64,000 nucleotides of DNA from Bacteroidota bacterium (lineage in GTDB: Bacteria > Bacteroidota > Bacteroidia > Chitinophagales > Chitinophagaceae), in contig VGFT01000003.1 in the NCBI GenBank assembly GCA_016868775.1, positions 248,001-312,000 on the forward strand, written 5' to 3'. The stretch's first letter is position 1, and each line of letters opens with the position of its first letter. Below the pieces are notes generated by a model. It was not told where the DNA came from. It was given only the letters and a program-made list of their open reading frames with translations, and made no database searches. This document shows, in pieces, positions 1-64,000 of the stretch. A program made the position numbers and the translations under genes.

Positions 1-687
1 ATTCGGCTGGTGGATCCAAGCTTTTTTTGAATTCGGCAGGTGTTTTGAAATGGCCTGCTCAACGGTGTTGTAGACGCTTTTACCGATCACAATAATATTT
101 GCCGGATTCACGCTTTTTAAAATGGGGACCCCATAGTTTGTCAGGGATGTATCCAGGATCGATCTATAATCCTCGGGATTTGGCTTTTTGCCTACCAGAT
201 ATATTCCGATGATGCTTGAATCAAGCAGCCAAATTCCATTTTCTTTCAAGTAGTGTAGCAGCTCTAGTTTTTGTGCAATTCGCTCGGATGCACTTTTAGC
301 CCTTGTCACCTTGAATTTATTTTCGGCCGCTTCATTCAAAAGTTTCCAGTATTGCGGTGTCCCTAAATTATTCTCGATTTGATCGGATGCGTCGTATAGA
401 GATCGTTCTCCATATCCTATACAGTACACAAATCGGCAGTATTCCGCGGGGTAATTGGTGAGCTTGTTGGAATTTTGGAAGCCAGCTTTGTATGTTTTGA
501 TGCGATCCTCGTTGCTGGTGAAAACATGTGATTCGGCCAGCAGGACCGTTTTTATATTATCCGGCTTCCAATACATCCTCAGCTTGTGTACCAGCAAAGC
601 CGTTTCTCTGGACTCCAGCGTGTATTCCAATTTTAATTTACCGATCTCGTCGTACGTATCGTTCAGTTCTTTTTCAAATATCATCAT
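1..687 (-). CDS. Unrecognised protein, 3' end beyond window
   Basis: An uninterrupted minus-strand frame of 229 codons runs from an ATG at 687 off the left edge. The N-terminus begins MMIFEKELNDTYDEIG. I do not recognise the family with certainty. The order of segments (VLLAESHVF; GIWLLDSSIIG; NIIVIGKSV; then a terminal AWIHQPN) resembles the alternating strands of the uracil-DNA glycosylase-like fold, where a late His-containing motif follows an I-V-x-G-K strand. This is a weak inference and no catalytic residue was confirmed. The region is more AT-rich than the core genes to its right and lies beside an IS element, so it may be accessory DNA. A gene on the opposite strand is unlikely because no coherent protein is seen there. 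Confidence 0.7.
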   Translation of the reverse strand, partial: MMIFEKELNDTYDEIGKLKLEYTLESRETALLVHKLRMYWKPDNIKTVLLAESHVFTSNEDRIKTYKAGFQNSNKLTNYPAEYCRFVYCIGYGERSLYDASDQIENNLGTPQYWKLLNEAAENKFKVTRAKSASERIAQKLELLHYLKENGIWLLDSSIIGIYLVGKKPNPEDYRSILDTSLTNYGVPILKSVNPANIIVIGKSVYNTVEQAISKHLPNSKKAWIHQPN

Positions 688-996
688 ACTTCATTTTGTT
701 TCAATGGACGGGAAGCAATCCCATTTGATGAAGTTACTAATCTCGCATGTATGTTCAAAGATGACATCATTTCATGATGGCACGGAATTATTGATCGAAC
801 GACACGCGTTGTTGCTGCCTTATTTTATACTGTATTTATTTACGCAGGTCTGTGCAATTGGATCAGGTGGTCGAACAGATTTTCTCCGCTTTGCAGGTTC
901 AGCTTCTTGCGCAGGCGATACCGGCATCAAGAGGCGCTGCGTTCTTAAAAATATATTTAAATTCCGGATCATCAAAGCCTTGTATTTCACTGTATG
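688..996. other. Intergenic stretch left of the IS element
   Basis: About 310 bases without an intact gene. The only protein-like trace is the regulator tail at 840-923 on the minus strand. The short open frames seen on either strand show no recognisable domain. The stretch ends at the left inverted repeat of the IS3-family element. Confidence 0.5.
840..923 (-). pseudogene. C-terminal remnant of a LuxR/triple-Tyr type regulator
   Basis: Read on the minus strand, 27 codons followed by TAA give RYRLRKKLNLQSGENLFDHL plus a short tail. This matches the end of the LuxR-type helix-turn-helix found in Bacteroidota signalling proteins (typically xRYRLRKKLxLxxxxNLxxFL). The codons just upstream in this frame include TGA, and no other part of the domain is visible, so this is a fragment. 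It lies between the edge gene and the IS element and may be debris from the rearrangement that removed the front of the serine recombinase. The family assignment rests on one short motif. Confidence 0.35.
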
Positions 997-1017
997 TCGT
1001 CAAAGAAAGTGGACGGT

Positions 1018-2019
1018 TTAGTTGTAGAGGGTTTCGTTGTTTAAATGTAGGATTTTTTCTTTTAAAAATAGTTGTTTTCGTCTTTTTAGGGACTGTTGTT
1101 TAATGAGTGCTCTTTTCTGTAGGATTTGTTCTTGCCTTCCATAATAAACATCCGAAGGGGTGACATTTTGTAGTGATTCATGGTAACGTTCATGATTATA
1201 GTATTCTACAAAATCCTGGATAGCATCTATTAATTGCTCTGGATGATAATAGTTTTCAAGTTTCACTACATTTTTCATGGAGCGGTGATACCTTTCGATT
1301 TTCCCTTGTGTTTGCGGATGCATTACCTTTCCGTGGATGGATTTAATATTCACGGTTGATAAGTAGTCTTTCAGCTCGGAGGACACATAACAAGCCCCAT
1401 TGTCACTTAATAAAACAGGCCTTTGACTCGTTTTAAGTTCCGCTTTGATTAAAGCCTGCGCGATAGTAAATTGAACATTTTCAGCTTTCATCGTGCTGCA
1501 TAATTCCCAGTGGACTATGTACCTGCTGTAATCATCTATAATGGTGCTTAGGTAATACCATCCCCAACCAATGATTTTAAAGTAAGTAAAATCTGTTTGC
1601 CACATCTCATGTACAAACTGGGTTTTCTTTTCAAAGGAGTCACTCGCAGATAGCAAGATATGGTTAGGTGTGGTGATCAATCCCCTTGACTTTAATATCC
1701 TATAAACACTTGACTCAGAGATGAATACACCCCTTGTGTCACTGAGCTTACAAGCTAGTTCCCTAGGAGATAAATCACTGTATTCTAACGCCAGTTCCAC
1801 TACAAGTGTTCTTTCCCCTTCAGGGATGGTATTCCACTGCCTACGATTACCTGGTGGCTTTGGTTCTAGCCCCACCATTCCTTGGTCTAAATAAACCTTA
1901 TACCATTTGTAAAAAGTGCTTTTAGCAATACCCAGCTTCTGTAGCGTTTGATGAACCCCTAGTTCAGAGCCCTCCACTAGTTTAATTACTTCCTGCTTCT
2001 CCTGTGCTGTTAGTTTCAT
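1018..2019 (-). CDS. IS3-family transposase OrfB (DDE integrase core)
   Basis: A 333-residue protein with an N-terminal helix-turn-helix (about residues 5-40) and an rve integrase core. The catalytic triad is visible: D in WQTDFTYF, D in LLSDNGACY and E in GKIERYHRS. HPQTQGKIERYH is typical of IS3-type transposases. The annotated ATG at 2019 is probably not the main start. The frame stays open upstream and can be reached from orfA by a -1 shift at the A8 run (2060-2067), which would make the full OrfAB transposase. The stop lies only about 20 bases inside the left inverted repeat. Length is normal and no internal disruption is seen, so the element may still be active. Confidence 0.9.
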   Translation of the reverse strand: MKLTAQEKQEVIKLVEGSELGVHQTLQKLGIAKSTFYKWYKVYLDQGMVGLEPKPPGNRRQWNTIPEGERTLVVELALEYSDLSPRELACKLSDTRGVFISESSVYRILKSRGLITTPNHILLSASDSFEKKTQFVHEMWQTDFTYFKIIGWGWYYLSTIIDDYSRYIVHWELCSTMKAENVQFTIAQALIKAELKTSQRPVLLSDNGACYVSSELKDYLSTVNIKSIHGKVMHPQTQGKIERYHRSMKNVVKLENYYHPEQLIDAIQDFVEYYNHERYHESLQNVTPSDVYYGRQEQILQKRALIKQQSLKRRKQLFLKEKILHLNNETLYN

Positions 2020-2039
2020 ATACTTAACATACTTTTCGT

Positions 2040-2393
2040 TTAAGCCAGCCTGTCGATACTTTTTTTTAGTATGTTGTTTTCAAGCAGTAAATCAGCTACA
2101 AGTTCCTTAAGCTCTTTATTTTTATTTCGTAGATCAGCTACTTCATCACTGGTAGCCTCCCTTGTAGTATCGCCAGATAGACGCTTTTTACCCGCTTCCA
2201 TAAACTCTTTGTTCCACTTATAAAAGGTGGCTTGGGATATACCATGTTTGCGACAAAGCTCTGCAATGGAGTATTCCCCTCGTTGAGCTTCCATTACGAT
2301 TACTAACTTTTGTTCTGAGGAAAAGAGTCTCCTTGTCTTGCGGCGGATCTCTTTAATGAAGTTCTCTGTAGATTGTTTTGGCTTCTGTTCCAT
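2040..2393 (-). CDS. IS3-family transposase OrfA (helix-turn-helix)
   Basis: A 117-residue protein of the usual OrfA layout. A helix-turn-helix covers about residues 30-65 (EYSIAELCRKHGISQATFYK), followed by a leucine-zipper-like coiled coil with ENNILKK near the end. OrfA proteins bind the IS ends and multimerise through the zipper. A run of eight A on the sense strand (2060-2067) sits eight codons before the stop. Slipping back one base there continues into the orfB frame (K-Y-R-Q-A-G-L), the classic IS3-family arrangement. Upstream lies the right inverted repeat. Confidence 0.88.
   Translation of the reverse strand: MEQKPKQSTENFIKEIRRKTRRLFSSEQKLVIVMEAQRGEYSIAELCRKHGISQATFYKWNKEFMEAGKKRLSGDTTREATSDEVADLRNKNKELKELVADLLLENNILKKSIDRLA
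2060..2067 (-). promoter_or_regulatory. A8 slippery site for -1 frameshift between orfA and orfB
   Basis: The sense strand reads CTA AAA AAA AGT in the orfA frame. A -1 slip gives AAA AAA AAG and enters the open orfB frame. A AAA AAA is the standard slippery heptamer of IS3-family elements. I did not evaluate a downstream stimulatory structure. Confidence 0.7.
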
Positions 2394-2470
2394 GTCATTA
2401 TTGGTTTAATTATTAATGATGGAAACACTCTACTAATTTAGACTATATTTTGTCCAATTTATGCTGACGA

Positions 2471-2779
2471 TTTACACTTATCTTATCACTAATGGCTGAA
2501 ATTTCTAAAATGGAGACAGTAACTCTAAAAAATAGGGTAAAAGTTGCACTTAAGAACTTAAAAGAAAAAGGTGTTGTTTTGGGTCGGCCAAAGAACTCAA
2601 CTGATAGTAGAGAAAGAGTTTTAGAAAAATACCCTGATGTGATAAAATATTTGAGTAAGGGTCTCTCAATTCGTGAGGTCTCAAGGATTACAAATAAAAG
2701 CGTGAATACAACACTTAAGGTTTCTAAGTTCTTAAAGGGGGTAACAAAAAGGGTAACAAGTCAAACTGATTTAAACTAA
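2471..2779 (+). pseudogene. Serine recombinase (resolvase family), 5'-truncated by the IS
   Basis: The frame is open from the IS boundary. FTLILSLMAEISKMET corresponds to the long helix that ends the resolvase catalytic domain (usual form: L.A..AE.E...I). It is followed by the R-V-K-x-A-L and GVVLGRPKN linker and a C-terminal helix-turn-helix (SIREVSRITNKSVNTTLKV). The catalytic serine and the whole N-terminal domain are missing; a stop at 2465 inside the inverted repeat closes the frame. The missing front is not on the other side of the IS, so a deletion or rearrangement accompanied insertion. Translation could restart at the ATG at 2492, leaving only a DNA-binding stub. The gene is strongly AT-rich compared with the genes to the right, which suggests transfer. 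Confidence 0.8.
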
Positions 2780-2891
2780 TATTTTTGATACACTATCATA
2801 CCTTTTTTATATTTTTAAACTGAGAAATGAGTCAAAAGTTAAATGTTAATACGTTATTATTCAAATCTTTAAAACCGTCCGGTCCGCAAGA

Positions 2892-2918
2892 AAGCTCCAA
2901 ATTATTGGGGCTTTTTTG
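2892..2918 (+). terminator. Hairpin with T-run after the recombinase
   Basis: AGCTCC and GGGGCT can pair around an AT loop and are followed directly by TTTTTT, a plausible intrinsic terminator for rightward transcription from the recombinase side. Confidence 0.5.
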
Positions 2919-2927
2919 TTTGGTATG

Positions 2928-3036
2928 TGGTCCGCGCAGCGAACGCCAGCCTTCGCCAAGGCTTCAGCGGGCAAGTCGGTCATTGGACATTGGTCATTGG
3001 ACCGCCCGGCCGTTCGCAAAGCGAACGCCGGACACT
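2928..3036. repeat. GC-rich intergenic repeat-like block
   Basis: A compositionally distinct block between the terminator and the Gfo/Idh gene. Direct copies of GCGAACGCC occur near 2939 and 3021, and CATTGG is repeated three times around 2981-3001. An internal CCTTCGCCAAGG palindrome is present at about 2950. Blocks of this wording resemble interspersed intergenic repeats of Bacteroidota, but copy number cannot be tested here. Confidence 0.4.
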
Positions 3037-3043
3037 ACCTTTG
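3036..3043 (+). promoter_or_regulatory. -7 box TACCTTTG for the Gfo/Idh operon
   Basis: It matches the Bacteroidota TAnnTTTG element and lies only five bases before the ATG at 3049, so the mRNA is predicted to be leaderless or nearly so. Confidence 0.55.
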
Positions 3044-3048
3044 CCCCA

Positions 3049-4023
3049 ATGTTAAAAATCGGCGTATTCGGCGTTGGGCATCTGGGGAAGTTTCACGTGC
3101 AAAACTGGAAAGAGATCCCGGGGGTGGAACTCGTCGGTTTCTATGACCCCAGCGATGAACAAGCTCAAGTGGTAAAAAAGTCTTTCGGGATTGATCGTTT
3201 CCCCGATCCCGAGGCATTGATCGCCGCAGCCGATGCCATCGACATCGTGGCCCCCACCGATCATCACTTCGATCTGTGCGAGCGCGTCGTGCGCGCCGGC
3301 AAACACGTGTTTGTAGAAAAACCCATCTCGGAAACTCTGGAGCAGGCCCGCACCCTGGTCAAGCTTGCGCAGGAATCGGGGGTGAAATTTCAAGTGGGAC
3401 ATGTAGAACGATTCAACCCCGCGTTCACCGCCGTTAAAGACCTGGGACTCCAACCCCTGTTCATCGAAGTACACCGACTGGCCCAGTTCAATCCCCGCGG
3501 CACCGAAGTCAGCGTGATCCTCGACCTGATGATCCACGACATCGACATCATCCTCAGCCTGGTGAACAGTGACGTTCGCTCCATCTCCGCCAGCGGTGTA
3601 GCCGTGCTGACCGACACCCCCGATATTGCCAACGCCCGCATCGAATTTCACAACGGTTGCGTAGCCAACCTCACCAGCAGCCGCATCTCCATGAAAAAAA
3701 TGAGAAAGATGCGCCTGTTCCAAAAAGACGCGTACATCGGAATCGACTTCCTGGAAAAAAAATCGGAGGTGATTCAAATGGATCAGGGAGAAGATCCCAA
3801 AGCCTTTACGTTTGATATTCCAACGCCCGGTGGACAAAAAACGATCGCTATACGAAATCCTGTCGTATCCGATCACAACGCAATCGGACAAGAACTACTC
3901 GCCTTCAAACAGTGCATCGAGCAAAATACACGCCCTGTCGTCAATGAAACTGACGGCCTACTTGCCCTGGACGTGGCGCACCGCATTTTGGAAAAGATCG
4001 CCCAAAACGGATTGCACGAATGA
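3049..4023 (+). CDS. Gfo/Idh/MocA-family NAD(P)-dependent oxidoreductase
   Basis: A 324-residue cytosolic oxidoreductase. The N-terminal Rossmann motif is GVFGVGHLGKFH, and the family signature EKPISETLEQA (usual EKP..) lies near residue 95. VGHVERFNPAF and the conserved HDIDI follow in the substrate domain. Relatives oxidise or epimerise sugars or nucleotide sugars. The four-base overlap (ATGA) with the sugar transferase suggests a role in making a glycan precursor, but the substrate is unknown. I place the start at 3049: the frame is open further upstream to 2827, but that part runs through a terminator and repeat block and has no family similarity. First gene of a three-gene operon. Confidence 0.9.
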   Translation: MLKIGVFGVGHLGKFHVQNWKEIPGVELVGFYDPSDEQAQVVKKSFGIDRFPDPEALIAAADAIDIVAPTDHHFDLCERVVRAGKHVFVEKPISETLEQARTLVKLAQESGVKFQVGHVERFNPAFTAVKDLGLQPLFIEVHRLAQFNPRGTEVSVILDLMIHDIDIILSLVNSDVRSISASGVAVLTDTPDIANARIEFHNGCVANLTSSRISMKKMRKMRLFQKDAYIGIDFLEKKSEVIQMDQGEDPKAFTFDIPTPGGQKTIAIRNPVVSDHNAIGQELLAFKQCIEQNTRPVVNETDGLLALDVAHRILEKIAQNGLHE

Positions 4024-4628
4024 GTCAGTCGCTTCCCCTACCCGGCTGGCAAGCCCACTTGAAACGCGGAATGGACCTTGTATTCTCTCTTGGCATCGGA
4101 CTAGTTCTCGCCCCCCTATTGCTCTGGATCGCCTGGCAAGTGAAAAGAAGCGGACCCGGTCCCATCCTTTTCCGCCAAGAACGCATCGGCAGAAACGGAA
4201 AACCCTTCACACTTTTCAAGTTCCGCTCCATGATCGAACAAGCAGAACCCGAAGGACCGGCCCTTTCCACCGAAAACGACCCACGCATAACATCCTTTGG
4301 AAAAACCATTCGCAAATGGCGGCTCGACGAAATCCCTCAACTGTGGAATATTTTACGGGGAGAAATGAGTTTTGTGGGTCCTCGACCCGAGCGGCAACAC
4401 TACATCAATCAAATCCAGGCGATCCATCCCAACTATCGGCAGCTGCTGAATGTAAAACCCGGACTCACCAGCTGGGGCATGGTTCAATTCGGATATGCCG
4501 AGAACATTTCTGAAATGATCGAGCGAAGTCAATTCGACCTCGACTACCTGCAACATCTTTCCCTGATATTCGATGTCAAGATCCTGATACATACTGCCCG
4601 AATCATGTGCAAAGGAAATGGAAAGTAA
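4020..4628 (+). CDS. Undecaprenyl-phosphate sugar phosphotransferase, short type
   Basis: A 202-residue bacterial sugar transferase (WcaJ/RfbP catalytic domain) without the N-terminal membrane bundle of the long forms. One membrane helix lies at about residues 18-40. The conserved core is present: FRQERIGRNGKPF, LFKFRSM, DEIPQLWNILRGEMSFVGPRP and the late KPGLTSWG. The family moves a sugar-1-phosphate from a nucleotide sugar onto the lipid carrier at the inner membrane, starting a polysaccharide or O-antigen unit. It overlaps the upstream oxidoreductase by four bases. The specific sugar cannot be read from sequence. Confidence 0.92.
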   Translation: MSQSLPLPGWQAHLKRGMDLVFSLGIGLVLAPLLLWIAWQVKRSGPGPILFRQERIGRNGKPFTLFKFRSMIEQAEPEGPALSTENDPRITSFGKTIRKWRLDEIPQLWNILRGEMSFVGPRPERQHYINQIQAIHPNYRQLLNVKPGLTSWGMVQFGYAENISEMIERSQFDLDYLQHLSLIFDVKILIHTARIMCKGNGK

Positions 4629-4654
4629 ATTCGCACTGGCGAAACCGGGACAAC

Positions 4655-5590
4655 ATGCCCAGCTCATCATCCATAAAACACCTGACACGTACGCAAATCG
4701 ATACAACGCGGTGGAATGATTGTATCGAGCAGGCCAACAATGAAAGTCCCTACGCCCGCGCCGATTACCTCGATGCGCTTTGTCCGGGTTGGGAAGCACT
4801 TGTTCAGGGCGACTACCAACTAGTCATGCCCCTGCCGGTCAAAAGAAAATTCGGGATCCGCTATCTCTATCAACCTACCCTGGTTCCACACCTTGGTGTG
4901 TACGGAAAATCAATCGATAGCGAGCAACTAATCTCCTTTCTGCAATCCATCCCCAAAAACATTCGATGGATCGATGCTACGCTGAATCCGTCAAATCGAG
5001 TCGAACACCCCGACTTCCCCATCCGCATGCGCACCAATTATATTTTGTCGCTGGTAGATGAGTACGACACATTGCGAAGTCGCTACCGCGAGAACCACCG
5101 AAGAAACCTTCAACGGGCACAAAAAGCAGGTTGTACGGTCAATACAACGATCGACGTGCGGGAGATTTTTCAGTTGGTGCAGAACTATGTCATTCCGCGT
5201 CCCAGCTTATCCGATTCAACAAAAAAATCGTTTTTGCTGCTGATGGAAAATTGGATGCAAAGCGGAAGGGCACAGACCTATGGCGTGCGTGTAAATGGAA
5301 CATTACAAGCGGGCGCCTTGTTTTTACTGGATCGAAACCGCGCGTATTATTTGCTGGCTGGCAATCATCCAAATGGAAAAACCCTGGGTGCTTCGCATGC
5401 ATTGATCGATGCGTTCATACAAGCAAATGCCGGCACGGATCGGATTCTTGATTTTGAGGGGTCGGACCTGCCTTCGCTTGCCTTTTTTTATGCAGGATTT
5501 GGGTCAAAAACGGAGCCCTATGCCTGGTTGCAATGGAACCGATTACCGTGGTGGGTTCGGTGGATCAAATCTGGTTCAGCTAGTATGTAA
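4655..5590 (+). CDS. FemAB/GNAT-like acyltransferase
   Basis: A 311-residue protein with a GNAT-like fold of the FemAB type. YRENHRRNLQRAQKAG matches the central arginine/lysine-rich helix of this group. GALFLLDRNRAYYLLAG and the closing LDFEGSDLPSLAFFYAGFG are typical of acetyltransferase_6/FemAB proteins. These transfer acyl or aminoacyl groups to sugars or peptides. Following the sugar transferase, it may modify a surface polysaccharide, which is an inference from context. I chose the ATG at 4655. An in-frame ATG at 4607 would overlap the previous gene by 22 bases and adds a poorly conserved-looking leader. The 3' end overlaps the convergent ispD by 15 bases. Confidence 0.75.
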   Translation: MPSSSSIKHLTRTQIDTTRWNDCIEQANNESPYARADYLDALCPGWEALVQGDYQLVMPLPVKRKFGIRYLYQPTLVPHLGVYGKSIDSEQLISFLQSIPKNIRWIDATLNPSNRVEHPDFPIRMRTNYILSLVDEYDTLRSRYRENHRRNLQRAQKAGCTVNTTIDVREIFQLVQNYVIPRPSLSDSTKKSFLLLMENWMQSGRAQTYGVRVNGTLQAGALFLLDRNRAYYLLAGNHPNGKTLGASHALIDAFIQANAGTDRILDFEGSDLPSLAFFYAGFGSKTEPYAWLQWNRLPWWVRWIKSGSASM

Positions 5591-6280
5591 ATACTCGGCA
5601 GCAATCAGCAGATCGATGGGCTCGGTGATCTTTCGATTTCGTTCTTCTCCTTCAATCAAGCGAACAGGTATGCCGCGGTGTTCAACCACACTGGCTTCAT
5701 CGGTGAAATCGGTCCGATACGGCGTTTCATACGCCGGCAGAAGAATATCGCTACGAAACGTTTGCGGGGTTTGTACGATTCGGATCTGGGCGCGCGGCAG
5801 GGCGCGACTTTGCTCCCCTTCCATCAACCGAATGCTGTCGGTAGCAGGAATCACCGGAATGGCAGAACCCAGTAAACAGGCCTGTTCGAAGCAACGACGG
5901 ATCAGGGAAACGGTTAGCAAGCAGCGAACCGCATCATGCACAAAAACGATCGCGGGTTGTGTGAGGGTACGAAGTCCGTTTTGCACCGAATGAAAACGCG
6001 TTTCTCCGCCCGTAGTGAAACGGATGCGTTCCTTTCCGGGTAAATCGGCCGTCATTTTTTTCCCTTGATCCAAATGATCGGCAGGAAGTACCAGCACGAT
6101 TTGCATATCGGGATAGCTGAGCAGAAACGTTTCCAGCGTGTGTATCAGAATGGGGCGACCCTTGAGTTCCAAAAATTGTTTTGGGGTATCGACGCCCATT
6201 CGAAGTCCCCTGCCACCGGCTACGATCACCGCTACTTTAGTCGGGTTGGTGGAGAGGTCCCATGTATGCACGTGGCTCAT
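5576..6280 (-). CDS. ispD: 2-C-methyl-D-erythritol 4-phosphate cytidylyltransferase
   Basis: A 234-residue protein that makes CDP-methylerythritol from CTP and MEP, the third step of the non-mevalonate isoprenoid pathway. The nucleotide-binding signature is VIVAGGRGLRMGVDTPKQF, and VFVHDAVRC and TDEASVVE follow as in IspD. The start is set at 6280. An upstream in-frame codon at 6307 would lie inside the -7 promoter box at 6305-6312. It follows the heptose kinase-like gene by about 40 bases and may also be read from that operon. Its 3' end overlaps the convergent FemAB-like gene. Confidence 0.93.
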   Translation of the reverse strand: MSHVHTWDLSTNPTKVAVIVAGGRGLRMGVDTPKQFLELKGRPILIHTLETFLLSYPDMQIVLVLPADHLDQGKKMTADLPGKERIRFTTGGETRFHSVQNGLRTLTQPAIVFVHDAVRCLLTVSLIRRCFEQACLLGSAIPVIPATDSIRLMEGEQSRALPRAQIRIVQTPQTFRSDILLPAYETPYRTDFTDEASVVEHRGIPVRLIEGEERNRKITEPIDLLIAAEYLHTS

Positions 6281-6304
6281 TGTGAGATCGGGTGGGTGTA
6301 GATG

Positions 6305-6312
6305 CAAAGGTA
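6305..6312 (-). promoter_or_regulatory. -7 box TACCTTTG for ispD
   Basis: Exact TAnnTTTG match on the minus strand, 24 bases before the chosen ispD ATG. It lies between the kinase stop and ispD and so suggests an internal promoter. Confidence 0.55.
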
Positions 6313-6322
6313 TTGGTGAGCG

Positions 6323-7315
6323 TTATCCGAGCCAACCCAGACGACCGCATTCCGCTCGCAAGGCATCGGTGGAAATGGGCGCTGTTCCGACCTGCTCGCA
6401 AACCAACCCGCCTGCCAGATTCGCCAGATTGGCCATACAGGCCGAATCCCGGGTGATTGCATAGGCGGCGGCGGCCACGGCGATCACGGTATCACCGGCT
6501 CCGGATACATCCACGATGGTGCGAGGGTGACTGTTAAGCCACGCTGCCTGATCATTATGTTGATAGTAGACTCCTTTTTCTGAAAGGGTGATCAGGGTAA
6601 CCTGATGGTGGAGGTGTTTGGTGAGGGACTCATGTACTACGCGTAAGCGCTCAGGATCGGGTGGTGCTTGAACGTCCAGGGCTTCGGATACTTCACGCCA
6701 ATTGGGTTTGAACAGATCGACGTGTTGGTAGGCGAGGAAGTTTTTTTTCTTGGGATCGACGGCGGTAACGATGTTCATGGCTTGACAGTGCTGAATCAGG
6801 GCTTGAATCAGGGAATGCGAGAGCACGCCTTTGTTGTAATCTTCGAGGATGACCAGATCGGGGCGTTGATCCCGAAAGGACTGCTCGATCTTGGCGAGCC
6901 AGCGGCGTTCGGATTCGGGATCAAGTTCTTCGGTTGACTCTTTGTCGAGTCGCAGCAATTGTTTCTGTTGATCGAGCACCCGGGTTTTTCGGGTGGTGGG
7001 TCGGCTTGGGTCTACTTCCAGCAACTTGGTGCCGATGCCGGCTTGGTTCAAAAGATCTTGGAGGATGGAGGCGGCTTCGTCTTGTCCAACCAACGAAATC
7101 AACTCCACTTGTGAACCGAGGGCGCGCAGATTCCTCGCCACGTTTCCGGCACCGCCAATTCGTTCTTCCTGGTGTTGGTGGGCCACCACGGGAACGGGGG
7201 CTTCGGGGGAGATGCGATCGATCTGACCAAAGAAATAAGTATCCAGCATGAGGTCTCCGACGACGGCCACGCGCAGGGCGGGCAGTTTCGCAAAGAAGTC
7301 GGAGTAGGAATTCAT
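6323..7315 (-). CDS. PfkB-family kinase, HldE/RfaE N-domain type
   Basis: A 330-residue ribokinase-like protein. The N-terminal VVGDLMLDTYFFGQIDRISPEAPVP is close to the HldE (RfaE) kinase domain, which phosphorylates heptose 7-phosphate at C1 for LPS core synthesis. GGAGNVARNL and the catalytic anion-hole motif DVSGAGDTVIA are present. There is no C-terminal nucleotidyltransferase domain, so it corresponds to the stand-alone kinase. Its ATG overlaps the stop of the Skp-like gene by one base (TAATG), which implies translational coupling. The heptose substrate is inferred; another sugar is possible. Confidence 0.85.
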   Translation of the reverse strand: MNSYSDFFAKLPALRVAVVGDLMLDTYFFGQIDRISPEAPVPVVAHQHQEERIGGAGNVARNLRALGSQVELISLVGQDEAASILQDLLNQAGIGTKLLEVDPSRPTTRKTRVLDQQKQLLRLDKESTEELDPESERRWLAKIEQSFRDQRPDLVILEDYNKGVLSHSLIQALIQHCQAMNIVTAVDPKKKNFLAYQHVDLFKPNWREVSEALDVQAPPDPERLRVVHESLTKHLHHQVTLITLSEKGVYYQHNDQAAWLNSHPRTIVDVSGAGDTVIAVAAAAYAITRDSACMANLANLAGGLVCEQVGTAPISTDALRAECGRLGWLG

Positions 7316-7914
7316 TATTTTTTCGCGGACTTAAACTTACGATTTAGTCCATCGATCAACTCGCGGGTAATGTTATGAGCTGAGTCTTTGTAGTAAAAGA
7401 GTCCGGGCTCGTATGAAATGATGTAGCTGTAAGCAGTATTCTTATTGTATTCTTTCAGGAATTCCTCGATTCGTGCTTTGATTTCATTTTGACGCCGCAG
7501 CACATAATCACTATACTCTGACTCCAGGGTTTGTTGACGATTTTTAAGGTTGTTATCCAAGTTTTGCATTTCCAAACTGGCGGCATCACTTTGCTCTTGG
7601 GTAAGAGATCCGCTGTTGGCTTGCTGCTGATAAAAACTCAATTTCTGCTGCATGTTTTTTCCCAGCCGATCCAACTCAGATTTTATCGCGTCTTCTCGCT
7701 TACTCATTTCCGCCTTCAGCTCCTTCACCATCTCCGTATTGGCGGCCACGGAATCCATCTCAAAATAGGCCATACGAAACGGACCGTTCACCACATTATT
7801 TTTATCGATGGAGGCAGCCGGGGATGCCGACCTCGTGGTTGAAAAAGAGTTAAACAGCAGGTAACCTACCAAAAGTGTTAGTCCAACATTCCAGATCACA
7901 AGCGCGCGATTCAT
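7315..7914 (-). CDS. OmpH/Skp-family periplasmic chaperone
   Basis: A 199-residue protein with an N-terminal membrane segment or uncleaved signal (ALVIWNVGLTLLVGYLLF) and a long charged coiled coil at about residues 55-155, the tentacle region of Skp. YFEMDSV early and FLKEYNKNTAYSYIISYEP late are typical of Bacteroidota OmpH proteins. Skp holds unfolded outer-membrane proteins in the periplasm. The ATG at 7914 is preferred to an earlier in-frame codon at 7950 because the signal segment starts there. It is the first gene of a unit with the kinase and ispD, downstream of the rpoC terminator. Confidence 0.85.
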   Translation of the reverse strand: MNRALVIWNVGLTLLVGYLLFNSFSTTRSASPAASIDKNNVVNGPFRMAYFEMDSVAANTEMVKELKAEMSKREDAIKSELDRLGKNMQQKLSFYQQQANSGSLTQEQSDAASLEMQNLDNNLKNRQQTLESEYSDYVLRRQNEIKARIEEFLKEYNKNTAYSYIISYEPGLFYYKDSAHNITRELIDGLNRKFKSAKK

Positions 7915-7991
7915 GTTTATTTTTTTACAAATTAATACTGTTACAGCCAATTCTACATCGAGCGGACTCGGTTTAGGAAAGGCTTAACAGC

Positions 7992-8020
7992 AAAAAGAGC
8001 AGGCGTGGCCTGCTCTTTTT
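7992..8020 (-). terminator. Intrinsic terminator of rpoBC
   Basis: AAGAGCAGGC pairs with GCCTGCTCTT around a short loop, followed by a T-run in the minus orientation. It lies 16 bases past the rpoC stop. Confidence 0.85.
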
Positions 8021-8035
8021 AGGATCATTGAATGA

Positions 8036-11000
8036 TTATTCCTCCTCATCGAAGACCATGGCTTCGCGGGTGACTTGCAGCAACTCGTATTCTTCCTTGT
8101 TTCCGACGATCATCTGGTCGAACTCTCGCAAGCCGGTACCGGCCGGGATCGGGTGACCCGTGATGACGTTCTCCTTGAGTCCCAACATCTCATCCGCCTT
8201 GCCGTTGATGGCCGCGGAGGAGAGCACTTTGGTGGTTTCCTGGAAGGAAGCCGCAGAGATCCAGCTCTGTACACCAAGGGAGGCCTTGGTGATACCCAGT
8301 AACATTGGTGAGGAGGTAGCGGGCATGGCGTCGCGGTATTCGACCGGATTTTGGTCGTTGCGGCGGAGCACGGAATTTTCTTCGCGCACTTCGCGGTGGG
8401 TAACGGTTTGCCCTTTGAGCAATCGGGTACTGTCTCCTGGATCGGTTACGATCTTCTTGTCGTAGATATAATCGTTCTGATCTACGAACTCGAATTTATC
8501 CACCAGATCATCTTGCAGGAAGCGGGTATCTCCCGGATCCACAATGTTCACCTTACGCATCATTTGACGCACAATCACTTCGATGTGCTTGTCGTTGATC
8601 TTCACCCCTTGCAAGCGATACACTTCCTGGATCTCATTGACCACATACTCTTGTACGGCGAAGGGTCCTTTGATGGCCAGAATGTCCACGGGGGCAATTT
8701 GACCGTCGCTGAGCGGCGTTCCGGCTTTTACAAAATCGCCGTCCTGTGCCAGGATCTGACGCGTCAGTGGCACCAGGTATTTTTTCTGTACACCGTCTTT
8801 GGACTCGATAACGATCTCGCGGTTACCGCGTTTGATATTACCCATGGTAACTACGCCATCGATCTCGGCGACCACAGCCGGGTTGCTGGGGTTACGCGCC
8901 TCGAACAGCTCGGTTACGCGGGGAAGACCTCCGGTGATGTCGCGCAGCTTGCCCAACACGCGGGGGATCTTGACCAGTACCTGTCCGGCATTGACGGCCT
9001 CGGCCTCGTCAATGATGATGTGGCTTCCGGTAGGAAGGTTGTATGATTTCTTCTCTTTTCCTTCCACCGAAATCGAGGGGATCTTGGTTTTGTCGCGGGT
9101 TTCGATCACCACCTTCTCGCGGTGTCCGGTTTGTTCGTCGGCTTCTTCGCGGTAGGTTACCCCATCGATCACATTTTCAAAACGGATCTTACCGTTGATC
9201 TCGGCCATGATCACGTTGTTGAATGGATCCCAGGAGCAGATCACATCCCCTTTGTTGATCTTTTGTCCGTCTTTCACGGCGAGTGTGGCACCGTACGGAA
9301 TATTGTTGGTGATGAGCAGGCGGTCGTTTTTCAGATCCACGATCCGAACCTCACCGGTACGTCCGATGACTACTTGGCTCTTGGCACCTTCGTTGTTGGT
9401 CATGGTAACCGTGCGCAAGCCATCGAACTGGATGGTTCCATCGAACTTGGCAACCAACGTAGATTCCACAGACGCCGATCCGGCCACCCCCCCTACGTGG
9501 AAGGTACGCAAGGTCAGCTGGGTACCGGGTTCTCCGATGGACTGAGCCGCGATGATTCCCACGGCGTCTCCTTTTTGCGTCATGGCACCTGTTGCCAGGT
9601 TCTTGCCATAACATTTGGAGCAGACACCTCGCTTGCTTTCGCAGGTCAGCACAGAACGAATCTCGACGGATTCAATTCCTGCATCCTCCAATCGCTTGGC
9701 AATATCAACCGTGATCTCGTCACCAGCGGAAACCAGACGATTGTCGCTGATCGGATCATATACATCGTGCAAGGAAGTACGACCAATAATACGATCGCTC
9801 AACGGCTCGATCACATCCTCATTGTCTTTCAGTGCTGTGGTGGCAATACCGCGCAGTGTACCACAATCTTCTTCGGTGATCACGACGTCTTGTGCCACGT
9901 CTACCAGACGACGGGTCAGGTAACCTGCATCGGCGGTTTTGAGGGCCGTATCGGCCAGACCTTTCCGGGCACCGTGGGTAGAGATGAAATAATCGAGTAC
10001 GTTCAATCCGCCTTTGAAGTTAGAGAGGATCGGATTTTCGATGATCTCGCTGCCGGTAGAACCAGATTTACGCGGCTTGGCCATCAATCCGCGGATACCG
10101 GCCAACTGCTTGATCTGTTGTTTGGAACCACGGGCTCCGGAATCCAGCATCATGTATACCGAATTGAATCCCTGGCGGTCGTTGCTGAGTTCGCGGATCA
10201 GGGTTTCAGTGATGCGGGTATCCACCCGGCTCCAGATGTCAACGATCTGGTTGTAGCGTTCGTTGTTGGTGATCAATCCCATGTTGTAGCTATCCCACAC
10301 CTCGTCTACTTCTACCTTGGCGTTGTCCAGCAATTGTTCTTTGGTATCCGGGATGATCAGGTCATTGATGTTGAAGGAGAGTCCGCCGCGGAAGGCCGTA
10401 CGGAATCCGAGTTGCTTGATGTCGTCCAGGAATTTTGCCGTCTTGGGCACATTGGTGATCTTGATGATATCACCAATGATCTCGCGCAGATTTTTCTTGG
10501 TCAACAGGGCATTCACAAAGCCCACCTCGACGGGTACATGTTGATTGAAGAAAACACGTCCCACTGTGGTCTCGATCAGTTTATGTTCCAGCAATCCGTC
10601 GGCATTGCGGATGTTTCCTTTCACCTTGACCCAGGCATGGAGGTCGACGCACCCTTCATTGTGAGCGATGATCACTTCTTCGGCCGAGTAGAAGATCTTG
10701 CCTTCTCCCTTTACGGGTTCAGCCGGAGTGGTCTTCTTGCCTTTGGTGAGGTAATAGAGTCCGAGTACCATGTCCTGCGAAGGCAGGGTGATGGGCGTTC
10801 CGTTTTGCGGATTGAGGATGTTGTGCGAGGCCAGCATCAGCAATTGTGCCTCCAGGATGGCGGCATGGCTGAGCGGAACGTGTACGGCCATTTGGTCACC
10901 GTCAAAGTCGGCGTTGAAGGCCGTGGTCACCAGCGGATGCAATTGGATCGCTTTTCCTTCGATGAGTTTAGGCTGGAAGGCCTGAATCGACAGACGGTGG

Positions 11001-12328
11001 AGCGTAGGGGCACGGTTCAGCAGAACAGGATGACCTTTCAAAATATTTTCGAGGATGTCCCAGATCACGGCTTCTTTTTTATCGACCAGTTTGCGGGCCG
11101 ACTTTACCGTCTTCACAATACCACGTTCGATGAGCTTACGAATGATGAAGGGTTTGAAAAGCTCGGCTGCCATGTCTTTGGGCAATCCGCATTCATGGAG
11201 TTTCAATTCAGGACCCACCACAATTACGGAACGACCGGAGTAATCCACACGTTTACCCAAGAGGTTCTGACGGAAACGTCCTTGCTTTCCTTTCAGTACG
11301 TCGCTGAGGGATTTCAGGGCTCGTCCGCCTTCGGCTTTTACGGCGTTGGATTTACGGCTGTTGTCGAACAGTGAATCCACGGCTTCCTGCAGCATCCGCT
11401 TTTCATTGCGCAAGATCACTTCCGGTGCCTTGATCTCCAGCAAACGCTTGAGACGGTTGTTGCGGATGATCACCCGACGATAGAGGTCGTTCAGATCGGA
11501 GGAAGCGAAGCGTCCGCCGTCCAGCGGCACCAAGGGACGCAGTTCGGGCGGAATCACGGGAATGTATTGCATCACCATCCATTCGGGACGGTTCTTGATA
11601 CGCGTGTTCGCATCGCGGAAAGACATCACCACACTCAGGCGTTTCAGGGCATCTGCTTTCCGTTGTTGCGACGTTTCATTGGCAGCGGAGTTGCGCAAAC
11701 TGGCCGCGAGTTTATCGAGGTCGATGCGGGCCAGCAAATCATGTACGGCCTCGGCACCCATCTTGGCGATGAACTTATTGGGATCGTCATCCGGGAGGTA
11801 TTGATTTTCCTTCGGCAGCGTATCGAGGATATCCAGGTATTCTTCCTCCGTGAGCAAGTCGCCGGTACTTTTTCCTTCGGCGTTCAGGGTGCCCCACTGG
11901 ATCACCACATAGCGCTCGTAGTAAACGATCGACTCCAGTTTTTTGGAGCTCATGCCCAGCATGTAGCCGATCTTGTTGGGGAGAGATTTAAAATACCAGA
12001 TGTGCACCACCGGCACCACCAATTTGATGTGGCCCATGCGTTCACGACGTACTTTCTTCTCGGTCACCTCCACGCCGCAACGGTCGCAGACAATGCCCTT
12101 GTAACGAATCCGCTTGTACTTACCACAGGCGCATTCGAAGTCCTTCACCGGACCAAAGATGCGCTCGCAGAACAAACCATCTCGTTCCGGTTTGTAGGTA
12201 CGATAGTTGATGGTTTCAGGCTTCAGGATCTCACCAAAGCTGCGCTCAAGGATCAAATCGGGCTCGGCCAGTCCAATGGTGATTTTGCTAAAACTAGACT
12301 TGGGGCGATTTTCTTTTCGGATTGCCAT
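8036..12328 (-). CDS. rpoC: RNA polymerase beta' subunit
   Basis: A 1430-residue subunit holding the polymerase active site. The first zinc site is [20 protein letters not shown] (about residues 66-86). The catalytic NADFDGDQM lies near residue 470, and the second zinc site [13 protein letters not shown] near residue 900. The C-terminus ends in acidic DEEE. The start is fixed at MAIRKENRP (12328); the same frame stays open further upstream only because it overlaps the end of rpoB out of frame. It follows rpoB by 55 bases and ends in a strong terminator. Confidence 0.98.
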
Positions 12329-12383
12329 GTCGTATTGAGTATTTTGAAGTTCGCTGATGTTTGATTTATCTGTCTTTCTTTCC

Positions 12384-15300
12384 TTAATCGAATTGGAGAT
12401 CCAGTCCCAACCCGCGCAACTCGTGGAGCAGCACGTTGAAGGATTCCGGTACACCCGGTCGCGGCACATTGTCGCCTTTGACGATGGCCTCGTAGGTCTT
12501 CGCCCTTCCGATGATGTCGTCCGACTTGATGGTGAGCAATTCCTGCAGGATGTTGGAAGCCCCATAGGCCTCGAGTGCCCAAACTTCCATCTCCCCGAAA
12601 CGCTGTCCCCCGAACTGCGCCTTACCACCCAATGGTTGTTGGGTAATGAGGCTATACGGTCCGATCGAACGGGCATGCATCTTATCATCAACCATGTGGT
12701 GCAGTTTGATCATATAGATCACGCCCACGGTGGCTTTCTGATGGAAGCGTTCGCCGGTTTCTCCGTCGTACAAGTAAGTATGTCCGAACATCGGGATATT
12801 GGCTTGTTGGCAATAGGAACCGATCTCATCCACAGAAGCCCCATCGAAAATGGGTGTGGAAAATTTCAGTCCCAAGCGCTGTCCGGCCCAACCCAGAATG
12901 GTTTCATAGATCTGTCCCAGGTTCATCCGGCTGGGTACCCCCAGCGGGTTCAGTACTACATCTACCGGTGTTCCGTCTTCCATGAAGGGCATGTCCTCCG
13001 CACGAACGATCTTGGCTACGATGCCTTTGTTTCCGTGGCGACCGGCCATCTTATCTCCCACTTTCAATTTCCGCTTCACGGCCAGATAAACCTTGGCGAG
13101 TTTCAATACACCGGCGGGTAATTCGTCGCCGATGCTGATGTTGAATTTCTCGCGCTTATAACGACCCAGCTCTTCGTTGAATTTGATGTTGTAGTTGTGG
13201 AGCAGGGTATTGATGCGGTCATCGGTTTTGGCGTCGCCGGTCCAACCCAATGGGTTTACGTTGACAATGTCCAGTCCCCGTAACTGCCGATCGGTAAACT
13301 TAGCGCCCTTGGCGATCTGTACTTCTCCGAAATTATTGCTGACACCGGCCGAATTGTGATCTTTCAGCAGGGTGCTCAATTTCTCGATGAGTACGTCCTT
13401 CAGGTCGTTCTCATTCTTCTCGTGCATTTTTTCCAACTTCTCCAAGGCGGCCTTCTCGCGGAGTTTGCCGTTCTTGTCTTTTTTTGCACGTTGGAAGAGT
13501 TTCTTTCCGATCACCACGCCTTCCACCCCGTTGGGGGCTTTGAGCGAAGCGTCTTTGGCATCGCCAGCCTTGTCGCCGAAGATCGCACGCAGCAGTTTCT
13601 CTTCGGGGGTCGGATCGCTTTCGCCTTTGGGCGTGATCTTTCCGATGAGGATATCGCCTTCTTTCACGTGGGCACCGATGCGGATGATTCCGTTCTCATC
13701 GAGTTCTTTGGTGGCCTCTTCGGAAACGTTCGGAATATCGGGTGTCAATTCTTCTTCCCCCAGCTTGGTATCGCGTACTTCCAGTTCGTATTCGGAAATG
13801 TGTACGGAAGAGAACAAATCTTCTTTGACCACGCGCTCGCTGATCACGATGGCATCCTCGAAGTTGTATCCTTTCCAGGGCATGAAGGCCACTTTAAGGT
13901 TTTTACCGAGTGCCAGTTCACCACCTTGGGTAGCGTATCCTTCCGTGAGGAAGTCGCCGCGTTTTACTTTCTGTCCCTTTTTAACGGCGGGGCGCAGGTT
14001 GATGCAGGTCTCTTGGTTGGTCTTGATGAATTTGGTCAGTCGATAGATCTTAAGATCGTCCTCGAAGCTCACCAGTTTTTCCGATGCATCGCGGTCGTAG
14101 CGTACATGGATCTCATTGGCATCCACAAATTCCACGATGCCGTTTCCTTCGGCGTGGACTTGAATACGGGCATCGCGGGCGGCTTTGCCTTCCAGACCGG
14201 TACCCACGACGGGCACATCGGGACGAAGCAGCGGCACGGCTTGCCGTTGCATGTTGGATCCCATGAGGGCACGGTTGGCATCGTCGTGCTCCAGGAAGGG
14301 GATCAGCGAAGCGCTAAGTCCAACGATCTGGTTGGGCGCCACGTCGATGAATTCCACTTCTTTTTTATCGAGGATGGGGAAGTCTCCGGTTTCGCGGCTA
14401 ACCACTTTATCTGCATTGAGGACCCCTTTCTCATCGAGTGGTGTGTTGGCCTGTGCGATCTTGGCCAAGTCTTCTTCCTCGGCGCTGAGGAAGGTAAGCT
14501 CACGCATGTTCACTTTTCCTTCCTGCACTTTGCGATAAGGCGTTTCGATAAAGCCCATGTCGTTGATCTTGGCGTGCACGCAAAGCGTGGAGATCAGTCC
14601 GATGTTCGGACCTTCCGGCGTCTCGATGGTACAAAGACGTCCATAGTGCGAATAGTGTACGTCACGCACCTCGAAACCTGCACGCTCGCGGCTGAGTCCG
14701 CCTGGCCCCAGCGCAGAAATACGGCGCTTGTGCGTGATCTCGGACAGCGGGTTGGTCTGGTCGAGGAACTGCGACAATTGAGAAGTTCCGAAGAACGAAT
14801 TGATCACCGAAGAAAGGGTGCGGGCGTTGATCAGGTCAACCGGGGTAAACACTTCGTTGTCGCGCACGTTCATCCGCTCGCGGATGGTGCGGGCCATACG
14901 GGCCAGTCCCACTCCGAATTGTGCATACAACTGCTCCCCTACTGTACGTACCCGGCGGTTGCTGAGGTGGTCGATGTCATCGATCTCGGCTTTGCCATTG
15001 GTAAGACGAACCAGGTATTTGATGATGAGTATGATGTCCTCTCGGGTCAGCGTTTTTTTCTCCAGGGGCTGATCGATGTTCAGCTTGCGGTTGATCTTGT
15101 AGCGACCTACTTCCCCGAGGTCGTAGCGCTTGTCGCTGAAAAATAATTTATCGATGATGCCCCGTGCGGTTTCATTGTCGGGTGCATCGGCTCCGCGAAG
15201 TTGGCGGTAGATGAATTTCACCGCTTCCAGTTCGCTGTTGGAGGTGTCTTTGTTTAGCGTGTTGTAGATGATCGCATAATCGCCTCCAACGTCTTCGCGC

Positions 15301-16187
15301 TGGATGAACACGCTGGCTACTTCCATCTCGGAGATGGTTTCGATGGCGGCTTCGTCGAGCACGGTATCGCGTTCCATCACCACTTCGTTGCGCTCAATGG
15401 AAACCACTTCACCGGTATCCTCGTCCACGAAATCCTCCACCCAGGTGCGCAGCACACGGGCGGCCAGGCGCTTGCCAACATGCTTGGCCAGTGCTTTCTT
15501 TTCGGCCTTCACTTCATCGGCCATGCCGAAGAGTTCCAGAATGTCTTTATCGGTTTCGTATCCGATCGAACGAAGCAGGGTTGTAACGGGGAATTTTTTC
15601 TTGCGATCGATGTAGGCATACATCACGTTGTTGATGTCGGTCGCAAATTCCATCCACGCGCCCTTGAAGGGAATCACGCGGGCGGAGTAGATCTTGGTTC
15701 CGTTGGGGTGAATGGACTGACCGAAGAATACACCGGGCGAACGGTGCAGCTGTGAAACCACTACGCGCTCGGCACCGTTGATCACAAACGTACCCCGCGG
15801 AGTCATGTAGGGGATGTTGCCCAGGAATACGTCCTGCACAATGGTTTGGAAATCGACGTGCTCTTCGTCGTTACAGCTGAGGCGCAACTTGGCCTTCAAC
15901 GGAACGGCATACGTGAGTCCGCGCTCCATACACTCCTCGATGGTGTAGCGGGGCGGGTCGATGAAATAATCCAAAAACTCCAACACGAAGATGTTGCGGG
16001 TGTCGGTAATGGGAAAGTTGTCTTTGAACACGCGGAAAAGTCCCTCAATGTTGCGTTTGTCGGGCGTGGTCTCCAATTGGAAAAATTCCTTGAAGGATTG
16101 GATCTGCACTTCCAACAAATCGGGGGTCTCCGCGAGATGTTTGATCTTTCCGAAATCGATGCGGGTGTTCATTTTCGCTGCTGACAT
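12384..16187 (-). CDS. rpoB: RNA polymerase beta subunit
   Basis: A 1267-residue subunit. The N-terminus [18 protein letters not shown] is typical of Bacteroidota. The rifampicin-region core is intact ([31 protein letters not shown]), as are [10 protein letters not shown] and the C-terminal [13 protein letters not shown] start at 16187; an ATG-preceding codon at 16199 is possible. Transcription probably begins at the -7 box at 16330-16337, giving a leader of roughly 140 bases. Unusually, rpoB is separated from rplL by a terminator and an oppositely oriented gene. Confidence 0.98.
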
Positions 16188-16329
16188 AGTCGGAACCAAT
16201 TTTTTACAACGTTTTGGACATAGTTCGCTCGTTGGGGCTTCCGGACTAAACAGAACAGAATTCCCTGTAATTCAATTACTTACAACGAGAAAAGAATGTC
16301 AAAATAGATTTGGCCAAAATAAAGGATGG

Positions 16330-16337
16330 CAAAGGTA
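16330..16337 (-). promoter_or_regulatory. -7 box TACCTTTG for rpoBC
   Basis: Exact TAnnTTTG match with TTG about 19 bases further upstream, the spacing of Bacteroidota vegetative promoters. It lies in the gap divergent from the helix-hairpin-helix gene. Confidence 0.65.
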
Positions 16338-16439
16338 GGGAAATCACCTGATTCAACAAGAAAAGTTTGGTCACAAAATCTTGGAATACAGCCCGGTTCG
16401 TGGGTTGGTTACGGTACCAGGCTGGGTTGATCTTGCGGT

Positions 16440-17349
16440 ATGTTCCACAAAACGTTAAGAAAGGCTTTTTCTTTTTACCGGAGGGAGCGCTGGGGAATGA
16501 TTTTCCTACTCGGGGGATTGGGGGCGTTATACGGACTAACTCATTTTTTTCCTGCCCGTTCACTGTCCGAACGCCCGGCGGTTGAAGCTGGCACAATAGA
16601 AATCTATAAAAATGAAAATCAACATGTTAAAAAAATTGATAGTCCCAATACCCCCTTGACAATGGAGCCTTTCGACCCCCATGAAATTTCGGAGCAGGGG
16701 TGGGTGGAAAGGGGGATCTCGGAGCGGACGGCCCACACCATTCGGAATTATTTATCGAAGGGGGGGCCGGTTTCGACGGGCGGAAGATTTGAAAAAGAAA
16801 TGGGGATTGGACCAGGTAGATTATGAACGTTTAAGACCTTATGTACGGATTGGGGAAGCGGAGGAGATGAAAAAGCGGGCAGGTGTGCCGCCCGATTGGT
16901 CTCAAAAAAAATCGACGTGGAAACCTTTTACCTCTGGTGCACGGGTGCCAACGACGGTAGACATCAACCGTTCCGATTCGGTGCAGTGGGAAGCATTGCC
17001 CGGGATCGGTCCGGGTTATGCCCGCCGCATTCTTCGGTACCGCGATCGACTGGGTGGATTCGTTCATCCCGATCAGATCGGAGAAACCTATCAATTACCG
17101 GATTCCGTGTTTCAGCGAATACGGCCGTATTTGAAGATGGCTTCTTCGGAACCGATTCGGCGGATCTCGCTGAACGCGGGGTCGATTGATTCATTGGGCC
17201 GGCATCCGTATATCGGTTACTCAAGAGCGCGGTTGATCGTTCGGTACCGAGAGCAGCACGGATCATTTACGGAATTGGAACAACTACTCGATATTGAAAC
17301 GTTTGATCGCAGTTGGATGGAGCGTGTGCAGTTCTATTTGAAATTGTAG
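16440..17349 (+). pseudogene. Helix-hairpin-helix (ComEA-like) protein, frame broken at G7
   Basis: The first frame (from ATG 16440) encodes a membrane anchor (about residues 19-40) and the start of a helix-hairpin-helix repeat. It then enters nonsense sequence and stops at 16826. A second frame, ending at 17349, carries the rest of the repeats (VDYERLRPYVRIG, LPGIGPGYARRILRYRDRLGG, YIGYSRARLIVRYREQHG). The switch point is the run of seven G at 16760-16766. With six G the protein reads through as SKGGRFRRAEDLKKKWG and totals about 300 residues. Such proteins bind DNA, often for uptake or repair. Either the gene is broken, it varies by slippage, or the base is an assembly error. Confidence 0.8.
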
Positions 17350-17350
17350 A

Positions 17351-17380
17351 TAAAAAAAGCCCCGAAAGAATCGGGGCTTA
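17351..17380 (-). terminator. Terminator after rplL (works on both strands)
   Basis: AAGCCCCGA and TCGGGGCTT form a perfect stem with a short loop, flanked by A7 on the left, which is a T-run for the minus strand. It separates rplL from rpoB transcription and also ends the convergent helix-hairpin-helix gene. Confidence 0.85.
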
Positions 17381-17401
17381 TGATCAAGTAAGAAAATCGA
17401 A

Positions 17402-17779
17402 TTAAGCGATCTCCACTTCGGCGCCGGCTTCTTTGAGCTTGGCGGCGATGTCTTCGGCTTCTGCCTTGGAGACACCTTCTTTCACGGGCTTGGGGGCACC
17501 GTCTACCAGGTCTTTGGCTTCTTTGAGTCCGAGGCCGGTCAGGTCTTTTACCACCTTTACTACGTTCAGTTTGGAAGCACCACCGCTCTTCAAAATAACG
17601 TTGAAAGCGGTTTTCTCTTCTGCAGCGGCGGCTCCGCCACCTTCTCCACCTCCGGCCATAACGACGGCTGCGGCTGCGGGCTCGATGCCGTATTCAGTTT
17701 TCAGGAAATCTGCCAGTTCTTGGACTTCTTTCACGGTAAGGCCTACTAGGCTTTCCGCGAGGGCTTTTACATCTGCCAT
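17402..17779 (-). CDS. rplL: 50S ribosomal protein L7/L12
   Basis: A 125-residue stalk protein that recruits translation GTPases. The N-terminal dimerisation part is followed by an Ala/Gly-rich hinge ([14 protein letters not shown]) and the conserved C-terminal domain ([21 protein letters not shown]). Normal length. Last gene of the rplKAJL unit, followed by a terminator 22 bases on. Confidence 0.98.
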
Positions 17780-17903
17780 TGTTTTTTCATTTTTACCGTC
17801 TTCACAGCGTACGCTCCGACGGCGTGTTTAAAAAAATTGTTTCGTCGGTTCTTTTGGCTCATCCGACACATGAGCGTATTTATTTGGATCAAACCAAATC
17901 GAG

Positions 17904-18416
17904 TTATTCCGCGGCAGCGGCTCCTTGCTTCTCGTGATGATGCAGCAGGGCGGCCAGGACGCGTTTGGCGGGCGATTGCAGCAATCCGATCACCTCGCCG
18001 ATCAATTCGTTCTTCGTCTTGATCTTGGTAAGGGTAACCAGATTTTTGTCGCCTGTGTACACATCGCCGTTGATGAAAGCGGCTTTGAGCACCGGCCGAT
18101 CGCCGTTGCTCTCCTTGCGGAAAGAGCTCAGGATCAAAGCGGGCTCCTTGGGATTGTCGGAGAACATCAGGGCCGTTACCTGATTCAACGAATCGTATAC
18201 CCCGGCGTAGCGCTCGTGGTCGAGCGACTCCAACGCTTTTTTAATGAGGGTGTTCTTGGCCACCTTCATTTCCACGTTCTTGCTGAAGCAGGCGCGGCGC
18301 AATTTGCCCACTTGCTCTACGGAAAGCGACTTGGTATCGGTCACGTAGAAATTATTGTATTGTGAGAATTTGCCTTTCAGCAATTCGATCACTTCGTTTT
18401 TTTGGTCTTTTGTCAT
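17904..18416 (-). CDS. rplJ: 50S ribosomal protein L10
   Basis: A 170-residue stalk base protein. MTKDQKNEVIELLKGKF, LRRACFSKNVEMKVAKNTL and the C-terminal alanine-rich helix that binds L7/L12 dimers are all present. In many bacteria the L10-L12 complex represses its own mRNA. The gap to rplA is only 30 bases, so a leader site would have to lie in rplA. The gap of 124 bases to rplL holds no obvious gene. Confidence 0.97.
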   Translation of the reverse strand: MTKDQKNEVIELLKGKFSQYNNFYVTDTKSLSVEQVGKLRRACFSKNVEMKVAKNTLIKKALESLDHERYAGVYDSLNQVTALMFSDNPKEPALILSSFRKESNGDRPVLKAAFINGDVYTGDKNLVTLTKIKTKNELIGEVIGLLQSPAKRVLAALLHHHEKQGAAAAE

Positions 18417-18446
18417 GACAGTTATTTATGTCGTCTTTGCAGGCGA

Positions 18447-19142
18447 TTAGTGAACAAATGCTTTGGTGTCGATGGCGATACCCGGGCTCATGGAGCTGGC
18501 CATGCTGATGCCTCGGAGGTAGGTGCCTTTAGACGAGGAGGGTTTGGCCTTGATGATGGCATTCAGGAGTTCCTGGCTGTTTTGCTCGATTTTCTCGGGG
18601 GTGAAGCTAACGCGACCGATGGAAGCGTGTACGATACCCACTTTATCAACCTTGAAGGCGATCTTACCGCCCTTTACGTCGTTGATGGCCGCGGCCACGT
18701 CGTTGGTAACGGTTCCGGTCTTGGGGTTGGGCATGAGGTTCCGCGGTCCCAGTACTTTACCGAGCTTACCGATCTTGGGCATCACGGCCGGGGTGGCGAT
18801 GATCACGTCCACATCTACCCATCCTCCTTCGATCTTGGTTACGAACTCGTCCAGTCCAACATGATCGGCACCGGCTGCTTTGGCCTCGGCCTCTTTGTCG
18901 GGCGTACAGAGAACGAGTACGCGTTTGGTTTTACCGGTTCCATGCGGAAGGGTTACGGTTCCGCGAATGGCCTGGTCGGCTTTTTTGGGATCAACACCCA
19001 GTCGGATGTGGAGGTCGACCGAAGCATCGAATTTGCAGGTGGTCACTTGTTTGACCAGTGCCGATGCTTCTTTCAGCAAATATGATTTGTTGGCGTCTAC
19101 TTTCGTTTCGGCCTGCTTGCGTTTTTTGCTAATGAATGCCAT
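18447..19142 (-). CDS. rplA: 50S ribosomal protein L1
   Basis: A 231-residue protein. The signature [22 protein letters not shown]-type segment is present ([19 protein letters not shown]), as are [15 protein letters not shown] and FTPEKIEQN. The start at 19142 ([10 protein letters not shown]) is preferred over an in-frame codon at 19160. L1 forms the mobile stalk near the E site and often represses the rplKA mRNA. The gene sits between rplK and rplJ. Confidence 0.97.
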
Positions 19143-19185
19143 GTGGATTCGTTTTGTCACCGGCCGAAGCCGGATCGGTCATCAA

Positions 19186-19629
19186 TTAATTTTCCCAGGG
19201 GGCTTGTCCAACAACATTGAGTCCCATGCTGCGCGCCGTACCGGCCACCATCTTCATGGCACTTTCGACGGTGAAACAGTTGAGGTCGGGCATCTTATCC
19301 TCCGCGATCAATTTGATCTGGTCCCAGGTTACTTTGCCCACTTTGTCGCGGTTGCTTTCCTTGGAACCTTTCTGAATCTTGGCCGCTTCCATCAGCTGTA
19401 CAGCTGCGGGCGGGGTTTTGATGATAAAATCAAAACTCTTGTCGGAGTAAACGGTGATGAGAACGGGGAGTACTTTCCCTTGCTTGTCCTGGGTCCTGGC
19501 ATTGAACTGCTTGCAGAATTCCATTATATTAATACCCTTAGAACCCAGAGCCGGACCGATGGGCGGAGCCGGATTGGCCTGACCGCCCTTGCATTGCAGC
19601 TTCACGAAGCCGCTGATTTCTTTTGCCAT
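19186..19629 (-). CDS. rplK: 50S ribosomal protein L11
   Basis: A 147-residue protein binding the GTPase centre of 23S r[23 protein letters not shown] and the C-terminal [10 protein letters not shown] are diagnostic. First gene of the rplKAJL unit, with its own -7 box at 19732-19739 and a leader of roughly 95 bases. Confidence 0.98.
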
Positions 19630-19731
19630 CTTTTTTGATTTATTGGTTCAAACGATCTTTCGCGCCTTGGGAGCGGTACCGGATCTTCCAAATTCCTCAA
19701 GACCGCCGAAGCGGTAGAAAAGAGCTAATTG

Positions 19732-19739
19732 CAAAGATA
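19732..19739 (-). promoter_or_regulatory. -7 box TATCTTTG for rplKAJL
   Basis: Exact TAnnTTTG match on the minus strand between the nusG terminator and rplK. Confidence 0.6.
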
Positions 19740-19795
19740 ATGGATACGAGGCAGTCGCCAAAGGGAAATCTGAGATTTTTTCGAGGCCAAATCTA

Positions 19796-19826
19796 AAAGC
19801 CCGCCTCCTGGTGGAAACAGGCTTTA
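19796..19826 (-). terminator. Possible terminator after nusG
   Basis: AAAGCC can pair with GGGCTTTT across an inner loop of about 18 bases that itself contains CC/GG pairs; a short T-run follows on the minus strand. Weaker than the other terminators here. Confidence 0.5.
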
Positions 19827-19850
19827 ATAGGCTGACAGTCAGCTACCTGA

Positions 19851-20441
19851 TCAACTGATCTTTTCTACCTGCATGTAGCTGAGCTCGACGGGCGTTGCCC
19901 GGCCGAAGATCTTTACGGTGACCTTCAGTTTTTTCTTTTCGTCGTTCACTTCTTCGATCACGCCATTGAAATCGTTGAACGGCCCTTCGATGATCTTGAT
20001 GGTTTCGCCCACGATAAAGGGTTCCACCATGGCTACACCACCTGCCTCGGCCATCTCATCCATTTTACCCAGCATCTTATTCACCTCGGCTTTGCGCAGG
20101 GCAATGGGGTCATCCTTCCCAAGAAAATGAATCACATTGGTTGTGTTCTTGATGAGGTCCCGCAGATCATCACTCAGCTTTCCGGAACTGATCTCGATCA
20201 TTACATAGCCCGGATAGTAATTGCGTTCGCGCACGACCTTCTTTCCGCTGGCCACTTTATATACTTTTTCCACGGGCAGGAATACTTGCTTCACGGCCTC
20301 GCTCCAACCACTGCGTGCGATTTCCTTGTCGAGGTACTCTTTTACTTTTTTCTCTTTGCCGCTGATCACCCGCAACACATACCATTTAGTGTTGGCATCT
20401 GCTTGAGCGACAGCGTCGTTTTGTTGTACAGGCGCGTCCAT
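19851..20441 (-). CDS. nusG: Transcription termination/antitermination factor NusG
   Basis: A 196-residue protein. The NGN domain begins at WYVLRVISGKEKKVKEYL and includes NYYPGYVMIE. The KOW domain is at the C-terminus (VGETIKIIEGPFNDFNGVIEEV). NusG couples RNA polymerase to ribosomes or Rho. The start at 20441 overlaps the secE stop by one base (TAATG). The open frame extends much further upstream through secE out of frame, which is not coding. Confidence 0.97.
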   Translation of the reverse strand: MDAPVQQNDAVAQADANTKWYVLRVISGKEKKVKEYLDKEIARSGWSEAVKQVFLPVEKVYKVASGKKVVRERNYYPGYVMIEISSGKLSDDLRDLIKNTTNVIHFLGKDDPIALRKAEVNKMLGKMDEMAEAGGVAMVEPFIVGETIKIIEGPFNDFNGVIEEVNDEKKKLKVTVKIFGRATPVELSYMQVEKIS

Positions 20442-20635
20442 TAGAAAAGTTGTTTGTAGATGAACTTGAATCCATTGCCGATGCCGGAATCCATCAATAG
20501 CACGACTAAGGTGATCAGCAGGGTTGCGGCGAGTACGATCATGGTGGACTGCTGCAATTGAGTCCAGGTGGGCCAGCTGACTTTCTCGGTCAGTTCGCGC
20601 AGGCTCTCCTGAAAATGGTTGGTTATCTTTTTCAT
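20441..20635 (-). CDS. secE: Preprotein translocase subunit SecE
   Basis: A 64-residue single-span form: an amphipathic helix (VSWPTWTQLQQST) followed by one membrane helix (about residues 31-48). It clamps SecY in the inner membrane. SWPT is the family hallmark. It lies between tRNA-Trp and nusG. Confidence 0.96.
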   Translation of the reverse strand: MKKITNHFQESLRELTEKVSWPTWTQLQQSTMIVLAATLLITLVVLLMDSGIGNGFKFIYKQLF

Positions 20636-20648
20636 GTTTTTCGTTTCG

Positions 20649-20719
20649 CACGGGCAGAGAGATTCGAACTCCCATCAACGGTTTTGGAGACCGCTATTCT
20701 GCCATTGAACTATGCCCGT
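20649..20719 (-). tRNA. tRNA-Trp (CCA)
   Basis: Cloverleaf on the minus strand with acceptor ACGGGCA/TGCCCGT and anticodon loop CTCCAAA (anticodon CCA). No encoded 3' CCA. It is placed between tuf and secE. Confidence 0.95.
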
Positions 20720-20822
20720 TCCCGTTCGCTTTTATGAACAACAAAGTACCTGGAGATAAGCCCAAGGACTTTGTATATTATTGATTTACAATTTATTGAG
20801 TGAATTAACCACTCACGCAGGC

Positions 20823-22010
<1,188 letters not shown>

Positions 22011-22062
22011 TGTTATCGGTTTTTGTGTGTTTTATGTTTGTTTTAAATTCTACAATTTTTGG

Positions 22063-22134
<72 letters not shown>

Positions 22135-22194
22135 TTTTGGTGTCCGGCGCATCAGGTATTAAGCCGTGGCTCAATCTCCGAATCAGACTCCTGG

Positions 22195-22267
22195 AGCGGG
22201 AGACCGGGCTCGAACCGGCCACCTGAAGCTTGGAAGGCTACCGCTCTACCAAATGAGCTACTCCCGC
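22195..22267 (-). tRNA. tRNA-Gly (TCC)
   Basis: Acceptor GCGGGAG/CTCCCGC; loop CTTCCAA gives anticodon TCC. The anticodon stem GTAGC/GCTTC has a T-T mismatch at the second pair, while the rest of the cloverleaf is regular. Confidence 0.93.
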
Positions 22268-22310
22268 TGATAATTTTCTATGTCTGGCCGTTCGAAGCGC
22301 GAATGGGTTG

Positions 22311-22393
22311 TGGGCAAGGATGGATTCGAACCACCGAACTCCGAAGAGGACAGATTTACAGTCTGTTGCCGTTGGCCACTTGGCTACTTGCCC
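22311..22393 (-). tRNA. tRNA-Tyr (GTA)
   Basis: Acceptor GGGCAAG/CTTGCCC; anticodon stem ACAGA/TCTGT with loop CTGTAAA (anticodon GTA). The long variable arm expected of a class II tRNA is present (83 bases in all). Confidence 0.95.
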
Positions 22394-22397
22394 GCTG

Positions 22398-22470
22398 AGC
22401 CACCTGCCAGAATCGAACTGGCGACCTACTGATTACAAATCAGTTGCTCTACCAGCTGAGCTAAGGTGGC
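22398..22470 (-). tRNA. tRNA-Thr (TGT)
   Basis: Acceptor GCCACCT/AGGTGGC; anticodon stem ACTGA/TCAGT with loop TTTGTAA gives TGT. First gene of the tRNA-tuf unit; the next tRNA begins four bases later. Confidence 0.95.
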
Positions 22471-22573
22471 AATATTCTGAAAACCGACGCTGGATCCTTC
22501 GGTTTATCCATTCCGACGCGGCTTGGAACGGCCCGTTGTGCCAATAAAGAACTACCCCCAATTTTTGGGAAGG

Positions 22574-22581
22574 CAAAGGTA
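22574..22581 (-). promoter_or_regulatory. -7 box TACCTTTG for the tRNA-tuf unit
   Basis: Exact TAnnTTTG match about 100 bases upstream of tRNA-Thr(TGT) on the minus strand. No other gene intervenes. Confidence 0.55.
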
Positions 22582-22665
22582 AGGGAAAATGGATACCAGA
22601 AAAATTTTGGGAGGGGGAATTTTCCACCACAACGCCCGAGGGTTAAACCCATTACCCAAAGAGGG

Positions 22666-22965
22666 TCAGGCCGATTGCTTTTCCTTCTGCTTTCGTATCA
22701 GGTTCACCATTGAATCCAGGGCCGAATCAAAGGATTCCTCGAAAGATTTACTAACAGACTTTACGAATAAGTCCCGCCCCGGCACATGCACCCGGATCTC
22801 CGCTACCTTGTCCTTGATGTGGTGCACGATGTTGTCGAGTTTCAGAAACACCGTCACCTGACTGATCCGGTCGTGTTGCTGACTCAATTTCTCCAACTTC
22901 CGGTCGATGTGCTCAATGAGTTTTTTGTCCGCCTGAAAATGCACGGTCTGAATGGAACGATTCAT
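22666..22965 (-). CDS. hpf: Ribosome hibernation promoting factor, short form
   Basis: A 99-residue HPF/RaiA-family protein: MNRSIQTVHFQADKKLIEHI at the N-terminus and VHVPGRDLFVKSVSKSFEES in the second half, matching the single beta-alpha domain. It lacks the C-terminal dimerisation domain of long HPF. It binds idle ribosomes. It follows xerC by about 80 bases and is probably co-transcribed with it. Confidence 0.88.
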   Translation of the reverse strand: MNRSIQTVHFQADKKLIEHIDRKLEKLSQQHDRISQVTVFLKLDNIVHHIKDKVAEIRVHVPGRDLFVKSVSKSFEESFDSALDSMVNLIRKQKEKQSA

Positions 22966-23048
22966 GACAAGAATTTTTTAGGAATGGATTCAATGGGTCA
23001 GCGGACGTACAATATACGGAAAATAACCCCTTCCTCCAAGCAAAAAGA

Positions 23049-23954
23049 TCAGGATTTTGGATGAGCCTTTCGGTGAATTTCCTGGAGCTTTCCAATGGTA
23101 TTGTGGGTGTAGACCTGCGTGGCCGCTAGGCTGCTGTGTCCCAGTAATTCCTTTACCGCATTCAGATCGGCCCCCTGATTCATCAGGTGGGTGGCGAAAC
23201 TATGCCGCAGCACGTGCGGGCTCCGCTTGTCAAGCGTCGTAGCACCCGTCAAATACTCGTTCACCAGCTTCCAAACGTATCGCGCATACAAGGGCTTCCC
23301 CTTCTCCGTCAACAAAAAATTAGGCCCGGCCCCCGCAGCGTTCTCCTCCCTCCACTGCGCATATCGTTGCAGGGTGGCGATCAAAAAAGGACTCAGCGGC
23401 AACACCCGTTCCTTGTTTCCTTTCCCCAATACCTTGAGCGTTGCCCGGCCATAATCGACCTGATCCGATCTCAGTCCGATCAACTCACTGAGCCGCATCC
23501 CGGTTGAATAAAACAAAACCAATAAGGTCCGGGCCAGCAATGAGCGACCATCCTCCGCACCCGCCTCCAACGCTTTCAATAAATTCAATACCTCTTCCTC
23601 TTTGATAAACTCCGGTAACCGCTTGGATAATTTGGGAGAGAGAATGGAAGCCATCGGACTAGCCGACAACGATCCCTGACGAACCAAAAATTTGTAATAC
23701 GATTTGAACGTGGAGATCTTCCGCTTCACCGTGCGCGCCGTAAGTCCCTCCGACTTCCCTTCCGCCAACCAAGAACGGATCATCGCCGGTAACACCTCCT
23801 CGGGACGCTCCACCCCATAGGCCAATCGGAAATAAGCGAATCCCTGCTGCAAATCGGTGGCATAGGCCAAAACGGTATGAGCCGAAAATCTTTTTTGAAA
23901 CCGTAAATGATCCAAAAAAGGCTGAAACACGGAACCATAATCCGAAACCTGCAT
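23049..23954 (-). CDS. xerC: Tyrosine recombinase XerC/XerD type
   Basis: A 301-residue recombinase that resolves chromosome dimers at dif. The N-terminal SAM-like core-binding domain covers about residues 1-95. The catalytic residues are visible: R in STGMRLSELIGL, K in GKGNKERVLPL, HxxR in HVLRHSFATHL, H in GHSSLAATQVYTH and the nucleophile Y in that motif. Whether it is XerC or XerD, or acts alone as in some Bacteroidota, cannot be decided. It lies between rpsU (terminated) and hpf. Confidence 0.9.
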   Translation of the reverse strand: MQVSDYGSVFQPFLDHLRFQKRFSAHTVLAYATDLQQGFAYFRLAYGVERPEEVLPAMIRSWLAEGKSEGLTARTVKRKISTFKSYYKFLVRQGSLSASPMASILSPKLSKRLPEFIKEEEVLNLLKALEAGAEDGRSLLARTLLVLFYSTGMRLSELIGLRSDQVDYGRATLKVLGKGNKERVLPLSPFLIATLQRYAQWREENAAGAGPNFLLTEKGKPLYARYVWKLVNEYLTGATTLDKRSPHVLRHSFATHLMNQGADLNAVKELLGHSSLAATQVYTHNTIGKLQEIHRKAHPKS

Positions 23955-23973
23955 GCCACAAGTTAGCGAGAAA

Positions 23974-24001
23974 ATAAAAAAGCCACCCGAGAGGTGGCTT
24001 C
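23974..24001 (-). terminator. Terminator of rpsU
   Basis: AAGCCACC and GGTGGCTT form a stem with a six-base loop, followed by TTTTTT on the minus strand. It lies between rpsU and xerC. Confidence 0.85.
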
Positions 24002-24024
24002 TATTTCAATGAATTGGAAATCAA

Positions 24025-24225
24025 TTATTTCACGTCGATCTTACCGCTGGCGATCTGCTGTTTGTAAACAGCCTTCAAGACCTCTCCCCGACGCTTTACG
24101 GAAGGCTTAGTAAAGCTCTGACGCTCACGAAGTTGGATAAGAGTTTTCGACTTCTCGAACTTCTTTTTGTACTTTTTCAGCGCTTTGTCGATGTTTTCGC
24201 AGTCTTTTGAATCAATGATCAGCAT
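24025..24225 (-). CDS. rpsU: 30S ribosomal protein S21
   Basis: A 66-residue basic protein; LKKYKKKFEKSKTLIQLRER and the lysine-rich tail are typical of bS21. In Bacteroidota ribosomes bS21 helps to mask the anti-Shine-Dalgarno end of 16S rRNA. The gene is unusual here for having a perfect Shine-Dalgarno (24231-24239) five bases before the ATG, and its -7 box (24248-24255) gives a very short leader. Together these fit the known idea of self-regulation, in which ribosomes lacking bS21 translate rpsU. It ends in its own terminator. Confidence 0.96.
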   Translation of the reverse strand: MLIIDSKDCENIDKALKKYKKKFEKSKTLIQLRERQSFTKPSVKRRGEVLKAVYKQQIASGKIDVK

Positions 24226-24230
24226 AGTAT

Positions 24231-24239
24231 ACCTCCTTT
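24231..24239 (-). promoter_or_regulatory. Strong Shine-Dalgarno AAAGGAGGT before rpsU
   Basis: Nine bases fully complementary to the usual 16S rRNA 3' end, spaced five bases from ATG. I saw nothing similar upstream of rplK, rplA, secE, tuf, rpoC or queA in this window. Confidence 0.85.
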
Positions 24240-24247
24240 TGGGAGTG

Positions 24248-24255
24248 CAAAGATA
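24248..24255 (-). promoter_or_regulatory. -7 box TATCTTTG for rpsU
   Basis: Exact TAnnTTTG match. The predicted transcript start is only a few bases before the Shine-Dalgarno. Confidence 0.6.
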
Positions 24256-24284
24256 AGGGGATATGAAATACGTATGAAATTATT

Positions 24285-24793
24285 GTGGACCATATGTTGA
24301 CGGTTGCCCTCCTGCTCTTGCTTCAAGCAATCCTGCTGTTGGGTATCGGACATTGGATTCTGCGAAGGATTTTTTCAATAATCGATCCGCCGCTGGAAAC
24401 CATGCTACTGGTAGGGTTGGGAACGGTCGGCATGTTTGCAAACGGACTGTCAATTTTTTTACCGATCGACGAAAAGATCCAAGCACTTGTTTTTTTGATC
24501 GGACTCATCGGAGCGATCGGTTATCGTAAAAAAATACTTCTGGCTCCAGCTACTTTCTGGTTATTTCTGCTAACCATATCGGTCGGTTGTATTTTTTGGT
24601 TCTTTCAGGCGCCCGCGATCCGATTTGGCTCGTCCTTCTACTGGCTCCCTGGTTGTTGTATTTTTATCTGCCGAAAAAACAAGCAAACCTGGCGTCTGCA
24701 ACCGATGAACCATCACGTGTATGGATCCGAGTACTTGAGCTTGGTTTGCTGGCAACGGCACTTGCTTACCTCTGCTACCGACTAAATTTTTAA
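24285..24793 (+). pseudogene. Membrane protein remnant with frame change and probable internal deletion
   Basis: The first frame (24285) encodes about 105 residues with several hydrophobic helices and GCIFWFFQAPAIR, after which the translation loses hydrophobic character and stops at 24785. A second frame, open from before 24587, continues with another hydrophobic stretch (DPIWLVLLLAPWLLYFYLP) and a final helix ending ALAYLCYRLNF at 24793. The two halves join near 24615. The N-terminal half resembles large polytopic membrane proteins of the LIC_10190 type, where a QAP-like motif is followed by several hundred residues missing here. The reading as a gene that lost its middle is inference. Confidence 0.5.
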
Positions 24794-24833
24794 TGGATGT
24801 TTCGGCGATTGTATGGCCAAAAGGACCCGTACA

Positions 24834-26675
24834 CTAAATAGAGGTATCCCGAAGCCGATCGCCCACAGCTCTGTTCATCACTTCTTCCGTTATTGGTCTG
24901 GCTTTTTCTTCCGCTTCTTTCATCAAGGCTGACAATTGATCGGAATTTCCTTGTTTGATGGCGATTTCCATTGCCTGGCAATGTGCCGTGAGTGCCTCTT
25001 TGTCTTGGGGGGTGATCCACGCTTGGTTGGTGCGTAAAAGTTTATGCAGATTGAGGACCATGGTCTGGGCTTCTTCCATCAAAGAGATTCGAGTACGGGC
25101 TTCTTTATCTGCTTCGGCATGGGTAAACGCCTCCTGCAATTGTTGATCGATCTGATCTTTGGTAAGTGCTTCGGCAGGATTCACCACCACTTCTTGTCGG
25201 ACCCCGCTACGCGATTCATGGGCTTCTACTTTTAGCAGTCCATTGGCATCGATCTGAAAGCGGATCGTGAGCTTGGGAAGTCCGGCTGGCATAGCCGGAA
25301 TGCCGGATACCTGAAAGCTGGCCAGTTTGCGATTGAATTCAATAAGGTCCCGCTCTCCTTGATAGACGGAGATTTGGATGGAGGTTTGGCCGTCTCGTTG
25401 CGTTGTGTATTGCCGACTGATGCTGAGGGGAATCTTTGAGTTGCGCGGAAGAAGTACGTCCATCAACCCGCCGGCCGTCTCGATGCCCAAGGAAAGGGGC
25501 GTAACATCCAATAATAGATGCCCCAGCTCGGTTCCATTCAGCTGTGCCGCTTGCAGCGCCGCTCCGATGGCCACTACTTCATCGGGATTGATTCGATCGT
25601 TGACGGCTAATCCAAAGAAATCGGAAACCCGTTTTTTTACATAGGGCATCCGGGTCGATCCGCCAACCAGGATCACGTCTTGTATATCTTTTCGTTGCAG
25701 ACCGGCATCGGCCAACGCTTGAGTACAGGAATCGATGGTCCGGTCAACCCAAGGTGCGGACAGTTGTTCCAATTCCTTTTTTGTAAGCCGATAGTCAACC
25801 CCCATCCATTCCTTCGAAAACGCATCGGCGGCACTCAACACTTCCTTGGCTTCTTTTGACAGTAGCCGCAAGGCAGCGGCTTGATTTGTGGTGGCATTGG
25901 GGTGTTGACCACTCCAGTGTTGCATCACGGAACGATCGATGTCGTCGCCCCCCAATTGAGTATCGCCGTGGGTGGAGAGCACTTCGAACACACCGGATTC
26001 CACACGCACGACAGATACATCGAAGGTTCCGCCACCGAGATCGAATACAACAATGTGGCGGGGAGATGTAGCGGGATCGCCATACCCGTAGGCAAGACAG
26101 GCAGCTGTTGGTTCATTGATGATCCGCAGCACCTCCAATCCGGCCCGCTCGCCGGCCTGTTTGGTTGCGGCGCGTTGCGATTCATCAAAATAAGCCGGTA
26201 CGGTGATCACTGCTTTTGTAATGGCAGCTTGTTTTTTTGCAGCACCGATTTTTTTCAGGTCGGACAGTATAAAGGAAGAAAGGTCAACCGCACTATACCA
26301 ACGATCCTCAGCACCCTGGATCATCACGCCCTCTTGGGTGTAGGCTGCTCGTTGCAAATAGGAGTAGCGCGCGCGAATGGTCTCGTAATCTGTTGCGGAG
26401 ATGCCGATGAGTCGTTTGACCGAGTATATCACCCGGTCGCCTTCGGTTGACAAAGCGGTTTGTGCAGCGGGCCCGGTCAGGATCTCTCCGCTTTTCGAGA
26501 GGTATACAAGGGAGGGAAACAAGTTTGCCCCTTCGGCTATGGGAATAACCTCGGCGGAATGGGTTTGCGGATCGACCCAAGCGATCAGGCTATTGGTTGT
26601 TCCCAGGTCGATGCCCACGGCCAGTCCCGCTTGAAACAGCGAACCCGATTTGATATCGATGTTGATCTTTGCCAG
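24834..26675 (-). CDS. hscA: Hsp70-family chaperone, HscA type (Fe-S cluster assembly)
   Basis: A 613-residue Hsp70. The nucleotide-binding domain starts VGIDLGTTNSLIAW and includes VITVPAYFDESQR, INEPTAACLAYGYG and VFDLGGGTFDVSVV; ILVGGSTRMP lies near its end. The substrate domain has LLLDVTPLSLGIETAGG. The family resemblance is to HscA rather than DnaK: the acidic DnaK tail is absent and the N-terminal leader AKINIDIKSGS is HscA-like. The frame has no ATG in the right place. The best start is the CTG at 26675 (M-A-K-I-N), just after a -7 box. TTG at 26693 lies before that box. It lies 27 bases after the porU2 frame but has its own promoter. Confidence 0.88.
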   Translation of the reverse strand: MAKINIDIKSGSLFQAGLAVGIDLGTTNSLIAWVDPQTHSAEVIPIAEGANLFPSLVYLSKSGEILTGPAAQTALSTEGDRVIYSVKRLIGISATDYETIRARYSYLQRAAYTQEGVMIQGAEDRWYSAVDLSSFILSDLKKIGAAKKQAAITKAVITVPAYFDESQRAATKQAGERAGLEVLRIINEPTAACLAYGYGDPATSPRHIVVFDLGGGTFDVSVVRVESGVFEVLSTHGDTQLGGDDIDRSVMQHWSGQHPNATTNQAAALRLLSKEAKEVLSAADAFSKEWMGVDYRLTKKELEQLSAPWVDRTIDSCTQALADAGLQRKDIQDVILVGGSTRMPYVKKRVSDFFGLAVNDRINPDEVVAIGAALQAAQLNGTELGHLLLDVTPLSLGIETAGGLMDVLLPRNSKIPLSISRQYTTQRDGQTSIQISVYQGERDLIEFNRKLASFQVSGIPAMPAGLPKLTIRFQIDANGLLKVEAHESRSGVRQEVVVNPAEALTKDQIDQQLQEAFTHAEADKEARTRISLMEEAQTMVLNLHKLLRTNQAWITPQDKEALTAHCQAMEIAIKQGNSDQLSALMKEAEEKARPITEEVMNRAVGDRLRDTSI

Positions 26676-26679
26676 TCCG

Positions 26680-26687
26680 CAAAAGTA
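26680..26687 (-). promoter_or_regulatory. -7 box TACTTTTG for hscA
   Basis: Exact TAnnTTTG match ending four bases before the proposed CTG start, predicting a leaderless mRNA. Confidence 0.5.
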
Positions 26688-26702
26688 AATCAATCTGCCC
26701 GA

Positions 26703-29700
26703 TCAGCGCATCAGATAAATCGTGCCATAGCCTTTGTTCTGCCAGGACGAACCGCCATTGAGGTCTGTATTGGTAGCAACCTTAGTTCCCCGTTTGCTGA
26801 TCACCGCGCGGTAGAGGTAAACGCCGTTGGCCACGGGCTGTCCGTATTGATCGGTTCCATCCCATTTGAATTGGGTGATGTTTCTGCCGATCCGGATCGG
26901 CCCCAACTCGGTGAGTCCGATCTCGCGAATGATCTTTCCGGTAACGGTGAGGATCTCAATTTTGAAATAATCGGGAAGCTCTCGACCGGTGAGGGTGAAA
27001 ACAAAGGCGGTGGAGGTGGTAAACGGATTGGGGTAATTCAGTAATTCGGAGACCTGTGCGGCGTTGATCACCCGAAAACTTACGCGGTAGCTCAATTTTC
27101 CGGCGGGATTGTCGGACTGGTCTTTGCCTTGGATGATCAGCTCATAGGTTCCGTCTTGCCGGAAATCGGGCAGGAAATCCACCACGGCCTCATTGTTGTT
27201 CGTGGGAGCGGAAGCGGCCGGGGGATAGAATTTCAACGTGTCGCCGGCAAAGTAGAAACGCCGGATTTGTCCGTTCGGAAAACGAACCTGCACTTGCATC
27301 ACGGCCGTGTCGGTAAGCAATATCCAACTCGACTGATCGCGCAGCCGGGCTTTAATCAAGGGTGTAGCGGATACAATGTCGTTGTCCAGTATGTGTATGC
27401 CGTCGAAGGTCACATCAAGGGTAGGTGCCAGGCTATCGGCACGAACGAAGAAGGGTCGCGTGACGAGATTATTGAAATGGAATTGTTTGGGTTGGTCGTT
27501 GTTGGGATTGACTTCCAACCAGAATTGATTGTTTCCGGAAAGTTGCCGTGTATCGATCGAGCTACTGAATTGCAAGGTGTCGCCGGCAGGAAGGGGACGG
27601 CGGCGCGGGGTGGGAATGACGTGACGAACATTGTTTCGATCGATCACCCAGCGCGTGGCCAATAAACTATCGAATGGCTGTGCCGAGACGTTCTTGAAGG
27701 CTACGCGGTTTTGCTGTGGCTCTCCCTGAGTAACCGTATCGGTGAACAACCAAAGTAGATTTGGCGCAATAGCTCCCTCGGGAACGGGTTGTCCCGTTAA
27801 CCGCCAAGACCGTAAATTCCACGGTGTGCCGCGCGCGGTATCGATGGTGCGAAGCGATACTCGCAGGTAAGGATACTGTTGGGCGTTGATGGAGCTGATA
27901 TCGCGCGTACCCAGTTGACTGATGTTGTTGACCAGGGTATCGAGTGCTTGTGTCTGTGCATTTTTCCCGATGATGGAGAAGCGAATCACCTCGGTGGGGT
28001 TGTTTGTTTCTTGCGCCTGGCCGTCCCAGAAGGCCTGGCTTCAGCTGCGCATGGGACCAAACCAAGGGGAAGACAACGTACCCGCCGTATCGGGCGTGGC
28101 GTAGACGGCAGTGGTGTAATATCCTTCGTATATGCTGGTAGAGAATCCCCATGCAGCGGGAAAGACGGATTGGCGATCTTTTGAAAAGAACAGGTTGAAT
28201 GCCTTGGGGGCATTGAAGGAGTCCACTTCTGCAAATCCCTGATTTTTCAATTTGTGGTAGAGGGAATTACCCGGGCCATACAAAGTGGTATCGGCCATCC
28301 ATCGGCTGGCGTAGGTATTTCCCGCAACGGCTCCGTTCGCATTGGTACGAGCCACTACGAAATAACCGACGGGGATCAGATCAATAAAATCCATCGCCGC
28401 TTTTCTTCCCAATGCAGTACCCAGGGGGAATCGGAAATTGGTCTCGCGGTTAAAGCCTGCACCACAATTGCCACCGCTACCGTATTGACCACCGGCTCCG
28501 CCGTTATTCACCCAGGGTTTGAGGGTAAAGGGATGTACGACATTAAAAATGATCTCGTCATAGGCACACCCGGCTCCACCGATGATGCGATTGTCAATCG
28601 AAGCATAGTAGTATCCTCCCTGAGAGGAGGCATATGGGTATATCCCATTTTGTGCAAAGAAGAGTCTGGGCAAGCGATCAAAATGAAACGCCCGACCCGC
28701 CGAATCCAGTTTCATTTTTGCGGGGGTAGACTGTGTATGCTGATAGAAATGACTTTGCTGAAAACCCGTGGGGCCATTGCGGATGAAGACGAAGGAAGAG
28801 GTGCTCCAACTCATCGATCCGTCTGTGGAAACCGGTGCTACCCTCCAATAGTAAACGAGACTGTCTTGAAAGGTCACGCCGGGCATAAACTCAAGGAGCC
28901 CACCGGTGCTGGTGATGGACTGGGTATACTTCAATGGCGAATTGAACAGCGCGGTCGTATCGAGTTTCATTCGATACTGTCGGCTAGAAGCCAAGGGGTT
29001 GGCGGTGGAGGCCGTAAGGCGAATGTTTTGGGAGGTAACGATCGAATAGTTGGTTGGCCACACAGGTCGCGCTTCGTCCTCATAGATGACAAAATCCTGT
29101 CCGGTGCAATTGTTGGTTTCAAAGATCTCATCGATGGCATTGGCGGGGTCGATGCAGATCTCGATGCGGTTCTGTCCTTTATCGCGTGCCGCTACGATGG
29201 GAATGTTGTAAGTAACGGTATCGCTAAACCGAATCCCATCGATGCTGTCTCGCAGAATGACAGCGGAGGATTGATCGGGGTAGATTCGTTTGATTTCGAT
29301 AACCGTTTTGGGCGCGATGGCCTGACCCAGGTTATGAGTAATGGCTTGCACTTGAAATGTGGTTTCAGCAACAGAGATGAAAGATGCAGTAACTTTTAGG
29401 TAGGGCTGTTCGATTGCATAATCAGGTTTTACGGCAGAGGCAATCAGGCGCACAGCGGGATCTCCGTGCAATGAAGATTGTTCACAGGTTACGCGAGCAA
29501 AATAATCTACCTGTCCTACTGCATCGAAGACCTGTGTGATTCACTCTTGGATAATCTCACCAATCGTTTTACCATATTTGTTAACGGAGGCTGCCCGCAT
29601 CAAGCGATTGTGGTAGAGATCCAGATAATTCACGATTCCCAATCCCGAGCTGGCCATGACGCCGATGCCTCCCCGCTCACCTGCCAGAACAAATTTTTCG

Positions 29701-31766
29701 GAAATCGTTTCTTTGGTTTGGAGCCGAACGGTGTTGAACGTAAAGAAATTACCGGCATTGCATCCTAAAAGAAAGATCATCGGATATTTACCCGGGTTGT
29801 TGTAGTTCGCCGGGTTATCCAGATTGAATTCGAGTGTGGTAGCAGAACTGTGTCCAAAATAGGTCAACAAGCCGATACCCTCCTCAAATAAACTGTAGAG
29901 ACGAAGCGAGCTTACTTGTTCCACCGGTGCGGTGCTCAGTTTACTGAAGTCATGAACCTTTCCTCCATAATATGTATCGGAAACGATCCGACTAAATCCG
30001 CTCAATGAATTAGCCAAAATATCTCCCAGAACTCCGTCGCTTGAGCCATTGACATGCACCACATTCTTTGTCCACGCCTTCTCTCGGATCAAGGGTGAAA
30101 AGATGGCCAATTGTCGCTCATACTGAATCACCTTATTCATGTACGCCGCAACCTCTGACGGATAGATGACGGATATTCGGCCAATGGAAACGCGGGGCAT
30201 CACGTTCATACCCGGATCGGCGGCCAGTAGGATATCAGAAGCCGGACTACCAAAAGTGGGGATCAATGAAAGGCGATCCAGGTCGGGGTTGGATAGATTC
30301 CCCCGATTCGACACATAATCGACTCCCTTGCCAATGAGCAATACATTTTTTACGGGCATGGAAAAATTGGCACGGGCATAGCGAATAAAATTTCGGACCG
30401 ACAAGGGATGCAGCCGGATCCCAAACGCAAACTGATCGATGAGTTGATCGATCACATAAATTTTCGCCTGATGTCTGCCGCCAACCGCTCCCGTACGGTA
30501 GGAACGATAATCTTCGACCGGGTTGCTGCCGCCCGGACCATTGAATAACGCCGGATGCGAGATGATCAGGTAATTCCCTTGATTGGAGGTTGCCCCATAG
30601 TTGATGAAATTGCGCATTTGGAGCGCCGGGATGGATTGGGGGATGCCGGAGGCCACAGAGCACAGCAGTAAATTTCGAGCGCCGGTGGCCGACAGCAATT
30701 GTACTTTCACCAGTGCGGGGTTGGAAATGTCGCATACATAGCGGCGACCACTGGTCAGATCATACAAAATAGGAGCAACTCCACCATGTGAAAATCCGCT
30801 GATCTCCAAATACCCGCCGGTACTGCTTGCGGGTAAGGAAAACAGGAATTGGGCAGCGCCCCCGAAATTGAAAAGCCGCGGATAAGTCAGCTCCATCTGT
30901 GCAAGCGCCATTCGATCGGGGTTGGCGTTAGATAAATTTCGAACCACAACCGAAGCCGTGCCGGCAGAAAGTACACTGATCGGAAAATTCACCTCCCGGC
31001 GCACGTAATCAAAATAATCCATGGTCGCCTCGTCGTACTGCGTACCGTTGACAAAAATGGAAAACCGACGAGGGTTCAAGGCATTGCCCAATGCAGCTAC
31101 CCGAATGGTGGGGGAATTGGCACCAGGTCCGGTACAGGGAAAGAGTCCGGTCAGGTTCTCCGTCCGGTTTCCATTGTATCCAATGTCGGTGGATGTCCAC
31201 CCCTCTCCCGCATCGTAATTGGAGGAGTAGATAGCAGAACCTACGATGGCCGCGTAGCCGGGATTGATGCGTTGCTAATAGTAAATGCCTTGTGTATGAT
31301 AGAAAAAGGTTTCTGGAGTGGCCCCGGCAACCAAGTTGTTGGGAGTGCTCAGGATCCGCAAGTTGTTACCCGCCGGGTTAACGGTCAGAAAATAAGCGGC
31401 GGTATCGGTTTCTAAGCTCCATGTTTCATTTAACTGGTGGTCGGGGTTTCGGTATAGGGGTTTATCAGGCCGACCATCATTCATCGCTCCCCAGAACTCA
31501 ATAAAATCGCTAGCGCCCAGTGTTCCGCTTGCCACCGAGGTATACAGGGGTACTTGTTGTCCGTTGCGCCAAAGCTGAAAATGTTCTGCCGGTGTGTTGG
31601 CCAGGCCCTGGCTCGCGAGGACGGACTGCTGAATCCGAAACAATCCGTTCGATCCCACTAAAAACTTATAACAGGTCTTGTTGTAGTCGATCCATTCGTT
31701 ATTAAACGGTTGGGCATGCGTGAATCCGCCCCAGATAAGGACTGCGATGAATAGGATGCGTTTCAT
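26703..31766 (-). pseudogene. PorU2-like C25 cysteine peptidase (T9SS sortase) with three in-frame stops
   Basis: One uninterrupted frame register of 1687 codons runs from ATG 31766 (signal peptide, ending near FTHAQ) to the stop at 26703. It carries TAG at 31275-31277 (codon 164), TGA at 29541-29543 (codon 742) and TGA at 28041-28043 (codon 1242). Sequence similarity continues across each stop with no frame change. The gingipain-type dyad is kept: His in TYFGHSS (about 639) and Cys in FLLGCNAG (about 669). FNNEWIDYNKTCYKF and INPGYAAIVG are typical of the long putative sortases called PorU2. The C-terminus has a FlgD-like fold segment (GVYLYRA). It follows porV by seven bases. It is either a recent pseudogene, read through, or a consensus artefact. 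Confidence 0.88.
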
Positions 31767-31773
31767 AGACCGA

Positions 31774-32898
31774 TCATTGATCGAATGGCCTTTTTCGCTT
31801 GCCGGTCTTTATGTCTAATCGAAAAGAAAAAACGTGGGTAAACAAAGGATTGGACTGGTTGGCAAGATTTATGAAGGCATAATCGATCGCTACTTGTTGC
31901 GTTTTGAATCCCACGCCGGCGCCGGGTTGGAAGATCCAGACGCGTTTCTGATTGAGGGTATCTCCATCGGCCAGGGCTTGTTGGAAATTATTGACACCAA
32001 CCCGGAGGAAAAACTGGTTCTTGACACTCAACTCCAGTCCCAACCGCGGATCGATGCTAAAAAGATCGCTTCGGAACAAGGTGTTGCGTTTTCCATCGAA
32101 AGTGAGATCGGTATTCAATTCGGCCAACAAGGAAGAACTCTTTCCGAAGTTAAACCGCCGGGCTGCACCAAGTACCAGCCGGGGTGCGGTGAGTTCAGAA
32201 GAACGAACCGGAATCTCATTGTTGGTCAGGTTCAAGACCTCTTTTTCCTGCTCGGTGAATCGAAAGGACCAGGCATTGAACGTGGTGGTTACATCGCGGG
32301 CCGTAATGCCCCATTCCCATTTTTCGCTTTCGTACTGAATGCCAACATCCGCTCCGAAACCCCAGGCCTTGGCAAACTTGCCAACGCTTCGGTGAATCAC
32401 TTTGGTATTGACGCCGAATCGCCAATACCCCTCATCGCTTTTCGTCTTTAATTCTCGAGCATAAGTTAGCAAGAAGGCATAGTCAGCCGAAGAGAAGGCC
32501 TGAATATTATTGTAGTTAAGAGACCCATCAGGTTCCACCAAGAAAAGGGTGTTCATAATGTCGTCGACTGCAAACCGAAGCGCCGTGAAGCCAAGGGCAT
32601 GTTTTTTATCCTCGCTGCGCTTGGCATAACTCAGGTAATCATATTTGCCGATACCCGCAAAATAGGAAGCGTGCATGAGATTGAACTGCGCTTCATTGCC
32701 GATCTGGATCAACCCGGCCGGATTCCAGTACCCGGCTGTTCCGTCTGCTACCGTGGCCACTTGTGCTCCACCCATGGACAATCCACGCGCACCTGCTCCA
32801 ATGTTTAAAAATTCGTTCGAATATTTTCGGAACTGTCCGCGTACAGAAAGTATCGACAGGTAAAAAAATATGAGCAACAACTGATTTTTCAGGCTCAT
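31774..32898 (-). CDS. porV: PorV-like T9SS outer membrane beta-barrel
   Basis: A 374-residue protein with a signal peptide (cleavage near SVRGQ) and the PorV/PorQ signature FLNIGAGARGLSMGGAQVA-like start plus GTAGYWNPAGL. The remainder is an amphipathic beta-barrel of the OmpP1/FadL-like group. PorV collects cargo from the translocon and passes it to the sortase PorU at the cell surface. Adjacency to a PorU-type gene fits this pairing; PorQ or another family member is possible. Intact, unlike its neighbour. The -7 box lies at 32949-32956. Confidence 0.85.
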   Translation of the reverse strand: MSLKNQLLLIFFYLSILSVRGQFRKYSNEFLNIGAGARGLSMGGAQVATVADGTAGYWNPAGLIQIGNEAQFNLMHASYFAGIGKYDYLSYAKRSEDKKHALGFTALRFAVDDIMNTLFLVEPDGSLNYNNIQAFSSADYAFLLTYARELKTKSDEGYWRFGVNTKVIHRSVGKFAKAWGFGADVGIQYESEKWEWGITARDVTTTFNAWSFRFTEQEKEVLNLTNNEIPVRSSELTAPRLVLGAARRFNFGKSSSLLAELNTDLTFDGKRNTLFRSDLFSIDPRLGLELSVKNQFFLRVGVNNFQQALADGDTLNQKRVWIFQPGAGVGFKTQQVAIDYAFINLANQSNPLFTHVFSFRLDIKTGKRKRPFDQ

Positions 32899-32948
32899 GT
32901 CACTGGTTTACAACGGACAAGAATTTGTTGGATACTGAATCTCCTTCT

Positions 32949-32956
32949 CAAAATTA
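32949..32956 (-). promoter_or_regulatory. -7 box TAATTTTG for porV-porU2
   Basis: Exact TAnnTTTG match about 50 bases upstream of the porV ATG on the minus strand. Confidence 0.5.
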
Positions 32957-33010
32957 ATTACAAATTAGGATTCCCCGCCGGTATCCTGAGCCTCAATCAT
33001 CAAACTAACC

Positions 33011-33018
33011 TACTTTTG
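33011..33018 (+). promoter_or_regulatory. -7 box TACTTTTG for tyrS
   Basis: Exact TAnnTTTG match 54 bases upstream of the tyrS ATG; divergent from the porV promoter. Confidence 0.55.
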
Positions 33019-33072
33019 ACGAGATTTGCGCTACGCGCGGTCTAGGAAATTGTAAATCATCGTATTAACCCC

Positions 33073-34350
33073 ATGAATCTGTTCGAAGAATTACGCTGGA
33101 GAGGAATGATTCAGGACATCATGCCCGGTACGGAAGATCAGTTGAATCGGGAAATGACCACCGGATACGTGGGTTTTGACCCAACCGCGGAAAGTTTGCA
33201 CATCGGCAGCCTCGTACCCATCTTGCTGTTGGTACACTTGCAGCGAGCCGGGCACAAGCCCATTGCCCTAATCGGGGGAGCCACCGGAATGGTCGGTGAT
33301 CCGAGCGGAAAAAGCGAGGAACGAAGCTTATTGGATGAGGCAACGCTCGAAAAAAACATCCGGGGTGTGCGGGCGCAACTGGAAAAATTCCTCGATTTCT
33401 CCCCCGAAAAACCCAACGCTGCGGAACTCGTCAACAATTACGATTGGTTCAAGCAGATCGGATTCATTGAATTTTTGCGAGATACCGGCAAGCACATCAC
33501 CGTCAATTACATGATGGCGAAGGACAGCGTAAAAAACCGTTTGGAAGGGGAGACCGGCATCAGCTATACCGAATTTGCTTATCAATTGATGCAGGGATAT
33601 GATTTTTATTGGCTGTATACGCATAAGAATTGCAAATTGCAGATGGGCGGAAGCGATCAGTGGGGCAACATGACGACCGGAACCGAATTGATTCGTCGAA
33701 AGTCCGGAGGGCAAGCCTTTGTTTTTACGACACCGCTGGTGACCAAAGCTGATGGCGGTAAATTTGGAAAGACCGAATCCGGAAACATCTGGCTCTCGGC
33801 CGAAAAAACATCGCCCTATCAATTCTATCAGTTCTGGCTGAATGCGAGCGACGACGATGCCCGCCGGTGGATTCAACTTTTTACCTTCTTGGATCAACCC
33901 ACCATCCAACAACTGGAACAAGATCATGTAAAAGACCCCTCCCAACGGATCGTGCAAAAAAAACTGGCCGGTTGCCTGACGGAGTATGTACACGGAGCAG
34001 AAGCGTTGGAAACTGCCCGGTTGACCACAGATAAATTATTCGCCCAACAAACAACCCCTATTGAAACATTGAGCCGAGCCGATCTATTGGCCATTGAGGG
34101 AGTGGTTACGTGCACCGCCGATCGCAGCCAACTGGAACAGGGAATCGATGTTGTTAGCTTTCTGGCGTTGGTCGGCGTCTTGCCCAGCAAGGGAGAAGCC
34201 CGTAAACTGGTTCAAGCCGGAGGAATCAGCATCAACCGCCGCAAAATTGAAGAAATCGACTTTCGGATCGACGCAAGCCTGCTACTTCAGGGCGAATTCA
34301 TACTCATTCAAAGAGGGAAAAAGACCTATTACCTGGTTCAGGCTAGGTAA
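33073..34350 (+). CDS. tyrS: Tyrosyl-tRNA synthetase
   Basis: A 425-residue class I synthetase. The HIGH-like motif is HIGS (GFDPTAESLHIGSLVP) and the KMSKS-like motif is KFGKT. Tyrosine and ATP-binding residues lie in YDFYWLY and MGGSDQWGN. A C-terminal S4 RNA-binding domain (about 360-425) includes VQAGGISINRRKI. It is followed closely by tRNA-Gln. Confidence 0.97.
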   Translation: MNLFEELRWRGMIQDIMPGTEDQLNREMTTGYVGFDPTAESLHIGSLVPILLLVHLQRAGHKPIALIGGATGMVGDPSGKSEERSLLDEATLEKNIRGVRAQLEKFLDFSPEKPNAAELVNNYDWFKQIGFIEFLRDTGKHITVNYMMAKDSVKNRLEGETGISYTEFAYQLMQGYDFYWLYTHKNCKLQMGGSDQWGNMTTGTELIRRKSGGQAFVFTTPLVTKADGGKFGKTESGNIWLSAEKTSPYQFYQFWLNASDDDARRWIQLFTFLDQPTIQQLEQDHVKDPSQRIVQKKLAGCLTEYVHGAEALETARLTTDKLFAQQTTPIETLSRADLLAIEGVVTCTADRSQLEQGIDVVSFLALVGVLPSKGEARKLVQAGGISINRRKIEEIDFRIDASLLLQGEFILIQRGKKTYYLVQAR

Positions 34351-34387
34351 TCCCCCCAAAATGTTTGGGAGAAAGGCCACCCCGCAC

Positions 34388-34395
34388 TATTTTTG
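34388..34395 (+). promoter_or_regulatory. -7 box TATTTTTG for tRNA-Gln
   Basis: Exact TAnnTTTG match 13 bases before the tRNA 5' end. Confidence 0.6.
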
Positions 34396-34408
34396 CAGCC
34401 TTCCGGAT

Positions 34409-34479
34409 TGACCCATGGTGTAACGGTAGCACTACAGATTTTGGTTCTGTCTGTTAAGGTTCGAATCCTTATGGGTCAA
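34409..34479 (+). tRNA. tRNA-Gln (TTG)
   Basis: Acceptor TGACCCA/TGGGTCA; anticodon stem ACAGA/TCTGT with loop TTTTGGT gives anticodon TTG. The 3' CCA is not encoded. The 3' end touches the following hairpin. Confidence 0.95.
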
Positions 34480-34515
34480 CAAACATCGGCCGGCGAATGC
34501 CGGCCGATGTTTGTT
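34479..34515. terminator. Perfect 16-bp hairpin after tRNA-Gln
   Basis: ACAAACATCGGCCGGC and its exact complement enclose the loop GAAT. It starts at the discriminator base of the tRNA. The T content after the stem is low, so it may act as a bidirectional terminator or as a 3'-end processing signal between tRNA-Gln and the convergent rfbD. Confidence 0.65.
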
Positions 34516-34569
34516 CCCGCATCGGTGTCAAAAGCCCTCGCTTCAACACCCCAACGACCCATAAAAGAA

Positions 34570-35430
34570 TCAGGCCAATTTTAGCATACACTCTTTTAAC
34601 GCTTCCTCCCAAGGCCTGGGTACGATCCCATAGACTTGACGGATTTTTTCCGTGCTCAGTAAAGAGTAAGCCGGTCGCTTGGCCGGCGTGGGATACTCCG
34701 ACGTAGGGATCGGCTCCACTCGACAACTTGCCCGGATCTGCTGTTGGATCGCCACGGCAAAATCATACCAGCTGATCCGTCCGCTGTTGCTGAAATGATA
34801 AATTCCAGGGGTCCATTTACCCGATGAAACAATATCCAAAATGGCCTTGGCCAGATCCGGAGCATAGGTGGGCGCACCGATCTGATCGTTGACAACGCGA
34901 ATGGATTCTTTCTCCTTCAACAGCGATAGCATCGTACGAACAAAATTCTTCCCATGCGGTGCATAGACCCAGGAAGTTCGGATGATGATGCTTTGGTCAA
35001 AATACTGCAAGGCCTGCTTCTCCCCCTCCAACTTGGATGCTCCATAAACAGAACGAGGACCAGTCGGATCGGTTTCAACATATGGCTTTCCCGATTCACC
35101 ATCGAAAACGTAATCGGTAGATACATGTATGAATTTTGATCCATGCTGCGCACACCAGGCAGCGAGCACCCCCACGGCCTCCCCGTTCACCTGAAAGGCC
35201 AGCTCTTTTTCCTGTTCGGCACGGTCCACCGCCGTATACGCAGCGGCGTTGATCACCACATCGGGATGAATCCCCTGTAAAAATTCCCGCACCAATTCAA
35301 AATGATGAATGGGCATGTCATACCGCGACAAAAACACAAAATGAAGATCCGGATACAAAGCCGCCAGATCGTGGATCGATTTTCCCAATTGCCCTTGTGC
35401 GCCGGTGACCGCTACCGTGATCTTTTTCAT
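34570..35430 (-). CDS. rfbD: dTDP-4-dehydrorhamnose reductase
   Basis: A 286-residue short-chain reductase forming dTDP-L-rhamnose. The NAD(P) motif is VTGAQGQLGKSI, STDYVFDG contains the catalytic Thr/Ser region, and YGASKLEGE carries the YxxxK pair. The start is at 35430 (MKKITVAV); the longer frame overlaps rfbC out of frame. It follows rfbC by four bases and is the last gene of a degT-dehydrogenase-rfbC-rfbD operon. rfbA and rfbB are not in the window. Confidence 0.93.
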   Translation of the reverse strand: MKKITVAVTGAQGQLGKSIHDLAALYPDLHFVFLSRYDMPIHHFELVREFLQGIHPDVVINAAAYTAVDRAEQEKELAFQVNGEAVGVLAAWCAQHGSKFIHVSTDYVFDGESGKPYVETDPTGPRSVYGASKLEGEKQALQYFDQSIIIRTSWVYAPHGKNFVRTMLSLLKEKESIRVVNDQIGAPTYAPDLAKAILDIVSSGKWTPGIYHFSNSGRISWYDFAVAIQQQIRASCRVEPIPTSEYPTPAKRPAYSLLSTEKIRQVYGIVPRPWEEALKECMLKLA

Positions 35431-35434
35431 GGGA

Positions 35435-35983
35435 TCAAAAAGGGGAATGAAAGTTGGCCAGTATGGGAAGCACCCGATCTTTCTCCGAAAGAATGACCTC
35501 ACCCGCCGGTATTTTCCAATCGATGCACAGGGCCGGATCATCAAACAACAATCCGCCTTCGGAATCCTTGTTGTAAAACTGATCGCATTTGTACATTACT
35601 TCCGCTTTGGGGGAAAGCACAGAAAATCCATGTGCAAACCCCGGGGGGATCAAGAACTGTTTCTTGTTTTCAGCGGACAGCTCCAGGGCAACATGCTGAC
35701 CATAGGTAGCCGATCCTTTTCGTATATCTACCGCTACGTCCAAGATCGAGCCCTGCAGCACCCGGATCAGTTTTGTCTGGGCAAAAGGCGGTGCTTGAAA
35801 ATGTAAGCCCCGTATCACCCCGCGGGTGGAAGCGGACTGGTTGTCCTGCACCCACCGATACGAAAATCCTTTTGCCTGGAATACGGACTCGTTATACGAT
35901 TCAAAAAAATAACCACGGGCATCCTCAAATACACGGGGCATTACGATGAATAATCCGTCGATATAGGTAGGTTCAATTTGCAT
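35435..35983 (-). CDS. rfbC: dTDP-4-dehydrorhamnose 3,5-epimerase
   Basis: A 182-residue cupin-fold epimerase. FEDARGYFFESYNE, GVIRGLHFQ and LIPPGFAHGFSVLS (catalytic His and the proline-rich loop) are diagnostic. Its ATG overlaps the stop of the upstream dehydrogenase (TAATG), so translation is likely coupled. It acts before RfbD in dTDP-rhamnose synthesis. Confidence 0.94.
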   Translation of the reverse strand: MQIEPTYIDGLFIVMPRVFEDARGYFFESYNESVFQAKGFSYRWVQDNQSASTRGVIRGLHFQAPPFAQTKLIRVLQGSILDVAVDIRKGSATYGQHVALELSAENKKQFLIPPGFAHGFSVLSPKAEVMYKCDQFYNKDSEGGLLFDDPALCIDWKIPAGEVILSEKDRVLPILANFHSPF

Positions 35984-37271
35984 TATAAACAGCAATAGGT
36001 TCGGCTCGTAATTCGATTGCGATAGATCCCTTTCAGGTCTGCAATGAGCGCATGCGGTTTGGTAATGGATGCAAAATACGCATCATTCAGCTTCCGATAT
36101 GCCTCGTGGGGCACTGAAAGGATCACAGCATCATACCCCTCCCCTGTTTTTTCGGCTAGTCCGAATCCGTATTCCCTCATCAGCTCTTGCCCATCGGCGA
36201 GGGGATCGACCAGATCTACGTGCACAAAGAAATCCTTCAGCCCACGGATTACATCAATGACCTTGGAATTTCGGATGTCACTTACATTTTCTTTGAACGT
36301 CGCGCCCTTGACCAAGACCCGGGCGTGGCGTAGATCACCCACCTGTTGGATCAAGTGCTGAATGATTTTATTGGCGACAAAACGGCCCATCCCATCATTA
36401 ATGTTGCGACCCGCCAAGATCACCTCCGAATGATACCCCAATTCCCGGGCCTTGTGCGTGAGGTAATAGGGATCTACGCCAATGCAATGTCCGCCGACCA
36501 ATCCCGGCTGAAACTTCAGAAAATTCCATTTGGTGCCGGCCGCCTCCAATACCTCAAAGGTGTTGATGTTCATCTGATCAAAAATGATCGAGAGTTCATT
36601 CATCAATGCAATGTTCAGGTCGCGCTGCGTGTTCTCAATGATCTTGGCCGCCTCTGCTACTTTGATGCTGGAGGCCCGGTAAATACCCGCATCTACCACC
36701 AAAGCATAAGTTTGAGCGATCTGCTCCAGCGATTCCACATCGCAACCCGATACTACTTTTGTGATTCTTGAAAGGGAGTGGTCCTTATCACCCGGATTGA
36801 TCCGCTCGGGTGAATAACCCAATTTAAAATCTACCCCCACCTTCAATCCGGAGATCTTTTCCAGGATAGGCAGACAATCCTCCTCGGTACAACCGGGGTA
36901 AACGGTGGACTCAAACACTACATAATCGCCTTTCTTCAACACCTTTCCAACGGTTTCGCAAGCCCTCAGCAGCGGACGAAGATCCGGTACATGATGCTCA
37001 TCGACCGGTGTGGGTACTGCCACAATAAAAAAGTTGGCCTGCTTCAGAATTTCCAACGAATCAGTAAACTCAATAGCGCAGCCCTCAAAATCAGCAGCAG
37101 TCAATTCCTTGCTGGGATCAACGCCCTGCTTCATCATTGCCACGCGTTGCGGGTGGATATCAAACCCGATGACAGAAAGTTTGCGGGCAAAGGCCAGGTC
37201 TATGGGCAGTCCCACATACCCCAGCCCGATCAGAGCCAGATTTTTTCTTTGTTTACCAGCGCGTCGTACAT
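35983..37271 (-). pseudogene. Nucleotide-sugar 6-dehydrogenase (TviB/WbpO type), apparent frameshift at codon 10
   Basis: The body of the protein is intact: LALIGLGYVGLPIDLAF (NAD site), PTPVDEHHVPDL, GYSPERINPGDK and the catalytic Cys in GGHCIGVDPYY. Such enzymes oxidise UDP-GlcNAc or UDP-GalNAc to the uronic acid. The expected start is ATG 37271, seven bases after the degT stop, giving MYDALVNKEK. That frame then stops at once. The main frame joins if the A6 run at 37241-37246 had seven A (K-E-K-N-L-A-L-I-G). The main frame itself is open to 37365 but has no good start and runs into degT. Either a one-base assembly error or a real lesion. Confidence 0.85.
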
Positions 37272-37277
37272 ATTTGG

Positions 37278-38408
37278 TCAGCTCAGGTATTTCAATACGG
37301 CATCTGTGATGTAATCCAACTGTTCGGTATCCATTTCCGTATGAATGGGTAAGGAAATCACGCAATTGGTCAGCACATCCGTTAGCGGCATGTTCACCCC
37401 TGCGGTGCCAAACTCCGCAAACATGGCTTGTCGGTGACCCGGGACGGGGTAATAGATCATCGAGGGAATGTTTCGCTCCGATAAAAATTTCACCAGTCCG
37501 TCACGATCCACTCCCGTTGCCAATTTCAGGGTGTATTGATGAAACACATGGCTGGAGTAGGGCGCCTGATGCGGCGTGGTAATCTTCGGGTATCCCGAAA
37601 ATACCCGATCGTAATGGCTGGCTACGTTACGGCGGGACTGATTGTAATCATCCAGGTGTTTCAACTTGATGCGCAAAATAGCGGCTTGAATGGAATCCAG
37701 TCGGCTGTTGCAACCCACGATCTCATGATAGTATCGGGTACGCTGCCCATGATTGGCGATCATTTTCAGCTTTTCCGCCAGTGTCGCATCTTTCGTGAAG
37801 ATGGCGCCACCATCACCAAATGCCCCGAGATTTTTTGAGGGATAAAAGGACGTACAACCAATATCGCCCAGCGTACCGGTCTTGGCGATTCGGCCGTCCG
37901 AGAACCGATAATCACAACCTATGGCCTGGGCATTGTCCTCGATCACATACAACCCATGTTCTTTTGCGATCTGCAAGATGGGTTCCATAGGCGCTGCGTG
38001 TCCGTATAAATGAACCGGAACGATCGCTTTGGTTCGGGGCGTGATGGCCTTTCGAAGCGATTCCGGATCCATGCAAAAGGTTTGGGGATCCACTTCTACA
38101 AATACGGGGGTGAGCCGAAGCAGAGCGATCACCTCCGTGGTAGCAATGTAGGTGAACGAGGGCGTGATCACTTCATCGCCGGGTCTTAGGTCCAACGCCA
38201 TCATCGCGATCTGCAGGGCATCGGTTCCGTTGGCACAGGGAATGACATGCGACACATTCAAGTAAGCGGCCAATTCGGCGGCCAGTTGTTTTACGGGTTG
38301 CCCTTGAATGAATGCGGAGCTTTCCAGTACGTCGAGAACGGCCTGATCTACCTCCGATTTGATTCGGTGGTACTGGGTGCGGGTGTCAACCATTTGAATG
38401 GGTCGCAT
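37278..38408 (-). CDS. DegT/DnrJ/EryC1 family aminotransferase
   Basis: A 376-residue PLP-dependent sugar aminotransferase. PCANGTDALQIAM, VHLYGHAAPMEPI, IEDNAQAIG and the PLP lysine in SFYPSKNLGAFGDGG are all present. It aminates a keto-sugar nucleotide, commonly for surface glycans. The start at 38408 is chosen because the -7 box at 38427-38434 lies upstream; the longer frame would cover it. First gene of the operon leading to rfbD. Confidence 0.93.
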   Translation of the reverse strand: MRPIQMVDTRTQYHRIKSEVDQAVLDVLESSAFIQGQPVKQLAAELAAYLNVSHVIPCANGTDALQIAMMALDLRPGDEVITPSFTYIATTEVIALLRLTPVFVEVDPQTFCMDPESLRKAITPRTKAIVPVHLYGHAAPMEPILQIAKEHGLYVIEDNAQAIGCDYRFSDGRIAKTGTLGDIGCTSFYPSKNLGAFGDGGAIFTKDATLAEKLKMIANHGQRTRYYHEIVGCNSRLDSIQAAILRIKLKHLDDYNQSRRNVASHYDRVFSGYPKITTPHQAPYSSHVFHQYTLKLATGVDRDGLVKFLSERNIPSMIYYPVPGHRQAMFAEFGTAGVNMPLTDVLTNCVISLPIHTEMDTEQLDYITDAVLKYLS

Positions 38409-38426
38409 AGAAGAGATTAACGGGGG

Positions 38427-38434
38427 CAAAAATA
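38427..38434 (-). promoter_or_regulatory. -7 box TATTTTTG for the degT-rfbD operon
   Basis: Exact TAnnTTTG match 18 bases before the degT ATG. It faces the waaA promoter, about 30 bases away. Confidence 0.55.
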
Positions 38435-38464
38435 ACTGAAAACCCGGGGTAACAGGCATTGAAT

Positions 38465-38472
38465 TACTTTTG
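38465..38472 (+). promoter_or_regulatory. -7 box TACTTTTG for waaA
   Basis: Exact TAnnTTTG match. It lies inside the formal open frame of waaA and so argues for the later TTG start. Confidence 0.5.
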
Positions 38473-38494
38473 CGCTGGCGCCAAATCCATTCGG

Positions 38495-39757
38495 TTGAGT
38501 CAACTCTTCTACCAATTTTTCTGCTGGATCTATCCGTTGTTACTTCGGCTGGCAGCCCCGTTTAATCCCAAGGCCCGGGCTTGGGTAAATGGGCGTAAGG
38601 GCATTTTCGATCGACTGGAGGCGTTGCGAGGAAAAGGGCCCATGGTGTGGATCCATTGTGCCTCGTTGGGCGAATTTGAGCAAGGACGTCCTATTTTGGA
38701 GTCGGTCCGAAAAAACTATCCTGCTTATCGGATCGTGCTGACTTTTTTCTCTCCGTCCGGATATGAAGCGCAAAAACATTTTACCGGTGCAGATTTCATT
38801 GATTACCTGCCCATGGATGGCCCCCGAAATGCCAAGCGCTTTTTGGAGGTCGTAGAGCCCAAGCTGGTCATTTTCGTGAAGTACGAATTCTGGTTCTTTT
38901 ATCTGAAAAAACTGTTCTATCGTAACATACCGCTGTTGTTGGTTTCGGCCTATTTCCGTCCCTCTATGTCGTTTTTTAAATGGTACGGTCAGCTCTCCCG
39001 AAAAATGCTGACTCGTTTTCATCACATTTTTGTCCAGGAGGAAACATCAAAAATGCTCTTGGAGCGGATTGGCATCGTGCAGAATGTGGAGATCGGTGGC
39101 GATACCCGTTTCGATCGGGTGCTGGCCATTGCGCAACAGCCGGCAAGCGATCCCACTGCTCAGCGAATCTTTTCAAACCGCCGTGCCATCGTTGTAGGCA
39201 GCAGTTGGCCAGCCGATGAGGCACTCTGGCTGTCCGTGCAGCCTTGGTTAAACGAAAGCGGAATTGCACTCGTGTTGGTACCCCATGAAGTGAGCAGCAA
39301 CCACCTACAGGCGTTGCAAAAACAATTCCCCACCGCCCGGCGGTTTTCGGAATTGGAAGCAGGGCAGGAATGGCACTCAGAGGGGCTGATCGTAGATCGG
39401 GTGGGATTGTTAGCCGAATTGTATCGATATGGATGGATCAATTACGTGGGAGGCGGATTAACCAGCGGAGGGGTGCACAACGTATTGGAGGCGGCCGTCT
39501 ATGCCCGTCCGGTAATCACCGGCCCACGCATCGAAAAATACCGCGAGGCCGTGGAACTGGCTGAGGCAAAGGGATCGCAGACACTGGAAGAGGAAAAAAC
39601 CGTGACGCATTTGCAAGAAACCTTAGAGAATTGGTTGAAGCATCCCCAACAAGCGCAAGAAATGGGTGATCGGGCGGGTCGGTACGTACGGGAACGAAGC
39701 GGCGCGACCGCACGGGTCCTGCGCCACATTCAAGAAAATCGTCTTCTAACCAATTGA
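38495..39757 (+). CDS. waaA: 3-deoxy-D-manno-octulosonic acid transferase (GT30)
   Basis: A 420-residue glycosyltransferase that adds Kdo to lipid A precursor at the inner membrane. An N-terminal membrane segment (FFCWIYPLLLRLA) is followed by GPMVWIHCASLGEFEQGRP, LILVSAYFRPS-like core, IGGDTRFDRV and the donor-site GGGLTSGGVHNVLEA. I propose TTG at 38495 (MSQLFYQFF) as start because the frame further upstream contains the promoter box. The 3' end overlaps the convergent gene at 39730 by 28 bases. Confidence 0.92.
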   Translation: MSQLFYQFFCWIYPLLLRLAAPFNPKARAWVNGRKGIFDRLEALRGKGPMVWIHCASLGEFEQGRPILESVRKNYPAYRIVLTFFSPSGYEAQKHFTGADFIDYLPMDGPRNAKRFLEVVEPKLVIFVKYEFWFFYLKKLFYRNIPLLLVSAYFRPSMSFFKWYGQLSRKMLTRFHHIFVQEETSKMLLERIGIVQNVEIGGDTRFDRVLAIAQQPASDPTAQRIFSNRRAIVVGSSWPADEALWLSVQPWLNESGIALVLVPHEVSSNHLQALQKQFPTARRFSELEAGQEWHSEGLIVDRVGLLAELYRYGWINYVGGGLTSGGVHNVLEAAVYARPVITGPRIEKYREAVELAEAKGSQTLEEEKTVTHLQETLENWLKHPQQAQEMGDRAGRYVRERSGATARVLRHIQENRLLTN

Positions 39758-40455
39758 TCAAAAAGCGTGACCAAGGGATGATCGACCGGCCAACCCAATT
39801 TGGTTTTCAATTCCCGGTTGATCCAAAAATCCGCTTCGTTTAGAACCTGAAATTGATTGATGGTTTTGATGCTTCGTTCATACATGGCCTCATCGTTTCG
39901 AAAGAGCTCTCGTATGAATTGAAATCGTTCGTTTACCCCGATAGCTCTGCGCAGGTCGGCAATAGGTCCTTCCTGAAGCGTATGGTATCGATCTTCGGAA
40001 GATGTTTTCAATTGGTCGTTCAGCGATGGAATATCGGATAAGAGTTTTTCGTTCAGCTCCGTATCTCGGTGCATGTATAAGGTGGGCACCTCTTCCATGA
40101 CATTATATGTGATGCTTCCTTCTTCTTTGGGGGAAGGGGTCGGGGGGATTAATTTCTCCACCACAAATTCCTCGTCAAAAAGTACCAGCGGATTTAATTT
40201 GGGGATGTTGTCTGTTGCGGATGCCCCCTCAGAGATGGCTGGTGTTGAATCGGGTTCAGCCGATCGGTCCACTTGAAGGGGTGTTTGCGGCAACACCACG
40301 GCCACTTTGGCCGTTCCCAGTGATCGCGTCGTAGAGCCGGCGTCCCGATCCAATTCCAAATTCAACAGGGCCAGTGTTTGGCGCAGCAATTCCGGGCTTG
40401 CGCCGGTTATTAATTGCTGATTCAATTCCTCCACTAACTGCCTGAATCGTTCCAT
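39730..40455 (-). CDS. Conserved-looking protein of unknown function
   Basis: A 241-residue soluble protein that I do not recognise. The N-terminal third is helical and charged ([16 protein letters not shown]). The middle is Ser/Pro/Glu-rich and probably disordered. The C-terminal part is again helical and looks like the conserved core: [20 protein letters not shown], then [16 protein letters not shown] and a Trp-containing segment near ADFWINREL. No signal peptide or membrane segment. It is transcribed away from tdk and converges on waaA. The ATG at 40455 is chosen; TTG at 40482 is the alternative. The charged, helical ends could mediate protein contacts, but no function is assigned. Confidence 0.75.
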
Positions 40456-40460
40456 TCCGC

Positions 40461-40468
40461 TATTTTTG
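40461..40468 (+). promoter_or_regulatory. -7 box TATTTTTG for tdk
   Basis: Exact TAnnTTTG match 36 bases before the tdk ATG. Confidence 0.5.
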
Positions 40469-40504
40469 AATTCTTCGAGCAACCTAAAAATAGGAATAAA
40501 TCAT

Positions 40505-41071
40505 ATGTTCATAGAACCAAACACCAGCGGACTCCGTCGAGGCAGCATCGAAGTGATCTGCGGATCCATGTTCAGCGGAAAAACTGAAGAATTAATTCGA
40601 CGTTTGAAGCGGGTCAAGATTGCCAACCAGCGTGCCGCCATCTTCAAGCCCGCCCTGGATACACGCTACGATAAGCAACAAATCGTTTCGCACGATACCA
40701 ATGCGGTTGACTCCAAGCCGGTTGAACACTCCCGCCAGATCTTAGAGCAAGCGGGTGAAGCCGCCGTAATCGGGATCGATGAAGCCCAATTCTTCGACAG
40801 CGACCTGCCAGAAGTCTGCGACGAACTGGCCAAAAAAGGAATTCGGGTTATCGTGGCCGGGCTGGATATGGATTATTTGGGAAAACCATTTGGACAAATG
40901 CCCAACCTGCTAGCCAAAGCCGATTTTGTAACCAAGCTGCATGCCATTTGTATGCAATGTGGTCACCTTGCGAATTATTCCTTCCGAAAGATCGCCAACG
41001 ATGAACAAGTGGTGCTCGGCGCCAAAGATTCCTACGAGCCCCGATGCAGGAGTTGTTACGATAAACCCTAA
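40505..41071 (+). CDS. tdk: Thymidine kinase, type II
   Basis: A 188-residue salvage kinase. P-loop [14 protein letters not shown], Walker B-like [10 protein letters not shown], and the zinc site with two visible CxxC pairs (CMQCGH, CRSCYD). The start is at 40505 (MFIEPNTSG); a TTG upstream at 40466 would overlap the promoter box. Followed 15 bases later by ccmB. Confidence 0.95.
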
Positions 41072-41086
41072 TCCCCTTCCTAGCGC

Positions 41087-41737
41087 ATGACCCGAGCCAT
41101 CTGGACACTTTTCAAAAAAGATCTGCTGCTGGAGATCCGGCAACAATATAGCTTTTACGGGATCCTACTGTACGCGGTCTCCACGCTGTTTGTTTTGTAC
41201 TTGTCGATGGACACTCCGGAACCCCGCGTTTGGAACGGACTTTTTTGGATCATTCAATTATTTATCTGCATCAACGCCGTGGCCAAAGGCTTCTTACAAG
41301 AGAGCCGGGGGCGTTGGATATACTATTACACATTGGCGCATCCCGTTACCATTGTATTGGCCAAACTTCTTTTCAACGTGCTGCTCATGGCCGCAATGAG
41401 TGTGATCAGCTTGGGGCTGTTTCGTCTTTTTTTGGGAGCCCCCTACTTGAATGCCGGTCTGTTTATGGGGATCGTTTTATTAGGAGGAATTAGTCTCAGT
41501 CTGGTCTTCACTTTCTTGGCTGCGATCGCCGCCAAAGCACAGCAAAATGCTGCCATTTTGGCCATTCTGGGATTTCCGCTCATACTCCCCCAATTAATCC
41601 TGTTGCAACAAATATCCAGCGCTCAATTCAGCGCTGGAGCCGCGAATGATTGGGTTCCGGTGGCATTGCTGTTGGCGTTGGATGGCTTGGTGGTGGTGCT
41701 TGCCTCTATTCTTTTCCCCTTTATTTGGAAGGAGTAG
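41087..41737 (+). CDS. ccmB: Heme exporter CcmB (cytochrome c maturation)
   Basis: A 216-residue inner membrane protein with about six hydrophobic helices. LFKKDLLLEIRQQYSFYGILLY at the start and the early ESRGRWIYYYTLAHP loop are characteristic. CcmB forms the membrane part of the CcmABC heme-handling complex; no ccmA is adjacent. It is followed by ccmC and ccmD-like genes in the same direction, with ccmC also having its own -7 box. Confidence 0.92.
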   Translation: MTRAIWTLFKKDLLLEIRQQYSFYGILLYAVSTLFVLYLSMDTPEPRVWNGLFWIIQLFICINAVAKGFLQESRGRWIYYYTLAHPVTIVLAKLLFNVLLMAAMSVISLGLFRLFLGAPYLNAGLFMGIVLLGGISLSLVFTFLAAIAAKAQQNAAILAILGFPLILPQLILLQQISSAQFSAGAANDWVPVALLLALDGLVVVLASILFPFIWKE

Positions 41738-41781
41738 AAATTATTCGCACCCCTTCCGCAGAAGGTTCTGCAGACAGACCT

Positions 41782-41789
41782 TACTTTTG
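41782..41789 (+). promoter_or_regulatory. -7 box TACTTTTG for ccmC
   Basis: Exact TAnnTTTG match 28 bases before the ccmC ATG. The palindrome GCAGAAGGTTCTGC lies just upstream. Confidence 0.5.
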
Positions 41790-41817
41790 CAGGGCAGTCC
41801 TTCATCGGACTTTGTTC

Positions 41818-42534
41818 ATGCCCGCAGTACCTAGCTATATGCATCGTTCCTGGTGGAAGATCACCGGAATTGTTTTACTGACCTACACCATCACGGCTGG
41901 CCTGCTTGGTCCTGTGCCCAAACTCCCCTTGCTGCAGGAAACCATCCGAAACCTGTACTTCCACGTCTGTATGTGGTTTGGTATGATGATCCTCTTCACC
42001 GTTTCCGTGATACAGGCGATCCGGTACCTGAGAAAAATGGATCGTCGGTATGACCTGGCAAGCCGACACTACGCCGGAGCGGGCATGTTGTTTGGTGTGC
42101 TGGGCTATTCAACCGGTATGATCTGGGCAGCCTTCACCTGGGCCGACCCCAACATTTCCTTCACGGATAACTTCAGTACCATCGCTCGTGACCCAAAGTT
42201 GATCGGTGCGGCCGTCTCCCTTTTGGTATACGTTGCCTACTTGGTGCTACGCGATTCCATTCCCGACATCGACCGGCGCGCCCGCATTAGTGCCGTCTAT
42301 AATATTTTTGCCTATGCCATCCTCTTCCCTGCCATCTGGATATTACCCCGGGTGATGGAAAGTTTACATCCGGGTCAGGATGGCAACCCGGCCCTCGATG
42401 TGAAAAATGACATTAGTTCTAGTATGCGCATCGTGTTCTATCCGGCCGTGATCGGGTGGACCCTCCTGGGGGTTTGGATCGCAACCCTACGAATCCGAAT
42501 GGAACAATTAAAAGAAAAACAACTCGATTCATGA
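41818..42534 (+). CDS. ccmC: Heme export/handling protein CcmC (CcsA family)
   Basis: A 238-residue polytopic membrane protein of the cytochrome c assembly family, with about six helices. The family tryptophan-rich motif appears in modified form as GMIWAAFTWADPN, with conserved His in FHVCMWFGM. It binds heme in the membrane and passes it on. ATG 41818 is chosen; ATG 41839 is possible. The stop overlaps the next gene by four bases (ATGA). Confidence 0.9.
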   Translation: MPAVPSYMHRSWWKITGIVLLTYTITAGLLGPVPKLPLLQETIRNLYFHVCMWFGMMILFTVSVIQAIRYLRKMDRRYDLASRHYAGAGMLFGVLGYSTGMIWAAFTWADPNISFTDNFSTIARDPKLIGAAVSLLVYVAYLVLRDSIPDIDRRARISAVYNIFAYAILFPAIWILPRVMESLHPGQDGNPALDVKNDISSSMRIVFYPAVIGWTLLGVWIATLRIRMEQLKEKQLDS

Positions 42535-42725
42535 ACGCGATCTCCTTACTTACACTTTCTTTATTACAGTCCGTTGCCAAGCCGGTCGTAACCATGGCCG
42601 ATCAAATGCGTAGCGATGGACGCATCTACGTCGTTATTGCAGTGATGCTTACGATTTTACTAGGGATCACCTTCTATTTGGTGCGCCTGGATAAAAAAAT
42701 CAGCCGGCTCGAAAAACAATCCTAA
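42531..42725 (+). CDS. CcmD-like small membrane protein
   Basis: A 64-residue protein with one membrane helix (IYVVIAVMLTILLGITFYLV) followed by a short basic tail (RLDKKISRLEKQ). Position directly after ccmC, the four-base overlap and the size match CcmD, which tethers CcmC and the heme chaperone. Sequence in this family is poorly conserved, so context carries the call. An N-terminal hydrophobic stretch may be a second weak helix. Confidence 0.8.
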   Translation: MNAISLLTLSLLQSVAKPVVTMADQMRSDGRIYVVIAVMLTILLGITFYLVRLDKKISRLEKQS

Positions 42726-42774
42726 ACTACTCGTATCTCTTTGCTAATGATTGCTCAACCATAAAACCCTACGC

Positions 42775-44193
42775 ATGTCGAACAAACCCTACAGCTTTTT
42801 TGGCGCCGTCGAACGCAGTTTCGACAAAGCGGCTGCATTTACTACCTGGGACAAAGGAATTCTCAACCAGATCAAGGAATGCAATGCCGTCTATCAAATG
42901 CGTTTCCCGGTCAAACGTGACGATGGATCCATCGAAGTCATCGAGGCATACCGAGTACAACACTCCCATCATAAAACACCCTGCAAAGGAGGAATTCGTT
43001 TTGCCGCCGAAGTCAATCAGGATGAAGTAATGGCCTTGGCTGCCCTGATGACCTATAAATGCGCCATTGTGAACGTACCATTCGGCGGAGGCAAGGGAGG
43101 CATCAAGATCAATCCCAAAAAATATTCCACCTACGAACTGGAAAAGATCACACGTCGCTACACGGCTGAACTGATCAAAAAGAATTTCATCGGACCGGGT
43201 ACCGACGTGCCCGCCCCCGACTACGGAACCGGCGAAAGAGAAATGGCCTGGATCCTGGATACCTACGCGGCCATGCACCCGGGCGAGATCGATGCAGCCG
43301 GTTGCGTTACGGGTAAGCCCATCACCCAAGGAGGCGTTCGGGGCAGAAGAGAGGCCACCGGGCTTGGTGTGTTCTATGGCGTACGCGAAGTATGTAACAT
43401 GGCCGACATAATGCAGAAATTAGGTCTGACAACCGGACTGGAAGGGAAGCGCGTAATCGTACAAGGGCTCGGAAACGTAGGATACCACTCCGCCAAGTTC
43501 TTTCAACAAGCAGGCGCCAAGATCGTTGCCCTCGCCGAATACGAGGGGGCCATTCAATCCGATGCCGGATTGGATGTGGATGCAGTTTTCCAACACCGCA
43601 AATCTACCGGCTCGATCCTGAATTTCCCCGGACCGAAAAATTTTGAAAAAAGCTCGGATGCGTTGGAAAAAGAATGTGATATCCTGATCCCCGCTGCGCT
43701 GGAAAACGTGATCGATGGAGAAAACGCCCCACGCATCAACGCAAAACTAATCGGTGAGGCAGCCAATGGTCCCCTTACCCCCGAAGCCGACGAGATCCTT
43801 GCCAAAAAGGGTACGATCGTTATCCCCGATATGTACCTGAACGCCGGTGGGGTAACGGTTTCTTATTTCGAATGGTTAAAAAATCTTAGTCACGTTCGCT
43901 ATGGCCGTCTGGAGAAACGATTCACTGAAAATCAAAATGCTCACATCCTCGGACAAATGGAGGCCCTATCCGGAAAGAAAGTGGGACAAACAGAAAGAGA
44001 ATCTATTCTGCATGGCCCCGATGAAGTCGACTTGGTCTACAGCGGACTGGAGGAAACCATGATCACCGCTACCCACGAAATCATGAACACCTGGAAAGCC
44101 AATCCGTCCATTCCAGATATGCGTACGGCCGCTTATGTTGTAGCCATAAACAAGGTAGGCACCAGTTATGCGGAACTGGGCATCTTCCCATAA
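42775..44193 (+). CDS. gdhA: Glutamate dehydrogenase
   Basis: A 472-residue Glu/Leu/Phe/Val dehydrogenase that interconverts glutamate and 2-oxoglutarate. [27 protein letters not shown] contains the substrate-binding lysines, and [10 protein letters not shown] carries the catalytic region. The NAD(P) motif is [28 protein letters not shown] is also diagnostic. The start at 42775 (MSNKPYSFF) is preferred to a TTG-type start at 42751. Ends in a terminator. Confidence 0.95.
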
Positions 44194-44217
44194 TCGCATC
44201 GTAAAGGACCAATACAA

Positions 44218-44243
44218 AATGGGGCATTGCCCCTTTTTTATTT
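44218..44243 (+). terminator. Terminator of gdhA
   Basis: GGGGC and GCCCC enclose a three-base loop and are followed by TTTTTT. Confidence 0.85.
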
Positions 44244-44245
44244 TC

Positions 44246-45751
44246 TCAACGTGTTGCCGCCTCCACATTCAAACGACCCCATCCGTAAGAAGATGATTTT
44301 TGCGGATAGCCACTGCTGTTTCGCTGCAAACGACTCACCAGCTGATCTCTTGTCAACCGCGGATACCTGGACCAAACCAATGCGGCCATACCCGCCATGC
44401 TGGCTGTAGCAACCGACGAGCCACCCACCGTGGAAGGCCAGTCGCCTGCATCAGCCAACGAGAGCGGATACATTCCATCAGCCTGATGCTCCATGGTTAC
44501 GACAAAATCTACTTCGGGACCCTTGTGACAAACCTTACACGCATCCAGGAAAAGCGTATTCTTGACACCTGTCACCGCCTGAACCTCCGACAAGGATGCC
44601 GGGAATATGACACCGGGCCAACCCGACGTCCATCCAAACGAAGTACCCGCCGCAGAAAAGATCAATTTTCCTTTTGCATGCGCATAGCGGATCGCATCGG
44701 TCAGGTAGCCGCTGCTGGTGATCCGTCCCATACTCATGCTTATGATTCGAACATCCCTGCGATTGGCAGCGTTGGTATAGGCATCAACCACCCCCTTCAA
44801 TTCACGCGGCTCATCCAAAAACACATCAGTGGCTGCCCGGCACGTGACCAAATCACAATTGTAGGCAATCCCCACAGCGTTCCCATCTACGCCTCTGGGA
44901 CCTGCCACGACCCCGGCCATGGAGGTACCATAACCACATCCATCATTCGATGTTTCCGGTGATCCCACCGGAATACCCACCACCATATTTTGAGGCAGCG
45001 TTACGATTCGCTCCAAGGAACGGCCGTAGGATTCACCCGAATTAATCGTAACCCCTAAATTTCCCTGCGCCCAGGAACAACCCGTATCGATCACAAAAAC
45101 CTTCACTCCTTTCCCGCTGCATCGACTCCATGCCTTGTGAATTCCATGGGCTGAATAATTCCAGGACTGCTTGGCTGCCGGAGCAATCGGGTCATAATGG
45201 ATTCCGGCGCGAATATCTCAATTAGGAGTATTGTTGCCACAACCACTGCTCGATTCGACCTGTGGAATACCCGCAACCAGTTTTCGATCATAACTCAAGG
45301 GCTCAACATACCGAACATATGGAGAGGAAAGAAGCCTGCGCACTGCCCCAAGACTCGATACGCGCAACAAAATCACGGGTAAAAATTTCTCTTGCCAGAT
45401 CTCCAACTCTTTTGCCCCGGATAACAACGCCTCGCGAATCACCTGCTCCCGGGCATGTCGCCATTCGCCTGCTTGCAGATCGATCTTGCCCAACCAACCT
45501 GAATCCGGCTGAAAATACCTGGGCTGATACCCCACGGCCACCAATGAATCGGAATGCACAATAGCCGACCAAAGAAAAAGCGGATCGGTCGTTGCCCACT
45601 CCATTTTTCCATTTTGCTTACAAGCCGAATACACCCGCGCATTGATGTGTTCCACCGAGAACAATTCCGGCTGCCGGGCGGAAGGCGACCAGGTTGTTTT
45701 TTGACAAGCAGAAAAAAACAGGAGAAAACAAATTGCGAGAAAAAAATGCAT
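44246..45751 (-). pseudogene. S8 serine protease lipoprotein with in-frame TGA and altered catalytic His
   Basis: The frame runs from ATG 45751 to the stop at 44246 (about 501 codons). The N-terminus is a lipoprotein signal (LLFFSAC then Q), followed by a prodomain-like region. A TGA at 45218-45220 (codon 178) interrupts the frame, but coding sequence resumes at once (DIRAGIHYDPIAP) into the subtilisin domain. Catalytic Asp is in VFVIDTG and Ser in GGSSVATASMAG. The His of the HGTxxAG motif is Tyr (CGYGTSMAG; codon at 44930-44932), one base from CAT. The loss of both continuity and a triad residue argues for decay. A distal fragment could in principle start at 45106, but would lack export and activity. 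Confidence 0.85.
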
Positions 45752-45823
45752 AAGAATTATTGAGCGCACAAAATAGCTTTGGACCCGGGTCGGTTCCAAG
45801 GGAAAAAGACAGAAAAAGAAACG

Positions 45824-46264
45824 TTATTTTCGGAACCTTGGCCAGTCGCTACATTCCTGCAACCCTTCCGCCAATCTTTCCCAGCAACGGATCTCGCTTC
45901 CGTTGGCAATGATCAGATATGGAACGGGAATGCGAATGTGATACCGCAGCAGTTGCTCCATCACCGCCGCCTGCAGCGGCACTTCCGGCGCCTTGCATTC
46001 GATTAACACCTGAGGAGCACCGCTTGCATCGTGAACCAATATATCGTATCGTTTGCGCAGACCGTTCAAATCGATCTCTTTTTCCACTGCGATCCATCCG
46101 GCGGGCACGTGCAATACTTCGATGAACTGCTGGAGGAGTCGCTGGCGGGTCCACTCTTCCGGCGTGAGGGCCACCCATTTACGGCGGCAAGGATCGAAGA
46201 TCTCCTCTCGGCCCTGTTGCGATCGAAGCGCCGGTACCGACAGATCAGGATAAAGCGCAAGCAT
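45824..46264 (-). CDS. HsdR N-terminal domain protein (PD-(D/E)XK nuclease fold)
   Basis: A 146-residue stand-alone copy of the N-terminal nuclease-like domain of type I restriction HsdR (HSDR_N type). The active-site pattern is visible as RYDILV, then VLIECKAP (E-x-K). No helicase, HsdM or HsdS gene is nearby, so this is not a restriction system; such single-domain proteins are common housekeeping companions in Bacteroidota and their role is unknown. The ATG at 46264 lies five bases from its -7 box, predicting a leaderless mRNA. Divergent from AMP nucleosidase. Confidence 0.85.
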   Translation of the reverse strand: MLALYPDLSVPALRSQQGREEIFDPCRRKWVALTPEEWTRQRLLQQFIEVLHVPAGWIAVEKEIDLNGLRKRYDILVHDASGAPQVLIECKAPEVPLQAAVMEQLLRYHIRIPVPYLIIANGSEIRCWERLAEGLQECSDWPRFRK

Positions 46265-46268
46265 GCTT

Positions 46269-46276
46269 CAAAACTA
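46269..46276 (-). promoter_or_regulatory. -7 box TAGTTTTG for the HsdR-N gene
   Basis: Exact TAnnTTTG match on the minus strand, ending four bases before the ATG. Confidence 0.5.
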
Positions 46277-46282
46277 AATGAT

Positions 46283-46290
46283 TAATTTCG
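46283..46290 (+). promoter_or_regulatory. Imperfect -7 box TAATTTCG for AMP nucleosidase
   Basis: One mismatch to TAnnTTTG and five bases before the ATG. It is adjacent to the divergent box of the HsdR-N gene. Confidence 0.35.
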
Positions 46291-46295
46291 GGTGC

Positions 46296-47066
46296 ATGAA
46301 ATCAAAAGAAGAGATCGTCAAAAACTGGTTGCCGAGGTATACGGGGCAGCCATTGGAGAAATTTGGCAAGTATATCTTGCTGACCAACTTTAGCCACTAC
46401 CTGAACCTGTTCTCAAAATGGAATGGTGTTCCGATCGTAGGTGCCGATCGTCCGATGCCCTGCGTCACCGCCGACAACATCACCCTGATCAATTTCGGTA
46501 TGGGATCGCCTACGGCTGCCACGATCATGGACCTCCTCACCGCCATCGAACCGGAGGCGGTGTTGTTTTTGGGAAAGTGCGGGGGACTCAAAAAAAGAAA
46601 TAAACTCGGCGATCTGATCCTTCCCATCGCGGCCATCCGCGGAGAAGGTACCTCCAACGATTATTTTCCCTCTGAAGTTCCGGCCCTGCCGGCCTTCGCG
46701 CTTCAAAAAGCCGTCTCCACCACGATACGCGATTACGAAGTGGATTATTGGACCGGCACCGTGTACACCACCAACCGCCGCGTTTGGGAGCACGACGAAC
46801 CCTTCAAAGAATACCTACAAAAGATCCGCGCCTATGCCATCGATATGGAGACCGCCTCCATCTTCACCGTCGGATTCTTCAATAAAATTCCGACCGGTGC
46901 GCTGTTGCTGGTCAGCGACCAACCGATGATCCCCGAAGGCGTCAAGACCGAGGAAAGTGACAAACAGATCACTTCGCAATTCGTCGAAAATCACCTCAAG
47001 ATAGGAATCGATTCACTCAAACAATTGATTCACGGAGGACAAACCGTCCGACACCTAAAATTCTAA
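46296..47066 (+). CDS. amn: AMP nucleosidase
   Basis: A 256-residue phosphorylase-fold protein of the short AMP nucleosidase type, which splits AMP into adenine and ribose 5-phosphate. Characteristic segments: KSKEEIVKNWLPRYTG, INFGMGSPTAATIMDLL, FLGKCGGLKK, RGEGTSNDYFP and DMETASIFTVGF. The start at 46296 (MKSKEEIV) is preferred to 46278, which lies before the -7 box. Followed after three bases by a small lipoprotein. Confidence 0.9.
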   Translation: MKSKEEIVKNWLPRYTGQPLEKFGKYILLTNFSHYLNLFSKWNGVPIVGADRPMPCVTADNITLINFGMGSPTAATIMDLLTAIEPEAVLFLGKCGGLKKRNKLGDLILPIAAIRGEGTSNDYFPSEVPALPAFALQKAVSTTIRDYEVDYWTGTVYTTNRRVWEHDEPFKEYLQKIRAYAIDMETASIFTVGFFNKIPTGALLLVSDQPMIPEGVKTEESDKQITSQFVENHLKIGIDSLKQLIHGGQTVRHLKF

Positions 47067-47069
47067 ATC

Positions 47070-47435
47070 ATGCCCACACTGATCCTGCTATTATCCTTGT
47101 GGCTGCTAAACATTATCGGCTGCCAAAAAACGGAAAGTGGTCCCATCTACCAAGGACAGGTAGAGGTCATTGGCATTTGCGACAATTACACCTTGCGTGA
47201 ACTGAATGGCGGACTGGATACGACACTGGTAGCAGCGAGTTGGACCAACCCCGCAACCAACCTTACCTATACCGATGCATTTGCACTGGAAAATCCCTGT
47301 GATTTTCCGGACGCATTTCAAGTGGGCGACACTTTTTCCTTCCGGGTCGTATCCCGCGCCAGCAACTGCATACGGTGTCTGGCTTATTATCCCACTCCAC
47401 CCAAGCTGCTTACCATTCAGGTCGTTGAACCCTGA
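47070..47435 (+). CDS. Small putative lipoprotein
   Basis: A 121-residue protein with a lipoprotein signal (LWLLNIIGC then Q). The mature part has four further Cys (GICDN, NPCDF, NCIRC) and no family I recognise. It likely sits on a membrane facing the periplasm or surface. The stop overlaps the ATG of the ABC ATPase by one base (TGATG), and it begins three bases after the amn stop, so all three may be one transcript. Confidence 0.75.
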   Translation: MPTLILLLSLWLLNIIGCQKTESGPIYQGQVEVIGICDNYTLRELNGGLDTTLVAASWTNPATNLTYTDAFALENPCDFPDAFQVGDTFSFRVVSRASNCIRCLAYYPTPPKLLTIQVVEP

Positions 47436-49135
47436 TGCCTCCCCTGCTTTCCATAGAAAATCTCCGCATTCGCTTCGCCGAGGGATCCTCCTCTGTTCCG
47501 GCGGTTCATTCCCTAAGCCTGTCAATCGAAGCGGGTGCATTTCTGGGCTTAGTGGGTGAATCCGGTTCGGGCAAATCCGTAACCGCGCTTTCGATTCTGC
47601 AACTGCTTCCCCAATCGGCCGCGGTTCAAATTACAGGGAAGATTTTTTTTTATGACGGGCAAAAAGATCCGGTCGATTTGCTTTCCCTCCCCAACCCAAT
47701 CATGAACACCCTGCGCGGCAAACGCATCGGCATGGTTTTCCAAGAGCCCATGACCGCGCTAAACCCCTTGCTCCCCGCGGGAGAACAGATCGCAGAGGTA
47801 TTGCAAAAACATAAATCGATTTCCCGAAGCGCCGCACAACAAGAAACCCTGAAGTGGATGGAGCGGGTGCAGCTCCCCGATCCCGCCGCCCTGTACCATC
47901 GGTATCCGCACCAATTGAGCGGGGGACAAAAACAACGCATCCTGATCGCCGCAGCGATCTGCTGCGGTCCCAACCTCCTGATCTGTGATGAACCCACCAC
48001 CGCACTCGACGTAACCGTCCAAAAAGAAATCATGGAACTGATCCGTGAAGAACAGAAACGAACCGGCATGGCCGTGCTGTTCATCAGTCACGATCTCGCC
48101 TTGGTAAGCCAGTACGCCGATCAAGTGGCGGTGCTCTACAAAGGCGAATTGATGGAGCTGGGCAACAATCCGGTGATCTTCCAAAAACCCGCTCATCCAT
48201 ATACCCAAGCCCTGATCGCCTGCCGACCCGCCGCACACCGAAAAGGACAACGACTTCCCCTGGTCAGTGATTTTTTATCTCCCAATACCAACAGCCAAAC
48301 ACCCACCCCCAGCAGTACCCCTCTTCCGCTGGCGAAAGAGAAATTTCTTGAAGTAGATTCACTGGATCTTGGCTATGCAACCCATAAAAACTGGGGGGCG
48401 TCAAAGACTACTTTTCACCGCGTTGTGCGATCGGTGAGTTTTGATATTCGGAAAGGAGAAATGTTGGGACTGGTTGGTGAGTCCGGTTCGGGAAAATCTA
48501 CGTTGGGAAGGGCGATGCTGGGACTGATCAAGCCTCTGGGCGGATCGATCTGGTACCAACAAACGAATCTGGCCAAGATTGCGGCCAACAAATGGCCCTT
48601 AAAAAGAAATCAGTTGCAATTAGTTTTTCAGGATCCATACGCTTCCCTCAATCCCCGAATGACCATTGGCGAAGCGATCGGAGAACCCCTGCGCATTCAT
48701 GGAAAGGTCAAACATAAATCCGACGAAAAAAAACAGGTACAGGATTGGCTGGAAAGAGTACAGCTGAATCGAGCACACTACAACCGATATCCGCATGAGT
48801 TCAGCGGCGGACAAAGACAACGGATCGTGATCGCACGTGCCCTCGCCCTCGAGCCTTCGTTCGTAGTATGTGATGAATCGGTCTCGGCACTCGACGTGAG
48901 CATTCAAGCTCAAGTACTGAACCTGCTGAACGATCTTCGAAGAGCGCTTGGATTTACTTGCCTATTCATTTCACACGACCTGAGCGTGGTTCGCTACTTA
49001 TGCGACCGAATGATCGTGCTCAAGGAAGGCCAGCTCGTAGAGGCCGGTCCAACCGAACAGGTCTGCACCGCCCCGCAAGACCCTTATACCCAGAATCTTC
49101 TGCAAGCCATTCCCCAACTAGAATCAGGGATGTAA
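47435..49135 (+). CDS. Double ATPase of a dipeptide/oligopeptide ABC importer
   Basis: A 566-residue fusion of two ATP-binding domains, like YejF or GsiA (DppD-DppF). The first half has Walker A GESGSGKSVT, signature LSGGQKQR and Walker B LLICDEPTTALD. The second has GESGSGKSTLG, FSGGQRQR and FVVCDESVSALD. Each is followed by an oligopeptide-transporter C-terminal part (HPYTQALIA, DPYTQNLL). It powers uptake of peptides or similar solutes; the permeases and binding protein are not in the window. Overlaps the preceding lipoprotein gene by one base. Confidence 0.93.
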   Translation: MPPLLSIENLRIRFAEGSSSVPAVHSLSLSIEAGAFLGLVGESGSGKSVTALSILQLLPQSAAVQITGKIFFYDGQKDPVDLLSLPNPIMNTLRGKRIGMVFQEPMTALNPLLPAGEQIAEVLQKHKSISRSAAQQETLKWMERVQLPDPAALYHRYPHQLSGGQKQRILIAAAICCGPNLLICDEPTTALDVTVQKEIMELIREEQKRTGMAVLFISHDLALVSQYADQVAVLYKGELMELGNNPVIFQKPAHPYTQALIACRPAAHRKGQRLPLVSDFLSPNTNSQTPTPSSTPLPLAKEKFLEVDSLDLGYATHKNWGASKTTFHRVVRSVSFDIRKGEMLGLVGESGSGKSTLGRAMLGLIKPLGGSIWYQQTNLAKIAANKWPLKRNQLQLVFQDPYASLNPRMTIGEAIGEPLRIHGKVKHKSDEKKQVQDWLERVQLNRAHYNRYPHEFSGGQRQRIVIARALALEPSFVVCDESVSALDVSIQAQVLNLLNDLRRALGFTCLFISHDLSVVRYLCDRMIVLKEGQLVEAGPTEQVCTAPQDPYTQNLLQAIPQLESGM

Positions 49136-49162
49136 AAGGTGACGAAAGTCAGCCAAATCCCT

Positions 49163-49170
49163 TAACTTTG
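49163..49170 (+). promoter_or_regulatory. -7 box TAACTTTG for queA
   Basis: Exact TAnnTTTG match, leaving a leader of about 100 bases before queA. Confidence 0.55.
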
Positions 49171-49176
49171 CACACT

Positions 49177-49275
49177 TTTCATTCACGAAGACCCCACCGG
49201 CGCCGTAAGGCCGGAAGGATCTCGGACCGGACGTTTGCCCGTGAGGTGTCGTGAACCCGCTTCAACGCTCAAACC
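49177..49275 (+). other. GC-rich, possibly structured queA leader
   Basis: Much longer than the other leaders here and GC-rich. CCGGC (49187 region) can pair with GCCGG after an eight-base loop, and GAC/ACC near the start can pair with GGTGTC near 49245. It does not match a preQ1 riboswitch pattern that I know. Structure and function are untested. Confidence 0.35.
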
Positions 49276-50325
49276 ATGAAACTATCTCAATTCCGGTTCG
49301 ATCTGCCCCTGAACCTCATTGCCCAAACGCCGGCAAAAAAACGAGAGGATGCTCGCCTGATGGTCGTCCATCGCCACACCGGCGTCATCGAAAACAAACA
49401 TTTTCGGGATATCCTGGAATATTTTGATGACAAAGACTGTTTTGTCGTCAACAATACCAAAGTCTTCCCCGCCCGGATGTATGGCCGCAAAGAAAAGACC
49501 GGCGCCAAGATTGAAGTATTCCTGCTCCGGGAACTCAACCGCCCGAATCGTTTGTGGGACGTGATTGTTGACCCCGCCCGTAAGATCCGCGTGGGCAACA
49601 AACTTTATTTTGGCGACAACGAGGACCTGGTCGCTGAAGTCATCGACAACACCACCAGCCGGGGACGAACCATTCGCTTTCTTTGGGAAGACTCGGAAGA
49701 ATCTTTCCGAGCCCAATTGGAAAAGTTAGGAGAGACTCCGCTGCCCAAATACATCAAGCGCAAACCGGACGAAGAAGATAAAGAGCGGTATCAAACCGTT
49801 TATGCCAAACACGAAGGGGCTGTGGCTGCGCCGACGGCCGGACTGCATTTCAGCAAAGAGTTGATTAAACGACTCGAGATCAAAGGCATTCGCTTTGCCG
49901 AGGTTACCTTACACACGGGATTGGGAACGTTTCGCCCCATCGAAGTAGAAGACCTCAGCAAACACAAAATGGATGCAGAGTATTATCACATCGATGAGTC
50001 CGCCTGCGCCATTGTGAACCGCGCCAAGGAATACGGACACCGTATTTGCTCGGTCGGTACGACTACGATGCGCGCCATGGAATCTTCCTTTACCGCTCAA
50101 AAAATGATGAAGCCTTCCGAGGGATGGACCAACACGTTCATCCATCCGCCCTACGATTTCAACATAGCAGATGCACTGGTCACCAATTTCCACCTGCCCA
50201 AAACCAGTCTGCTAATCATGACCTGCGCCTTTGCCGGGTATGAGCTGACGATGGAAGCGTATAAAAAAGCGATCAAGGATAAATATCGCTTCTTCAGTTA
50301 CGGAGACGCGATGCTGGTCATCTAA
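49276..50325 (+). CDS. queA: S-adenosylmethionine:tRNA ribosyltransferase-isomerase
   Basis: A 349-residue enzyme that adds epoxyqueuosine's cyclopentene ring from SAM onto preQ1 in t[59 protein letters not shown] and the C-terminal LPKTSLLIM are diagnostic. Normal length. It has a -7 box and a long leader, and ends in a terminator. Confidence 0.96.
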
Positions 50326-50338
50326 AAAAACAAATTTC

Positions 50339-50369
50339 AAAAGCCCCGAAACTTTTCGGGGGTTTTTTA
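50339..50369 (+). terminator. Terminator of queA
   Basis: AGCCCCGAAA pairs with TTTTCGGGGGT, followed by TTTTTT. Confidence 0.85.
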
Positions 50370-50385
50370 TTGAGCTGATCCAGTC

Positions 50386-51471
50386 TTACGGCAAGTCCGG
50401 TAAACCCAACCGGCTGGCAAGTGCATTTAACTCCTCAACGATTCCGGTGGACAAGGGGATGCCCTTTTGGCGACGAGCCTGTTCCGCTTCTCGCTCCGGA
50501 TCCCCCGGTACCAGAACATGTTGACCGGGACGAATGGGCTGAGCCGCGCGAAACCCACGGATCCATTGGTCCATGTGCAATTTATACTCCTCTACCGAAC
50601 GAAATGCATCTACGCGCATCGCACCTATAAAATGACCGATTCCTTTTCCGGGTTGTTGAACGGGCATGGGCACATAGGCCGGAAAGGGAGGAACCCAGGG
50701 TGCATAATTGGCCCCACTCAACAAGGCGGAGAAAAGATCCACGATCGCGCCCAATGCATAGCCCTTGTGCGAGCCGTGATCCCGATCGCCTCCCAGGGGC
50801 AACAAGGCCCCACCCGATTTCAAAATATTGGGGTCGGTGGTGGAATTTCCTTCTGCGTCTTGTACCCAACCCGTGGGTGCGGCTGAATTTTTTCGTTGCA
50901 GGATCTCCAATTTTCCGTTGGCGGCCGTAGTGGTGGCAAGGTCTGCCACAAAAGGCGGTTCTTCTCCAGCGGGTGCGGCCACGCAAATGGGATTGGTACC
51001 AAGCAAGCGGTCTTTCGAAAAGGTGGGGGCAACGAGGGGACTTGCATTGGTCATCGCCCAACCGATCATGTCATCTTCCAATGCCTGCATTGCATGAAAA
51101 GCCGCAATGCCAAAATGATTGCTGTTTTGTACGCTTACCCATCCGGTACCAACTTGTTTGGCATTTTCTCGGGCTATGTCCATCGCACGCGAGGCCACGA
51201 TCAACCCCAATCCCCGGTCGCCGTCAATAACCGCCGTGGAGGGGGTTTGATGAATCACTCGTATATCCGGCGTGGCATTCACCCGCCCTACTTCCCAAAG
51301 CCGGATGTATCCGCTCAGCCGCGCCACGCCGTGCGAATCAATGCCGCGCAGATCGGCTGCCAGCAAGGCACGGGTGGCCAAGGCTGTGTCATCGGCGTTG
51401 CATCCGATGTGCCTGAACACCGACCGGGTGAAATCCGTCAATTGATCATAGGAAATCAGATGATCACTCAT
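50386..51471 (-). CDS. Malate/L-lactate dehydrogenase family (Ldh2/MDH2) oxidoreductase
   Basis: A 361-residue NAD(P)-dependent 2-hydroxyacid or ureidoglycolate dehydrogenase-type protein. The substrate motif RGIDSHGVARL, the NSNHFGIAAFH region and GTNPICVAAP are typical. HGSHKGYALG is also conserved. The physiological substrate is unknown; relatives act on malate, lactate, sulfolactate or ureidoglycolate. The predicted mRNA is nearly leaderless (-7 box at 51476-51483). Convergent with queA. Confidence 0.9.
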   Translation of the reverse strand: MSDHLISYDQLTDFTRSVFRHIGCNADDTALATRALLAADLRGIDSHGVARLSGYIRLWEVGRVNATPDIRVIHQTPSTAVIDGDRGLGLIVASRAMDIARENAKQVGTGWVSVQNSNHFGIAAFHAMQALEDDMIGWAMTNASPLVAPTFSKDRLLGTNPICVAAPAGEEPPFVADLATTTAANGKLEILQRKNSAAPTGWVQDAEGNSTTDPNILKSGGALLPLGGDRDHGSHKGYALGAIVDLFSALLSGANYAPWVPPFPAYVPMPVQQPGKGIGHFIGAMRVDAFRSVEEYKLHMDQWIRGFRAAQPIRPGQHVLVPGDPEREAEQARRQKGIPLSTGIVEELNALASRLGLPDLP

Positions 51472-51475
51472 TTCG

Positions 51476-51483
51476 CAAAATTA
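51476..51483 (-). promoter_or_regulatory. -7 box TAATTTTG for the Ldh-family gene
   Basis: Exact TAnnTTTG match ending four bases before the ATG at 51471. Confidence 0.5.
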
Positions 51484-51513
51484 ACCGGATGCGCGGAGGT
51501 TCAACCAGGAAAA

Positions 51514-51540
51514 ACAAAAAAGCCCCCGAAGGGGCTTTAG
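51514..51540 (-). terminator. Terminator of ssb
   Basis: AAAGCCCC pairs with GGGGCTTT around a tiny loop, with a T-run in the minus orientation. Confidence 0.8.
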
Positions 51541-51557
51541 GACAATATGGATCTTCC

Positions 51558-51974
51558 TTAGAACGGAAGATCATCGATCTGATCGTTGGCAGAGGAAGCG
51601 GGCGCAGCACTCAGCGAGGTGGCTGCTGCCGGGTTGCTATTGGAAGCAGATTGATCGCCGCGACCGCCCAGCAATTGCACATCGCGTACCCGAAGAGAGA
51701 GGGATGCGCCGGGCGTACCGTCGTTGCGCTGGAAGGAACGGGCTTCGGGCTGTCCCTCTACATAAACCTGCTTTCCTTTTGTCAGATACTGGGAGAGGTT
51801 GGTGCGGTCGGTCCAATACGCACAATCTACCCAAATAGTCTTTTCTTGTTGATTTCCCTGGCTATCTCGAAAACGCTCCGTGTGTGCCACGGTGAAATTG
51901 ATTACGTTTTTTCCGTTGACGGTGTTCACCACACAGTCTTTCCCCAGGTTGCCGATGACTTGCATTTTGATCAT
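51558..51974 (-). CDS. ssb: Single-stranded DNA-binding protein
   Basis: A 138-residue SSB. The OB-fold core is intact (IGNLGKDCVV, FTVAHTERF, TIWVDCAYW, KGKQVYVEG). A short Ser/Ala-rich linker follows, and the C-terminal tip is the conserved acidic DDLPF that recruits replication and repair proteins. Followed by a terminator. Confidence 0.96.
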   Translation of the reverse strand: MIKMQVIGNLGKDCVVNTVNGKNVINFTVAHTERFRDSQGNQQEKTIWVDCAYWTDRTNLSQYLTKGKQVYVEGQPEARSFQRNDGTPGASLSLRVRDVQLLGGRGDQSASNSNPAAATSLSAAPASSANDQIDDLPF

Positions 51975-52047
51975 AGTACTCTGTTTTAATTCGTAAATAA
52001 AATTTTTGGACGACGAATATAGGGCTTTTCAGCGCAAGACCCTTGCG

Positions 52048-54591
52048 TTATTCTTCTGTCCGGGCACTTCCCAACTCGATCAGCTTTCCAAAGAAAATCG
52101 CATTCAGCAAGAGCTTGCTTCCCCCCAGCCAGTAGGCCCGTAGATTGGGATTGTCGGCCATATGGATCATTCGACCTTGACCTAGGGCCGTCACCAGCAC
52201 GGCGGCTCCCCCTTGTACAGCCTCCAGATTTTCCCTGCTCATCCAACCACTTTGCAGCGGATTGGCCGTATAGAGGTAAGGCGTTCCAAATGGATTGCGG
52301 CTTTTTTCCAGAAACACCCGGTTGGCCTTGAACAGACTAACCGTCGGCGTCGTGTAGCCAAAACTCAACGGATGGGTGGGGTCCATCTTGGCCTCCAGGA
52401 TCGCGCCCCGCATTTGCTGTGCCCCTTCCAATTGCTCGCGACTTGCATAGGACAACCATTGGGTGCTGTCGACTCCCGAGCGGGAGCGTTTAAATTTCAA
52501 CTCTGCCAAACCCGCCTGCTGCGCCCACTGATTGCCTTCTTCCGTCAAGATCAACGTACCCCCTGCTTGTACCCAAGATCTCATCTTATCCTTGTTCAAG
52601 TCAGCATAGCTACCGCCGACTAAGATCAGCGTGTTGTACTTGCTCACATCAACCCGGTTGAACTGTGCGATTTCCAATAAGGTCAGTCGCATTCCCATCC
52701 GCTGATCCATCAGGTGCCACACTTCACCGGCATCGGTGGCATTGACACCTGTACCAACCAACAGCGCCACCGAAGGCCTGTTCAAAGTCACAAGCCTGCT
52801 GCTTCCCAGATCTGATCCGGCTTCAGAAAGTCCACTGCGAACAGCAAATACAGAAATTCCAAACTGTTTGACCCAGACATTCAATTGCTCAAATAATTTA
52901 TCGGCTCCAACCGATTGCAACCCCACGGGCACCAGCAATGTACCCGCCTGATAGGTGCGACCCTCCGCAGTGAACGAGCCCGTAGCGGCCTTTACCAACC
53001 ACCCGGCCCGATGCATCTCGTTCAAGGCAGCCGGTGCATGCAGATCCGTCCACCGAATTAAATATGCATACTCCGAACGACCGCCCTCGATGCCGACGGG
53101 AGCGTTTAAACCTTTCATCTCCCGGGTGGCCGGAATTACATTGAGCTCTTTACATGGGATGCCAAATGCCAAGGGCATGGTCCAAGCCGTGATGTCGTAG
53201 AACAAACTATCGCGGTAGCTCCGATTCCGCTCGAAGAGCGTACGGATCAAACTGTGTTGAGGCTGATTCAGAGAAACCACATAAGATGTTTGTGTGGGAA
53301 ATTCGGGACATGCTTTGTTATCGCTCAATGAACGCACCTCGATCTGATGACGTTGCAACATTTCCAAAAAGATCTGTACCCGGGCCGGGTCTTCCGGATC
53401 TCCAAATACATAGGACTTGACCGGATAAACAGCTGCTCTGTTCGCCGCCTCCTGATAAAAACGACGTTGATACTCGAGCAATTCAGTTCGCAGCTGCAAC
53501 CCTCCCTGCAGCGTAGAAAGCGCTGTTACAAATTGATTGCGTATGGTGAAGGGAAAGGTCAGCAAGCCGTTGGAAGTTTGTTGTCCGCTCCCCCGCGAAG
53601 AGGCTTGTTCAAATAAAATACCAATCGAACCATTTATATCGGGATAGGTGGAACCTTTCCCATAGTAGAAATCATCGTAATTCTCTTTGGTGAAATACAA
53701 GGAACCGATCCGATCCAACGCAGCGGCATGGAAGGTTGCCAATTTATTTGTGAGCTCTTGGTTCACGGGTGGCGTAAGCGGATTGACCCGGGAAGGAACC
53801 CCCGGCTGAAAAAAGAAACTGGCATCACTCCCTTGCTCATGATGATCGGTAAGAATGTTGGGCTTCCACTGATGAAACCAACGCAAGCGATTCTGACTCT
53901 CGACCAACTGAGCGGGCAACCAATCGCGATTCAAATCAAACCAATAGTGGTTGAATCGACCACCTGGCCACACTTCATTGTACTCGCGGGTATTGGGGTC
54001 GGAAACTAGGTTCTTGCTTTTGTGCTGGTTGGTCCAGGTAGAGAACCGTTGCAACCCATCCGGATTGAAAGATGGATCCAACAAAATGACTAAGCTATCC
54101 AACATCGTCTCGATTGCCGCCCCCTGCGCAGCCGCCAAATGATAGGCAGTCAGCAACGAGGCATTGGCACCACTGGGCTCATTGCCATGAATAGAGTGCC
54201 CGATCCAAAGAACAGCCGGCATCTCGCGCATGTTCAACGAGGCGGAACGAGTTGGATCCGTGAGCTGCACATGTTGGGTCCGGATCTGCTCCAAACGAGC
54301 ATGGTTGCGAGGCGACGTGATGATCAGCATCACCTGGGGGCGGTTCTCGTAGGTTCGCCCCATATCCACCAATTGAATTCGTTGCGGTACCGCTTTAGAC
54401 AGCGCTTGCATATACATCACCAACCGGTCATGTGTAACATGCCACTCTCCTACCTCATGATAAATGACATCAGCCGGCTTGGGTACCGCGGGGTCATAGG
54501 TAACGCCAGCAGGCAAATAATAACTCAAGTCCTGGGCCACCGACGAGTAGCCCAGTAAGCAAAACAGCAATCGCAATATGATCGATTTCAT
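52048..54591 (-). CDS. Secreted M14-family zinc carboxypeptidase
   Basis: An 847-residue exported protein with signal peptide (cleavage near GYSSVAQ). The zinc ligands are visible as HxxE in GHSIHGNEPSG and a later His in FNHYWFDLNRDW. The catalytic Glu is in GILFEQASSRG. The C-terminal half resembles the glutamine-amidotransferase-like domain seen in other large Bacteroidota M14 proteins (VDVSKYNTLILVGG, GGTLILTEEGNQWA). It probably trims peptides in the periplasm or outside. The start is at 54591 (MKSIILRLL). Divergent from mnmA. Confidence 0.9.
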   Translation of the reverse strand: MKSIILRLLFCLLGYSSVAQDLSYYLPAGVTYDPAVPKPADVIYHEVGEWHVTHDRLVMYMQALSKAVPQRIQLVDMGRTYENRPQVMLIITSPRNHARLEQIRTQHVQLTDPTRSASLNMREMPAVLWIGHSIHGNEPSGANASLLTAYHLAAAQGAAIETMLDSLVILLDPSFNPDGLQRFSTWTNQHKSKNLVSDPNTREYNEVWPGGRFNHYWFDLNRDWLPAQLVESQNRLRWFHQWKPNILTDHHEQGSDASFFFQPGVPSRVNPLTPPVNQELTNKLATFHAAALDRIGSLYFTKENYDDFYYGKGSTYPDINGSIGILFEQASSRGSGQQTSNGLLTFPFTIRNQFVTALSTLQGGLQLRTELLEYQRRFYQEAANRAAVYPVKSYVFGDPEDPARVQIFLEMLQRHQIEVRSLSDNKACPEFPTQTSYVVSLNQPQHSLIRTLFERNRSYRDSLFYDITAWTMPLAFGIPCKELNVIPATREMKGLNAPVGIEGGRSEYAYLIRWTDLHAPAALNEMHRAGWLVKAATGSFTAEGRTYQAGTLLVPVGLQSVGADKLFEQLNVWVKQFGISVFAVRSGLSEAGSDLGSSRLVTLNRPSVALLVGTGVNATDAGEVWHLMDQRMGMRLTLLEIAQFNRVDVSKYNTLILVGGSYADLNKDKMRSWVQAGGTLILTEEGNQWAQQAGLAELKFKRSRSGVDSTQWLSYASREQLEGAQQMRGAILEAKMDPTHPLSFGYTTPTVSLFKANRVFLEKSRNPFGTPYLYTANPLQSGWMSRENLEAVQGGAAVLVTALGQGRMIHMADNPNLRAYWLGGSKLLLNAIFFGKLIELGSARTEE

Positions 54592-54640
54592 AGCAATAAT
54601 TGAAGTGTGAAAGTTAGCCAATTAGAGGGCACTTCGCTCG

Positions 54641-54648
54641 TATCTTTG
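54641..54648 (+). promoter_or_regulatory. -7 box TATCTTTG for mnmA
   Basis: Exact TAnnTTTG match 22 bases before the mnmA ATG. Confidence 0.6.
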
Positions 54649-54670
54649 CCCCGCGTTATACACAGCACAC

Positions 54671-55771
54671 ATGAGTAAGCAGGGAAAAGTTTTGGTCGCC
54701 ATGAGCGGCGGGATCGACAGCACGGTCACCGCCCTGATGCTGCACGCCCAAGGCTATGAGGTGGTGGGAATTACGATGAAGACCTGGGACTATGCCTCCA
54801 GCGGAGGCAGTAAAAAAGAGACCGGCTGTTGCAACCTCGACTCCTTCAACGATGCGCGTCAGGCCGCCGTGGAGCATGGTTTCGCGCATTACATTCTGGA
54901 TATCCGGGAAGAATTCGGCGATTTTGTGATCGAGAACTTTGTGGATGAGTACCTGGCCGGACGCACCCCCAACCCCTGCGTACTCTGCAACACCCACATC
55001 AAATGGCGCGCCCTGCTAAAACGCGCCGATGCCCTGGGTTGTGAATTCATCGCCACCGGCCACTATGCCAAGATCAAACAACACGAGAACGGACGCTTCG
55101 GAATCTCCAAAGCGATCGATCATACGAAAGACCAGAGTTATGTGCTGTGGGGATTGCAACAAGACCTGCTGTGCCGAACCCTGCTTCCCCTCGGGCCCTA
55201 TAAAAAAACCGAGATCCGTCAGATGGCACATGATTTTGGTTACCCCGAACTGGCCAAGAAAAATGAGAGCTACGAGATTTGCTTTGTGCCCGATAACGAT
55301 TACCGAGGTTTTTTAAAAAGAAATGTAGACGGACTGGAAGCGCGGGTCGACGGCGGAAATTTCATTGACAAAACCGGAAACGTTCTTGGCAAACACCAAG
55401 GCTATCCGTTCTATACAATCGGACAACGAAAAGGATTGATCGCCCTCGGCAAACCGATGTTTGTCACCCACATCGACCCCGAAAAAAATACCGTTACCCT
55501 TGGCGACGAATCCGATCTGGATGCCAGCGAGATGACCGTAGCCAAATTAAATTGGATCAAATACGAAGAGGCACCCGACCAAGCAATCGTCACCACCAAA
55601 ATCCGATACAAAGATGCGGGAGCCCTCTCGGTGATTTCCCCCCAAGCGAACCAAGTGGGTGTTCGATTCTTTCACCCCGTGAAAGGGATCGCCCCCGGAC
55701 AAAGCGCTGTGTTCTATGAAGAAGCCGATGTGATCGGAGGCGGCATCATCCAGCGCATGGACAATCCATAA
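54671..55771 (+). CDS. mnmA: tRNA-specific 2-thiouridylase MnmA
   Basis: A 366-residue enzyme that puts sulfur on U34 of Lys, Glu and Gln tRNAs. PP-loop VAMSGGIDSTVTALM, catalytic Cys in NPCVLCN and persulfide Cys in SYEICFVPD are present. FYTIGQRKGL starts the central domain. Normal length. Confidence 0.97.
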   Translation: MSKQGKVLVAMSGGIDSTVTALMLHAQGYEVVGITMKTWDYASSGGSKKETGCCNLDSFNDARQAAVEHGFAHYILDIREEFGDFVIENFVDEYLAGRTPNPCVLCNTHIKWRALLKRADALGCEFIATGHYAKIKQHENGRFGISKAIDHTKDQSYVLWGLQQDLLCRTLLPLGPYKKTEIRQMAHDFGYPELAKKNESYEICFVPDNDYRGFLKRNVDGLEARVDGGNFIDKTGNVLGKHQGYPFYTIGQRKGLIALGKPMFVTHIDPEKNTVTLGDESDLDASEMTVAKLNWIKYEEAPDQAIVTTKIRYKDAGALSVISPQANQVGVRFFHPVKGIAPGQSAVFYEEADVIGGGIIQRMDNP

Positions 55772-55827
55772 GCACGCCCCAAACCGACACATTCCGTAAC
55801 TTAGTAAACGGATCGATACCTGATTCC

Positions 55828-56595
55828 ATGAAAACCACTCGTATTCCCGTCTTTCTGATGGTTGGCCTGCTGGCCGCATTAAATTCCTGCTCGGGAAAAA
55901 AAGAAATACTCACCTTATCCGAAATCACGGACTACGCTCCGCTGACCGTCGGAAAATACATTACCTACCGAGTTGATTCGTTGGTGTTCCCCAATTTTGG
56001 AAGAAGCATAGAGATCCGCAAATACCAGATCAAACATGTGATCGATGCCGTATTTACAGACGGAATGGGACGACCCTCCTACCGAATTCTTCGCTATCAA
56101 ACCGATTCCACCGCCAGCAGACCTTGGCAACCCAATGGAACCTATTATATTACTCCCTCGAGTGATCAACTCGAAGTAGTGGAGGACAATCTTCGTGTCC
56201 TCAAATTGCATCAACCTCTTCGAGCCGACAATACCTGGAAAGGAAATCGCTTTCTTCCCTCGGATACGCATGAACCCCTGTACAACTTTAGCAACGACGA
56301 CGACATGGCGAATTGGGAATTTAAGATCGAAGGTGCCCCAGCCACGTTCACCTACCGCCGAAGGACCTATAACAATGTATTGTCGGTTGAAGCGGTGAAC
56401 GATATACTCAATGTACCCATTACCAATACCAATGTATTTGCTTCCTACTCCCGCTCGGTTGAGAAATTTGCCAAGAACATCGGATTGGTATATCGCCAAC
56501 ACGAGCTATGGGAACATCAAACCAATACCGGTGGCAGTGGCGGCCCCTATAAAGTCGGATTTGGCATCACACAGTGGATGATCGACCACAACTAA
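55828..56595 (+). CDS. Putative lipoprotein of unknown function
   Basis: A 255-residue protein with a lipoprotein signal (AALNSC then S). The mature part is mostly beta-strand by pattern, with YAPLTVGKYITYRVDS near the N-terminus, a common opening in uncharacterised Bacteroidota lipoproteins. No catalytic motif is seen. It lies between mnmA and the S8 protease in the same direction. Confidence 0.8.
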   Translation: MKTTRIPVFLMVGLLAALNSCSGKKEILTLSEITDYAPLTVGKYITYRVDSLVFPNFGRSIEIRKYQIKHVIDAVFTDGMGRPSYRILRYQTDSTASRPWQPNGTYYITPSSDQLEVVEDNLRVLKLHQPLRADNTWKGNRFLPSDTHEPLYNFSNDDDMANWEFKIEGAPATFTYRRRTYNNVLSVEAVNDILNVPITNTNVFASYSRSVEKFAKNIGLVYRQHELWEHQTNTGGSGGPYKVGFGITQWMIDHN

Positions 56596-56600
56596 TCCGC

Positions 56601-58601
56601 ATGCCCACGCGCCATTCTTTTTTCTTCTTGATCCTGCTCATAGGAATTTGTCCCCTGAAGAGCAATGGCCAATTTTCCCGCTACATCGTGCGACTCAAAC
56701 ACAAAGGCGGCTCCACCTATTCGTTCAGCAATCCATCCGCCTTCCTCTCTCCCCGCGCCTTGAGCAAACGCTCCCGTTACAGCATTCCGATCGACAGTCT
56801 GGACCTGCCCGTGAGTACCGCGCAGCTCAACCAGCTCGCAGCCATTCCCAACCTCACGATACTGAATCCATCCAAATGGCTCAATGCCGTAAGCATTCAA
56901 ACAACCGACCCCGCTGCCATTAATACCCTAAATGCACTGCCGTTTGTACAATCTGTAACAAGACTCGCCGCTCGCATGCGCCCGGAGCCGTCGGTAGATA
57001 AATTCGAGCCCGTAGAAGAAACCGCACCCGAGAATCCTTCACTTCGAAATCAATCCGATTATTTCAATTACGGAACCGGCTCCGGTAATGAGATCCGGCT
57101 GCATCAAGGCGATTTTTTACACAACATTGGACTGCGTGGACAAGGCATGCACATCGCCCTGCTCGACGGCGGATTTTATAACTACACGACGCTGAAAGCA
57201 TTTGATAGCATCAACGCCAACAACCAAGTGCTGAGCACCTGGGATTTTGTCGCCCGAAATGCCAGCGTGACGGAAGATCATCCGCACGGCATGCAGTGCT
57301 TGTCGACCATCGCTGCCAACATACCCGGCCAATTCATCGGCAAAGCCCCCAAAGCCTCCTTCCACTTGTTTCGCACCGAAGATGTAGCCAATGAATATCC
57401 CATAGAGGAATTCAACTGGGTCTGCGGGGCCGAACGAGCCGACAGTGCCGGAGCAGACCTGATCTCCTCCTCCGTTGGTTATTATGATTTCGATAACCCC
57501 ACATTCAATTACACCTACGCGCAAATGAATGGCAATACCACGATCGCTGCCATCGGAGCTGATATCGGCGCTAAAAAAGGATTGCTGATCCTCAACTCCG
57601 CCGGAAACGAAGGAGGCAATGCCTGGAAATACATCATCACCCCCGCGGACGCCGATAGCATTCTCTCTGTGGGTGCAGTAAATTCAAGTGGGGTTGTCGG
57701 ATCGTTCTCAAGCTATGGTCCAAGTAGCGACGGACAGATCAAACCCGATGTAGCCTCGGTAGGCGTCGCCGCCCTGGTTCAATCATCGAGCAACAACATT
57801 GCTACGGCGAACGGAACGTCTTTTTCCTGTCCCAATATGGCCGGACTCGCCGCTTGCCTCTGGCAAGGATTTCCAGAAGTAAATAATATGCGTATCATCC
57901 AGGTGCTCCGCGAATCCTCCGATCGTTTTAATAATCCAAACGACCGCAGCGGCTATGGCATCCCCAACCTGAAAAACGCCTTTGGGAAATTATTGATCGA
58001 TTATGCAAAAGGCACCGCTACACTTAGCAATTGCCTGGCAACGATCCAATGGAACAGCAAAGACATCGCCGCCATGCGTTATGAAATCGAACAAAAACTA
58101 GTGGGAGAAGTCAACTTCACCAAAATCGGCGAGCTGGCGGCAAAACCCGGCACGATCATCAACAATCAATCCTATCAATTTACTCATTCCCTTGCCACGG
58201 CCACACCCGGACTCGTTCAGTTTCGCATCCGACAGATTATCGATACGACTGCCAATACGTATACAGCCCTCTACCTTGACACCGTTCAAGTAAATCTTCC
58301 ACTAAACTGCAACAGCAGTGGCACAAACCCGAACGGAGAACTGAACGCGTACCTGGCGCCCAATCCTTCAGCGCTAGGTCCAACTTACCTGGTCATCGAA
58401 AACATGGAAGCGTTGGGAAGCATTCGCGTTGAGTGGATCGATAGCAAAGGAGGTCGGGTGCGGGCAACCACCCTTAACAAACAGGCCGGCAAACAATCTT
58501 TTCTGCTTCCGGGTGAGGACCTTCCCTTTGGAATATATCAATTGCGACTGGCCCGAAACAACAAATGGATCGGAACGCTTCGATGGATGCATTTACGCTG
58601 A
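56601..58601 (+). CDS. Subtilisin-family (S8) protease with T9SS sorting domain
   Basis: A 666-residue exported protease. A signal peptide (cleavage near KSNGQ) and prodomain precede the catalytic domain, with all three residues intact: Asp in HIALLDGGF, His in EDHPHGMQCLS and Ser in NGTSFSCPNMAG. The last 80 or so residues look like the type A T9SS C-terminal domain: APNPSALGPTYLVIEN, then LPFGIYQLRLARN and an Arg-ending strand. It should be exported through the type IX system whose PorV and damaged PorU2-like genes are in this window. The 3' end overlaps the convergent methyltransferase by nine bases. Confidence 0.9.
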   Translation: MPTRHSFFFLILLIGICPLKSNGQFSRYIVRLKHKGGSTYSFSNPSAFLSPRALSKRSRYSIPIDSLDLPVSTAQLNQLAAIPNLTILNPSKWLNAVSIQTTDPAAINTLNALPFVQSVTRLAARMRPEPSVDKFEPVEETAPENPSLRNQSDYFNYGTGSGNEIRLHQGDFLHNIGLRGQGMHIALLDGGFYNYTTLKAFDSINANNQVLSTWDFVARNASVTEDHPHGMQCLSTIAANIPGQFIGKAPKASFHLFRTEDVANEYPIEEFNWVCGAERADSAGADLISSSVGYYDFDNPTFNYTYAQMNGNTTIAAIGADIGAKKGLLILNSAGNEGGNAWKYIITPADADSILSVGAVNSSGVVGSFSSYGPSSDGQIKPDVASVGVAALVQSSSNNIATANGTSFSCPNMAGLAACLWQGFPEVNNMRIIQVLRESSDRFNNPNDRSGYGIPNLKNAFGKLLIDYAKGTATLSNCLATIQWNSKDIAAMRYEIEQKLVGEVNFTKIGELAAKPGTIINNQSYQFTHSLATATPGLVQFRIRQIIDTTANTYTALYLDTVQVNLPLNCNSSGTNPNGELNAYLAPNPSALGPTYLVIENMEALGSIRVEWIDSKGGRVRATTLNKQAGKQSFLLPGEDLPFGIYQLRLARNNKWIGTLRWMHLR

Positions 58602-59759
58602 GTACTGAAACAACGCGGCAAATAAATTATCGGCCCGCTGTGAATACCCGGCAAATAGTTTTGCCTGAACCAATTTCAACGGATAGTGTTCAGTGAGCCA
58701 CTCTACCTGCGCTTCATTTTCTTTTTCAAATACGGAGCAAGTCAGATACAGTAAAAATCCATCGGCAGAAAGAGACGGGACAAGATTGGATAAAATCTGC
58801 CGCTGACGTTGTTGATGGGTATTGATCGAATCCTTTTTGAAAGCAACCAGTTGTTCGGGTGTTCGCGCCCAGGTACCGCTGCCGCTGCAGGGTACATCAG
58901 CAATGATCAAATCGAATGCGCCCAGCTCAGAACGATCTTTTTTTACGGTGAGGTCATCGGTTTGAATCCGAACCACCGGGACCTGTGCGCGACCGAGGCG
59001 ACGGGAAAGATTATTCAGGATCTTAGAGCGCACATCGGTGCAGGTCAATTCGATCTCCTTTGAGTGATCGTAAAGTAAAATGGATTTCCCGCCACTGGCC
59101 GCACAAGCATCCCACACGTTCCACTTAGATCGCTTCGGTAGCAGGGAGAATATTTCGGCGATGCGCTGCGAGCTCAGGTCCTGTATCACCACTTCCACGT
59201 CGATCGAAAATCGATTTTCCAACGAAGTAGAATTTTCCAATGCGAGGGCATCTGATCCGATCCGACGATACGAAATCTGGTCCGCCTCCAACCGCTGAAT
59301 GACTTTCGCTTCCCTACCCGGACGGATCCGAATGAACAGATCGGGTTGGGTAAGATGAGATAATGAAAAAGCGGAGGGATCAATCTCGGATGAGAGCTCA
59401 TTTAACAATGGAAAAACGGAGGATGCCGATACGGTTTTTCCTATGGCCGTGGCCCGAATATGCGGATCGCTACTTGAGGGAGCGGGCCAATCGGGACGAA
59501 GGGAATGAAGAAAGGCAATCGGATCGTGATGTACGATATAATATGCGCTGAGCATTCGTTCTTCCACATCCAACGCACTCCACAACTGTCCGATCCGGAA
59601 ATATGCATAGCAGAGGTCACGCAGCGTTCGACGATCGGTTGATCCATGCTGTCGATTGGCCGCAAAATACTGCTTGAGATAAAGATGAAAGGGGGCTTGA
59701 AACGAATACCGCTCCAGCAAGCGCCGGGCGGTATTCAATTGATTTTGGGAACGGCTCAA
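58593..59759 (-). CDS. RsmB/NOP-family RNA m5C methyltransferase
   Basis: A 388-residue SAM-dependent methyltransferase. The SAM-binding region is VWDACAASGGKSILL, the catalytic Cys motif is ADVPCSGSGTWARTPEQL, and the second Cys is in YLTCSVFEKENE. It modifies cytosine in rRNA or tRNA; the target is unknown. The best start is TTG at 59759, 12 bases after the upstream lipoprotein stop, so the two are probably one operon. Confidence 0.9.
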   Translation of the reverse strand: MSRSQNQLNTARRLLERYSFQAPFHLYLKQYFAANRQHGSTDRRTLRDLCYAYFRIGQLWSALDVEERMLSAYYIVHHDPIAFLHSLRPDWPAPSSSDPHIRATAIGKTVSASSVFPLLNELSSEIDPSAFSLSHLTQPDLFIRIRPGREAKVIQRLEADQISYRRIGSDALALENSTSLENRFSIDVEVVIQDLSSQRIAEIFSLLPKRSKWNVWDACAASGGKSILLYDHSKEIELTCTDVRSKILNNLSRRLGRAQVPVVRIQTDDLTVKKDRSELGAFDLIIADVPCSGSGTWARTPEQLVAFKKDSINTHQQRQRQILSNLVPSLSADGFLLYLTCSVFEKENEAQVEWLTEHYPLKLVQAKLFAGYSQRADNLFAALFQYSA

Positions 59760-59771
59760 GCGCCCAACGTG

Positions 59772-60623
59772 TTATTGATAAAAGAATTTAGAGGTCGTAA
59801 CCTGTCCGGCACGTGTGCTGAACAAACTATCGGGCTTGTTGGCTGAATTGTAGCGATAACTGTTATCGACCGTAAAATTCTGTGTGGGGTCGGCCGTGCT
59901 GGCAAATTGATTCGTCAGTACATTGTTGGCATTGAACCAATCCGCACGGTTCAGGATAATGGCTTCGTTTAGCAGGATCAGGGGATTGACCTTGGTGTCG
60001 TGGGTGTAGGTCTGATTGGACACCGGCGAAAGCGGTCCGCCCGGCATACTCGGTGCCGATTGCTCTTGCTTGGTCAGGTTTTTCCCATCGGCCGTATAGG
60101 TGTAGACGTTCTTGAGGATTGGAATGGGAATGGGCAGAGGCAGCAGGGTTGATTTCAGCAGGTGCTGATCGCTGATGATGCGCTCATTGGCGTCATAGGT
60201 GTACAGTGCACTATCCGTAAAGGTGATGCCGCCCAAACTTAGCGTAAAGGCACCGCTGGTATATCGATTGTTGCTGTACAGGTATCGGGTGACTAAACTG
60301 TCGATGCCGGTAGCCGCCAGATCGGGAGATTTCAGCACCGAACTGGTAATCACTCCTGCAGCGTTTCGATTGATGACAAAATCGGTTTGCACGGAGTTGC
60401 CGCCGGTCACGGTCACATTCACTTCCCGGATCAACCGGCGCTGGGCATCATACGAGTAGGTGGTGAAGGTAGAATCGTTTGCACCCGTTTTTGCAATTAC
60501 TTTAACCAGCAATTGGTTGGCCAGATTGCCGGTCCCCCAGTCGATCTCTTTTTGACAGGCCGTTAGGCCGACCAAGGTGGTGAGCGCTACGAGCAGTAGA
60601 AGCGGGAGGTTATAAGATTTCAT
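59772..60623 (-). CDS. Putative lipoprotein with YD-like repeats
   Basis: A 283-residue protein with lipoprotein signal (LVGLTAC then Q). It contains several motifs of the type Y-x-Y-D-A (YSYDAQRRL, YTYDANERI, YTYTADGKN), resembling short RHS/YD repeats, and is likely all beta. Many Bacteroidota encode such surface lipoproteins of unknown role. Upstream of the RsmB-like gene. Confidence 0.8.
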   Translation of the reverse strand: MKSYNLPLLLLVALTTLVGLTACQKEIDWGTGNLANQLLVKVIAKTGANDSTFTTYSYDAQRRLIREVNVTVTGGNSVQTDFVINRNAAGVITSSVLKSPDLAATGIDSLVTRYLYSNNRYTSGAFTLSLGGITFTDSALYTYDANERIISDQHLLKSTLLPLPIPIPILKNVYTYTADGKNLTKQEQSAPSMPGGPLSPVSNQTYTHDTKVNPLILLNEAIILNRADWFNANNVLTNQFASTADPTQNFTVDNSYRYNSANKPDSLFSTRAGQVTTSKFFYQ

Positions 60624-60669
60624 AACGAATGATAAGTTGGTTAGACTGAATTAAAGTACAATAGTATAA

Positions 60670-61884
60670 TCAGATTTCCAGCAGGGTTTTGACGGGATCT
60701 TTACCCATTAAAAGCAATGCCGGATTTTCCAGCAGTTCTTTTACGCGCACGAGAAATCCAACCGATTCCCTTCCATCGATGATCCGGTGATCGTAGCTGA
60801 GCGCCAGGTACATCATAGGGCGTGCGACGATGGCACCATCGATCACCACCGGTCGCTCTTGGATCTTGTGCATGCCGAGGATTGCACTTTGCGGAATGTT
60901 GATGATGGGAGTGCTCATCAAGGAACCAAATACGCCACCGTTGGTGATGGTGAAGGTTCCGCCGGTGAGTTCTTCCTGGGTGAGTTTACTGTCGCGCGCT
61001 TTAGCAGCAAGTTCAGCTACTTTCTTTTCGATATCGGCCATGCTCAGGCTTTCGACGTTGCGAATGACCGGAACGGTGAGTCCGCGCGGCGTACTAACCG
61101 CAATGCTGACATCGGCATAATCGTGGTAGAGCACTTGGTCGCCATCGATAAAGGCGTTGACGGAGGGCCATTCGGCAAGTGCAATGGAACAGGCCTTTGC
61201 AAAGAACGACATGAAACCGAGTCCTACCCCATGCACTTCTTTGAACTTATCCTTATTCGCCGCTCGGATCGAGAGGATGGCGGACATGTCGGCCTCATTA
61301 AAGGTGGTCAGCATGGCCGTGGTATTCTTGGCATCCACGAGTCGGCGGGAGGTGGTCTTGCGCAGGTTGCTCATTTTCTCGCTTCGAACCGCACGGGTAT
61401 TGAGCGCGGCGCCTTGAAATGCAATCTTTCCGGGCTGTGCGAGAGCGGCCAGCACATCTTCTTTCAAGATTTTTCCTTGGGGGCCGGAAGGTTTTACGCT
61501 TTTGGGGTCGACTTTCTTATCGGCCAGCATCGCAGAGGCTACGGGAGATGCCTTGAGGTCGCTGGCGGGGGCAGTGATTGGGGTAACCGGAGGTGTTGGG
61601 GCTTTGATCTCCTTGGCGGGTGCGGTTGCTTCGGAATTAGCAGGTTTAGTAGCGGATTCGTCGATCCGGGCCAGCAGGTCTCCGATGGCAAGCGTATCGC
61701 CTTCTTTGGCCAGGTATTCAAGGGATCCGGCTTTTTCCGCATTGACCTCGAAGGTGGCTTTCTCGCTTTCCAATTCGGCGATGACGGCATCGCGCTCCAC
61801 ATAACTACCGGCTGGTTTTATCCATTTGAGCAGGGTCACTTCCGTGATGGATTCGCCAATGGTGGGGACTTTAATCTCGGTCAT
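60670..61884 (-). CDS. sucB: 2-oxoglutarate dehydrogenase E2 (dihydrolipoyl succinyltransferase)
   Basis: A 404-residue acyltransferase core of the 2-oxoglutarate dehydrogenase complex in the TCA cycle. The lipoyl domain has its lysine in ESEKATFEV. An Ala/Pro linker, a peripheral-subunit-binding domain ([12 protein letters not shown]) and the catalytic domain with SYDHRIIDG follow. The start at 61884 is preferred to TTG at 61890. It lies 16 bases after sucA. Confidence 0.96.
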
Positions 61885-61900
61885 AGCCAATTGAATTTAG

Positions 61901-64000
61901 TTAAATACTAAAAGCCATTTGAATGATCTCAGATTGTTCTTGCTGATGCACTTTTTGGTAGCCGGTCGCCGTCGAGGCCGAGGCCTGTCGACTGATGACC
62001 CCAAACGGGAAGCTCTTCAGGTTCATTTGAAGGAAGGAAGCCGCTCCCATATTCAGCGGTTCTTCTTGCACCCAGAACCAGGTGGCCTTTGCATATTTTT
62101 TTTGCAGAGCATCGATCTGTTTTTGGGGGAAGGGATAGAGTTGTTCTACCCGCACCAGTGCCAGATCGCTTCGTTGCTCTTTCACTTTTCGTTCCATCAG
62201 ATCGTAGTAGATCTTTCCGGAGCAGAATAAAACTTTTTTAATCGAAGCGGGATTGGCAGCTGCATCGTCGATGACTTCCCGGAACCCTCCTTGTGTAAAT
62301 TCTTCCAGGGGCGAGTAGGTAGCCGGCAACCGAAGATTTGCTTTAGGTGCGAAATTGATCAAGGGTTTTCGGAAGGGCCACGCGAGCTGGCGCCGAAGAG
62401 CATGGAAGAAATTAGCGGCGGTAGTGATATTCGTAACAATAATATTGAGTTCGGCGGCAAGTTGTAAGAAGCGTTCGAGACGGGCACTGCTGTGTTCGGG
62501 ACCTTGTCCTTCGTATCCGTGCGGCAACAGCAGGGTTACGCCGTTCATTCGATTCCATTTTTGCTCACCGGCGGCGATGAACTGATCGATCATGGTTTGT
62601 GCTCCATTGGCAAAATCACCGAATTGTGCTTCCCAGATCACCAGCGAGAGGGGATCGGCCAAGGCATATCCGTATTCAAAACCGAGCACGGCGTATTCGC
62701 TGAGGAGGGAATTATAGATCTGAAAGGTTCCTTTTGTGTCTGGGATTTGGGAGAGACGGCTGTAGCTCTCGGCAGTTTTTTCATCGCGCAGGATGGCATG
62801 TCGATGCGAGAAGGTACCACGGGCCACGTCTTGTCCGCTGATACGAACCGATTTTCCTTCGGTGATCAGGGTGCCGTAGGCGAGCAGCTCGGCGGTGGCC
62901 CAATCGATCTTCTTATCGGTTTCGTAGAGTTTGATCTTGTCCTGGAGCAGTTTCTCCACTTTGCGAAGGGGCTGAAATCCTGCGGGCCATTTCATCAGGG
63001 ATTGGAAGACCGTTTGCAGCAATTGAGACGAAACGGCCGTATCTGGTGAACGATCGAAATCGACCGCGGTAGCCCGACGCATTTTTTTCCATTCCAACTC
63101 GGGTGGTTGGTATTGGTACGGAAGGGGATGTTGTTTGACTTCGTCGAGCCGTTCTTGCAAGTCCGACCAAAACTTCTTCTCCATTTCCTTAGCGAGGTCC
63201 TGCACCGCCGAATCGCCACCGGCCATTAATTTTTGTACATATACCTCACGTGGGTTAGGATGTTTTTCGATGAGGGCGTAGAGTTGTGGTTGGGTGAATT
63301 TGGGATCGTCACCTTCGTTGTGTCCGTGTCGGCGGTAGCAAAGCAGGTCGATGAAAATATCACTTTGAAACCGTTGGCGGTATCGAACGGCGATCTCCAA
63401 GCATTTCAAGACGGCTTCGGCGTCATCTCCGTTCACGTGCAGGACGGGCGCCAGCACGGTAGCGGCCAGCGAAGTGCAATAATCGCTGGTGCGGGCATCA
63501 TCAAAATCGGTAGTGAATCCGATCTGGTTGTTGATGACCAGGTGAATGGTTCCGCCGACGGAATATCCTTTGAGCGCGCTCATTTGCAACACTTCGTACA
63601 CCACGCCTTGTCCGGCTACCGATGCATCGCCGTGAATGAGCACCGGAAGAACTTTATCGTATTCGGGTTGATGACGGAGATCGGATTTCGCACGGGAGAA
63701 TCCGGTGACCACGGGGTTCACGGCTTCGAGGTGCGAGGGATTGGGCATTAGTTTGACGTGGATGGAATTACCATTGGGTGTTTTGATTTCACTGCCATAG
63801 CCCATGTGATATTTTACGTCGCCGCTGCCCATGGTCTGATCGAGCTGCACGGTTCCTTCAAATTCACTGAAGATCTGCGCATAGGTTTTGCCCATGACAT
63901 TGGCCAGCACATTGAGTCGTCCGCGGTGGGCCATACCGATCACTACTTCATGCACCTGTTCGGCGGCGGTATTGATCAGGGTATCCAGGGCTACGATGGT
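61901..64000 (-). CDS. sucA: 2-oxoglutarate dehydrogenase E1, 5' end beyond window
   Basis: About 699 C-terminal residues of a thiamine-diphosphate enzyme of usually 900 or more. Visible motifs include IGMAHRGRLNVLANVMGK, the HGDASVAGQG region (ThDP/Mg), DLLCYRRHGHNEGDDP and LLPHGYEGQGPEHSS. The frame is open to the right window edge. It decarboxylates 2-oxoglutarate and passes succinyl to SucB, encoded immediately downstream. Confidence 0.97.
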   Translation of the reverse strand, partial: TIVALDTLINTAAEQVHEVVIGMAHRGRLNVLANVMGKTYAQIFSEFEGTVQLDQTMGSGDVKYHMGYGSEIKTPNGNSIHVKLMPNPSHLEAVNPVVTGFSRAKSDLRHQPEYDKVLPVLIHGDASVAGQGVVYEVLQMSALKGYSVGGTIHLVINNQIGFTTDFDDARTSDYCTSLAATVLAPVLHVNGDDAEAVLKCLEIAVRYRQRFQSDIFIDLLCYRRHGHNEGDDPKFTQPQLYALIEKHPNPREVYVQKLMAGGDSAVQDLAKEMEKKFWSDLQERLDEVKQHPLPYQYQPPELEWKKMRRATAVDFDRSPDTAVSSQLLQTVFQSLMKWPAGFQPLRKVEKLLQDKIKLYETDKKIDWATAELLAYGTLITEGKSVRISGQDVARGTFSHRHAILRDEKTAESYSRLSQIPDTKGTFQIYNSLLSEYAVLGFEYGYALADPLSLVIWEAQFGDFANGAQTMIDQFIAAGEQKWNRMNGVTLLLPHGYEGQGPEHSSARLERFLQLAAELNIIVTNITTAANFFHALRRQLAWPFRKPLINFAPKANLRLPATYSPLEEFTQGGFREVIDDAAANPASIKKVLFCSGKIYYDLMERKVKEQRSDLALVRVEQLYPFPQKQIDALQKKYAKATWFWVQEEPLNMGAASFLQMNLKSFPFGVISRQASASTATGYQKVHQQEQSEIIQMAFSI

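Follow-up and report, generated by a model that had tools for sequence, protein, structure and literature searches.

What is a gene whose reading frame keeps one register for 5 kb and has three stop codons inside it? The question is raised by a locus in a 64,000-nucleotide stretch of DNA (the window, G000:C3:248001-312000) from the 2.03-Mb genome G000; five related records, which carry the labels Bacteroidota, Chitinophagaceae or Bacteroidia, were assembled from metagenomes. On the minus strand, positions 26703..31766 form a single frame of 1688 codons, which resembles a gene of the type IX secretion system (T9SS), porU2. An earlier note on this DNA had described three stops in one register without a frameshift, and this description was confirmed: a TAG at codon 164 (31275..31277), a TGA at codon 742 (29541..29543) and a second TGA at codon 1242 (28041..28043), all on the minus strand. 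With the natural end, these are the only stops, and no frameshift occurs anywhere in the frame, which rules out a frameshift as the cause of the interruption.

The stops divide the stretch into four pieces, all read from the minus strand. Piece 1 (31278..31766, 163 residues) is the N-terminal part of PorU2 and covers positions 2-164 of the NCBIfam profile NF052324 (‘putative type IX secretion system sortase PorU2’) with 193.9 bits. Piece 2 (29544..31274, 577 codons) holds the bulk of the Pfam Peptidase_C25 domain, with the second stop within the match to this domain and close to its end, and covers profile positions 168-733 with 495.9 bits. Piece 3 (28044..29540, 499 codons) has a Pfam CARDB domain match and covers profile positions 743-879 with 114 bits, and piece 4 (26706..28040, 445 codons) ends the stretch with a FlgD_ig-like domain (Pfam), which may have a sorting role. 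Searched as a whole, with one TGA and one TAG read through, the stretch reaches 845 bits, the cut-off being 450. The PorU2 model thus spans the first two stops; the third lies outside the model, yet within full-length homologues. The four pieces are evidently successive parts of one PorU2-type protein.

In its C25 domain, its His and Cys, its C-terminal FlgD_ig-like domain and the porV2 gene upstream, the locus is like PorU2; it differs in that the gene is cut by three stops and would not be a working member. With one TAG and two TGA inside, it lacks the complete open reading frame of the PorU2 family. The presumed catalytic residues, His 639 (29850..29852, minus strand) and Cys 669 (29760..29762, minus strand), do not vary among the 30 sequences aligned, that of G000 included, which bears out the earlier statement that the dyad is kept; by analogy with the family, they would be the catalytic pair of PorU2. 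Canonical PorU (NF033707), as known from Porphyromonas gingivalis, shares the C25 peptidase family and the T9SS setting. However, three of the porU2 pieces reach only 59.2, 60.8 and 17.4 bits with that model, whose cut-off is 420 bits, and no score was reported for the fourth. By its family name, PorU2 is a putative sortase, or CTD peptidase. PorU2 is not named in the papers found in our literature search, as far as their accessible text goes, nor was a paper on PorU2 loss found there.

Comparison with relatives shows that the interruptions are private to this genome. Across 42 genomes of the genus, PorU2 matches contain inner stops in G000 only; the disabling changes are therefore absent from the orthologues. 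For the alignment, 29 of 34 fetched loci were used, namely those with frames of at least 1600 codons (28 from the genus and one from another family of the order); shorter or split loci (G002, G005, G008, G010, G046) were left out, and G050, G053 and G054 were not fetched. All 29 homologues have one unbroken frame of 1679-1742 codons. If the pieces were instead separate genes or domains with starts of their own, as the downstream frames obtained from alternative starts might suggest, homologues should also be divided; the 29, which were admitted for their length, each keep a single frame, and in the other genomes of the genus the PorU2 model meets no inner stop, a comparison independent of the 1600-codon choice. 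Moreover, the first in-frame start after stop 1 is 62 codons downstream. We consider separate genes scarcely credible.

Two further features of the relatives were observed. In G002:C166 (L056), PorU2 is split over two frames with extra DNA between them; this genome is of poor quality (74% complete), and the split may be a further break or an assembly fault. In addition, the identity of relatives to the PorU2 of G000 varies along the gene. It is 68-73% over the catalytic piece in G014, G041 and G056 alike, and over the C-terminal half it is 46-53% in G014 and G041 and 72-73% in G056. The gene would be a mosaic, arisen perhaps by recombination.

It has also been proposed that the stops are read through or recoded, which would yield nested products of 163, 741 and 1241 residues in addition to the full-length protein. 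The single frame is kept, and dN/dS is low after each stop, as this proposal would predict, although recency alone accounts for the low ratios. Read-through gains no support from the comparison with relatives: the inner stops occur in no other PorU2 match of the genus, and the three stop columns, both TGA columns included, hold residues of differing character among the 29 aligned relatives. Because of this mixture, one reassigned codon meaning does not fit. Neither does the translation apparatus point this way. The 32 tRNA matches are ordinary ones, and none has a cta, tca or tta anticodon, in a set that is incomplete, as Asp and Ile tRNAs are also missing, and all three kinds of stop end ordinary frames: among 304 non-overlapping frames of at least 200 codons in 462 kb, two PorU2 pieces included, TAA ends 155, TGA 117 and TAG 32. 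Codon reassignment is thus disfavoured by anticodons, stop usage and residue columns together, and read-through in general appears very unlikely.

A third alternative is that living cells have an intact porU2 and that the stops come from mixed strains in the consensus or from sequencing errors. This would agree with a gene that is otherwise nearly undecayed. However, the window has no ambiguous bases, and the genome consists of 10 contigs and is listed as 100% complete with 0% contamination, figures that are also compatible with a mixture of close strains. Random errors, furthermore, would not cluster. In a Markov-model scan of coding potential over 462 kb of G000, which replaced a codon-score scan so strict that it missed even the PorU2 stops, 240 stops had at least 80 open codons on both sides and 35 were flagged. 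Five of these were accepted as interrupting stops: the three in PorU2, one in an S8 peptidase gene and one in a PorP/SprF gene. Of the 30 left, 26 are followed by an in-frame start no more than 13 codons away, and four weaker candidates (C3 107458, 176547, 264824 and 272834) have their first start 15 to 25 codons away. The presence of three of the five accepted stops in one 5-kb gene has a probability of about 1e-5, calculated after the fact with the gene given beforehand, or about 1e-4 when the four weaker candidates are also counted. An artefact is improbable, in our view, although the clustering, too, would be compatible with a mixture of close strains.

The two other accepted stops concern genes of different kinds. 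The S8 peptidase-like gene (window 44246-45817, minus strand) has an in-frame TGA at 45218-45220 that separates a 199-codon N-terminal stretch from the catalytic domain (323 codons). It has YGT at what we take to be the place of the catalytic His motif, and it is possibly another pseudogene. A second S8 peptidase, which the earlier note had placed at 56601 and described as a protease with a T9SS sorting domain, is intact (frame 56574-58601), but a sorting domain was found neither with Pfam (E <= 1) nor with NCBIfam (E <= 0.001). Comparison of the N-terminal piece of the interrupted gene with this peptidase gave nothing; the catalytic pieces of the two are distant relatives. On contig C4, a gene for a PorP/SprF-family T9SS membrane protein (G000:C4:109331-109999; L094:19331-19999, minus strand) contains a TAG at C4:109739-109741, and its frame opens just 104 codons ahead of this stop.

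How recently the gene was broken was estimated by comparison with G007, the closest intact relative, which is 80-86% identical over the four pieces. The number of residues unique to one of the two sisters is similar: 96 in G000 vs 85 in G007 with G056 as outgroup (chi2 0.67) and 71 vs 64 with G041 (chi2 0.36). With G014, the excess is larger (85 vs 61, chi2 3.95) and by itself would suggest that G000 has accelerated somewhat. Among the controls, PorU gives 58 vs 49 (outgroup G014), and PorV2 gives 27 vs 17 (G056), 22 vs 13 (G041) and 27 vs 17 (G014). At otherwise invariant columns of PorU2, G000 has five private changes and G007 two, a slight sign of relaxation in G000. dN/dS against G007 is 0.087 for piece 2, 0.065 for piece 3 and 0.066 for piece 4, and the corresponding ratios of PorU and PorV2 are 0.089 and 0.063; values are given for this pair only, as dS is saturated for piece 1 and for most outgroup comparisons. 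No break in constraint is visible in these ratios at stops two and three, and the alignment of the two PorU2 sequences contains a single inner indel, of four residues.

The stops themselves provide a rough clock. In the PorU2 of G007, 525 single changes would make a stop and 11076 would be missense, from which three stops imply about 0.01 neutral substitutions per site. A rough joint likelihood, under uniform mutation and an assumed share of 0.55 of missense changes visible to the test, also peaks near 0.01 per site; the expected number of stops is then 1.75, and three or more have a probability of 0.26. At this divergence about 20 extra missense changes are expected, and the excess seen is 11 (SD ~13), or -5 (SD 24) when scaled by PorU. 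Neutral decay of about 1% divergence can thus, on this estimate, explain both the three stops and the small missense excess. The state of the gene would be that of a pseudogene just after loss, in which stops lead missense slightly, not significantly. Neutral decay that yields three stops, no frameshift and so small an excess of missense changes is somewhat one-sided, but chance can account for it.

If porU2 no longer gives a sortase, does the T9SS of this genome lack one? Immediately upstream, porV2 (31774..32898, minus strand; NF052325, 525.8 bits) is intact, as had been stated of a neighbouring porV, but its identity is PorV2; canonical PorV lies on contig C4 (G000:C4:26246-27334). porU2 thus stands behind porV2, and the pair is flanked by tyrS (33073..34350, plus strand) and by an HscA/DnaK-type chaperone gene (24834..26693, minus strand) whose best model is HscA, with a score below its cut-off. 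On the same contig as PorV, a genome search for another porU found an intact canonical PorU (G000:C4:22674-26015), with a 1155-codon frame, a C25 match of 308 bits and both the GHG and the TCDF motif, which presumably mark the His and Cys places. SprA is present as well, and the type A sorting domain is matched 18 times in the genome. In P. gingivalis, PorU cleaves the CTD and joins cargo to A-LPS, and PorV serves as the shuttle (PMC10202324, PMC5562754). The proposal in the earlier note that a surface sortase had been lost, leaving partner and cargo stranded, fails in this genome, where canonical PorU is intact. Its alternative, that the gene turned into a pseudogene very recently and that another sortase is encoded elsewhere, agrees with that intact PorU and with a porU2 frame that is otherwise little decayed.

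We therefore favour, with a probability of about 0.87, the reading that the porU2 stretch became a pseudogene very recently and that it encoded a dispensable second sortase in a lineage that retains its canonical PorU. The constraint kept until recently, the intact PorU, PorV and SprA, and other PorU2 losses in the genus support it. The product would have been another putative T9SS sortase from the C25 family, and it became dispensable in this lineage, presumably as canonical PorU stayed. Three nonsense mutations would then have gathered within about 1% neutral divergence, ahead of clear missense decay or indels. From the native start, the product is limited to piece 1, and translation would end at 163 residues, short of the catalytic domain. 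A PorU2 sortase is thus not expected; the type A cargo would be processed by PorU, and the two sortases would be redundant. Against this reading, the excess of 85 vs 61 with outgroup G014 is stronger than those with the other two outgroups, and the intact PorV2 could mean that the PorU2/PorV2 pair still matters. In PorV2 of G000, three private changes occur at near-invariant columns and in that of its sister G007 none; a further 23 PorV2 sequences from the genus include four with such changes (4, 2, 1 and 1). Drift may be starting in this gene too. Recent nonsense pseudogenes in reducing bacterial genomes combine intact relatives, stops, little other decay and the presence of a paralogue. porU2 is like them in these features, with no difference in kind, and ordinary gene loss is most likely.

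The loss is not the only one in the genus. The families were sought in all 42 genomes, 33 of which are good (completeness of 90% or more, contamination of 5% or less). Among these 33, 17 have both PorU and PorU2 (the PorU of G008 being partial, at a contig end), 11 have PorU2 only (the gene of G054 lying in two contigs), two have an intact PorU only (G000 and G045) and in three, G003, G011 and G044, no C25 peptidase match was found, absence being weaker evidence than presence in draft genomes. None was found in G013 either, which is 84% complete. SprA and sorting-domain matches are present in 42 of 42 genomes, and PorV is above its cut-off in 40; the SprA match in G040 (G040:C143:187-7275) contains two TGA. 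The four genomes without a C25 match all have SprA, PorV and 10-14 sorting-domain matches (10-11 in the subclade of G003, G011 and G044), and, provided that their assemblies are correct, would have a type IX system that lacks a known sortase.

On an rpoB tree that covers 36 of the 42 genomes (midpoint rooted, drawn without support values, G013 not included), the PorU2 losses of G000, of G045 and of the group G044/G003/G011 stand apart, and this group is nested in a clade whose other members are without PorU and PorV2. Deletion remnants of PorU2 were found in G044 and G045, apparently at the same locus, with flanks judged by eye. In G045 (L060:6084-6385), porV2 is intact and shows no private change where columns are nearly invariant; behind it, porU2 is reduced to roughly 39 codons from its start and 61 from its end, in different frames. 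In G044 (L061:3866-4219), porV2 is absent, and an internal in-frame deletion has fused codons 1-46 with codons 1614-1690 (G042 numbering), and what is left is a small open frame that runs from the N-terminal end straight into the C-terminal one; this small frame has no match in G003 or G011 at E <= 1. Six small genomes (G006, G016, G017, G042, G046 and G055) have PorU2 and PorV over their cut-offs, and PorU and PorV2 not; without PorV2, their PorU2 would have to work with PorV. Some genomes have PorU2 without PorU and others PorU without PorU2, and from this pattern PorU2 appears to be a second sortase that is redundant in part. A broader proposal, which we hold tentatively and at somewhat less than even odds, is that PorU and PorU2 are interchangeable in the genus and have each been lost several times, with the secretion pore and sorting-domain cargo retained, that the T9SS of G003, G011 and G044 runs without a C25 sortase and that the window represents the earliest stage of loss.

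A broken porU2 is ordinary in itself, and it provides a useful snapshot of sortase loss at its beginning. The wider pattern in the genus is more interesting than the single break, as it appears to include natural losses of each sortase and of the two together. It makes two questions testable: whether PorU2 is in fact a sortase that can stand in for PorU, and whether a T9SS that has sorting-domain cargo can function without a C25 sortase.
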